Shown: piece after piece, positions 1-33,128 of the stretch
Layout: each line of letters opens with the position of its first letter
How positions within the stretch are numbered: position 1 is the first letter of the stretch
Assembly (NCBI RefSeq): GCF_027859075.1
Contig: NZ_JAQIBL010000354.1
Location: 1-33,128 of the forward strand
From: Oceanispirochaeta sp.
Lineage (GTDB): Bacteria > Spirochaetota > Spirochaetia > DSM-2461
Reading direction: 5' to 3'
Length of the DNA: 33,128 nucleotides
Notes under the pieces: model-generated
The model's input: only the letters and a program-made list of their open reading frames with translations
Database searches by the model: none
Told to the model about the DNA's origin: nothing
Program-made: the position numbers and the translations under genes

Positions 1-447
1 CCGGTTTTCAACCGTGTGGCAGAGATGGTGGATAACGGAGCCTCTCCCAATGGTGTTTTTCGCCGCATCAATGGAGGCCGGGAGCTCAGCACAAGGCGTC
101 TGATGGGCCGTCTTCTGGACCGGGCCCGTTTTTACTGTGATGACAAAATTATCATTTCCTGGGAAAACAAGGACGACCGTGAGGAGCTTGCCGTAGAAGA
201 CCGGGACTCGGACAAGCTCTATCAACTCCTGCAGAGCATAGCCGGCTGTGAAGCCGTAGCCTTGATCAGGGAGGAATCCCCGACCCTGTGCATTATAGGT
301 TTGCGGTCCAATAACAGTATTGATGTGGGACGCATTGCTTCAGAACTCGGAGGAGGTGGTCATGTCAAGGCTGCCGGATGTGCCGTCGAGGCCGACCGGG
401 AGACTGTTCTTCAGAAGCTGCTGGAACTCTTTTCTCAACAAATTTAA
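1..447 (+). CDS. DHH/DHHA1 phosphoesterase, NrnA-like (5' truncated)
   Basis: Only the C-terminal part is present; the frame is open to the left edge of the window, so the start lies upstream. The fragment shows a DHHA1-type substrate-binding domain ending in the glycine-rich motif GGGGHVKAAG (about 20-30 residues before the stop), which is characteristic of DHH phosphoesterases such as NrnA (nano-RNA degradation and pAp phosphatase). The preceding LSTRRLMGRLLDRARF stretch fits the linker and first part of DHHA1. The catalytic DHH motif would be in the missing N-terminal domain, so the exact substrate cannot be read here. A cytoplasmic enzyme is expected. No hairpin terminator is visible between it and the next gene. 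Alternative: another DHHA1-containing phosphoesterase rather than NrnA itself. Confidence 0.8.
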   Translation, partial: PVFNRVAEMVDNGASPNGVFRRINGGRELSTRRLMGRLLDRARFYCDDKIIISWENKDDREELAVEDRDSDKLYQLLQSIAGCEAVALIREESPTLCIIGLRSNNSIDVGRIASELGGGGHVKAAGCAVEADRETVLQKLLELFSQQI

Positions 448-486
448 AAATTGACAAGAATTCATTAATTCTAACTACTTTTCCAA

Positions 487-515
487 TTGACCAATTTTAT
501 ATAAATGATTATTTT
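487..515 (+). promoter_or_regulatory. Candidate promoter for the tetR-efflux operon
   Basis: TTGACC (487-492) and TATTTT (510-515) are separated by 17 bp. The -10 overlaps the left arm of the palindrome at 512-541, so a bound repressor would block polymerase. A second -35-like hexamer, TTGACA at 451-456, has only a poor -10 partner (TAACTA, 472-477, 15-bp spacing). Confidence 0.4.
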
Positions 516-541
516 TGTTGACGAACGGTCGTAAACAAAAA
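512..541 (+). promoter_or_regulatory. Near-perfect palindrome, probable TetR autoregulatory operator
   Basis: Arms TTTGTTGACGA (514-524) and TCGTAAACAAA (529-539) are inverted repeats with 10 of 11 positions complementary around a 4-bp centre (ACGG). A/T bases extend the symmetry outward to 512 and 541. The core ACGA-N4-TCGT has the size and symmetry typical of TetR-family sites. It ends immediately before the ATG of the tandem TetR gene, so it probably controls that gene and the efflux operon behind it. Binding itself is inferred. Confidence 0.6.
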
Positions 542-542
542 A

Positions 543-1721
543 ATGAAAGTAGAAGAAAAAAGAAAACTTAAAAAAATAGCAATCATCGAAGCTGCTCTGG
601 ATGTCTGGTCGGTGGATGATTACAGAACCACATCTCTCAACGCCCTGGCAACAAACCTCAACATGACAAAGCAGGCCTTGTACCGCTATTTCAAAAACAA
701 GGAAGACCTGCTGGATTCCATGACCGATTATGTGAGCTCCCTTGAAAATCTCTGGTTTCAGGACATGACTAGAAAACTGAAGGCTGTTCCTCAGGAAGAA
801 AAAATTCGTTTTTTTATATCCAACCTTTCCCAAGCCCTGACACAGGGACGCCGGTACCTTCACTTTGACAGCTTTAATACACTTCGTCTGGACAAATTAT
901 CGCTGGGAAAGAACATGAAAAACCTCGAAGAAATAAGGGATACCCTGGACGTTCCCGAAAAGGTTATCCATTTAATCATGATGTTCTGTTTTTTTTTATG
1001 GGGATGGCAAGAGACTCAGCACATCCAGAAGAAAAGAAATACTTCCCAAAAAATTGAACTGATAATAGAAGTCATTGAAAATGGACTGGCAACAGAGAAA
1101 TTCAGACTGCCGGAAAAAGGCTGCTCCTTTCAGGATACAATGGAATACAGATCCTTCAGAGTAAGGCTGAATCAGGAAAACCTGATTCAGGCAGTCACAC
1201 AGGTCATTCAGGAAAAGGGCTTTCAGGGGGTGACTTTGGAGCTTATTGCTGAAAAAGCTGGAATATCCAAAAGTACTCTCTATAATTATTTTAAAAATAA
1301 GGATGATATGCTGACACAAACAACGAACCTTCTTGTTAAAGAGTATATGCAGTATCATTCTCAGCTTTTATCCACAAGGGATTGTTTTGAAGATAAACTT
1401 CTGGCTCATCTGGAAATGCAATGCCTTTTATTTCCTAAAAAACCCCAGGCGTTCATCATCATAAAGCAATTTATGAGCAGGGATGTCTTTGATAAAGTGG
1501 AGAAACCGGCATTACAACCCGGATTTTTGGATTTTCTGGAAGACGGGATCAAAGAAAAAAAACTGAAACCCCTTCTGTCTGTTTATGAATATCAGATGGT
1601 TTTTAGTTTTTTTATATTTATTGAGAGGGTTATTTTAAGAAATGAGGATGAACTATTTCTTACTCGGAAAATTATTGATTGGTTAGGCTTTTTAGCCTAT
1701 GGGTTTAAATACAACTGTTAA
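543..1721 (+). CDS. Tandem (double) TetR/AcrR-type regulator
   Basis: This 392-residue protein is about twice the usual TetR length and carries two complete TetR DNA-binding domains. The first is at about residues 7-60, with recognition region TKQALYRYFKNKEDLL. The second is at about 205-260, with SKSTLYNYFKNKDDML. Each is followed by about 130 helical residues resembling a ligand/dimer domain, so the protein reads as two repressors joined head to tail. One chain could therefore bind a palindrome as an internal pseudo-dimer (inference). The ATG at 543 lies directly after the palindrome and has no visible Shine-Dalgarno; the next ATG would remove part of the first HTH. The gene is more AT-rich than the pump genes behind it and stands 28 bp before the tolC-like gene, probably in the same operon. 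It most likely represses the efflux genes and itself. Confidence 0.85.
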   Translation: MKVEEKRKLKKIAIIEAALDVWSVDDYRTTSLNALATNLNMTKQALYRYFKNKEDLLDSMTDYVSSLENLWFQDMTRKLKAVPQEEKIRFFISNLSQALTQGRRYLHFDSFNTLRLDKLSLGKNMKNLEEIRDTLDVPEKVIHLIMMFCFFLWGWQETQHIQKKRNTSQKIELIIEVIENGLATEKFRLPEKGCSFQDTMEYRSFRVRLNQENLIQAVTQVIQEKGFQGVTLELIAEKAGISKSTLYNYFKNKDDMLTQTTNLLVKEYMQYHSQLLSTRDCFEDKLLAHLEMQCLLFPKKPQAFIIIKQFMSRDVFDKVEKPALQPGFLDFLEDGIKEKKLKPLLSVYEYQMVFSFFIFIERVILRNEDELFLTRKIIDWLGFLAYGFKYNC

Positions 1722-1749
1722 ATGTAAAAGATAGCATAAGGAGTTTTCT

Positions 1750-3084
1750 ATGAAGAAAATATTTATTCTTCTCACACTACTAATTTCATTGGTTCTGAAT
1801 ATTCATGGGGAAACGATAAACCTCACCGCCGATGCGGCGGTTGCCCTGGCCCTGGAGAATAACCTGAGCCTCCAGAGTGAATCTCTGAGTCTGAGTATCA
1901 AGGAAAGAACAAAAGAAACGGCATGGAATGCCTTTGTTCCTGAAATCAGCGCTGGGGGCGGTATGAACTACAGCCAGCTACTGCTTTCAGATCCGGATCC
2001 CCTGTATGTTCAGAATGATAAAACATGGACTGTTTCGGGTTCTCTTTCCGCCAACCTCAGACTCAACGCGGGAGTCGGTACGGGTATAAAACAGTACCAG
2101 ATAGACTATGAAGCGGGACTACTCAGTTATGAGGATGCCCGGAAGAAGATAAACCGGGATGTGCGAAATAAATACTTCAATATCATAACCATGGACGCCA
2201 ACCTGAAACTCAAACAGATGGATATTACCCTGGCACAGAAACGCTACGAACAGGCCCGGGAGAATTATAAAAACGGTCTGATCTCAGAGTTGGACATGCT
2301 CAAAGCACAGGTGACTGTTGAAAATACTAAACCCGAGTATAACAGCCTCCTGACCTCTTACAGGAGTGCTCTGATGAATTTCAAACTTGTCCTGGGAATC
2401 CCAGGGACTGTGGAACTCGCAATGACCGAAGGGCTGGATATGATAACATTATACAGACTGGATGCGGATGCTCTGATTGACAGATACAGTGCCAAAAGAA
2501 TGGATGTACTCCAGATCAACAAGAGCATTGAATCTCTCAAGAATAAAAGAAAGCTTCAATCTCAGTCAGAAAGGACTCCCTGGCTGACCCTCAGTTCCTC
2601 CTGGGGTACAAGAGTCCCCGACGGACTCAACGGTGACAACTGGAAACAGGAGGTCTGGCAGGACTCGGCAACCATAGGACTCAATCTGAGCATTCCTCTG
2701 GACGGTTATATTCCCGGGTCGAGTACGGATGTCACCCTGGAGAACCTTGACAAGGAGATACAGAAGCTGGTGCTTCAGAGGCAGCAGATTTACGATTTCG
2801 CCGAAATTGAAATCCGAAGCCTCGTGATGACCCTGCAGAACTCCATCGATACCATTGACACCTATACCCTCAATGTAGATCTGGCCAAAAAATCCTTTGA
2901 CCTCACTACAGAGGCCTACAATTTGGGAACCAGGGAACTTCTGGATGTTGAAACAGCCCAGTCTGAACTGATGAGTGCCTCCCAGAATGTACTCCGTGAA
3001 AAATACAATTATAAAACCAAGCTACTGGATCTGGAATATGCCATCAACAGTGACGATATTTCGGAAATACTGGAGGAGAAATGA
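1750..3084 (+). CDS. TolC-family outer membrane efflux protein
   Basis: 444 residues, close to the usual length for outer membrane factors. The N-terminus (MKKIFILLTLLISLVLNIHG) is a clear Sec signal peptide. It is followed by the ALALENNLSLQ segment typical of the first TolC helix, and the long amphipathic repeats around 130-210 and 340-430 fit the two OEP repeats. The C-terminal repeat ends with GTRELLDVETAQSELMSA, a common OEP-family pattern. A strong Shine-Dalgarno (AAGGAG, about 1738) precedes the ATG. It overlaps the following adaptor gene by 4 bp (ATGA), showing translational coupling. Role: trimeric outer-membrane exit duct for the RND pump encoded downstream. The transported substrate is not evident. 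Confidence 0.9.
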   Translation: MKKIFILLTLLISLVLNIHGETINLTADAAVALALENNLSLQSESLSLSIKERTKETAWNAFVPEISAGGGMNYSQLLLSDPDPLYVQNDKTWTVSGSLSANLRLNAGVGTGIKQYQIDYEAGLLSYEDARKKINRDVRNKYFNIITMDANLKLKQMDITLAQKRYEQARENYKNGLISELDMLKAQVTVENTKPEYNSLLTSYRSALMNFKLVLGIPGTVELAMTEGLDMITLYRLDADALIDRYSAKRMDVLQINKSIESLKNKRKLQSQSERTPWLTLSSSWGTRVPDGLNGDNWKQEVWQDSATIGLNLSIPLDGYIPGSSTDVTLENLDKEIQKLVLQRQQIYDFAEIEIRSLVMTLQNSIDTIDTYTLNVDLAKKSFDLTTEAYNLGTRELLDVETAQSELMSASQNVLREKYNYKTKLLDLEYAINSDDISEILEEK

Positions 3085-4058
3085 GTAAGAACAAAACATC
3101 CGAAGTAAAAACGGAAGTAAAGAAAAAAATAACCCTTGGCCGTATTATTCTTATTGTTCTGCTCCTCGGAATTCTCGGATTTGCAACCTACACCTTTCTG
3201 GGAATGAAAGAGAGCGCTCCAGGACGTCCCGGTCAGGCCGAAGAAGAGCAGAAGGAAACAACCTTTGCCGTGACAACAACCGAGGCTGTATCCGGTCAGA
3301 TCAAGGACCTTCTGAATGTTAACGGTGATGTAATTCCCGACAGTTCTGTCGATGTTTATTCAGATATTTCGGGAAAACTGATCCGATTAAATGTAGGTCT
3401 GGGTGACTATGTCAGCAAAAATCAGGTGATTGCAGAAGTAGACCCATCCCGCCCGGGTATGTCCTACACAGCCAGCCCAGTGAAGGCCACCGTGAGCGGA
3501 ACAGTCACCAGTATGCCCTTTGATATCGGGGCGACAATCAGCCCTCAAGTACCTGTAGCCAGAATCGGAAACCTGACAAACCTGCAGGTCAGAACCTTTA
3601 TCCCCGAACGGTTCATCTCCAGGATAAAGATGGGTATGAAGGCACAGCTTGCCTTTGAATCCTACCCAGGAGAAATCTTTGAAGCCGTTGTTATGGAGCT
3701 GAGTCCTATAGTGGATGAAGTTTCAAGAACGATGGAGATCAAGATGGATATTGTCAAACGGGACAAACGAATCAAGGCAGGAATGTATGCCAAAATCAGC
3801 CTGATTACCGAGGTCAAAAACGATATCGTCCGGATTCCAAGCGACTGCATCATGAGCCGTTTCGGTGAGACCTTCGTCTTCGTTCTTGATGGTGAGAAAG
3901 TTTCTAAAAGATTGATCAGCGAAGGGATACGCATCGACGGCGTATCAGAAATCAGGATGGGTCTTTCAGCAGGAGAAACAATCATTTTCCAGGGTCAAAC
4001 CCTTCTGGATGACATGGCTCCTGTCAAAGTAGTCCGCAGCGTTCAACCCCTGAAGTAA
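3081..4058 (+). CDS. RND efflux periplasmic adaptor (membrane fusion protein)
   Basis: 325 residues. A single hydrophobic helix at about 16-42 anchors the protein in the inner membrane, followed by a short Pro/Glu-rich linker. The lipoyl/barrel-sandwich half-motifs are visible in SDISGKLIRLNVGLGDYVSKNQVIAEV and later in KATVSGTVTSMPFDIGATISP. These are followed by a beta-barrel domain (VRTFIPERFISRIKMGMKAQLAF) and a membrane-proximal region. The coiled-coil hairpin usually found between lipoyl halves is almost absent, so this is a short-hairpin or hairpin-less adaptor. It starts on the ATGA overlap with the tolC-like gene and ends 10 bp before the pump gene, consistent with one tripartite complex. 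Family assignment is secure; substrate is unknown. Confidence 0.9.
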   Translation: MSKNKTSEVKTEVKKKITLGRIILIVLLLGILGFATYTFLGMKESAPGRPGQAEEEQKETTFAVTTTEAVSGQIKDLLNVNGDVIPDSSVDVYSDISGKLIRLNVGLGDYVSKNQVIAEVDPSRPGMSYTASPVKATVSGTVTSMPFDIGATISPQVPVARIGNLTNLQVRTFIPERFISRIKMGMKAQLAFESYPGEIFEAVVMELSPIVDEVSRTMEIKMDIVKRDKRIKAGMYAKISLITEVKNDIVRIPSDCIMSRFGETFVFVLDGEKVSKRLISEGIRIDGVSEIRMGLSAGETIIFQGQTLLDDMAPVKVVRSVQPLK

Positions 4059-4068
4059 AGGACAATCC

Positions 4069-7000
4069 ATGAGTATAACCAAAACCATAGTCAACAGACC
4101 GACGACCGTCCTCATCATATTTGCCATATTGATTGGCCTCGGTCTCTATATCGTTCCCCAGGTCCCCATCGACCTGTACCCTGAAATCAATCCTCCGATT
4201 CTGGTTGTTTTTACATCCTACACTGGTGCCGGACCGGAAGAAATAGAACAGACGGTGACCCGCCCACTGGAAGGGCAGATGGGAAACGTCTCGGATGTAC
4301 AGAGAATAACATCGACCTCTTCCGAGGGGCTCAGCATGATTATTCTTGAGTTTGACTGGAATACCGACCTGTCCGCGGCGGCTCAGGATGTCCGGGACAA
4401 ACTCGAGTTTATCAAGGACTTTCTTCCCGATGATGCGGCGAACCCTCAGATTTTCAAATTTGATCCTGCCATGATGCCCATCATAGACCTGGTCATCAAC
4501 GGAAACAGGTCTCCTGAGGAAATAAGGACCATTGCGGAAGACCAGATTCAACCCTACCTGGAACAGGTCCCGGGTGTAGCCACCACTTTTATCACGGGGG
4601 GACGGGAAAAAGTGGTCCGTGTGGAAATCTCCCAGAACAGATTGGAGGCCTATAATCTCAGCCTGACCCAGGTAGCCCAGATGCTGTCTAGTCAGAATAT
4701 GCAGATTGGCGCCGGTTCTGTTGAAGAGGGAACTAAAAAGTACCTGGTCCGCACGGCTGGTGAGTATAAGAGCCTGGAAGAGATATCCAATGCCGTCATC
4801 TCCTATAAAATGTCGGGGGGAGTGACCAAGGAAGTACGCCTGAGAGATATTGCCACCGTTACCGAAGGGTATAAAGATGCCACGAATTCGGTTTATATCA
4901 ATGGTGAACCGGGAGTGTATATCTCCATACAGAAACAGAGTGGTGTCAACTCCATAGAGACCGCAGACAATGTCATTGCCAAACTGAAACAGATCAATAA
5001 AAACCTTCCCCAGGATATGTCTGTTTCCATTATCAACAACACAACGGAGATGATCAGAGGGTCCCTGGATCAGGTCACCAATTCTGCTATTACCGGGGCG
5101 ATCCTGGCCATGGCTATTCTTTTTATCTTTCTCAGAAGCATAAAAAGCACCCTGATCATCGGGCTTTCTATCCCCATAGCCCTGCTGATCACCATCATGT
5201 TTATGTACTTTGCCGGTTTAACCCTGAACTTGATGACCCTGGCTGGACTGACCCTGGGGGTGGGGATGATAGTGGATTCTTCCATCGTCATCCTGGAGAA
5301 CATATTCCGGTATAGAGAAAAAGGAGCGAAACTCAAACCCTCGGCTATCCTGGGATCCCAGGAAATGTTTATGGCTATCTTGGCTTCCACTCTGACGACA
5401 GTCTGTGTTTTCCTGCCTGTCATCATGTTCAAAAAAGAGCTGGAAATGATCGGAGTTCTCTTTCAGGACCTGGCCTTTACCATCATCATAGCCCTTCTTT
5501 CCTCCCTGTTTATCGCCATTACTCTGGTTCCCGTTCTGGCCAGCCAGTATGTGACCATATACACCCGTAAGCAGAAACCTCTTAAATGGAAATTCCTGAG
5601 AGGAATAGACAACGTGATGGAAGGCTTTTTCACAGGAATGGACAATGCCTACAAACGGGCCCTGGCCTCCTGCCTGGACAACAAGCTCCTTACCATCCTC
5701 GTGATTCTGGGACTCTTTATTGTCAGCATCATGATGTTTCCCTCCATAGGTATGAATTTCATGCCCACCAGTGAGGAAGATTCGATAACACTGAACCTGA
5801 GCATGCCGGTAGGAACCCGGTTGGATCTGACCCAGGACTATATGAATCAGCTGGCAATCATTACAGAAGATGAAATTGACAGCGCCAGAGATATCATCAT
5901 CTCCACGGGGTCCGGTGGTTTCCTTGCCGCCGACAACAGCAGCAGAGGAACACTCACGATCACCCTCAAAGACTATGAACTCCGATCAGAGACAAATGAT
6001 GAAATCAAGGAAGAACTGAGAGCCCATTTTGATAACTTTCCGTCGGCCACATTCAGTTTCGGCAGTTCCATGAATATGGGAGGCTCAGCCTCACCCATTG
6101 ACATCATCATCAAGACCGAAGATCTGGATAAGGCCAGAAGGGTAGCCAATGAGATTAAGGAGATGCTTAAAAACGATATCCCTGAGGTGACAGAACCGGA
6201 GGTGAGTCTGATAGAGGGTCTCCCCCAGGCTGAAATCATCGTAGACAGGGAAAAAGCCTATTCTCTGGGATTAAGCATCTACGCCATCGGCAATGAAATA
6301 TCTGCCAATGTGGATGGAAAAACAGCCTCCCGCTACAGGGTGGGAGGAGATGAGTTTGATATCCTGGTCATTTTGGAAGAACAGGACCGCAGCTCCATAC
6401 CGGACCTTGAAAAAATATTCATAATGAATTCCATGAATCAGAGGATTCCTCTTTCCAGTGTAGCCCGCATTGAAAAGACCTCGGGACCAGTCGATATTGC
6501 CCGGGAGGATCAGTCCCGGGTGGTCCATGTCACAGGAGGCCTTAAACCTGGATTCGCCGCCAGTGAGGTGGAACCCAAGGTCCGCCAGATGATCAAGGAG
6601 AACATTGTGGCTGATGAGACGGTGATCATTGATTTTAACGGAGACTATGCGGAGATCCAATCCTATGTGATGAAATTCATAGTGATCATGATCATTGCGG
6701 TGGCTCTGGTATTCGGTGTCATGGCGAGTCAGTTTGAATCACTGAAAGATCCTTTCATAATCTTCTTCACCATTCCCCTGATGGCCATCGGAATTATTTT
6801 CATATATAAATTTACGGGAGAAGCCATCAGCATGTACTCCGCTGTCGGGGTTATCATGCTGGCGGGAATCGTCGTCAACAACGGTATCGTCATGGTGGAT
6901 TATACCAATATCCTCAGGGGACGGGGACTTTGTATCAGAGATGCCTGTATCGAAGCAGGAGGAAACAGACTCCGCCCGGTTCTGATGACGACCCTGACAA

Positions 7001-7227
7001 CCGTATTGGGAATGCTGCCCATGGCTTTTTCCAAAGGACAGGGATCCGAACTGGTACAACCCTTCGGTCAGACCGTCGTAGGTGGATTGACCATGAGTAC
7101 CATACTGACTCTCTTTCTTGTTCCCGTACTCTACGCACTATTCAACAGAAAACATCAGAACAATGTGTCAGAATGCAGTGATTCTGAAGACTTCATCAAC
7201 AGACCTTTACTGGAGGAAACAATTTGA
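4069..7227 (+). CDS. RND-family efflux transporter (HAE-1/AcrB-like permease)
   Basis: 1052 residues, the normal length for an AcrB-type inner-membrane pump. It shows an N-terminal transmembrane helix (about 12-30), a periplasmic porter domain with TRPLEGQMGNV near residue 65, a helix bundle from about 335, a second porter domain (about 560-870) and the last helices to about 1035. In TM4 the motif GMIVDSSIVILEN retains the first proton-relay aspartate (D403) but has Ser where AcrB has its second Asp. In TM10 the AcrB relay lysine is replaced in VVNNGIVMVDY (about residue 935). This variant is common among non-AcrB HAE pumps and is not a sign of inactivation. It exports amphiphilic or toxic compounds by proton antiport with the adaptor and TolC partner. 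Its TGA overlaps the TTG start of the next gene. Confidence 0.92.
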   Translation: MSITKTIVNRPTTVLIIFAILIGLGLYIVPQVPIDLYPEINPPILVVFTSYTGAGPEEIEQTVTRPLEGQMGNVSDVQRITSTSSEGLSMIILEFDWNTDLSAAAQDVRDKLEFIKDFLPDDAANPQIFKFDPAMMPIIDLVINGNRSPEEIRTIAEDQIQPYLEQVPGVATTFITGGREKVVRVEISQNRLEAYNLSLTQVAQMLSSQNMQIGAGSVEEGTKKYLVRTAGEYKSLEEISNAVISYKMSGGVTKEVRLRDIATVTEGYKDATNSVYINGEPGVYISIQKQSGVNSIETADNVIAKLKQINKNLPQDMSVSIINNTTEMIRGSLDQVTNSAITGAILAMAILFIFLRSIKSTLIIGLSIPIALLITIMFMYFAGLTLNLMTLAGLTLGVGMIVDSSIVILENIFRYREKGAKLKPSAILGSQEMFMAILASTLTTVCVFLPVIMFKKELEMIGVLFQDLAFTIIIALLSSLFIAITLVPVLASQYVTIYTRKQKPLKWKFLRGIDNVMEGFFTGMDNAYKRALASCLDNKLLTILVILGLFIVSIMMFPSIGMNFMPTSEEDSITLNLSMPVGTRLDLTQDYMNQLAIITEDEIDSARDIIISTGSGGFLAADNSSRGTLTITLKDYELRSETNDEIKEELRAHFDNFPSATFSFGSSMNMGGSASPIDIIIKTEDLDKARRVANEIKEMLKNDIPEVTEPEVSLIEGLPQAEIIVDREKAYSLGLSIYAIGNEISANVDGKTASRYRVGGDEFDILVILEEQDRSSIPDLEKIFIMNSMNQRIPLSSVARIEKTSGPVDIAREDQSRVVHVTGGLKPGFAASEVEPKVRQMIKENIVADETVIIDFNGDYAEIQSYVMKFIVIMIIAVALVFGVMASQFESLKDPFIIFFTIPLMAIGIIFIYKFTGEAISMYSAVGVIMLAGIVVNNGIVMVDYTNILRGRGLCIRDACIEAGGNRLRPVLMTTLTTVLGMLPMAFSKGQGSELVQPFGQTVVGGLTMSTILTLFLVPVLYALFNRKHQNNVSECSDSEDFINRPLLEETI

Positions 7228-7502
7228 CCAGGGTAGAAATCATAGTGAATCAGTCCATAGAAGCGGACCTCTTTGAAGCATTTGCACACCATCAGGTTGT
7301 CAAACATTACACCAAGATTCCCAGCGCCCACGGTGTGGGCCGTTCGGACCCTAAGATGGGAGACCATATCTGGCCGGAAGAGAATGTCGTCATCATAGTG
7401 TACTGTAAGAAAAAAGAAGCGGAGCAGATTAAAGAAGCCGTTCAGGAAGTGAAAAGAAAATTTCCTCAGGAAGGATTAAAAATATTTATGATGAAATCCT
7501 GA
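7224..7502 (+). CDS. Small PII-like protein coupled to the RND pump
   Basis: 92 residues. It starts at TTG 7224, which overlaps the pump gene's TGA, and has a strong GGAGG at 7212-7216. The predicted order is a beta strand (RVEIIVNQSI), a helix (ADLFEAFAHH), a long Gly-rich loop (SAHGVGRSDPKMGDHIWPEE), a strand (NVVIIVYC), a helix (EAEQIKEAVQEVKRKF) and a final strand (LKIFMMK). This matches the ferredoxin-like PII/CutA fold, with the loop in the T-loop position. Small PII-like proteins (DUF3240 or PII-NG type) are known beside some RND efflux genes, and this is probably one of them. Its role would be to sense a ligand and modulate the pump from the cytoplasm; both the fold and the role are inferred from sequence pattern. 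A terminator follows at 7534. Confidence 0.65.
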   Translation: MTRVEIIVNQSIEADLFEAFAHHQVVKHYTKIPSAHGVGRSDPKMGDHIWPEENVVIIVYCKKKEAEQIKEAVQEVKRKFPQEGLKIFMMKS

Positions 7503-7533
7503 CTTTTTAAGAATAATTTTTTTGAATATCCGG

Positions 7534-7568
7534 CCGCTCTCCCCTCGGGTGAGCGGTTTCTTATTTTT
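7534..7568 (+). terminator. Rho-independent terminator of the efflux operon
   Basis: Arms starting CCGCTC (7534) and ending GAGCGG (7556) form a stem of about 10 bp with one mismatch and a tight loop, followed by a T-rich run (tttcttattttt, 7557-7568). It lies 31 bp after the PII-like gene. Confidence 0.8.
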
Positions 7569-7592
7569 GAAGGTCTGGAAAGTCCCCTTTCC

Positions 7593-7621
7593 TTGTCAGC
7601 CTGTGATTCTGATGTTACAAT
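7593..7621 (+). promoter_or_regulatory. Sigma70-type promoter of the ABC operon
   Basis: TTGTCA (7593-7598), a 17-bp spacer, and TACAAT (7616-7621) form a good housekeeping promoter. It lies between the efflux terminator and the ABC ATPase start and predicts a leader of about 75 nt. It argues against placing the ABC start upstream, because the TTG at 7593 is part of the -35 box. Confidence 0.6.
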
Positions 7622-7703
7622 TCCAGAGCTCTATCTCCACTGTCTCCCGGTGGCATTTATGAGCATTTTTTATAAAATGAAACAACCCTCCAGGAGGAGA
7701 ACA

Positions 7704-8651
7704 TTGATCAAAGCGATTGATTTAACAAAACGCTATGGAAAGCATACTGCAGTCAACAAGATCAACTTTGAAATTGCAAAAGGAGAGATCATAGGATTTC
7801 TGGGTCCCAATGGAGCCGGAAAATCCACAACAATGAATATGATCACAGGATACACCGCCCCTTCGGACGGATTCATACTGGTGGATGGTGAAAACATCCT
7901 GGATGATCCTGAAAAAACAAGAGGCAAGATCGGGTACCTTCCAGAACACCCGCCCCTCTATATGGATATGACGGTCAACGAGTATCTGAAGTTTGCCGGC
8001 CAACTGAAGAAAATAACAAAACCTGAATTGCGTCAGGACATGGATCGTATCTCCGAACTTGTTAAGATAAGCGATGTCCGGGGTAGACTGATCAAAAATC
8101 TATCCAAGGGATACAAACAGAGGGTAGGACTGGCTCAGGCTCTTCTGGGAAACCCCCAACTTCTCATCCTGGATGAACCCACAGTCGGTCTGGATCCCAA
8201 GCAGATCATTGAAATAAGAAACCTGATCAAGGAACTGAGTGAAGATCATACCATCGTCCTGAGTTCCCATATCCTGCCCGAGATCTCCGCCGTCTGCGAC
8301 AGAGTTCTGATCATCAGCAAGGGAGACATCGTTGCCTCGGATACACCGGAAAACCTGGCAAAGAATATGGCTGGCATGCATAAGCTGCATCTGAGAGTAA
8401 AAGGCCAGGAAAGCAACATCCGGGGAGCCCTGGAAGGCCTTGGATTCCTGAAAGATATCATCCTGGCACCCTCCCGTGAGGAGGGAGTCCTGAAGGTGGT
8501 CGTGGAGGCCGGTAGAGATGCAGACATAAGGGAAGATGTATTCTTCGCCCTGGCGGCTCAACGCTGCCCCATCCTTCAAATGCGCCCCATGGACATATCT
8601 CTGGAAGAAATCTTCCTGAACCTGACAACCGTTGAAGGAGAAGAAAAATAA
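7704..8651 (+). CDS. ABC transporter ATP-binding protein, GldA-like
   Basis: 315 residues from TTG 7704, chosen because AGGAGG (7692-7697) lies 6 nt before it and the protein then begins at MIKAIDLTKRYG, the normal ABC start. Visible elements are Walker A GPNGAGKST (34-42), signature LSKGYKQR (133-140), Walker B LLILDE (153-158), D-loop GLDP and the H-loop His189. The Q-loop position reads YLPEHPPLY, as is usual in GldA/ABC-2 exporters. The C-terminal part of about 100 residues (LHLRVKGQ onward) is the extension found in this subgroup. It energises export with the downstream permease, starting in a TAATG overlap with it. In Bacteroidetes homologues belong to the gliding machinery, but elsewhere the substrate is unknown. 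Confidence 0.9.
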   Translation: MIKAIDLTKRYGKHTAVNKINFEIAKGEIIGFLGPNGAGKSTTMNMITGYTAPSDGFILVDGENILDDPEKTRGKIGYLPEHPPLYMDMTVNEYLKFAGQLKKITKPELRQDMDRISELVKISDVRGRLIKNLSKGYKQRVGLAQALLGNPQLLILDEPTVGLDPKQIIEIRNLIKELSEDHTIVLSSHILPEISAVCDRVLIISKGDIVASDTPENLAKNMAGMHKLHLRVKGQESNIRGALEGLGFLKDIILAPSREEGVLKVVVEAGRDADIREDVFFALAAQRCPILQMRPMDISLEEIFLNLTTVEGEEK

Positions 8652-9514
8652 TGCTGGCAGTATTTCGCAAAGAACTGTTAACCTACTTTACAACCTCGGT
8701 GGGATATATTTTTATGGGAGTGTTCCTTCTTATCTCAGGGATACTCTTCACCACGGGAAATATCTTTTCGATGAACTCTGACTATTCAGCCTTTCTGTCG
8801 GGACTGATCATGATATTTCTGCTGGTTGTTCCTCTTTTGACCATGAAAATATTCAGTGAAGAGAAAAGGCAGAAAACCGATCAGCTCCTGATGACCGCCC
8901 CCCAGTCAACTTCCATGATCGTGGCCGGTAAATTCCTTGCCGCAGGAACCCTGTTCCTTATGACCCTGATCATCACCGGACTCTACCCCCTGCTTTTGTC
9001 TTTTCATACCAGAATGGATACGGCTCAGATCATGGGAACCTACATAGGCTTCTTTCTGCTGGGCTGCTCCTTTATCGCGGTGGGAATTTATATTTCCAGC
9101 CTGACAGACAGTCAGGCCGGAGCGGCCATCCTGACGTTCTGCATGCTCATTATCACCTGGATTATTGACTTTATAGGCGGCTTTATGCCCGTCAGTATCC
9201 TGTCGGGAGTCCTCTTTGCGCTGATCATCACAGGGCTGGCCGCCTTCTGGATGTATAGTGCCACTCAGAATATACCTGCGGCGGTTTTACCCGTCCTTGC
9301 CGGTTTATTGATCATCACCCTGATCTATCTGATCAACAAAGACCTATACATCAATCTCATCGGCAAAACTCTGTCCTGGTTCTCCCTGACAAAACGTTTT
9401 TCCGACTTCCCCATGGGAATCCTGAAACTGGATGCCCTGATTTATTACCTCTCCTTTTCCGGGTTTTTTCTGTTTTTGACAACCCAGAAAATTGAAAAAC
9501 AGAGATGGAGCTAA
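8651..9514 (+). CDS. ABC-2 type permease, GldF-like
   Basis: 287 residues with six or more hydrophobic segments. The first is a helix at about 13-35 (YIFMGVFLLISGILFTTGN), followed by a cytoplasmic MKIFSEEKRQKTDQLLMTAP stretch, a hallmark of ABC-2 permeases of the NosY/GldF group. Further helices lie at about 95-120, 130-155, 157-185, 190-205 and 215-235. The start codon overlaps the ATPase stop (TAATG), so the two are translationally coupled and very likely form one transporter. The gene is followed not by an immediate partner but by 187 bp containing three tandem 60-bp repeats. Substrate unknown. Confidence 0.88.
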   Translation: MLAVFRKELLTYFTTSVGYIFMGVFLLISGILFTTGNIFSMNSDYSAFLSGLIMIFLLVVPLLTMKIFSEEKRQKTDQLLMTAPQSTSMIVAGKFLAAGTLFLMTLIITGLYPLLLSFHTRMDTAQIMGTYIGFFLLGCSFIAVGIYISSLTDSQAGAAILTFCMLIITWIIDFIGGFMPVSILSGVLFALIITGLAAFWMYSATQNIPAAVLPVLAGLLIITLIYLINKDLYINLIGKTLSWFSLTKRFSDFPMGILKLDALIYYLSFSGFFLFLTTQKIEKQRWS

Positions 9515-9694
9515 CCCTTAGGTCCTATGAAAGTGAACCACGGAGGCTGTAAATCAGCCTTCGTAGGATGTGGACCCTTAGGTCCTATGAAAGAAAACCA
9601 CAGAGGCTGTAAATCAGCCTCTGTAGGATTTGGACCCTTAGGCCATATGAAAGTGAACCACGGAGGCTGTAAATCAGCCTCCGTAGGATTTGGA
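9515..9694 (+). repeat. Three tandem 60-bp repeats with a compensated stem-loop
   Basis: Copies at 9515-9574, 9575-9634 and 9635-9694 are exactly 60 bp each and nearly identical. Each holds a 9-bp stem with loop TAAAT. In copy 3 the arms are CGGAGGCTG and CAGCCTCCG (perfect). In copy 2 both arms carry matching changes (CAGAGGCTG and CAGCCTCTG), which keeps the pairing. Copy 1 has one G-T pair. At the copy 1/copy 2 junction, GGACC and GGTCC form a second short inverted repeat. The block fills the gap between the permease stop and the GldG-like start, and the last bases (GGA) form part of that gene's Shine-Dalgarno. Because 60 is a multiple of 3, the block also reads as 20-residue peptide repeats (period MKVNHGGCKSASVGFGPLG), but base pairing explains the pattern better. 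Confidence 0.9.
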
Positions 9695-9701
9695 GACATC
9701 A

Positions 9702-11138
9702 ATGAAAATAAAACTGAATTTTAAAGCCCGTCATGCCGGTATGGCCGCGATAACAACGGTTGCCGTTTTGGCTGGACTGATCCTGCTCAACCTTGTTGTT
9801 CAGAACATCCCCGCCCAATGGGACATGACCAGAAAGAAGCTTTTTTCCCTGACAGACCAGACAACAAACCTGGTGAAAAGCCTGGACCAGGAAGTCATGA
9901 TCTACCTGTTGTCCAAACCGGGTCAGGAACCAAAAGACATTATGGAGGTCCTGGAACGCTATGCCGGAGCTTCGTCCAAAATCAGTCTGGAACTGGTGGA
10001 TCCCGACAGGAATCCCACTCTGATTTCCCAGTACTCCGAGGAGGGTCAGTCCATCACCAACGGAAGTGTTATCGTTGTCTCGGGAGCCTATTCCAGAGTG
10101 ATCGACCGCATCGACCTCTATAGCATCAGCTACAGCCAGCAGGGTCAGCCCCAGGTTCTGGGAATGACTGCCGAACAGAGAGTCACCTCAGCCCTGGCCT
10201 ATGTCATCAGCGGCAGGGAACCCAGAATTTACATACTGGAGGGGCACAATGAACTGACTCTGGCTAAACTGAACCTTCAGGATGTGGTTTCCAAGGCTAA
10301 TTATTCTATAAAAATACTCAACCTTCTGAAGGTAGGCACGGTTCCCGATGATGCCGAAGTTGTGGTCATTCTGTCACCCCAGCGGGACCTGACAGAAAAA
10401 GAATCTGATGCTCTGGGCTCATACCTTGAAAAGGGGGGAGCCCTCTTTCTCTCCCGGGATCTATCAGGAGTGGACATGAGGAATATGGATGCTCTCCTGG
10501 GCCGCTTTAATCTGATGATAACCCCTGGTGTCGTGATGGAAAAAGATACCAACAGGCTCCTTCCGGGCATGGGGAATAACCCCATAGTTTTTTCTCCCCG
10601 CATGGCTGAAGAGAACCCGGTTACCGACTCTCTCAGAGAAAACAATCTGGATGCCTTTGTCTCGACTGCCATGGGTATCCAGGAGACAGAGATCAGAAAA
10701 AGAAACCTCAAATTCACCTCTCTGCTGAACTCTTCCAACAGCAGCTGGCTCCGGACTGATTTGAATAACCCATCCGAGTTTAGAATGGCGGGGGACATCC
10801 CCGGCCCCATTACAGTTGCCGCCTCCCTGGCCGAAACAAACCGGGATACAGGCAAGGAAGATGGTGCCCGGATCATCCTCCTGTCTAGCGGACAGTCCCT
10901 GTCTGCCCTGCCCGGCCTGGGGCAGATTAAGGCCAATATCGAGTTCTTCCTCAATAGCCTGAACTGGCTGAGCGACCAGGAAGAATCCATGAATATCCCC
11001 AGCAAGAGTCTCTTCAGACTCCCGGTACAGATTAACGCTCTGCAGGCCTGGATCTATGGGGCGATATGTGTTCTCCTCATCCCCTTGTTGATTATCATCG
11101 GCGCCTCTGTGGTCCTTTACAGGAGGAAGCACCTTTGA
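9702..11138 (+). CDS. GldG-like ABC auxiliary protein
   Basis: 478 residues. The ATG at 9702 is chosen over an in-frame TTG at 9690 because GGAG (9692-9695) lies 6 nt before it. A membrane helix is at about 16-38 (AAITTVAVLAGLILLNLVV), then a large periplasmic or extracytoplasmic region with the motif KKLFSLTDQTTNLVKSLDQEV. This is typical of the GldG/ABC-type uncharacterized domain, with its YVISGREPRIYILEGHNE segment. A second helix lies near the C-terminus (about 450-472, IYGAICVLLIPLLIIIGASVVLY). It is thus a two-helix membrane protein with a large external domain, expected to work with the GldA/GldF-like pair. The stop overlaps the TTG start of the DUF4340 gene. Gliding motility should not be assumed from the name. 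Confidence 0.85.
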   Translation: MKIKLNFKARHAGMAAITTVAVLAGLILLNLVVQNIPAQWDMTRKKLFSLTDQTTNLVKSLDQEVMIYLLSKPGQEPKDIMEVLERYAGASSKISLELVDPDRNPTLISQYSEEGQSITNGSVIVVSGAYSRVIDRIDLYSISYSQQGQPQVLGMTAEQRVTSALAYVISGREPRIYILEGHNELTLAKLNLQDVVSKANYSIKILNLLKVGTVPDDAEVVVILSPQRDLTEKESDALGSYLEKGGALFLSRDLSGVDMRNMDALLGRFNLMITPGVVMEKDTNRLLPGMGNNPIVFSPRMAEENPVTDSLRENNLDAFVSTAMGIQETEIRKRNLKFTSLLNSSNSSWLRTDLNNPSEFRMAGDIPGPITVAASLAETNRDTGKEDGARIILLSSGQSLSALPGLGQIKANIEFFLNSLNWLSDQEESMNIPSKSLFRLPVQINALQAWIYGAICVLLIPLLIIIGASVVLYRRKHL

Positions 11139-12508
11139 AAAAGAAGAAACAGCTTCTTCTGGCATTGGCGTCCCTTATCCTTTTGAGCGGGGTTTACGGT
11201 TTAACGCAGCTTCTTTCAAAGCCGGAGGAACTGAATCAGGAGATCCCGGCAGCTCCCAGAGAAAGCTATATCCTCAGTGAAGTCTCTGAGGAGGAACTGA
11301 AGTCAGTGACAATTGAAAATACCATGGGAGCCTACACCCTCATCCTGGGCGAACAGGGGATTGAAGTAAAAGGTGCCTCCGGAATAATCCTGGATCAGCA
11401 GGCTGCTGCCGGATTGACCTACGCTCTGATGAACCTGAGAAGTAGTGAACTCATCGAAAAAGACAGCAGTGATCTGGACCGGTACGGCTTGACGAATCCC
11501 AGGGGATTGCTGACATTGGAGAAGAGGGATGGAAGTAAAACCATCGTCAAAGTCGGAAACAGCAACCCTTCGAAAAGCGGTTTTTATTCTCTGAGAGAGG
11601 GGGAACGCTCGGTATACCTTCTCTCCTCCTACCTCGCCACGTCCCTGTTAAACTCCATGGACCTGCTGCGGGACAGAACTCTACCCCCTGTCAACTTTCA
11701 GGAACTGAAACGCCTGACAATCAGCTCAGAAAGAACGATAGACATCGTGCCCTACTTTCCATATGAAGTCTTATCCAGCACATTGAGTCCTCTGGTCATG
11801 GTGAAACCCTATAGAAGACCGGTGGCGGTTAACACTCAGACCTACTCAAAGTCTATGGAAGCTCTGGCTCAGAACTACCGGATTGTCAGTTTCTACCCGG
11901 ATGACACGGATAAGGATACAGGTCTGAACGATCAGGCCGCAGAGATCTACATGTTGGATTCCACAGGAAATGAAGTCAACATCCAGGTGGGAAACAAGTC
12001 TGCCGAGGGAGACTATTTCTGCCGGGTCAGTCACGTGGCCGGAATCGTCACCCTCCCCTCGGAAGCCCTCACTTTAATCAATGTATCGCCTCTTGAGATG
12101 TCCGACCGCTTTATGCGGCTCATAGGCATCGACAGTGTAAAAGAAGTGCGTGTTGATACACCCACAGAGAGCTGGGTGGGAGGCATTTTGTTTCTGGATG
12201 ATGAGACGGGAGTCTTTACTTTTCAGGGTGAAAGTGTTGAAGAAGATCCCTTCAAGAAGATGTATCAGGAAATCCTCTACCTCCTATTTGAGGGTGAAAT
12301 TCCTGGAGATTTCACTCCATCAGGGCCTGCTCAATTCACTGTGACTTATACAGGTAATGATCAAACTCCCGGCAAGACAACTGCCGAGTGCTACGAATAT
12401 GACCAGGACTATTACGCTGTCAGCATAGACGGCTATCCCCCGGAGTTCCTTATCGGTAAATACCAGATTGAAAGTCTTTTAAATTATTTGAGGGATTTCA
12501 AGGGCTGA
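11135..12508 (+). CDS. DUF4340 domain-containing membrane-anchored protein
   Basis: 457 residues from TTG 11135, which overlaps the previous gene's TGA and has AGGAGG at 11121-11126. The N-terminus (MKKKKQLLLALASLILLSGVYG) is a membrane anchor or uncleaved signal. The rest is an external domain with the DUF4340 pattern: a strand-rich start, LIEKDSSDLDRYGLTNPRG followed by VKVGNSNPSKSGFY, and a related second half that includes IQVGNKSAEGDYFCRV and ends QIESLLNYL. The YGLtnP and vGn motifs are the recognisable family features. In many genomes this domain follows GldG-like genes, as here, so it is probably an accessory subunit of the exporter. No enzymatic residues could be identified. Confidence 0.82.
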   Translation: MKKKKQLLLALASLILLSGVYGLTQLLSKPEELNQEIPAAPRESYILSEVSEEELKSVTIENTMGAYTLILGEQGIEVKGASGIILDQQAAAGLTYALMNLRSSELIEKDSSDLDRYGLTNPRGLLTLEKRDGSKTIVKVGNSNPSKSGFYSLREGERSVYLLSSYLATSLLNSMDLLRDRTLPPVNFQELKRLTISSERTIDIVPYFPYEVLSSTLSPLVMVKPYRRPVAVNTQTYSKSMEALAQNYRIVSFYPDDTDKDTGLNDQAAEIYMLDSTGNEVNIQVGNKSAEGDYFCRVSHVAGIVTLPSEALTLINVSPLEMSDRFMRLIGIDSVKEVRVDTPTESWVGGILFLDDETGVFTFQGESVEEDPFKKMYQEILYLLFEGEIPGDFTPSGPAQFTVTYTGNDQTPGKTTAECYEYDQDYYAVSIDGYPPEFLIGKYQIESLLNYLRDFKG

Positions 12509-12543
12509 AAAAAACCCGTATCTTTCATGGATACGGGTTTTTT
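12509..12543. terminator. Bidirectional terminator between convergent genes
   Basis: A perfect 14-bp inverted repeat (12509-12522 and 12530-12543) with a 7-nt loop. Its outer ends are A6 and T6, so it gives a U-tract on either strand. It ends the ABC operon (plus) and the propeller lipoprotein transcript (minus). A second small hairpin, GCTCTG/CAGAGC at 12559-12576, lies between it and the lipoprotein stop. Confidence 0.9.
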
Positions 12544-12582
12544 ATAACTTTGCTGTCCGCTCTGAGTTTCCAGAGCAGGATA

Positions 12583-13770
12583 TCAGGGAGATGTAGCGGC
12601 TACGGTACTGGGAGAAGAGTTCATCCATGCGGCGACTGCAACAAAAGTGTTGTTTCCATAAGTGACAGAACTCCAGTTAGCAGGGACAGGCAAGCTCCTT
12701 GCCGTCCAATTCAAACCATCCACTGAAGTGGCTGCTGTAGTACTATCTTTTGTTACCGAATCACCGGCAATCGAAACAAAAATACCATTTCCATATGTAA
12801 TGGAACACCATTTCGCCAAGGAAGGCATGCTTGTCGTTGTCCAGCTGATACCATCAGATGAGACTGCAGCAGAATCTCTGTTGAATGATACAACATTGAA
12901 TAAACCATTTCCAAATGTTATAGAAATCCCGGGTACCGGTATAGTTCTCGATGTCCAGTTGATACCATCAGGAGAAGTTGCTGCTACTGCACTATTGTGA
13001 GCAACAGCAGTAAATAATCCATTTCCAAAGGCAATAGAGCACCAATAATCAGCAGAAGGCATGGTACATAGTGTCCAGGTCACTCCATCAGTGGAAGTTA
13101 AAGCAGTCGTAGAATTCTGAGCTAAAGTAACGAATAAATCATCTGCAAAAATGATAGGGCACCAGTTTGCAGCGACAGGTAAAGTTCGCATTGTCCAGTG
13201 AATACCATCAGGTGAAGTCGCAGCGTCCGTGCTGTTAGAGGATGCATCATCACCAGCGATTGTTACAAAAACCCCATTGCCGTAGGCAATCGATTTCCAG
13301 TCAGTATCTACAGGAATCGTACTTCCAGTCCAATTCACACCATCAATTGATACTGCGGCCGCTCCTCCGTTGGTAGAGACAGCAACAAATCTCCCATCAC
13401 CATATGTTACAGCTTTCCACCCGGAAGAGCTGGGTAATACACTTTCATTCCAGACCGACCCTGCAGAAATCCAATCCGTATATAATGTTAAGTGCTCATT
13501 CTGCACTGTTATAGTATCACCTGCTTTATAGGAAGTTCCGCTTCCGTCAGGATTAGTGTTCCATCCTGAATAATTGGAACCTGTCTTCATAAGATTTCCC
13601 GAATTACCAAGTACTATTGCCTGATCATCCTGGGAGTAGGCTTTGTTATCAATGGGTACACTACCTGAATCAGCTTCGTTTGAATTATAATTAATTGAAT
13701 AACTTTCTGGCTCTTTACAGGCAGAGAGAATGAAAACGAGGGTACATATGAATATTATCTTTTTTTTCAT
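12583..13770 (-). CDS. Lipoprotein with seven-bladed propeller-type repeats
   Basis: 395 residues. A signal peptide ends in the lipobox LSAC with Cys18, so the protein is probably membrane-anchored and exported. Residues about 24-100 (ending GSGTSYKAGDTITVQNEHLTLYTDW) resemble a Listeria-Bacteroides (Flg_new/InlB B-type) repeat. From about 105 there are seven copies of a roughly 40-residue unit, WkSIaYGNGlFvaVA, then variable residues, then AATSpDGinWTxRtlP. The last copy stops at AATSP and the first begins with WNESVLP, so the termini could complement each other as the velcro closure of a seven-bladed beta-propeller (inference). Propellers of this kind usually bind ligands or proteins; no active site was recognised. 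AAAGGA precedes the ATG. The gene is more AT-rich than its plus-strand neighbours. Confidence 0.8.
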   Translation of the reverse strand: MKKKIIFICTLVFILSACKEPESYSINYNSNEADSGSVPIDNKAYSQDDQAIVLGNSGNLMKTGSNYSGWNTNPDGSGTSYKAGDTITVQNEHLTLYTDWISAGSVWNESVLPSSSGWKAVTYGDGRFVAVSTNGGAAAVSIDGVNWTGSTIPVDTDWKSIAYGNGVFVTIAGDDASSNSTDAATSPDGIHWTMRTLPVAANWCPIIFADDLFVTLAQNSTTALTSTDGVTWTLCTMPSADYWCSIAFGNGLFTAVAHNSAVAATSPDGINWTSRTIPVPGISITFGNGLFNVVSFNRDSAAVSSDGISWTTTSMPSLAKWCSITYGNGIFVSIAGDSVTKDSTTAATSVDGLNWTARSLPVPANWSSVTYGNNTFVAVAAWMNSSPSTVAATSP

Positions 13771-13802
13771 CAGTAAATCCTTTTCAGAATAGAGTTCCGT
13801 TT

Positions 13803-13808
13803 ATTATA
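13803..13808 (-). promoter_or_regulatory. Candidate -10 box for the lipoprotein gene
   Basis: A perfect TATAAT on the minus strand, 32 bp upstream of the lipoprotein ATG. It has no convincing -35 at 17 bp (CTTCTT). It would allow expression independent of the upstream membrane-protein gene, with an SD-containing leader of about 26 nt. Confidence 0.35.
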
Positions 13809-13834
13809 GAGCTACCAACTTTGAAAAGAAGGTA

Positions 13835-14812
13835 TTATTCGGGAACGTGCTCGAAAAGATGGGACAGACGAGGCATTTTTTCCAAACCGACATCATCAAA
13901 AAAGCGAAGAACCCAGCCTGCCTCTTTGATTTCTCTGGGATTCTCAGAAACAGGAACAATCGTCCCGATTTGAGACAGTTCCAGGTACTTTTTAACATCT
14001 TTGATTCTGTTTTTATAATTCCTATAAGTGGAGCAGGATGTGGCTTTCCAGAATCCCTCAACACAGTCTTTGCAATGAGGATGATTTGATTCATCTTCAG
14101 TATCACTCGTGCGGAGCACAAGCGACAGTTCCCAGCAGTTCAGGCTATTTTGGTGGGATCTCAAAAAGGCGAGAATAATACTATTTTCCTGTGGGCTGAG
14201 GATAGAACTGATGTCCCTCTGATTCAGAAATACTTTATCATGAATGATTCTTATTCTGCTTTTTGCGTGGGCATTCAACCAAAGGGTGGCACCAAGTAAT
14301 GCCAGTCCTATGATGAGATTGAGAATGTTATAGACACTGGATTCTATCCATCGTGGTTCAGCTCTGGACACAATAGCAAAGAACATCATAAAGAGCCAAA
14401 AATTCCAGAGGATAAAGATGGTATGAGAAAAAATGGATATGAGGCGATATACCAAAGCCCTCTTCCTGATCATTGATAATCGATCTATTTGAATAATAAA
14501 AATAATGATATAGAGAACCAGAATCTGTGCATGATTTGTGTAAAAATCACGATGTATAAATGCACCGGCCCAATATGCCATTCCCAATTGAATAGTGAGG
14601 CAGACAAAGTAGGACAGGATGAAGAAGTAATTCTTTCGTTGTCTCAGTACAATGAATGGCAGCATGTATTCCAGCAGAAGAGAAAAAAAACTAATGATAT
14701 AAACTGAATTCACTGTTATTAAAATGGGCAGAGTCTTGGAAGGATCAAGGAAAGCCATGAGCCAAATGGAGAACCAGGATAATAGAGACAGAACAGGGAC
14801 TAGAACATTCAT
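13835..14812 (-). CDS. Six-helix membrane protein with C-terminal winged-helix-like domain
   Basis: 325 residues, family not recognised. Hydrophobic helices are at about 3-22, 27-56, 61-86, 93-112, 123-147 and 157-180, leaving a soluble tail from about 185. The tail (LSPQENSIILAFLRSHQNSL, then NRIKDVKKYLELSQIGTIVPVSE, then EAGWVLRFF) has the spacing of an OmpR/ToxR-type winged helix, with helices followed by a wing and final strand. It carries a His/Cys cluster (C226, H246, C247, C250, C260) that could bind metal. If correct, this is a membrane-embedded one-component regulator with the opposite domain order to CadC. It lies 64 bp upstream of the propeller lipoprotein on the same strand, so the two may be functionally linked. 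AT-rich composition suggests acquisition. The ATG has no Shine-Dalgarno. Confidence 0.6.
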   Translation of the reverse strand: MNVLVPVLSLLSWFSIWLMAFLDPSKTLPILITVNSVYIISFFSLLLEYMLPFIVLRQRKNYFFILSYFVCLTIQLGMAYWAGAFIHRDFYTNHAQILVLYIIIFIIQIDRLSMIRKRALVYRLISIFSHTIFILWNFWLFMMFFAIVSRAEPRWIESSVYNILNLIIGLALLGATLWLNAHAKSRIRIIHDKVFLNQRDISSILSPQENSIILAFLRSHQNSLNCWELSLVLRTSDTEDESNHPHCKDCVEGFWKATSCSTYRNYKNRIKDVKKYLELSQIGTIVPVSENPREIKEAGWVLRFFDDVGLEKMPRLSHLFEHVPE

Positions 14813-14818
14813 TTTTAG

Positions 14819-14824
14819 ATTATA
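14819..14824 (-). promoter_or_regulatory. -10 box placed for a leaderless transcript
   Basis: A perfect TATAAT on the minus strand with only 6 nt between it and the ATG at 14812. Transcription would start at or next to the A of the start codon. No good -35 is visible at 16-18 bp. Confidence 0.4.
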
Positions 14825-14887
14825 TTCTCAGTTTGTACAATTTTATGCAATAAAAAAAATTATTAATTTATTTTTATAGTATATAAA

Positions 14888-15355
14888 CTAATTATCGGGA
14901 ATATATTTTTTAAAGGCTTCATCTTCCATGATTTCAAGAACCAGAGGAGAACGGTCCTTCAGGAAAATTATTGAATATCCCCGGGTGAAAAAAGTCATGA
15001 AACCTTTCAGCTCGGGAATCTTTTCGGAAAGAGATCCTTCGGAAATGCAGGCTTTCCCCCATTTTTCGGAGATCTTCCGCATGCTTTTTATATCCGACAG
15101 GAGGAAGGAGATCTCTGTCTTTTCATAGTCGCTGTCTTTTCTGTTGAACATGGCCATCAGAGCATTCTGTCTTTCAAAGTCTTCAAAGTAAACCCGGTCC
15201 GCGACGACATAGAAAAGACCACCGCGGCCGTTCATTTTCCCGGAGCCGCATTCACCGATAAGGGTGGCATAGCTATAAAATTCAATCTTAGCTCCCAGCT
15301 TTTCTTCCCGCTTTTTCCAGAATTTTTCCACTTCGCTCAGTTTTTCATCTGCCAT
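14888..15355 (-). CDS. Hypothetical 155-residue protein
   Basis: No family recognised. It is soluble, charged and lacks a signal peptide. The N-terminus is a Lys/Glu-rich helix (LSEVEKFWKKREEKLG), followed by a strand-rich body (FYSYATLIGECGSG, GGLFYVVADRVYFEDFER, YEKTEISFLLSDIKSMRKIS) and a final SIIFLKDRSPLVLEI segment. The alternation, and the phrase in which a displayed value (FYVVADRVYFEDF) is followed by a short strand with a buried IKS motif, resemble PH-like or GRAM-like folds, but this is only a pattern impression. AAAGGAGA at 15366-15373 precedes the ATG by 10 nt. It has its own promoter and is divergent from argA. Probably expressed, function unknown. Confidence 0.7.
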   Translation of the reverse strand: MADEKLSEVEKFWKKREEKLGAKIEFYSYATLIGECGSGKMNGRGGLFYVVADRVYFEDFERQNALMAMFNRKDSDYEKTEISFLLSDIKSMRKISEKWGKACISEGSLSEKIPELKGFMTFFTRGYSIIFLKDRSPLVLEIMEDEAFKKYIPDN

Positions 15356-15384
15356 GCTGTTCCATTCTCCTTTGACCTGGCTTC

Positions 15385-15414
15385 ACTATACCCTGTAATG
15401 TAATTTCCCCGCAA
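15385..15414 (-). promoter_or_regulatory. Promoter for the 155-residue hypothetical gene
   Basis: On the minus strand, TTGCGG (15414 to 15409), an 18-bp spacer and TATAGT (15390 to 15385). The start site would lie about 20 nt before the ATG, leaving room for the visible Shine-Dalgarno. Confidence 0.5.
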
Positions 15415-15442
15415 GTAAAGGAAAAAGGACTTTAAATACCGT

Positions 15443-15467
15443 TATAATACCCGGGAATTTTAATACA
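15443..15467 (+). promoter_or_regulatory. argA -10 box and ARG-box-like site
   Basis: TATAAT at 15443-15448 is followed at 15454-15467 by GGAATTTTAATACA. This matches 12 of 14 positions of the enterobacterial ArgR core TGAATwwwwATTCA. The site would cover the transcription start and so block argA when arginine is abundant. An adjoining 8-bp palindrome GAATATTC overlaps the next bases. No good -35 was found. That ArgR exists in this organism is assumed. Confidence 0.35.
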
Positions 15468-15511
15468 GAATATTCATAGTAGGAGCCGATACTCTTATGA
15501 GAGGAGCATTC

Positions 15512-16828
15512 ATGGACAAGAGTCAATTAAGAGAACATGTAGACCTTATAAGAGAAGTATTCTCTTATAACCGGCGTTTTAAGGATTCCCTCTTTGTCAT
15601 CAAAATTGACAGCTCCATCATCGACCACAATTATTTTTCTGTCCTGGTCCGTGACCTGTCCCTCCTTCACCAGAACGGCATCCGATTTGTCATCATTCCC
15701 GGAGCCCACGACAGGATCGATGAGATCCTGAATCAGTACAAGATTCCCTATAAAAGCGTTGATGGAGTCAGAATTTCCTCTGATGAAGCCATTCCATTTA
15801 TCAAAATGGCTGCCTTTGATGTATCCAACAAGGTAATGACCCAGCTGTCGGGTTACGACATTCCCTCGGTCATTGGCAACTGGGTCAAGGCCAGAGCCCT
15901 GGGGGTTGTCAATGGAATAGACTTTCAGTGTACCGGGCGGGTAGACAAGATCAAAGCCGATGCCATTGAGACCCTCCTCCGGGAAGGGCACATCCCGATT
16001 TTTCCCTGCATTGGATGGAGTGCCAACGGAGACCCCTACAATATTTCCTCCGACGAACTGGCTAAGATCATAGCCATAGAACTCAGGGCTTCCAAGTTGT
16101 TCTTTATTGGATCAGACGCCGTGCTAAATTCCGAAAACTGCAACATCCCCCCAGAGATGCCCCAGTCCGAAGAGGGGCGGATATCCAAAATGTCCCTGTC
16201 ACAGGCGGCTGATCTTATAAAGGAAAATCCAGAAAACAATCAAATGACCAAAGTCCGGGCGGCTCTTGCCGCCTGCGAGGGTGGTGTTAACAGAGTGCAT
16301 ATCCTGGATGGCCGGAGCGACGGTGCGGTGCTCAAGGAAATTTTCTCCAACCTGGGTATCGGTACCATGATCTATACCAACATCTATGAGCGGATCAGAA
16401 ACATGAAGACGAAGGACATCTCCAGTGTCCTTATCCTGATGAAACCCTTTGTTGAGAAGGGGATTCTTGTCCCCCGAACCCGGAAAGACCTTGAAGATAA
16501 AATTGACGATTTTGTAGTGTACTCCATGGACGGCATCATCCACGGCTGCGGCGCCCTGCACCGATACAGTGATGACCTGGGTGAAATTGCAGCCCTGGCG
16601 GTAGACCAGAAATTTATTCATCTCAAGATCGGCGGGAAAATTGTCTCTTATCTTCTGGAGCATGCCGAAGAACAGGGTTTGAAAAAAGTCCTGGTATTGA
16701 CAACACAAACCTCTGACTGGTTCCAGACCCTGGGCTTTGAACCGGCCGGAATATCGGATCTTCCTGAAGAAAAGAAGGCTCATTACAACATGAACCGGAA
16801 CTCAAGAATTTTAATATACCATTTCTAA
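15512..16828 (+). CDS. argA: N-acetylglutamate synthase
   Basis: 438 residues, matching classical ArgA (about 440). It transfers acetyl from acetyl-CoA to glutamate, the first step of arginine synthesis in the cytoplasm. Residues about 1-290 form an amino-acid-kinase domain (FVIIPGAHDRIDEIL; SVIGNWVKARALGVVNG). Residues about 325-438 form a GNAT acetyltransferase domain with IAALAVDQKFIHLKIGGKI in the acyl-CoA-binding region. The very typical ArgA ending LTTQTSDWFQTLGFEPAGISDLPEEKK is followed by YNMNRNSRIL. ATG 15512 is preferred over 15497 because GAGGAG lies 5 nt before it. The kinase-like domain usually binds arginine for feedback inhibition. The gene is 10 bp upstream of the TatD-like gene, likely one transcript. 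Confidence 0.92.
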   Translation: MDKSQLREHVDLIREVFSYNRRFKDSLFVIKIDSSIIDHNYFSVLVRDLSLLHQNGIRFVIIPGAHDRIDEILNQYKIPYKSVDGVRISSDEAIPFIKMAAFDVSNKVMTQLSGYDIPSVIGNWVKARALGVVNGIDFQCTGRVDKIKADAIETLLREGHIPIFPCIGWSANGDPYNISSDELAKIIAIELRASKLFFIGSDAVLNSENCNIPPEMPQSEEGRISKMSLSQAADLIKENPENNQMTKVRAALAACEGGVNRVHILDGRSDGAVLKEIFSNLGIGTMIYTNIYERIRNMKTKDISSVLILMKPFVEKGILVPRTRKDLEDKIDDFVVYSMDGIIHGCGALHRYSDDLGEIAALAVDQKFIHLKIGGKIVSYLLEHAEEQGLKKVLVLTTQTSDWFQTLGFEPAGISDLPEEKKAHYNMNRNSRILIYHF

Positions 16829-16838
16829 GTGTAATTGG

Positions 16839-17636
16839 ATGAACCTGAAAAATCTCACCAATCTAATCAATGACTGCTCCTTCATAGACGCCCATACTCA
16901 TTCGGATCATTATCAGGGAGAAAACAGGACTGGCATGCTGAAGGAAGTCTTTGAACATCGGATACTGACCCTCAGCTCGGCCACAGATCCTGATTCTATC
17001 CAGGAGTCATTCTCTCTGAACCGTTCCTGTCCCTGGATTTTAACAGCCGCTGGGATTCACCCCTGGAAAGCCGGAATCTATGATCTGGAAGATCTTGAAT
17101 CCCTGGAAGAGGTTTATAAAATGGCTCATCAGATCAGTGAGATTGGAATGGATTCTCTCTGGGCACCTCCCGAGGCGACCTGGGAGAAGCAGTCAGAACT
17201 GCTGGAAGCTCAGCTCAAACTGGCTGTAAAACATAATAAGCCTGTGACCCTTCACACAAAGGGTGCAGAAGACAGGATTCTGACCCTGTTAAAAAAATGG
17301 ACTCCCCCCTCGATTCTAATCCACTGGTTTGACGGCAGCGATGAACAGCTGAAAGCATTCCAGGCCCTGGGATGCTTTTTCACGGTCTCCCCGGTCCTAC
17401 TGACCGAACCAGTCACTAACCGGATCATTTCTCAGATTCCTCTAAACCTACTTCTGGCCGAAACAGACAATCCTCCCGCATGGCACTGGCTCTTTGACCA
17501 GCCCCCCCGGGCGATCCAGATTCAAGATGTCCTGCAGGCGGCATCCAGAATCCTCGACATCCCCATCGGGGAACTTCATGAGGCATTCAAGGACAACCTG
17601 AAAACCTTTTTTAAAATTCCGCCTGTTCATTGTTGA
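16839..17636 (+). CDS. TatD-family metal-dependent hydrolase
   Basis: 265 residues. The metal ligands of the TatD amidohydrolase fold are all visible: the HxH pair in DAHTHSD (H19, H21), GIHPW, Glu101 in ISEIGMD, His139 in TLHTKG, His162 in LIHWFDGS and Asp210 in LLAETDNP. TatD proteins are cytoplasmic 3'-5' exonucleases or related hydrolases. Here the loop following the Glu reads SLWAPPEATWEKQSELLEAQLKLA, where the canonical family has LDY then a QxxxFxxQL pattern, so the substrate may differ. The ATG lies 10 bp after argA without a clear Shine-Dalgarno, implying translational coupling. It ends 32 bp before the SppA-like start. No functional link to arginine synthesis is obvious. Confidence 0.85.
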   Translation: MNLKNLTNLINDCSFIDAHTHSDHYQGENRTGMLKEVFEHRILTLSSATDPDSIQESFSLNRSCPWILTAAGIHPWKAGIYDLEDLESLEEVYKMAHQISEIGMDSLWAPPEATWEKQSELLEAQLKLAVKHNKPVTLHTKGAEDRILTLLKKWTPPSILIHWFDGSDEQLKAFQALGCFFTVSPVLLTEPVTNRIISQIPLNLLLAETDNPPAWHWLFDQPPRAIQIQDVLQAASRILDIPIGELHEAFKDNLKTFFKIPPVHC

Positions 17637-17668
17637 TCCTTCCTCCTTCAGGAATCATACTGGAAGGT

Positions 17669-20062
17669 ATGAAACAATTCTTGAAAATTATTTTTTTATT
17701 CTTAATTGTCCTTTCCCCGCTGAGAGCCCAGAATTTCGGTATTGCCGTAGAGGATCAGGTTCTGTCAGCTCTCATCAATCCTGCTGCAATGGGTGTGGGA
17801 AACTCCGGCGGGTTCGCCTATATCAACCGTTATTCCACAGACCAGGGATTTCTGAACGATTACGATCTCCTCTTCTCCCTGGGAAATTTGGCCTACAGTT
17901 ACGGAAACTTCTACGGAACTGATAAGCATTTAATAGCCAGCGGATTCCGACTGGCTCCCGGCAGTTACGGGGGAATCAGTTATCAGTGGTATAAAGATTC
18001 CACCGAACAGAAGGGGGGGGGACTGGGCCTTTCCTTTATGATCAGGCCCAGCAATTCTATTTCATTGGCAGTCAAAGGTGTGGATCTAAATAATCAAGCC
18101 TCTACAGAGCTGGGTTTCGGATTCAGACCTCTGTTTTTCAGCAAGAAACTTGCCTCCCGTTTCACCCTGTCCGGAGATGCCCGTATCGAGGACTCCCAGT
18201 GGCAGGAGGTCAGTCTTGGAGCCTTTGTGGAACCAACCGACGGGGTTAAGATATTCAGTGATTACAACTTTGAAAAAGAAGTGTTTCAGCTGGGAGTCCG
18301 ACTCTCATTCTCCTATCTGGAAGTCGGATCTGCAATGGATGCCTCTGGTGACAGAGCCTGGAAAGACGGGACCTTCCAGGCCCTTTCATCCTTTAAAAAA
18401 CAAAGGAGCTTAATGGAACACTCCCTCCATAAAGCCATTGAGTATGATCTTGCCGGAGTTATCCTGGATGCTCCCACAGGGAGATATTCATCGGAGTTCC
18501 CCCGGAAGGAGCTGCGCTCTTTGGCCGATTTTATTCTGGATATGGAAAAGATCAAAAAAGACACCACAGCCAAAGCTATAATTTTTAAAAACCAGGAATT
18601 CAAAACCAATTTTGCAAACCTTCTTGAAATCGAAGAGATCCTGAAGGAAGTCAAGGAGTCGGGGAAAAAGATCTACTTCTACTATGATTCCATAGACAAC
18701 CTGCCCTACTCCCTGGTGGCTTCTGTAGCCGATGAGCTATATCTGAACCCCGCAGGATCTGTGTTCCTCCAGGGTTTCTCTGTCACCAACTTCTACCTGA
18801 AGGATTTCTTTGATCAATGGGGAATCAAGGTTCATAACTTCAGATCTCATGAATATAAGACCGCCTACAACAGCTTCTCCGAATCCGGTATGACAGATGA
18901 GGAGAGGGAAGCTCTTCAGTATCTGTACGATGGACTTCATACCGAAATGATCCGCATGATCAAAGAGGGAAGGGGAAGTAGATTAACAGACACGGCCCAG
19001 TCTCTCATCGACCGGGGACCCTTCATTCATGCCTCCCAGGCCCTGGCGATGGGACTGGTGGATAGACTGACTTACGAAGATGAGTTTGATGCAGTCATGA
19101 AAGAGCGCAAACTGAATGTTTTCAAGGCATCCTTATCAACAGGAAATATGGACTACGACTGGGATGAAGCAGGGCAGCCTGTCATCGCCGTGATCTATGC
19201 CATCGGCGGGATTACCAGGGGAGAAGGAACAGCGGGGAGCTCCATTGGTTCCGATTCCATGGTAAGGGCCATCCGCAACGCCCGCCGGAATCCTCTGGTG
19301 AAAGGAATCATCCTCAGGGTGAACTCGGAAGGGGGCTCATCCCTGGCATCCGACCTGATAGCCCGGGAAGTCGCTCTTTGCCGGATGGGAGAACATCCGA
19401 AACCGGTCGTTGTCTCCATGGGTGGAGCCGCCGCGTCAGGCGGGTATTATATGGCCGTACCTGCCTCACGGATTATAGCTTCTCCTGCCAGTATCACCGG
19501 ATCCATCGGGGTCATTACCATCCTTCCTGAAATCTCGGGACTGATGGAAAAAATCGGCATAGCCGTGGATACGGTTAAAACCGCCGAGAATGCCGAAACC
19601 GGGAATATCCTGAAACCACTGACCAGGGATGAAGAGGAGCAGATCAGGGAATATATTGCCGCGATCTATGACCAGTTCATCACTCTGGTGAGTGAATACA
19701 GAGAATTATCTATTGAAGAAGTAGATGAATCGGCCCGGGGCCGTATCTGGACGGGAACCCAGGCCAGAGAGCGGGGACTTGTCGATATCAATGGTGGTTT
19801 AACGACGGCCTTTGGGGTTATGAAAGAGCTGATCCAGACAGAGAATGAACTCAGGTTGATCGAAATAGTCCCGGGGCGGAATCCCGGATTCCTGGAACGC
19901 ATGGTGACAGAGCCCTTTCTCGGTAGAATCAAGACAGAATCGCCCCTGCCTGAAGATCTGAAAAATCTGATGATGATGTATCAATCCTTGAGTGAATATG
20001 AAGAGGGAGAAGCTCTCTATCTGATGCCTTATACAGCCGAAGAGCTGGGAGTCTCTCCCTGA
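17669..20062 (+). CDS. SppA-type (S49) protease fused to an N-terminal barrel-like domain
   Basis: 797 residues, versus about 620 for E. coli SppA. ATG 17669 is chosen because a signal peptide (MKQFLKIIFLFLIVLSPLRAQ) follows directly. Residues about 21-245 alternate short strands and include SALINPAAMGVGNSGG plus many aromatic/Gly strand pairs. This is the look of a PorV/UPF0164-type outer-membrane barrel, in the place where SppA normally has a membrane helix. Residues about 255-480 are the first S49 half with the catalytic lysine at K397 (HEYKTAY, equal to E. coli K209). Residues about 503-720 are the second half with the nucleophile S590 (AAASGGYY, equal to S409); the Lys-Ser spacing is 193 versus 200. 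The protease is therefore intact. Role: degrading signal peptides or envelope proteins, possibly at the outer membrane (inference). Confidence 0.88.
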   Translation: MKQFLKIIFLFLIVLSPLRAQNFGIAVEDQVLSALINPAAMGVGNSGGFAYINRYSTDQGFLNDYDLLFSLGNLAYSYGNFYGTDKHLIASGFRLAPGSYGGISYQWYKDSTEQKGGGLGLSFMIRPSNSISLAVKGVDLNNQASTELGFGFRPLFFSKKLASRFTLSGDARIEDSQWQEVSLGAFVEPTDGVKIFSDYNFEKEVFQLGVRLSFSYLEVGSAMDASGDRAWKDGTFQALSSFKKQRSLMEHSLHKAIEYDLAGVILDAPTGRYSSEFPRKELRSLADFILDMEKIKKDTTAKAIIFKNQEFKTNFANLLEIEEILKEVKESGKKIYFYYDSIDNLPYSLVASVADELYLNPAGSVFLQGFSVTNFYLKDFFDQWGIKVHNFRSHEYKTAYNSFSESGMTDEEREALQYLYDGLHTEMIRMIKEGRGSRLTDTAQSLIDRGPFIHASQALAMGLVDRLTYEDEFDAVMKERKLNVFKASLSTGNMDYDWDEAGQPVIAVIYAIGGITRGEGTAGSSIGSDSMVRAIRNARRNPLVKGIILRVNSEGGSSLASDLIAREVALCRMGEHPKPVVVSMGGAAASGGYYMAVPASRIIASPASITGSIGVITILPEISGLMEKIGIAVDTVKTAENAETGNILKPLTRDEEEQIREYIAAIYDQFITLVSEYRELSIEEVDESARGRIWTGTQARERGLVDINGGLTTAFGVMKELIQTENELRLIEIVPGRNPGFLERMVTEPFLGRIKTESPLPEDLKNLMMMYQSLSEYEEGEALYLMPYTAEELGVSP

Positions 20063-20076
20063 TGGTAATTTTATAG

Positions 20077-21072
20077 CTATTCTTGAGGATAGTCCCTGAG
20101 TATGCGGTCAATCAGTTCCTGGACCTTTAATCCATCCCGGTAGGAGGATTCACATTTTCTTCCGGGATTCTTGTACAGATCAAGAGCATGATTCATCATG
20201 GCCGAAAAGTAGGCGGTCCGCCCCTTCCAGCCGGAGGTACTGCAGGTCAAGGAGCGGAAGCCCGTATAATAGGGAGACTCTTCTGAGCTCCACAGCTCAT
20301 ACACACCGTTTCCGATTCTGATCCTTCCCCGCTCAAAACTCAAATCCAGCTCAAAAACCAGATGGTCCCGTCGTCCCGACACATCCAGAACAATGTTGAT
20401 TCCCCCCCCCCGGGCCAATACAATCATCTGCCCTCCTTCCTTGTAGGGATTCCCCTCACAATGGAGGATCTCCAGATCCTGATCTGTCAGAAAGCGAAGG
20501 ATATCCAGCATATGAGTACCGTCATGATAAAGGTTCTTTGAAACCTCTCTGGCTTTTCCCATATACAACCGGGCATTAATACTCAAGAGCTTTCCGAAAG
20601 CCTTATCCCTGATCAAGCCCCGGACCTCCTGGTAATCCCTTGAAAAGCGCCTCTCATGGTTGACAAGAACCACAGAGTCGGAACTCTCAATGAGAGACAG
20701 GATGGACCTGGCTTCCTCGAGGGAGTTGGAGAGCGGTTTTTCACAGACAATCATAGGAACTTTCGCGGTCAGAGCCTTCTTGAGGATTGTGACATGACTA
20801 TCCGTGTCTGAGGCGATATGCAGAATATCCGGATGCACCGCATCAATCATGGCATCAAAATCAGAGAAGACTTCGCAATCCGGCAGATTCTGCTGAAAAG
20901 CCTTCCTTCTTGATTCATCCGGATCGGCTCCCGCCACAAGAGTGGTCTCCTGGTTATACTCAATGGCTCCCAGATGACTGGCAGGTTTTTCTCTTAGAGG
21001 GTCATTTTCCAGTGTCACACCGATGCGGCCTAATCCTGTGATGGCACAGCGGACATCATTCTTGCGGGTCAT
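20077..21072 (-). CDS. Gfo/Idh/MocA-family oxidoreductase
   Basis: 331 residues. An N-terminal Rossmann fold has the dinucleotide motif ITGLGRIG (11-18). It is followed by GADPDESRRKAF and the family hallmark EKPLS (111-115) in VCEKPLSNSLEEA, with its catalytic-type lysine K112. The C-terminal part is the usual alpha/beta substrate-binding domain (SINARLYMGKAREVSKNLYHDGTHMLDIL, in which DGTHMLD gives the usual His). It would oxidise or reduce a sugar, inositol or related compound with NAD(P); the substrate cannot be read from sequence. GGAGG lies about 5 nt before the ATG. It is convergent with the SppA-like gene (14-bp gap) and divergent from ndk with its own promoter. Confidence 0.88.
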   Translation of the reverse strand: MTRKNDVRCAITGLGRIGVTLENDPLREKPASHLGAIEYNQETTLVAGADPDESRRKAFQQNLPDCEVFSDFDAMIDAVHPDILHIASDTDSHVTILKKALTAKVPMIVCEKPLSNSLEEARSILSLIESSDSVVLVNHERRFSRDYQEVRGLIRDKAFGKLLSINARLYMGKAREVSKNLYHDGTHMLDILRFLTDQDLEILHCEGNPYKEGGQMIVLARGGGINIVLDVSGRRDHLVFELDLSFERGRIRIGNGVYELWSSEESPYYTGFRSLTCSTSGWKGRTAYFSAMMNHALDLYKNPGRKCESSYRDGLKVQELIDRILRDYPQE

Positions 21073-21108
21073 ATATCCTCCGGGGTTGCTCTATTATCGG
21101 CACCTCAA

Positions 21109-21136
21109 AGCATAGTCTTCATTTTGGCATTATCAA
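21109..21136 (-). promoter_or_regulatory. Promoter of the Gfo/Idh/MocA gene
   Basis: On the minus strand, TTGATA (21136 to 21131), a 16-bp spacer and TATGCT (21114 to 21109). It gives a leader of about 30 nt with a clear Shine-Dalgarno. It is back to back with the ndk promoter: the two -35 boxes are 9 bp apart. Confidence 0.45.
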
Positions 21137-21145
21137 AACCCATCC

Positions 21146-21174
21146 TTGACCCGCCTCGCCCCCCTATCTATACT
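21146..21174 (+). promoter_or_regulatory. ndk promoter, positioned for a leaderless mRNA
   Basis: TTGACC (21146-21151), a 17-bp spacer and TATACT (21169-21174) make a strong sigma70-type promoter. The ATG of ndk begins only 7 nt after the -10 box, so the mRNA should start at the start codon. No Shine-Dalgarno is present in the region. Confidence 0.65.
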
Positions 21175-21181
21175 TGATTTG

Positions 21182-21661
21182 ATGACGTGGGAAAGAACAT
21201 TTGTACTGATTAAACCAGATGGTGTAAAACGGGGACTCATAGGACAGGTCTTTCATCGTTATGAAAGAGCAGGCCTGGTGATTGTAGGGTCTAAACTAGT
21301 CTCACCCAGTCGCAAGAAAGCGGAAAAGCACTATGAAGAACATAGGGGTAAAAGCTTCTTTGCCCCCCTTGTAGACCTCCTCCTCTCGGGTCCTTCTATG
21401 GCCATTGCCCTGGAAGGGGCACACGCCATAGAAGTTGTCCGGAAACTCAACGGAGATACCGAACCAAGAACGGCGGCTCCGGGCACGATCCGCGGAGATT
21501 TTGCCCACATGGGTTATACAAGGAGCCCCGAACTCAAGGGTGTGATCAACAACATCGTTCATGCCTCGGATTCTCCAGAGAGCGCCCTTCGGGAGTTATC
21601 TCTCTGGTTTGACAATGATTTCGCAGATCCCTATACCACCAACCTGGATGGCATGATTTAG
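21182..21661 (+). CDS. ndk: Nucleoside diphosphate kinase
   Basis: 159 residues from ATG 21182, beginning MTWERTFVLIKPDGVKRGLIG, the standard Ndk start. An earlier in-frame TTG at 21146 is the -35 box and is rejected. It transfers phosphate between nucleoside di- and triphosphates through the phospho-histidine at H127 in NNIVHASDSPESA. Other conserved parts are the KPDG nucleotide-binding segment, GTIRGDF with its conserved Arg, and HMGYTRSPELKGVINN. The chain is about 15 residues longer than the E. coli enzyme: an inserted FAHMGYTRSPELKGVI segment near 108-123 and a C-terminal extension. It is a cytoplasmic enzyme, probably transcribed alone. It ends 6 bp before the convergent adenine deaminase stop. 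Confidence 0.93.
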   Translation: MTWERTFVLIKPDGVKRGLIGQVFHRYERAGLVIVGSKLVSPSRKKAEKHYEEHRGKSFFAPLVDLLLSGPSMAIALEGAHAIEVVRKLNGDTEPRTAAPGTIRGDFAHMGYTRSPELKGVINNIVHASDSPESALRELSLWFDNDFADPYTTNLDGMI

Positions 21662-21667
21662 TATCTC

Positions 21668-23392
21668 TTACTTGACACAAAGATCAACAAACTCAAATTT
21701 TGTCACATCAAAGAGACCTTCATCGGTGAGTTTCAGCTCAGGAATAACAGGGAGAGCCATAAACGCCAGGGTCATGAAAGGATCCACATCCTTGTTGACT
21801 CCCAGAGTGTGGACGGCGGTATTCAGAAGTTCCTTCAAAGAGGCGCTGACCTCTTCTGCCGGCAAGTCCGACATGAGCCCTCCGATAGGCAGGGGTAAAA
21901 GCCCAGCTAGTTTCCCGCCGGCGGCCACGGCGAGACCTCCGCCCGAGGCAGCCAGAGCATTCACAGCCAGGGCCATATCATCATCATTGTCACCGAGAAC
22001 AATCAGGTTATGAGAATCATGGCCGATGGATGATGCCACGGCGCCCCCCCTCAATCGGTAGTTTTCAACCAGTCCCAGACCGATAGTTCCTTTACCGCCA
22101 TGCCGTTCAATGACGGCTATCTTCAGAATATCCAGGTCGGGATGGATTTGAAACAAATTTCCCTCATCTCTCTCGACTTTCCGGATCGCATGCTCGGTGA
22201 CCAGAGAATGAGGCAAGATGCGGATCACCCGGACCACATCGGTTTCCAGGAACAGTCTGAAGTCTTCCGACTTAATCGTGCGGACCTTTACCGTATTCAA
22301 CACAGCTTCTGTCAGTCGGGAGGACTGAGAAAAAAGAGGCTTCTCATTTTCTGCAACGAGAACACCCTTCTTATAAACCTGCCTGACATGGATGGATTTT
22401 AAATCCTCCAGAATAACAATATCCGCATCATACCCAGGAGCCAGGGCGCCCTTACCCTTCAGATTGTAGCATTCAGACGGATTGAGAGTCGCCATCTGTA
22501 TGGCCCAGACAGGGTCCATCCCCAGGTCTATTGCCTCCCTGATGTTATAGTTGATATGTCCGTCTTTCAGGATGTCCTCGGGCTGTTTGTCATCCGTACA
22601 AAAAGCACAGCGTCTAAGGTTGTATGACTTGACACCATTGATCAGATTTTTCAGATTCCGGGCGGCTGAACCCTCCCGGATCAGCACATACATCCCCCTC
22701 CTGAGGCGGGAACGCATCTCTTCGGGGGTAGAACACTCATGGTCTGTTCCCACACCGGCACCGATATAGGCATTCAGCTCCTTCCGGTCCACCATGGGAG
22801 CATGACCGTCGATGAGCATGCCTCTATCCAGGGCCATCTGCATCTTCTCCAGAACAGCAGGATCACCGGCGATCAGAGAGGGATAATCCATCATTTCACC
22901 CAATCCCAGGACACGGGGTTCACCAGCCAGTTGTGCCAGATCCGAGGCGGATAATTTGGCCCCCGCATTTTCAAAGAGAGTGGCGGGCACACAGGAAGGG
23001 AGCATAAAAAAACATTCCAGAGGCAGACCCTCTGAAGCATTCAGCATATAACGGATACCTTCCAATCCTGCAACATTGGCTATTTCATGAGGATCTGCCA
23101 CTACCGTTGTTGTCCCCCGGGGGACGACCAGGGAAGCAAAGTGCTCTGGAGTGGTCAGGGATGACTCGATATGCACATGAGCATCAATGAATCCGGGAGA
23201 AATATAGGATCCCTTTAAATCAATTTCAATCTCTCCCTCATAGGCTCCGTACCCCAGTATCTTTCCATCCTTGATCGCCAGGGTATTTTCCAGAATTTCT
23301 CCGGTAAATACATTTATAATTTTGCCGTTTCTAAAGACCATATCGGCTTTTTTTCTACCCGCAGCGGCGTCTATAAAACTTTTTAAATCCAT
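21668..23392 (-). CDS. ade: Adenine deaminase
   Basis: 574 residues. The enzyme hydrolyses adenine to hypoxanthine and ammonia in purine salvage. The metal-binding HxH is in GFIDAHVHIESS (H72, H74), followed by PRGTTTVVADPHEIANVAG, GLGEMMDYP and CAFCTDDKQPEDIL, all characteristic of the Ade subfamily. The C-terminal Ade-specific part shows SSIGHDSHNLIVLGDND and GGLAVA. ATG 23392 is chosen because AAGGAG stands about 10 nt upstream and MDLKSFIDAA follows. A longer reading would start at an ATG inside the loop of the 23414-23467 hairpin. It is divergent from an NCS2 purine permease, fitting a joint uptake and deamination role. Confidence 0.93.
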   Translation of the reverse strand: MDLKSFIDAAAGRKKADMVFRNGKIINVFTGEILENTLAIKDGKILGYGAYEGEIEIDLKGSYISPGFIDAHVHIESSLTTPEHFASLVVPRGTTTVVADPHEIANVAGLEGIRYMLNASEGLPLECFFMLPSCVPATLFENAGAKLSASDLAQLAGEPRVLGLGEMMDYPSLIAGDPAVLEKMQMALDRGMLIDGHAPMVDRKELNAYIGAGVGTDHECSTPEEMRSRLRRGMYVLIREGSAARNLKNLINGVKSYNLRRCAFCTDDKQPEDILKDGHINYNIREAIDLGMDPVWAIQMATLNPSECYNLKGKGALAPGYDADIVILEDLKSIHVRQVYKKGVLVAENEKPLFSQSSRLTEAVLNTVKVRTIKSEDFRLFLETDVVRVIRILPHSLVTEHAIRKVERDEGNLFQIHPDLDILKIAVIERHGGKGTIGLGLVENYRLRGGAVASSIGHDSHNLIVLGDNDDDMALAVNALAASGGGLAVAAGGKLAGLLPLPIGGLMSDLPAEEVSASLKELLNTAVHTLGVNKDVDPFMTLAFMALPVIPELKLTDEGLFDVTKFEFVDLCVK

Positions 23393-23413
23393 TGATTTCC
23401 ACTCCTTGACCAA

Positions 23414-23467
23414 GCCTGCTACCGGCTTCATCCCTTCCATATGAGAGGGATGAAGCCGGTAGCAGGC
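23414..23467 (-). promoter_or_regulatory. 22-bp perfect inverted repeat in the ade 5' leader
   Basis: Arms at 23414-23435 and 23446-23467 are perfectly complementary over 22 bp and contain the GC-rich block CCGGCTTCATCCC. The loop is 10 nt (23436-23445) and contains CATATG. In the ade mRNA this would be a long stem just before the Shine-Dalgarno (about 23398-23404). No U-run follows on either strand, so it does not look like an ordinary terminator. It could protect the 5' end or respond to a ligand or protein; neither is shown. Confidence 0.8.
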
Positions 23468-23478
23468 CGATGATTCTT

Positions 23479-23484
23479 ATTATA
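23479..23484 (-). promoter_or_regulatory. Candidate -10 box for ade
   Basis: TATAAT on the minus strand, with a predicted start about 23472, a few nt before the long inverted repeat. No good -35 at 17 bp (TTAACA is 20 bp away). Confidence 0.35.
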
Positions 23485-23527
23485 ATACAGTGAAAATGAT
23501 AATTTGTTAAAAAATTATATTATTTGA

Positions 23528-23557
23528 TTGCTTGATCAGTCAGGACCATTCTATAAT
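23528..23557 (+). promoter_or_regulatory. Candidate promoter of the NCS2 purine permease gene
   Basis: TTGCTT (23528-23533), an 18-bp spacer and TATAAT (23552-23557). The leader of about 48 nt contains a small hairpin, GTCCC (23577-23581) with GGGAC (23589-23593), just before the AAAGGAG Shine-Dalgarno. Confidence 0.5.
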
Positions 23558-23612
23558 TATGAAAACTATTTAATCCGTCCCATAGCAAGGGACCCAAATC
23601 AAAGGAGTTTTC

Positions 23613-24896
23613 ATGGAAAAATTTTTCAAGCTGAAAGCCAATGGAACCACCGTTAAAACAGAAGTACTGGCAGGAATGACAACCTTCCTGACCATGGCTT
23701 ATATTTTAATAGTGAACCCACTGATTTTATCAGACGCAGGTATGGATTTTGGTGCTGTATTTACAGCCACGGCTCTGTCCGCTGGTATTGCTACACTGGT
23801 TATGGCTTTAATTGCCAAACTCCCCTTTGCCCTCGCACCTGGTATGGGTCTTAATGCTTTTTTTGCATATGCCGTTTGTCTGGGAATGGGATACTCCTGG
23901 CAGTTTGCCCTGACGGCAGTATTTCTGGAAGGTATTATTTTCATCGTACTCACCTTTCTCAATGTACGGGAAGCCAACATCGACTGTATACCAACTAATA
24001 TTAAGAAAGCAATTTCTGTAGGTATCGGTCTGTTTATAGCTTTTATCGGCTTGCAGAATGCTAAAATGATTGTTAACAATGATGCTACACTCGTTGGATT
24101 GGGATCTATTTCCAGCCCTGAATTTACTCTGGCGATTATTGGCCTGGTAGTAACAGCAATCCTTCTGGCATTTAAAGTCAAAGGTGCCCTGCTTATCGGA
24201 ATAATTGCCGGTACTATTGCAGGTTTCCCCCTGGGACTGACTTCAGCACCCGCTGGAAGCTGGGCTCCCCCTTCACTGGCACCTATTTTTTTCAAATTTG
24301 ACTTTTCTCAGGTATTAACACTAGATATGTTCATCATTCTGTTTACATTTCTTATGGTAGATATGTTTGATACTGTGGGAACCTTGATCGGAGTGTCTAC
24401 TAAAGCTGGTCTTTTAACTGAGGATGGCAAGATTCCAAGAGTAAAACAGGCTCTTTTTGCGGATGCCATTGGAACAACCGTCGGAGCCTGTCTCGGTACA
24501 AGTACTGTTACAACCTACGTTGAATCTGCCGCAGGAGTAGAGGAAGGTGGAAAAACAGGACTCACAGCCCTTGTTGCTGCAATTCTTTTCTTTGCAGCCC
24601 TCTTCCTGTCTCCCCTCTTCCTGATGATCCCCAGTGCTGCCACAGCTCCGGCTCTTATTCTGGTTGGTTTATTTATGATCACTCCGGTTAAGGATATAGA
24701 GCTCCACGATATGACCGAGGCTCTCCCTGCCTTTTTGACCATGTTCATGATGCCCCTGACCTACAGCATATCAGAAGGAATTGTCTTTGGGATCGTATCC
24801 TATGTCATCCTGAAAGCCTGTACCGGTAAAGCTAAGAGCGTTCCTGTACTAACCTACATCATCGCTGCAATTTTTATTTTGAAGTTCTTTATCTGA
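23613..24896 (+). CDS. NCS2-family purine (adenine/hypoxanthine-guanine) permease, AzgA type
   Basis: 427 residues, mostly hydrophobic, with about 12-14 transmembrane helices. AzgA/PbuG/PbuO markers are present: TFLTMAYILIVNPLIL near residue 25, PFALAPGMGLNAFFAYAVC near 70, VDMFDTVGTLIGVSTKAGLL near 248, and GTSTVTTYVESAAGVEEGGKTG near 296. It would import purine bases with protons across the inner membrane. AAAGGAG lies 6 nt before the ATG. The adenine deaminase gene is divergent with a 220-bp shared region, which supports adenine as one substrate. A terminator follows. Adenine versus guanine/hypoxanthine specificity cannot be told from the sequence. Confidence 0.9.
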   Translation: MEKFFKLKANGTTVKTEVLAGMTTFLTMAYILIVNPLILSDAGMDFGAVFTATALSAGIATLVMALIAKLPFALAPGMGLNAFFAYAVCLGMGYSWQFALTAVFLEGIIFIVLTFLNVREANIDCIPTNIKKAISVGIGLFIAFIGLQNAKMIVNNDATLVGLGSISSPEFTLAIIGLVVTAILLAFKVKGALLIGIIAGTIAGFPLGLTSAPAGSWAPPSLAPIFFKFDFSQVLTLDMFIILFTFLMVDMFDTVGTLIGVSTKAGLLTEDGKIPRVKQALFADAIGTTVGACLGTSTVTTYVESAAGVEEGGKTGLTALVAAILFFAALFLSPLFLMIPSAATAPALILVGLFMITPVKDIELHDMTEALPAFLTMFMMPLTYSISEGIVFGIVSYVILKACTGKAKSVPVLTYIIAAIFILKFFI

Positions 24897-24918
24897 TCCT
24901 ACCAGTTCTGTTAGACTG

Positions 24919-24956
24919 AATAGACCCCGTCCTTCTGAGGCGGGGTCTATTTATTA
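24919..24956 (+). terminator. Rho-independent terminator after the purine permease
   Basis: An 11-bp stem (24919-24929 with 24941-24951, core TAGACCCCG/CGGGGTCTA) is closed by a loop that can pair further (CCT/AGG). It is followed by ATTTATTAT, a weak U-rich tail. It separates the permease from the HAD gene, but read-through is likely because that gene starts only 12 bp later. Confidence 0.7.
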
Positions 24957-24967
24957 TAGGAGTTCCC

Positions 24968-25651
24968 ATGGGAATCAAGACAATATTTTTCGATGCCGAC
25001 GGCACCCTTCTTGACTTCAGAAAAGCCGAAAATAAGGCATTAACAGGGCTTAAAGACTTTATGGGAAGTGACCTCTCTCAAGAGGATTTCATAAAGACCT
25101 ACCACAAAATCAATGACAGAATCTGGATGGAGCTGGAAGAGGGAAGTATAACAGCGGCAGAACTGAAGCAGGAACGTTTCCACCGTTTTGCCGCAGCCAT
25201 GAAGTCGAAGGTGTCAGCCCGGGAGCTCTCCGAGTTCTATCTCAGGGCATTGGGGCAGGGATGCTTTTATCTGAAGGACGCACAGAACCTCCTGAAGGCT
25301 CTACAGGAAGACTTTCCCATGGCAATGATAACCAATGGCCTCACGGCAGTACAAGAGGCCAGATTCGAAGCATTGGGCTTTTATGACCTCTTTACAGAAA
25401 TTCTTATTTCCGAGACAGAAGGAATAGCGAAACCGGACCCTGAAATATTCAAGAGAGCAGCACAGCGTATGGGGGTCCCTCTGAATAAGGAGATTCTGAT
25501 GGTAGGCGACAGCCTGAGCTCCGATATTGCCGGCGGTATAGCAGCGGGAATCAGTACATGCTGGTACAATCCCGGTGTATGGGAAAATCATTCCTCCCAC
25601 AAGGCGGATTATGAGATACAGTCTTTGATGGAAATATTGGAAATACTGTAA
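24968..25651 (+). CDS. HAD-family nucleotidase, YjjG-like
   Basis: 227 residues. All four HAD motifs are present: DADGT (D9 nucleophile, D11 acid/base), the Thr/Asn of ITNG (122-124), Lys155 in AKPDPEIF, and VGDSLSSDIAGG with D181 and D186. The helical cap between motifs I and II (about 15-95), the length and the ending resemble YjjG/YfnB, cytoplasmic 5'-nucleotidases that clear damaged or non-canonical pyrimidine nucleotides. Its place after a purine permease fits nucleotide housekeeping. AGGAG stands before the ATG at about 24960. It is tail-to-tail with the TetR gene with no gap. Substrate prediction within HAD proteins is uncertain. Confidence 0.82.
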   Translation: MGIKTIFFDADGTLLDFRKAENKALTGLKDFMGSDLSQEDFIKTYHKINDRIWMELEEGSITAAELKQERFHRFAAAMKSKVSARELSEFYLRALGQGCFYLKDAQNLLKALQEDFPMAMITNGLTAVQEARFEALGFYDLFTEILISETEGIAKPDPEIFKRAAQRMGVPLNKEILMVGDSLSSDIAGGIAAGISTCWYNPGVWENHSSHKADYEIQSLMEILEIL

Positions 25652-26254
25652 TTAAGTACAACCGATGGAAAGGCTGTCCAGATAGGAGATAGTGACGGCA
25701 ATGGCTCCCTCAGGTTCGAACTTTTCAATCATGGCAATCTGAAAGGCAAAGGCTTCAATCAGACTGAACAGCTGATAGGCCGTTTCCTTGGCCGGAACCT
25801 TTCGGAACTCACCCTTCTGAATCCCCTGTCTGATCAACTTTGAAAAAAGATAGATCAGTCCGACAGTTCTTTTCTCAATATCCCTGGAATAGTCCTTACC
25901 CTGCCGTTTCATCTGAAACAGAAAATCAGCCAGACAGGAAAAAAAGTCTCTTTTTCTATAACACTTCTCAATGATATCCCTGCAGATGAATTTCATCTTG
26001 ATCAACTCGCTCTGACCATCATCGGTAAAAAGAACCTTGTAGTCCTTGTACATCCCCTCGGTCATCTGTTTCACCGCATAGTAAAAAATCTCTTCCTTGT
26101 CTTTAAAGTAGAGGTAGAGAGTCGGCCTTGAAATACCACAGCGTTCGGCGATGTAGGAGAGATTCGTATCCTGATATCCTTTCTGGGCAAAGATAACAAA
26201 GGCCCGTTTAAGAATTTCCTGTTTTCGTTTCTCATGATCAATTATCTTGGGCAT
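25652..26254 (-). CDS. TetR/AcrR-family transcriptional regulator
   Basis: 200 residues, ordinary TetR length. The N-terminal HTH (about 10-56) reads RAFVIFAQKGYQDTNLSYIAERCGISRPTLYLYFKDKEEIF, a textbook TetR domain, followed by a helical ligand/dimer region. The start could be ATG 26254 or an in-frame TTG at 26263. ATG is preferred because the -10 box at 26268-26263 lies 8 nt upstream and overlaps the TTG. It follows the fab operon on the same strand but is separated by a terminator and its own promoter. Regulation of the fab genes is possible but unproven. Its ligand is unknown. Confidence 0.85.
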   Translation of the reverse strand: MPKIIDHEKRKQEILKRAFVIFAQKGYQDTNLSYIAERCGISRPTLYLYFKDKEEIFYYAVKQMTEGMYKDYKVLFTDDGQSELIKMKFICRDIIEKCYRKRDFFSCLADFLFQMKRQGKDYSRDIEKRTVGLIYLFSKLIRQGIQKGEFRKVPAKETAYQLFSLIEAFAFQIAMIEKFEPEGAIAVTISYLDSLSIGCT

Positions 26255-26262
26255 ATATATCA

Positions 26263-26291
26263 ATTATAGCCTGTCAGTATCGATTTGACTA
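26263..26291 (-). promoter_or_regulatory. tetR promoter, positioned for a leaderless mRNA
   Basis: On the minus strand, TAGTCA (26291 to 26286), a 17-bp spacer and a perfect TATAAT (26268 to 26263). The ATG at 26254 begins 8 nt beyond the -10 box and has no Shine-Dalgarno. Confidence 0.55.
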
Positions 26292-26354
26292 TGACACATT
26301 TTACTTATTTGTATATCAAAAACCCCGGGATCTATACAACAGCCACTCGGAGCC

Positions 26355-26386
26355 AAAAAAAGGCCGATCCCGACAGGAGCAGCCTT
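26355..26386 (-). terminator. Rho-independent terminator of the fab operon
   Basis: On the minus strand, AAGGC (26386 side) pairs with GCCTT through a stem of about 10 bp with one mismatch around a 5-nt loop. A T7 run follows (plus-strand A run 26355-26361). It lies about 90 bp after the fabV stop. Confidence 0.75.
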
Positions 26387-26406
26387 AAGTGCAGTTTTTT
26401 TAGGGT

Positions 26407-26441
26407 ATGCCGCTTAAGTACAACGTACTCCATGGCGGCAT
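26407..26441. repeat. Nested inverted repeat in the fabV-tetR gap
   Basis: Outer arms ATGCCGC (26407-26413) and GCGGCAT (26435-26441) enclose inner arms AGTAC (26417-26421) and GTACT (26425-26429) with a 3-nt loop. Neither strand has a U-tail. Flanks TTTTTTTAGG (from 26394) and CCTAAAAAA (about 26459-26467) are also inverted. The rest of the 26264-26477 gap holds the tetR promoter and fab terminator. Confidence 0.7.
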
Positions 26442-26477
26442 TATGTCAATAACAACTGCCTAAAAAAGATACCTAAA

Positions 26478-27653
26478 CTAAAATGCTGAAAGATCCACCT
26501 CCTTGTCATAGTCGATGCCGTCTACATTAAATCCGTGAAGCTTAAGATAATCTTCCCGGAATCCTTTAATATCCGATAAGTCGGATACATTTTCTGTAGT
26601 AACCTGGTCCCAGAGGTCGGAGACCGCGCTCTGCACATCTTCACGCATTTCCCAGTCATCAATCCGAATACGCCCCTTTTCATCCACAGGAACGTCCTTC
26701 CCGGGTTTGAGGCGATCCTTGAAGAGGCGGTACATCTGTTCGATGCAGCCTTCGTGAATTCCCTTTTCTTTCATGACCTTAAAGAGCAGGGCCATATAGA
26801 GGGGAACAACAGGAATGACCGAACTGGCACGTGTGACCAGAGCCTTGTTGACAGACACAAAGGCCTGCCCGTGCACATCTTTCAGCATTGTTGTGAGAGC
26901 TGCCGCGCTGTTTTCCAGATTTTCCTTGGCTTTACCGATGGTTCCTTCCCTGTAAACGGGGTAGGTCACGTCCGGTCCGATATAGGAATAGGATACAGTA
27001 CGAAATCCCTCTGCCAGAATTCCGGCAGATTTGAACTGACTGGTCCAGCGCATCCAGTCCTCACCGCCCATGACCTTAACAGTCGGGGCTATTTCTTCTT
27101 CATCAGCCGGTTCAATAGTAACATCATTGACTGTCTGATTCATAAAATCTACGGATTGAGCCGTATAGGATTTTCCAATGGGTTTTAATACAGAGCGATA
27201 GGTTTCTCCTGTTTCAGGATCCACTCTGACAGGTGATGCCAGGGAGTAGACCAGCAGATCCACCTGACCCCAATTCTCCTTGATCCAATGAATGGCTTGA
27301 GACTTGACATCATCAGAGAAGGCATCGCCGTCTATGGTGAAGGATTTGATCCCTTCTCTTTTAGAAAACTTGTCAAAGGCTCTGTTATTATACCATCCGG
27401 GGCTGGCAGTTCTCTTGGGGGAAGGCCCCTTTTCGAAAGAGACTCCCAGTGTCTCAGCTCCACCGGCAAAAGCGGCGGTAATCCGGGATGCCAGACCAAA
27501 GCCTGTAGAGCAACCGACAATGAGGATTCTTTTGGGCATTTCCAGAGCCCCTTGTCCTTTCACAAAGCCTATCTGGTTTTCTACTTCTTTTTCGCATCCT
27601 TCTGGATGAGCCGTGAGACAGACGCTTTTTATAATTTTCGGTTCTATGATCAT
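26478..27653 (-). CDS. fabV: Trans-2-enoyl-CoA/ACP reductase, FabV type
   Basis: 391 residues, the usual size of FabV/TER (about 395). It reduces the enoyl thioester double bond with NADH in the final step of fatty-acid elongation. The cofactor motif GCSTGFG is at about 48-54, where FabV proteins bind NADH. The catalytic signature Y-x8-K is Y234 and K243 in VYREGTIGKAK, near S-Y-S-Y-I-G-P. The ending LKLHGFNVDGIDYDKEVDL is typical of the family. It is the last gene of the fab operon and takes the place of FabI or FabK; FabV enzymes are known to resist triclosan. AAGGAAT precedes the ATG by 10 nt. Confidence 0.93.
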   Translation of the reverse strand: MIIEPKIIKSVCLTAHPEGCEKEVENQIGFVKGQGALEMPKRILIVGCSTGFGLASRITAAFAGGAETLGVSFEKGPSPKRTASPGWYNNRAFDKFSKREGIKSFTIDGDAFSDDVKSQAIHWIKENWGQVDLLVYSLASPVRVDPETGETYRSVLKPIGKSYTAQSVDFMNQTVNDVTIEPADEEEIAPTVKVMGGEDWMRWTSQFKSAGILAEGFRTVSYSYIGPDVTYPVYREGTIGKAKENLENSAAALTTMLKDVHGQAFVSVNKALVTRASSVIPVVPLYMALLFKVMKEKGIHEGCIEQMYRLFKDRLKPGKDVPVDEKGRIRIDDWEMREDVQSAVSDLWDQVTTENVSDLSDIKGFREDYLKLHGFNVDGIDYDKEVDLSAF

Positions 27654-27691
27654 TCTGTTTATTCCTTGATTCGTCCGTAGCTTCTACACAG

Positions 27692-27718
27692 TACCAGAGC
27701 CATAACAGGACTCTGGTA
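27692..27718 (-). promoter_or_regulatory. Intercistronic hairpin between fabZ and fabV
   Basis: Arms TACCAGAG (27692-27699) and CTCTGGTA (27711-27718) form an 8-bp stem with an 11-nt loop. On the operon strand it lacks a U-tail, so it is more likely an RNA-stability or processing element than a terminator; on the plus strand it is followed by ttttattt. Confidence 0.6.
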
Positions 27719-27724
27719 TTTTAT

Positions 27725-28147
27725 TTAATTAGACCCAGGGGTTTTCATGATGCACATCCAGGAAGCTTCTGCAGCCATTTCGTCACCGACAAAAGCCTTT
27801 CCCTTCTGCTTAATCATCATACCGCTGATTCTTTCATTAACAATCTCCATACGGACTTCGTCTCCTGGAACAACCTGGCGGCGAAACTTGGCTTTCTCTA
27901 TGGAGGCTAAAAAGAAGAGGCCCTCTTCATTCCGCAGTTTTTTAAGACCCGCACCACCGCACTGAGCCATGGCTTCCACCAGAAGGACTCCCGGTACAAC
28001 CGGGTATTCCGGGAAATGACCCTTAAAAAAGAAGTCATCCATGGTGTATTTCCTGTATCCGACAACACCCTCTTCGGAAACATTTTCCAGGCGGTCTACA
28101 AAGAGAAAGGGAGCCCGATGGGGGAGTAATTGTTCCATTTCTGTCAT
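27725..28147 (-). CDS. fabZ: 3-hydroxyacyl-ACP dehydratase
   Basis: 140 residues, matching FabZ. It dehydrates (3R)-hydroxyacyl-ACP to the trans-2-enoyl thioester. The hot-dog-fold catalytic pair is His44 in FFKGHFPEYPVVPGVL and Glu58 in LVEAMAQ. The N-terminal LLPHRAPFLFVDR is the usual FabZ start. Its Shine-Dalgarno (GAGGAT) overlaps the stop of fabF, 3 bp away, so translation is coupled. It is the fifth gene of the operon and is followed by fabV after a hairpin. FabA is less likely because this gene has the short FabZ length and no isomerase-type features. Confidence 0.93.
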   Translation of the reverse strand: MTEMEQLLPHRAPFLFVDRLENVSEEGVVGYRKYTMDDFFFKGHFPEYPVVPGVLLVEAMAQCGGAGLKKLRNEEGLFFLASIEKAKFRRQVVPGDEVRMEIVNERISGMMIKQKGKAFVGDEMAAEASWMCIMKTPGSN

Positions 28148-28150
28148 ATC

Positions 28151-29395
28151 TTAATCCTCGTACTTCTTGAAAATAATGGAGGCATTGTGGCCTCCGAATC
28201 CCAGTGAATCACTGAGAACCGCGTTAACCCTGGCATCGACTCCGACACCCGGCAGGTAATCGAGATCACAGCCTTCTTCAGGATTTTCCAGAGTCAGTGT
28301 ACCGGGGAGAAACTGATTTTGAATGGCCAGTACAGCTACGATGGCTTCCACGCCACCCGCAGCGCCGACCATATGAGCGGTGATGGCCTTGGTGGAAGAG
28401 ACTTTCAGTTTATAGGCATGAGTTCCGAATGCCAACTTGATGGCCTTGGTTTCGATGGGATCGTTAGTGGGTGTGGATGTGCCGTGGGCATTGATGTAAT
28501 CAATATCCTCAGGATTCAGGCCGGCATCTTCCAGAGCAAGTCTCATGGAGGCGGCAGCCCCTTTCCCATCGGGATCTGGTGAGGTCAGATGACCGGCATC
28601 GCAGGTAGCACCATAGCCTACCAGCTCGGCATAGATGGGAGCGTTCCTTTTTTTGGCATGTTCCAATTCTTCCAAAATAATGACACCGGCACCCTCTCCC
28701 ATGATAAAACCGTCACGGTCTTTATCAAAGGGACGGCAGGCCACTTCGGGTGTATCATTGAACTTGGTGGAGAGTGCCTGGATTCTAGAAAACCCTCCGA
28801 TACTAAAGGGGGTAATAGCCGCCTCCATGCCACCGGTGAACATGCAGTCGACCCTTCCGCTTCTGATCATATCCAAAGATTGACCAATGGCATCGGTGGC
28901 GCTGGCACAGGCTGTAGAAACGGAGGAACAGGGTCCATGGAGTCCAAGTTTAATGGCAACATTGGCGGGCCCCTCATTGCTGATCATCTTGGGAATGGTC
29001 ATGGGGGCAATCCCGGAGGGTCCTCTTTTAAAAAGCTGCATCATGTTTTCTTCTATCACTTCAAATCCGCCGATTCCATTGCCAAGGCAGACACCGACTC
29101 TGTGAGGATCAAAACTGCCTTCTATAAATCGGGCATCCCTGGCTGCCTGAACGGCAGAGGCAACGGCATATATAGTAAATTCAGCCATTTTTCTGACTTC
29201 TTTCCGGTCTACATAGAGGGTGGAGTCAAAATCCTTCACTTCTCCCGTGACTCTGCATGCAAATTGTTCGGTGTCAAACTTTGTATTAGCTCCGATTCCG
29301 GTCTTGCCTTCTTTCAGGGATTTCCAGAAAGCGGGGACATCATTCCCTGCGGGATTAACCGTACCCATTCCTGTGACTACTACACGTCTTTTCAT
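28151..29395 (-). CDS. fabF: 3-oxoacyl-ACP synthase II
   Basis: 414 residues, the usual FabF length. It condenses malonyl-ACP with acyl-ACP in chain elongation. The Cys-His-His triad is Cys163 in VSTACASATDAIG, His304 in INAHGTSTPTNDP and His341 in AITAHMVGAAGG, with Lys336 before it. Unusually, the motif before the second His reads TKAITAHMVG where most FabF proteins have TKSMTGHLLG; this is a conservative difference. AAGGAGAG precedes the ATG. The gap to fabG is only 59 bp, and no acpP gene lies there, which differs from the common fabG-acpP-fabF order. Confidence 0.94.
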   Translation of the reverse strand: MKRRVVVTGMGTVNPAGNDVPAFWKSLKEGKTGIGANTKFDTEQFACRVTGEVKDFDSTLYVDRKEVRKMAEFTIYAVASAVQAARDARFIEGSFDPHRVGVCLGNGIGGFEVIEENMMQLFKRGPSGIAPMTIPKMISNEGPANVAIKLGLHGPCSSVSTACASATDAIGQSLDMIRSGRVDCMFTGGMEAAITPFSIGGFSRIQALSTKFNDTPEVACRPFDKDRDGFIMGEGAGVIILEELEHAKKRNAPIYAELVGYGATCDAGHLTSPDPDGKGAAASMRLALEDAGLNPEDIDYINAHGTSTPTNDPIETKAIKLAFGTHAYKLKVSSTKAITAHMVGAAGGVEAIVAVLAIQNQFLPGTLTLENPEEGCDLDYLPGVGVDARVNAVLSDSLGFGGHNASIIFKKYED

Positions 29396-29454
29396 ATTAA
29401 ACCACTCTCCTTAAGAGTTACTTTTAGATTGAAGACCGAAAAAAAATCGGCCGG

Positions 29455-30186
29455 TTACATCACCATTCCGCCGTCTACATTCAGGACCTGTCCTGTGATG
29501 TAGGAGGCTTTGTCTGAAGACAGAAAAAGTACGGCTTCCGCTATATCCCGTCCAGAACCGGTGCGTCCAAGGGGAATCTGCTTTTTCAGTTCATCCATGA
29601 CCTTGTCGCCAAGATCCTTGGTCATATCTGTATTGATAAAACCGGGAGCAATAGCATTCACTCTCACACCCCGGGAGGCTACTTCTTTGGCCAGACTCTT
29701 TGTCAGGCCGATCATTCCGGCCTTGGAGGCGGCGTAGTTACACTGCCCTGCATTCCCCATGACTCCCACAACACTGCTCATATTGATGATACAGCCTTTT
29801 CGCTTACGGATCATCTGGGCGGCGGCAATTCGTGAGATGAGGAAGGCACTTGTCAGGTTCACTTTCAAGACCTGTTCCCACTGATCCATGCTCATGCGGA
29901 AGATCAGGCCGTCTCTGGTGATGCCTGCATTGTTCACGACAACATCCAGGCCCTCTTTGGCCAGGGGGTCAACAATGGCAGTCATCTGCTCTTCGTCTGT
30001 CACATTACCCTGATGCCAGGTCACGGTAGTTCCCTTCTCTGAGGCCAGAGCCTGAAGCTCATCTATATAAGGACTGGGACTGGTACTGATAAAGTGGACA
30101 GTGGCCTCTTCTTCAAGAAAAAGCTGCACTATTTCTTTTCCGATTCCCCGGGAGCCCCCGGTAACAAGAACTGTTTTGCCTTTCAT
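29455..30186 (-). CDS. fabG: 3-oxoacyl-ACP reductase
   Basis: 243 residues, short-chain dehydrogenase of FabG size. It reduces 3-oxoacyl-ACP to the 3-hydroxy form with NADPH. The dinucleotide motif TGGSRGIG (9-16), NNAG (85-88) and the Ser138, Tyr151, Lys155 catalytic residues (INMSSVV and YAASK) have the same numbering as in E. coli FabG. The ending VLFLSSDKASYITGQVLNVDGGM is diagnostic for the FabG group. GGGAGAG lies before the ATG. Located between fabD and fabF in the operon, 18 bp after the fabD stop. Confidence 0.94.
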   Translation of the reverse strand: MKGKTVLVTGGSRGIGKEIVQLFLEEEATVHFISTSPSPYIDELQALASEKGTTVTWHQGNVTDEEQMTAIVDPLAKEGLDVVVNNAGITRDGLIFRMSMDQWEQVLKVNLTSAFLISRIAAAQMIRKRKGCIINMSSVVGVMGNAGQCNYAASKAGMIGLTKSLAKEVASRGVRVNAIAPGFINTDMTKDLGDKVMDELKKQIPLGRTGSGRDIAEAVLFLSSDKASYITGQVLNVDGGMVM

Positions 30187-30204
30187 GTTTTCTCTCCCTG
30201 CTGA

Positions 30205-31164
30205 TTAATGAATATTTTTTATGTTTTCAAGAAGACCATTCAGACCCTCAAGAGTACCGCAGGAAAAGACTTCCTGCTCCATTCCGGATTTTTTCCATAG
30301 TCCTGTGAGGACCGTCCCGGGCCCGGCTTCGGCAACACGGAAGATTCCGGATGAACCGAGATTTCTTTCAATCTCCAGCCACTGTACGGGGCTGACCATC
30401 TGCTGAATACTCAGTTCCCTGGCTTCTTCTCCCGTAGTAACAAGGGTTCCGGTCACATTGGAATAAAAATCTTTCACCGGATCAGAAAACTTCAGTCCCC
30501 CCAGGAAATCGGCGAGAGCCTCTTTTCCGCTGTCCAGGAGAGGAGTGTGAAAAGGACCGGAGACTTTAAGGGGAATGACCCGTTTGGCTCCGGCTGCTTT
30601 TAAAGCACCCTGAACATCTGCAATACCGGCGGTAGTTCCTGAGATGACGACCTGAACAGGGCTGTTGTTATTGGCCGCATACACATGAGTGCTCTGACAG
30701 TTGGCCAGGACCTTCTGTATGGCATCAAAATCAAGCCCCATGACAGCAGCCATTCCCACATCCCCATAACGGGTTATTACCTGCGCAGCCGTAGAAGACA
30801 TGATGTCTCCCCTCGCGGAAACAAGTGAAAAAACATCGGATTCTGTTAAAATACCTGCATCGACCATGGCCGAAAACTCACCCAGGCTGAATCCTGCGGT
30901 GCAGGAAGAGTGGATTTTTTCTTCATTCAGGGCCCGGAGAACAGAGAGATTCACAAGAGTGACAGCCACCTGAGTGTTCTTTGTCTCTTTCAGATCTTCA
31001 ATAGAACCTTCGAATAAAAGGCCGCTCATATCCTTTCCGATGATGTCTGAAGCCAGGGAGAAGAGTTCTCTGACACAGTCATAGGATTCCCAGAGGTCTT
31101 TTCCCATACCGGGAAACTGAGCGCCCTGTCCGGAAAATAAAAAAGCTGTTTTATTGTCTACCAT
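30205..31164 (-). CDS. fabD: Malonyl-CoA:ACP transacylase
   Basis: 319 residues, close to FabD (about 310). It loads malonyl groups from CoA onto ACP. Motifs: FSGQGAQFPGMG (10-21), nucleophile Ser93 in TAGFSLGEFSAM (GxSxG), and catalytic His206 in VSGPFHTPLL. The ATG lies inside the end of fabH (7-bp overlap) and GGAGG about 12 nt upstream is within the fabH coding sequence, so the two are translationally coupled. One oddity is CFS-type spacing in the N-terminal region (LLFEGSIEDLKETKNTQVAV), which is normal for FabD homologues in diverse phyla. Confidence 0.92.
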   Translation of the reverse strand: MVDNKTAFLFSGQGAQFPGMGKDLWESYDCVRELFSLASDIIGKDMSGLLFEGSIEDLKETKNTQVAVTLVNLSVLRALNEEKIHSSCTAGFSLGEFSAMVDAGILTESDVFSLVSARGDIMSSTAAQVITRYGDVGMAAVMGLDFDAIQKVLANCQSTHVYAANNNSPVQVVISGTTAGIADVQGALKAAGAKRVIPLKVSGPFHTPLLDSGKEALADFLGGLKFSDPVKDFYSNVTGTLVTTGEEARELSIQQMVSPVQWLEIERNLGSSGIFRVAEAGPGTVLTGLWKKSGMEQEVFSCGTLEGLNGLLENIKNIH

Positions 31165-32168
31165 ACGAAATAGTTTCCTCCATAGGACAGTCCGGCTCCA
31201 AAACCGACACTGATCACCTTATGATTTTTCTTCAGAAGTCCCTGATCATCCATATCGGATAAGGCAATAGGAACGGTGGCTGCAGAGGTATTCCCATAAT
31301 TCTGCAGGTTCACAAAAAATTTGTCCATAGGAATTTTAAGCCGTTTTGAAGCAGCCTGAATGATTCTAAGATTTGCCTGGTGTGGAACGATCCAATCCAG
31401 TTCATTCTTATCAATCCCGGCTCTTTCCAGTAATTCCAATATTGTCTGGCAGATGACCCGAACAGCAAATTCATATACCCGCCTGCCATCCATGGCGATA
31501 TACAGATCCTGGGGATTTTTCAGATCCGCCATGATTTCCGGTGTCAGAGGGTTTTTAGATCCCCCGGTTTTCACAATCAAGGCATCCCATCCACTCCCTT
31601 CGGAGCGCAGGCTGGAAAATTTGATTCCCCGGTCTTCCTCGTCGGAGACTGAAACCACAACAGCACCCGCACCGTCGCCAAAAAGGACACAGGTATTCCT
31701 GTCTTTCCAGTTCACCACTGATGAAAGCACTTCGGCTCCCACAACAATCACATGGTCACAGGTTCCGGCGTATATGAAGCTCCGAGCCGTTTCGAGGGCG
31801 TAAGAAAAGCCGCTGCATGCAGCGGCAAGATCGAAGGCACCGGCTCTGGGAATATCCAGGGCATCCTGGATCAAGCAGGCCGTAGATGGAAAGGCTTTAT
31901 AATCAGGCGTGGATGTGGCAACAATGATCATTCCAATATCATCTTTAGAAACTCCGGAACTCAGAAGTGCCAGACGGGCAGCCTCAATCCCCAGGGTTGA
32001 ACAGCTCTCTCCTTCGGAAGCGAGATACCGGGATTCAATCCCGGTATGGGAACGTATCCATTCATCTGAGGTATCCACCCAGTTGGACAGGTCGTCATTA
32101 CTGACTTTACGGTGGGGCAGAGATTTTCCCAGACCGGTGATAATTCCATTGCGGATAGTCGTTGTCAT
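31158..32168 (-). CDS. fabH: 3-oxoacyl-ACP synthase III
   Basis: 336 residues, slightly longer than the typical 317-330. It starts fatty-acid synthesis by condensing acetyl-CoA with malonyl-ACP. The catalytic triad is Cys118 in DLAAACSGFSYAL, His263 in WIVPHQANLRII and Asn293 in NYGNTSAATVP. The signature DTSDEWIRSHTGIESRY is present near 32-48, and the C-terminal ending VISVGFGAGLSYGGNYFVW is FabH-like. First gene of the fab operon. There is no Shine-Dalgarno, and the promoter -10 box lies 6 nt before the ATG, implying a leaderless transcript. Confidence 0.93.
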   Translation of the reverse strand: MTTTIRNGIITGLGKSLPHRKVSNDDLSNWVDTSDEWIRSHTGIESRYLASEGESCSTLGIEAARLALLSSGVSKDDIGMIIVATSTPDYKAFPSTACLIQDALDIPRAGAFDLAAACSGFSYALETARSFIYAGTCDHVIVVGAEVLSSVVNWKDRNTCVLFGDGAGAVVVSVSDEEDRGIKFSSLRSEGSGWDALIVKTGGSKNPLTPEIMADLKNPQDLYIAMDGRRVYEFAVRVICQTILELLERAGIDKNELDWIVPHQANLRIIQAASKRLKIPMDKFFVNLQNYGNTSAATVPIALSDMDDQGLLKKNHKVISVGFGAGLSYGGNYFVW

Positions 32169-32174
32169 AAAATT

Positions 32175-32203
32175 ATTATTTACAGAATAGGACCAAATGT
32201 CAA
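32175..32203 (-). promoter_or_regulatory. fab operon promoter, positioned for a leaderless mRNA
   Basis: On the minus strand, a perfect TTGACA (32203 to 32198), a 17-bp spacer and AATAAT (32180 to 32175). The fabH ATG begins 6 nt after the -10 box, so transcription should start at the start codon. This strong promoter is consistent with the absence of any Shine-Dalgarno. Confidence 0.7.
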
Positions 32204-32241
32204 TAACAGCAGAGGCCTTTGGGTGAAATTGAGACCAAACG

Positions 32242-32303
32242 AACCTGAAAAAGATGATTTGGATGATTCAGGTTTTCCATTCTTCCTTCCTATGAATTAT
32301 AAT
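32242..32303 (+). promoter_or_regulatory. bcp upstream region: inverted repeat and -10 box
   Basis: An 8-bp inverted repeat AACCTGAA (32242-32249) and TTCAGGTT (32267-32274) has a 17-nt loop. It stands before TATAAT (32298-32303); the -35 position (TTCCAT) is poor. The repeat may be an operator in the fabH/bcp divergent region, but no regulator is implied. Confidence 0.35.
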
Positions 32304-32333
32304 AAAAGAAAATAATTTCAAAGAGGTACAGAT

Positions 32334-32795
32334 ATGCTCCAGAAGGGAGATCAAGTTAAAAATTTCACACTCCAGGATGACCACGGACAGGAAATCAGTC
32401 TCTCAGATTTCAGAGGAAAAAAAGTTGTTGTCTATTTTTACCCCAAAGATGACACTCCCGGCTGCACCGTCGAGGCCTGCAGCTTCAGGGACGAGCACAG
32501 CCGCTTCGCGGATGCGAATACAGTAATTCTGGGAATCAGCAAAGATTCAGTAGAAAAGCATGAAAAATTTAAATCAAAATATGATTTGCCTTTTTACCTG
32601 CTCAGCGATCCTGAAACAACGGTGATAAAACATTTTGGAGCCTGGGGGGAGAAAAAAAATTACGGAAAGACCTATGAAGGAATCATCCGTTCCACCTTCA
32701 TCCTTGATGAAGTGGGTAAGGTGATTCATACATTTGAAAAAGTGACTACCAAAGATCATGCCTTGGCCGTTTTGGAAGAAATAGGAAAGTTCTAA
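32334..32795 (+). CDS. bcp: Thioredoxin-dependent thiol peroxidase (Bcp/PrxQ)
   Basis: 153 residues, standard length. It reduces peroxides using a peroxidatic cysteine. FYPKDDTPGCTVEACSFRD contains the peroxidatic Cys44 and, five residues later, the resolving Cys49, the arrangement of atypical 2-Cys PrxQ enzymes. The start MLQKGDQVKNFTLQDDHGQ and the ending HALAVLEEIGKF are typical. AAAGAGGT stands 7 nt before the ATG, in contrast to the leaderless-looking genes nearby. It is transcribed divergently from the fab operon and followed by its own terminator. Cytoplasmic antioxidant enzyme. Confidence 0.93.
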   Translation: MLQKGDQVKNFTLQDDHGQEISLSDFRGKKVVVYFYPKDDTPGCTVEACSFRDEHSRFADANTVILGISKDSVEKHEKFKSKYDLPFYLLSDPETTVIKHFGAWGEKKNYGKTYEGIIRSTFILDEVGKVIHTFEKVTTKDHALAVLEEIGKF

Positions 32796-32813
32796 AACCG
32801 TCAGGGCCTAAAA

Positions 32814-32855
32814 AACCCCCAAGGGAAAGGAGGAAAACCTTAGGGGTTGAAAAAT
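32814..32855 (+). terminator. Rho-independent terminator after bcp
   Basis: An 11-bp stem with one mismatch (32814-32824 with 32838-32848, core AACCCC/GGGGTT) and a 13-nt A-rich loop is followed by gaaaaattttt. Nothing else was recognised in the 32856-32972 gap, which is AT-rich. Confidence 0.75.
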
Positions 32856-32982
32856 TTTTAATTTAAAACGGTTATGCTTGTAATACAATCCACCTTAAGA
32901 AGCGTTACAACAATTTTAAATTTTTTAGAAATCCCGTCCTAAAAAGTCCAATCTTGTTCAATCCATAGGCTTGAGGTATCTT

Positions 32983-33128
32983 ATGAGAGATCACGGGGGG
33001 AATAATTTGGTTTTATTCATCATGATGCTGGGAATGATTGCCTCAGGATCTGCAGTAATATTCGTTAAACTGGGATCCATGAACCCGGTAATCCTGGCCT
33101 CCTACAGGCTGCTTCTCTCCGCTTTAAT
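32983..33128 (+). CDS. DMT/EamA-family transporter (3' truncated)
   Basis: Only the first 48 codons are inside the window. ATG 32983 has GAGGT at 32973-32977, 5 nt upstream. The residues (LVLFIMMLGMIASGSAVIFVKLGSMNPVILASYRLLLSAL, from about residue 9) match the first EamA helix, where GSAVIFVKLG is followed by the typical small-residue helix and ASYRLLLSAL. These proteins are usually exporters or importers of metabolites with ten membrane helices. The substrate cannot be told from this fragment. Confidence 0.75.
   Translation, partial: MRDHGGNNLVLFIMMLGMIASGSAVIFVKLGSMNPVILASYRLLLSAL

Follow-up and report, generated by a model that had tools for sequence, protein, structure and literature searches.

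SppA is regarded as an enzyme of the inner membrane whose task is to remove spent signal peptides; the canonical protein is a tetramer in the inner membrane and degrades signal peptides once they have been released (PMC9360617). Deletion of sppA in Flavobacterium columnare led to more vesicle formation, and the SppA proteins compared in that work carry a short N-terminal transmembrane (TM) helix (PMC13236525). Within the stretch of DNA analysed here (33,128 nucleotides, hereafter the window) we have identified a gene whose product joins an S49 tandem protease to a predicted β-barrel of the FadL/PorV type (Table 1). The protease is known and the barrel type is known; their combination is new, and the location of the enzyme is probably new as well. 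Our literature search, outside which subscription papers and preprints fell, returned no description of an SppA-barrel fusion.

Table 1. Layout of the fused gene; positions are those of the window
Feature	Residues	Position	Strand	Basis or remark
Whole gene, putative barrel-anchored SppA-type protease		17669..20062	+	single ORF, ATG 17669 to stop 20062; 797 aa plus stop; internal stops 0
Signal peptide	1-20	17669..17728	+	sequence, alignments, only TM-like segment before protease
N-terminal hatch (predicted)	21-47	17729..17809	+	AF2 helices 33-36 and 38-43; FadL/PorV alignments begin at residue 19-20
FadL-type NPA motif, within hatch	N37-P38-A39	codons 17777-17785	+	N37 invariant in alignment
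14-stranded FadL/PorV-type β-barrel (predicted)	48-241	17810..18391	+	AF2, VIA-align, strand alternation
Junction	242-282	18392..18514	+	E. coli SppA match starts at about 253-256
First S49 repeat	about 283-500	18515..19168	+	catalytic Lys K397 at 18857-18859
Second S49 repeat	about 501-735	19169..19873	+	catalytic Ser S590 at 19436-19438
C-terminal tail		19874..20059	+	738-761 low confidence; conserved LMPY-type segment at end

The protease part extends from about residue 253 to 735. Pfam recognises S49 only in the whole protein, in two stretches (PF01343), and NCBIfam likewise covers the S49 part alone, with TIGR00705 (SppA_67K) scoring 312.1 bits against a cut-off of 311.45 over residues 283-729. 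Structural alignment with E. coli SppA by VIA-align gave Z 36.4 over 454 residues at 31% identity. The chain holds two repeats, with the lysine in the first and the serine in the second at the E. coli positions; the first-pass annotation had called the S49 tandem intact with K397 and S590, and both residues are found exactly there and align with those of E. coli Protease 4. The catalytic pair is kept in 67/67 fused rows of our alignment (about 60 distinct genes, since some seven rows represent the same genome via two collections) and in all 36 of the other S49-tandem rows compared. The window protein is thus an SppA-type peptidase, an S49 tandem with a Ser/Lys dyad, and its activity is predicted from sequence.

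The remainder of the protein has no named barrel family by sequence, as no Pfam, NCBIfam or PDB profile matched the N-terminal part and no Pfam family matched residues 1-245. Its signal peptide would be cleaved before Q21, where an A|Q/D boundary is conserved among close relatives; a lipobox cysteine is absent. The AF2 model of the whole protein (25 sequences) has a mean pLDDT of 83.5, with the barrel blocks mostly at 80-90, and shows 14 strands behind the hatch helices. In the type IX translocon entries 8gl6 and 6h3i, chain F, which we take to be PorV judging by its length (the entry titles do not carry the name), aligned with the barrel part at Z 23.3 and 22.7, respectively (rmsd 2.4-2.5, 226 residues; since the model range in these alignments reaches residue 497-500, a few of the paired positions are not part of the barrel), and FadL (2r89) followed with Z 21.4. 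A distant homologue of the barrel (L053, 24% identical), folded alone, gave Z 18-23 with FadL-type chains and 16.4 or less with other barrels (Omp33, OmpG, CymA) in VIA-align, although DSSP merged some strands of this model; Foldseek alone ranked OmpG first, with weak scores, whereas VIA-align ranked FadL/PorV first.

Along the 14 strands, the in/out alternation of lipid-friendly residues was equalled by 0 of 2000 permutations, and the same test found no alternation in strands of the S49 part; strand limits, here and in the conservation comparison below, were taken from the same AF2 model. An NPA-like pattern occurs in 59 of the 67 fused rows, although chance probably accounts for a few of these cases. 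The predicted models thus show the 14 strands, the matching strand order and the NPA-type hatch of the FadL/PorV superfamily, and the N-terminal part of the window protein is predicted to be a small barrel of this type, a fold that agrees with the suspicion of a barrel in residues 21-245 and differs from a soluble domain. The domain could alternatively be no membrane barrel at all, but an addition to an SppA that is soluble or sits in the inner membrane. That no family profile recognises it speaks for such a reading, which we nevertheless regard as very improbable: a barrel was predicted for two distant members, the FadL/PorV matches stand far above those of other folds, the strands alternate, and there is no TM helix besides the signal peptide.

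Sequence comparison was less favourable to one part of the original description, which had spoken of PorV/UPF0164-like strands. The likeness to PorV is borne out by structure, but that to UPF0164 is weak by sequence: a deeper barrel alignment compared by hhalign with UPF0164 of relatives gave P 4e-4, against at least 0.13 for shuffled controls. Membership in UPF0164 (PF03687) was rejected, as the Pfam profile cut-off was not reached and the profile-profile comparison was weak; the window genome has its own UPF0164 gene elsewhere (G000:C171). A SprA_N search of this genome for a link to type IX secretion speaks neither for nor against one, since its controls matched nowhere.

The fusion is neither a matter of chance nor of assembly. 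Four of five same-genus relatives carry the full-length fused gene as a single ORF at 64-72% identity, and other genera and families of the class carry it at 33-45%, some of them in complete, single-contig genomes. In the fifth genome of the genus a stretch of 40 residues (G005:C16:3421-3540) is 53% identical to barrel residues 151-190 and may be a remnant or a contig effect. Among named public genomes the single ORF is found at 24 loci in spirochaetes and Candidatus Cloacimonadota (two run off the contig). In a sample of 296 genomes from the GTDB phylum, about 57 encode an S49-tandem ORF at least 775 aa long (E<=1e-90); the N-terminus was read in roughly 30 of these and is similar in kind. 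A second sample, 59 genomes around a Cloacimonadota centre, yielded full-length fused matches in 51 and truncated or contig-split ones in 4 more. The architecture is shared by many Spirochaetota and nearly all sampled Cloacimonadota. The window genome is a draft of 364 contigs, a circumstance under which two genes might be joined by a sequencing or assembly error; recurrence of the same ORF across the genus, in complete genomes and in two phyla makes such a join extremely improbable.

Most canonical rows have a TM helix that ends 43-48 residues (range 23-53) ahead of S49; two of the sequences counted as canonical in this comparison (L011 and L054) are fused genes cut by a contig end. Any TM-like segment before S49 in the 67 fused rows sits 255-307 residues upstream, at the signal peptide; in the window protein it lies 258 residues before S49 and is the sole one. 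The last barrel strand of this protein ends 42 residues before the S49 start, a distance similar to that of the canonical helix end, and the barrel thus occupies the place of the membrane helix, in agreement with the first-pass annotation, which had noted barrel-like strands instead of the usual helix. A few S49 tandems have no TM-like segment before S49 at all. Canonical inner-membrane SppA (protease IV) requires a TM helix just before S49; since the window protein has a barrel there instead, we class it as an S49 SppA-type protease and not as canonical inner-membrane SppA.

Both ends of the FadL barrel lie on the periplasmic side. An even number of strands (14) and an N-terminal hatch, in FadL topology, would likewise put both ends of the new barrel in the periplasm and the protease under the outer membrane, so that the active site would face the periplasm from the outer-membrane side. 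When conservation was mapped on this topology, the hatch (2.58 bits), the periplasmic turns (2.41) and the protease (2.57) stood against extracellular loops at 1.48 bits. These loops are very short and together amount to 27 residues; the periplasmic turns hardly vary in length. The modelled pattern suits an anchor that cooperates with the protease on its periplasmic side, and it does not point to a receptor or adhesin.

The canonical enzyme is present as well. The window genome encodes it as a separate gene (L002, G000:C136) with a 600-residue open frame, and in about 53 of the 59 genomes around the Cloacimonadota centre a separate canonical gene, whole or in part, is present too. L002 shares the tandem S49 and the catalytic residues with the fused protein but has a TM helix ending 44 residues before S49 and falls on a separate branch of the S49 tree. 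As the fused form usually occurs beside the inner-membrane form, these cells seem to keep one SppA copy on each membrane. A third kind of S49 tandem was noted in Spirochaetia (L019, L027, L029, L112 and L116; about 535-600 aa): these proteins lack both a signal peptide and a TM helix and are probably cytosolic, and the source genome of L112 also carries the barrel form.

Gene neighbourhood gave nothing common across phyla. In the window a TatD-like gene on the same strand ends (stop codon) 32 bases before the fused-gene start. In Cloacimonadota a shared operon lies upstream (L042 8-3660 and equivalents L043-L053), comprising a GntR regulator, an ABC ATPase, a likely permease and a β-repeat protein, the latter two without a Pfam match. 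Elsewhere in the window (9690-12508 and 12583-13770), adjoining ABC_transp_aux and DUF4340 genes form a Gld-like ABC set, and the opposite strand encodes a protein in which a List_Bact repeat and, weakly, a propeller were recognised.

Taken together, we consider it likely that the gene encodes an SppA-type peptidase which a minimal FadL/PorV-superfamily barrel holds on the periplasmic side of the outer membrane. For this protein we infer the outer-membrane location, the orientation, the activity, the oligomer and the substrates. After Sec export and removal of the signal peptide, BAM would insert the barrel; an Omp85 (BamA-type) protein is encoded in the window genome. Both barrel ends would then be periplasmic, and the protease, joined where the membrane helix of canonical SppA would end, would hang at the inner face of the outer membrane. 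Its substrates would most likely be loose peptides and unfolded segments at that membrane, such as signal-peptide remnants and pieces of lipoproteins and outer-membrane proteins; at the inner membrane the same task would fall to the separate canonical SppA. Judged from the family, the likeliest role would be to clear peptides, or to exert quality control, at the outer membrane.

To speak of the barrel as an anchor only is a simplification, because barrels of the FadL type can play active roles. It might be a working part itself, either a peptide conduit in step with cutting or a dock for a machine such as BAM; docked there, the fused protein would be a quality-control protease for outer-membrane protein assembly. 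FadL homologues do serve larger machines, as PorV in the type IX system and BamG next to BamA in Bacteroidota (PMC12578637), and the hatch equals the protease in conservation, while the lengths of the periplasmic turns are fixed. We find a working barrel rather unlikely, however, given the brevity and variability of the extracellular loops and the lack of a conserved BAM or export neighbour gene, the only shared operon being the GntR/ABC set of Cloacimonadota. The protein might conceivably also be a new export or processing device, which the first-pass annotation had offered as its alternative. A protease chamber under a FadL-type barrel, with cutting coupled to peptide passage or to a barrel-assembly machine, combined with SppA on both membranes as a general arrangement among Cloacimonadota and many spirochaetes, is an extended version to which we give only a small chance.

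The history of the fusion was addressed with a tree built from 74 S49 parts. The window protein belongs to a large starred clade of 25 fused rows from Spirochaetia and Cloacimonadota; the remaining fused rows fall into two starred clades, from other families of the phylum, and the single row L020. The tree implies four changes of architecture, at least three of them forced by starred branches. A single S49 clade of all fused proteins was rejected (AU p 2.4e-9), and such a clade without L020 was borderline (p 0.0285). The barrels, nevertheless, are homologous between the fused groups (hhalign E between 8e-25 and 3e-8, against at least 0.17 for shuffled controls). With split S49 clades and homologous barrels, the fusion may have arisen early and been lost later, or the same barrel may have been exchanged repeatedly. 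L065 and L121 (genome G072) are two further S49 tandems, about 540-580 aa long, that lack a barrel; L065 has a signal-like N-terminus, and the tree places it as sister to one of the fused clades.

Should the outer-membrane form be true, peptide clearance or quality control would take place at both membranes in these phyla, and an outer-membrane barrel would act as the anchor of an S49 protease within one chain. Among described systems, E. coli SppA (Protease 4; S49; PDB 3bez, 3bf0) has the tandem S49 fold and the Lys and Ser positions in common with the window protein, but has an N-terminal TM helix where the window protein has a cleavable signal peptide followed by a FadL/PorV-type barrel, and resides at the inner membrane, whereas the window protein is expected at the outer membrane. 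BamG of the Bacteroidota BAM complex (9hiv_F, 9hjm_F; Z about 19 to the L053 barrel) is a FadL homologue with a non-transport use (PMC12578637); unlike the window protein it stands alone, bound to BamA, with large extracellular partners and no protease. FadL (1t16/2r89) and PorV (6h3i_F/8gl6_F) share the 14 strands and the NPA hatch (VIA-align Z 21-23, 213-230 residues), whereas the window barrel has about half their length, extracellular loops that are nearly absent, no Pfam match and a protease in the same chain.
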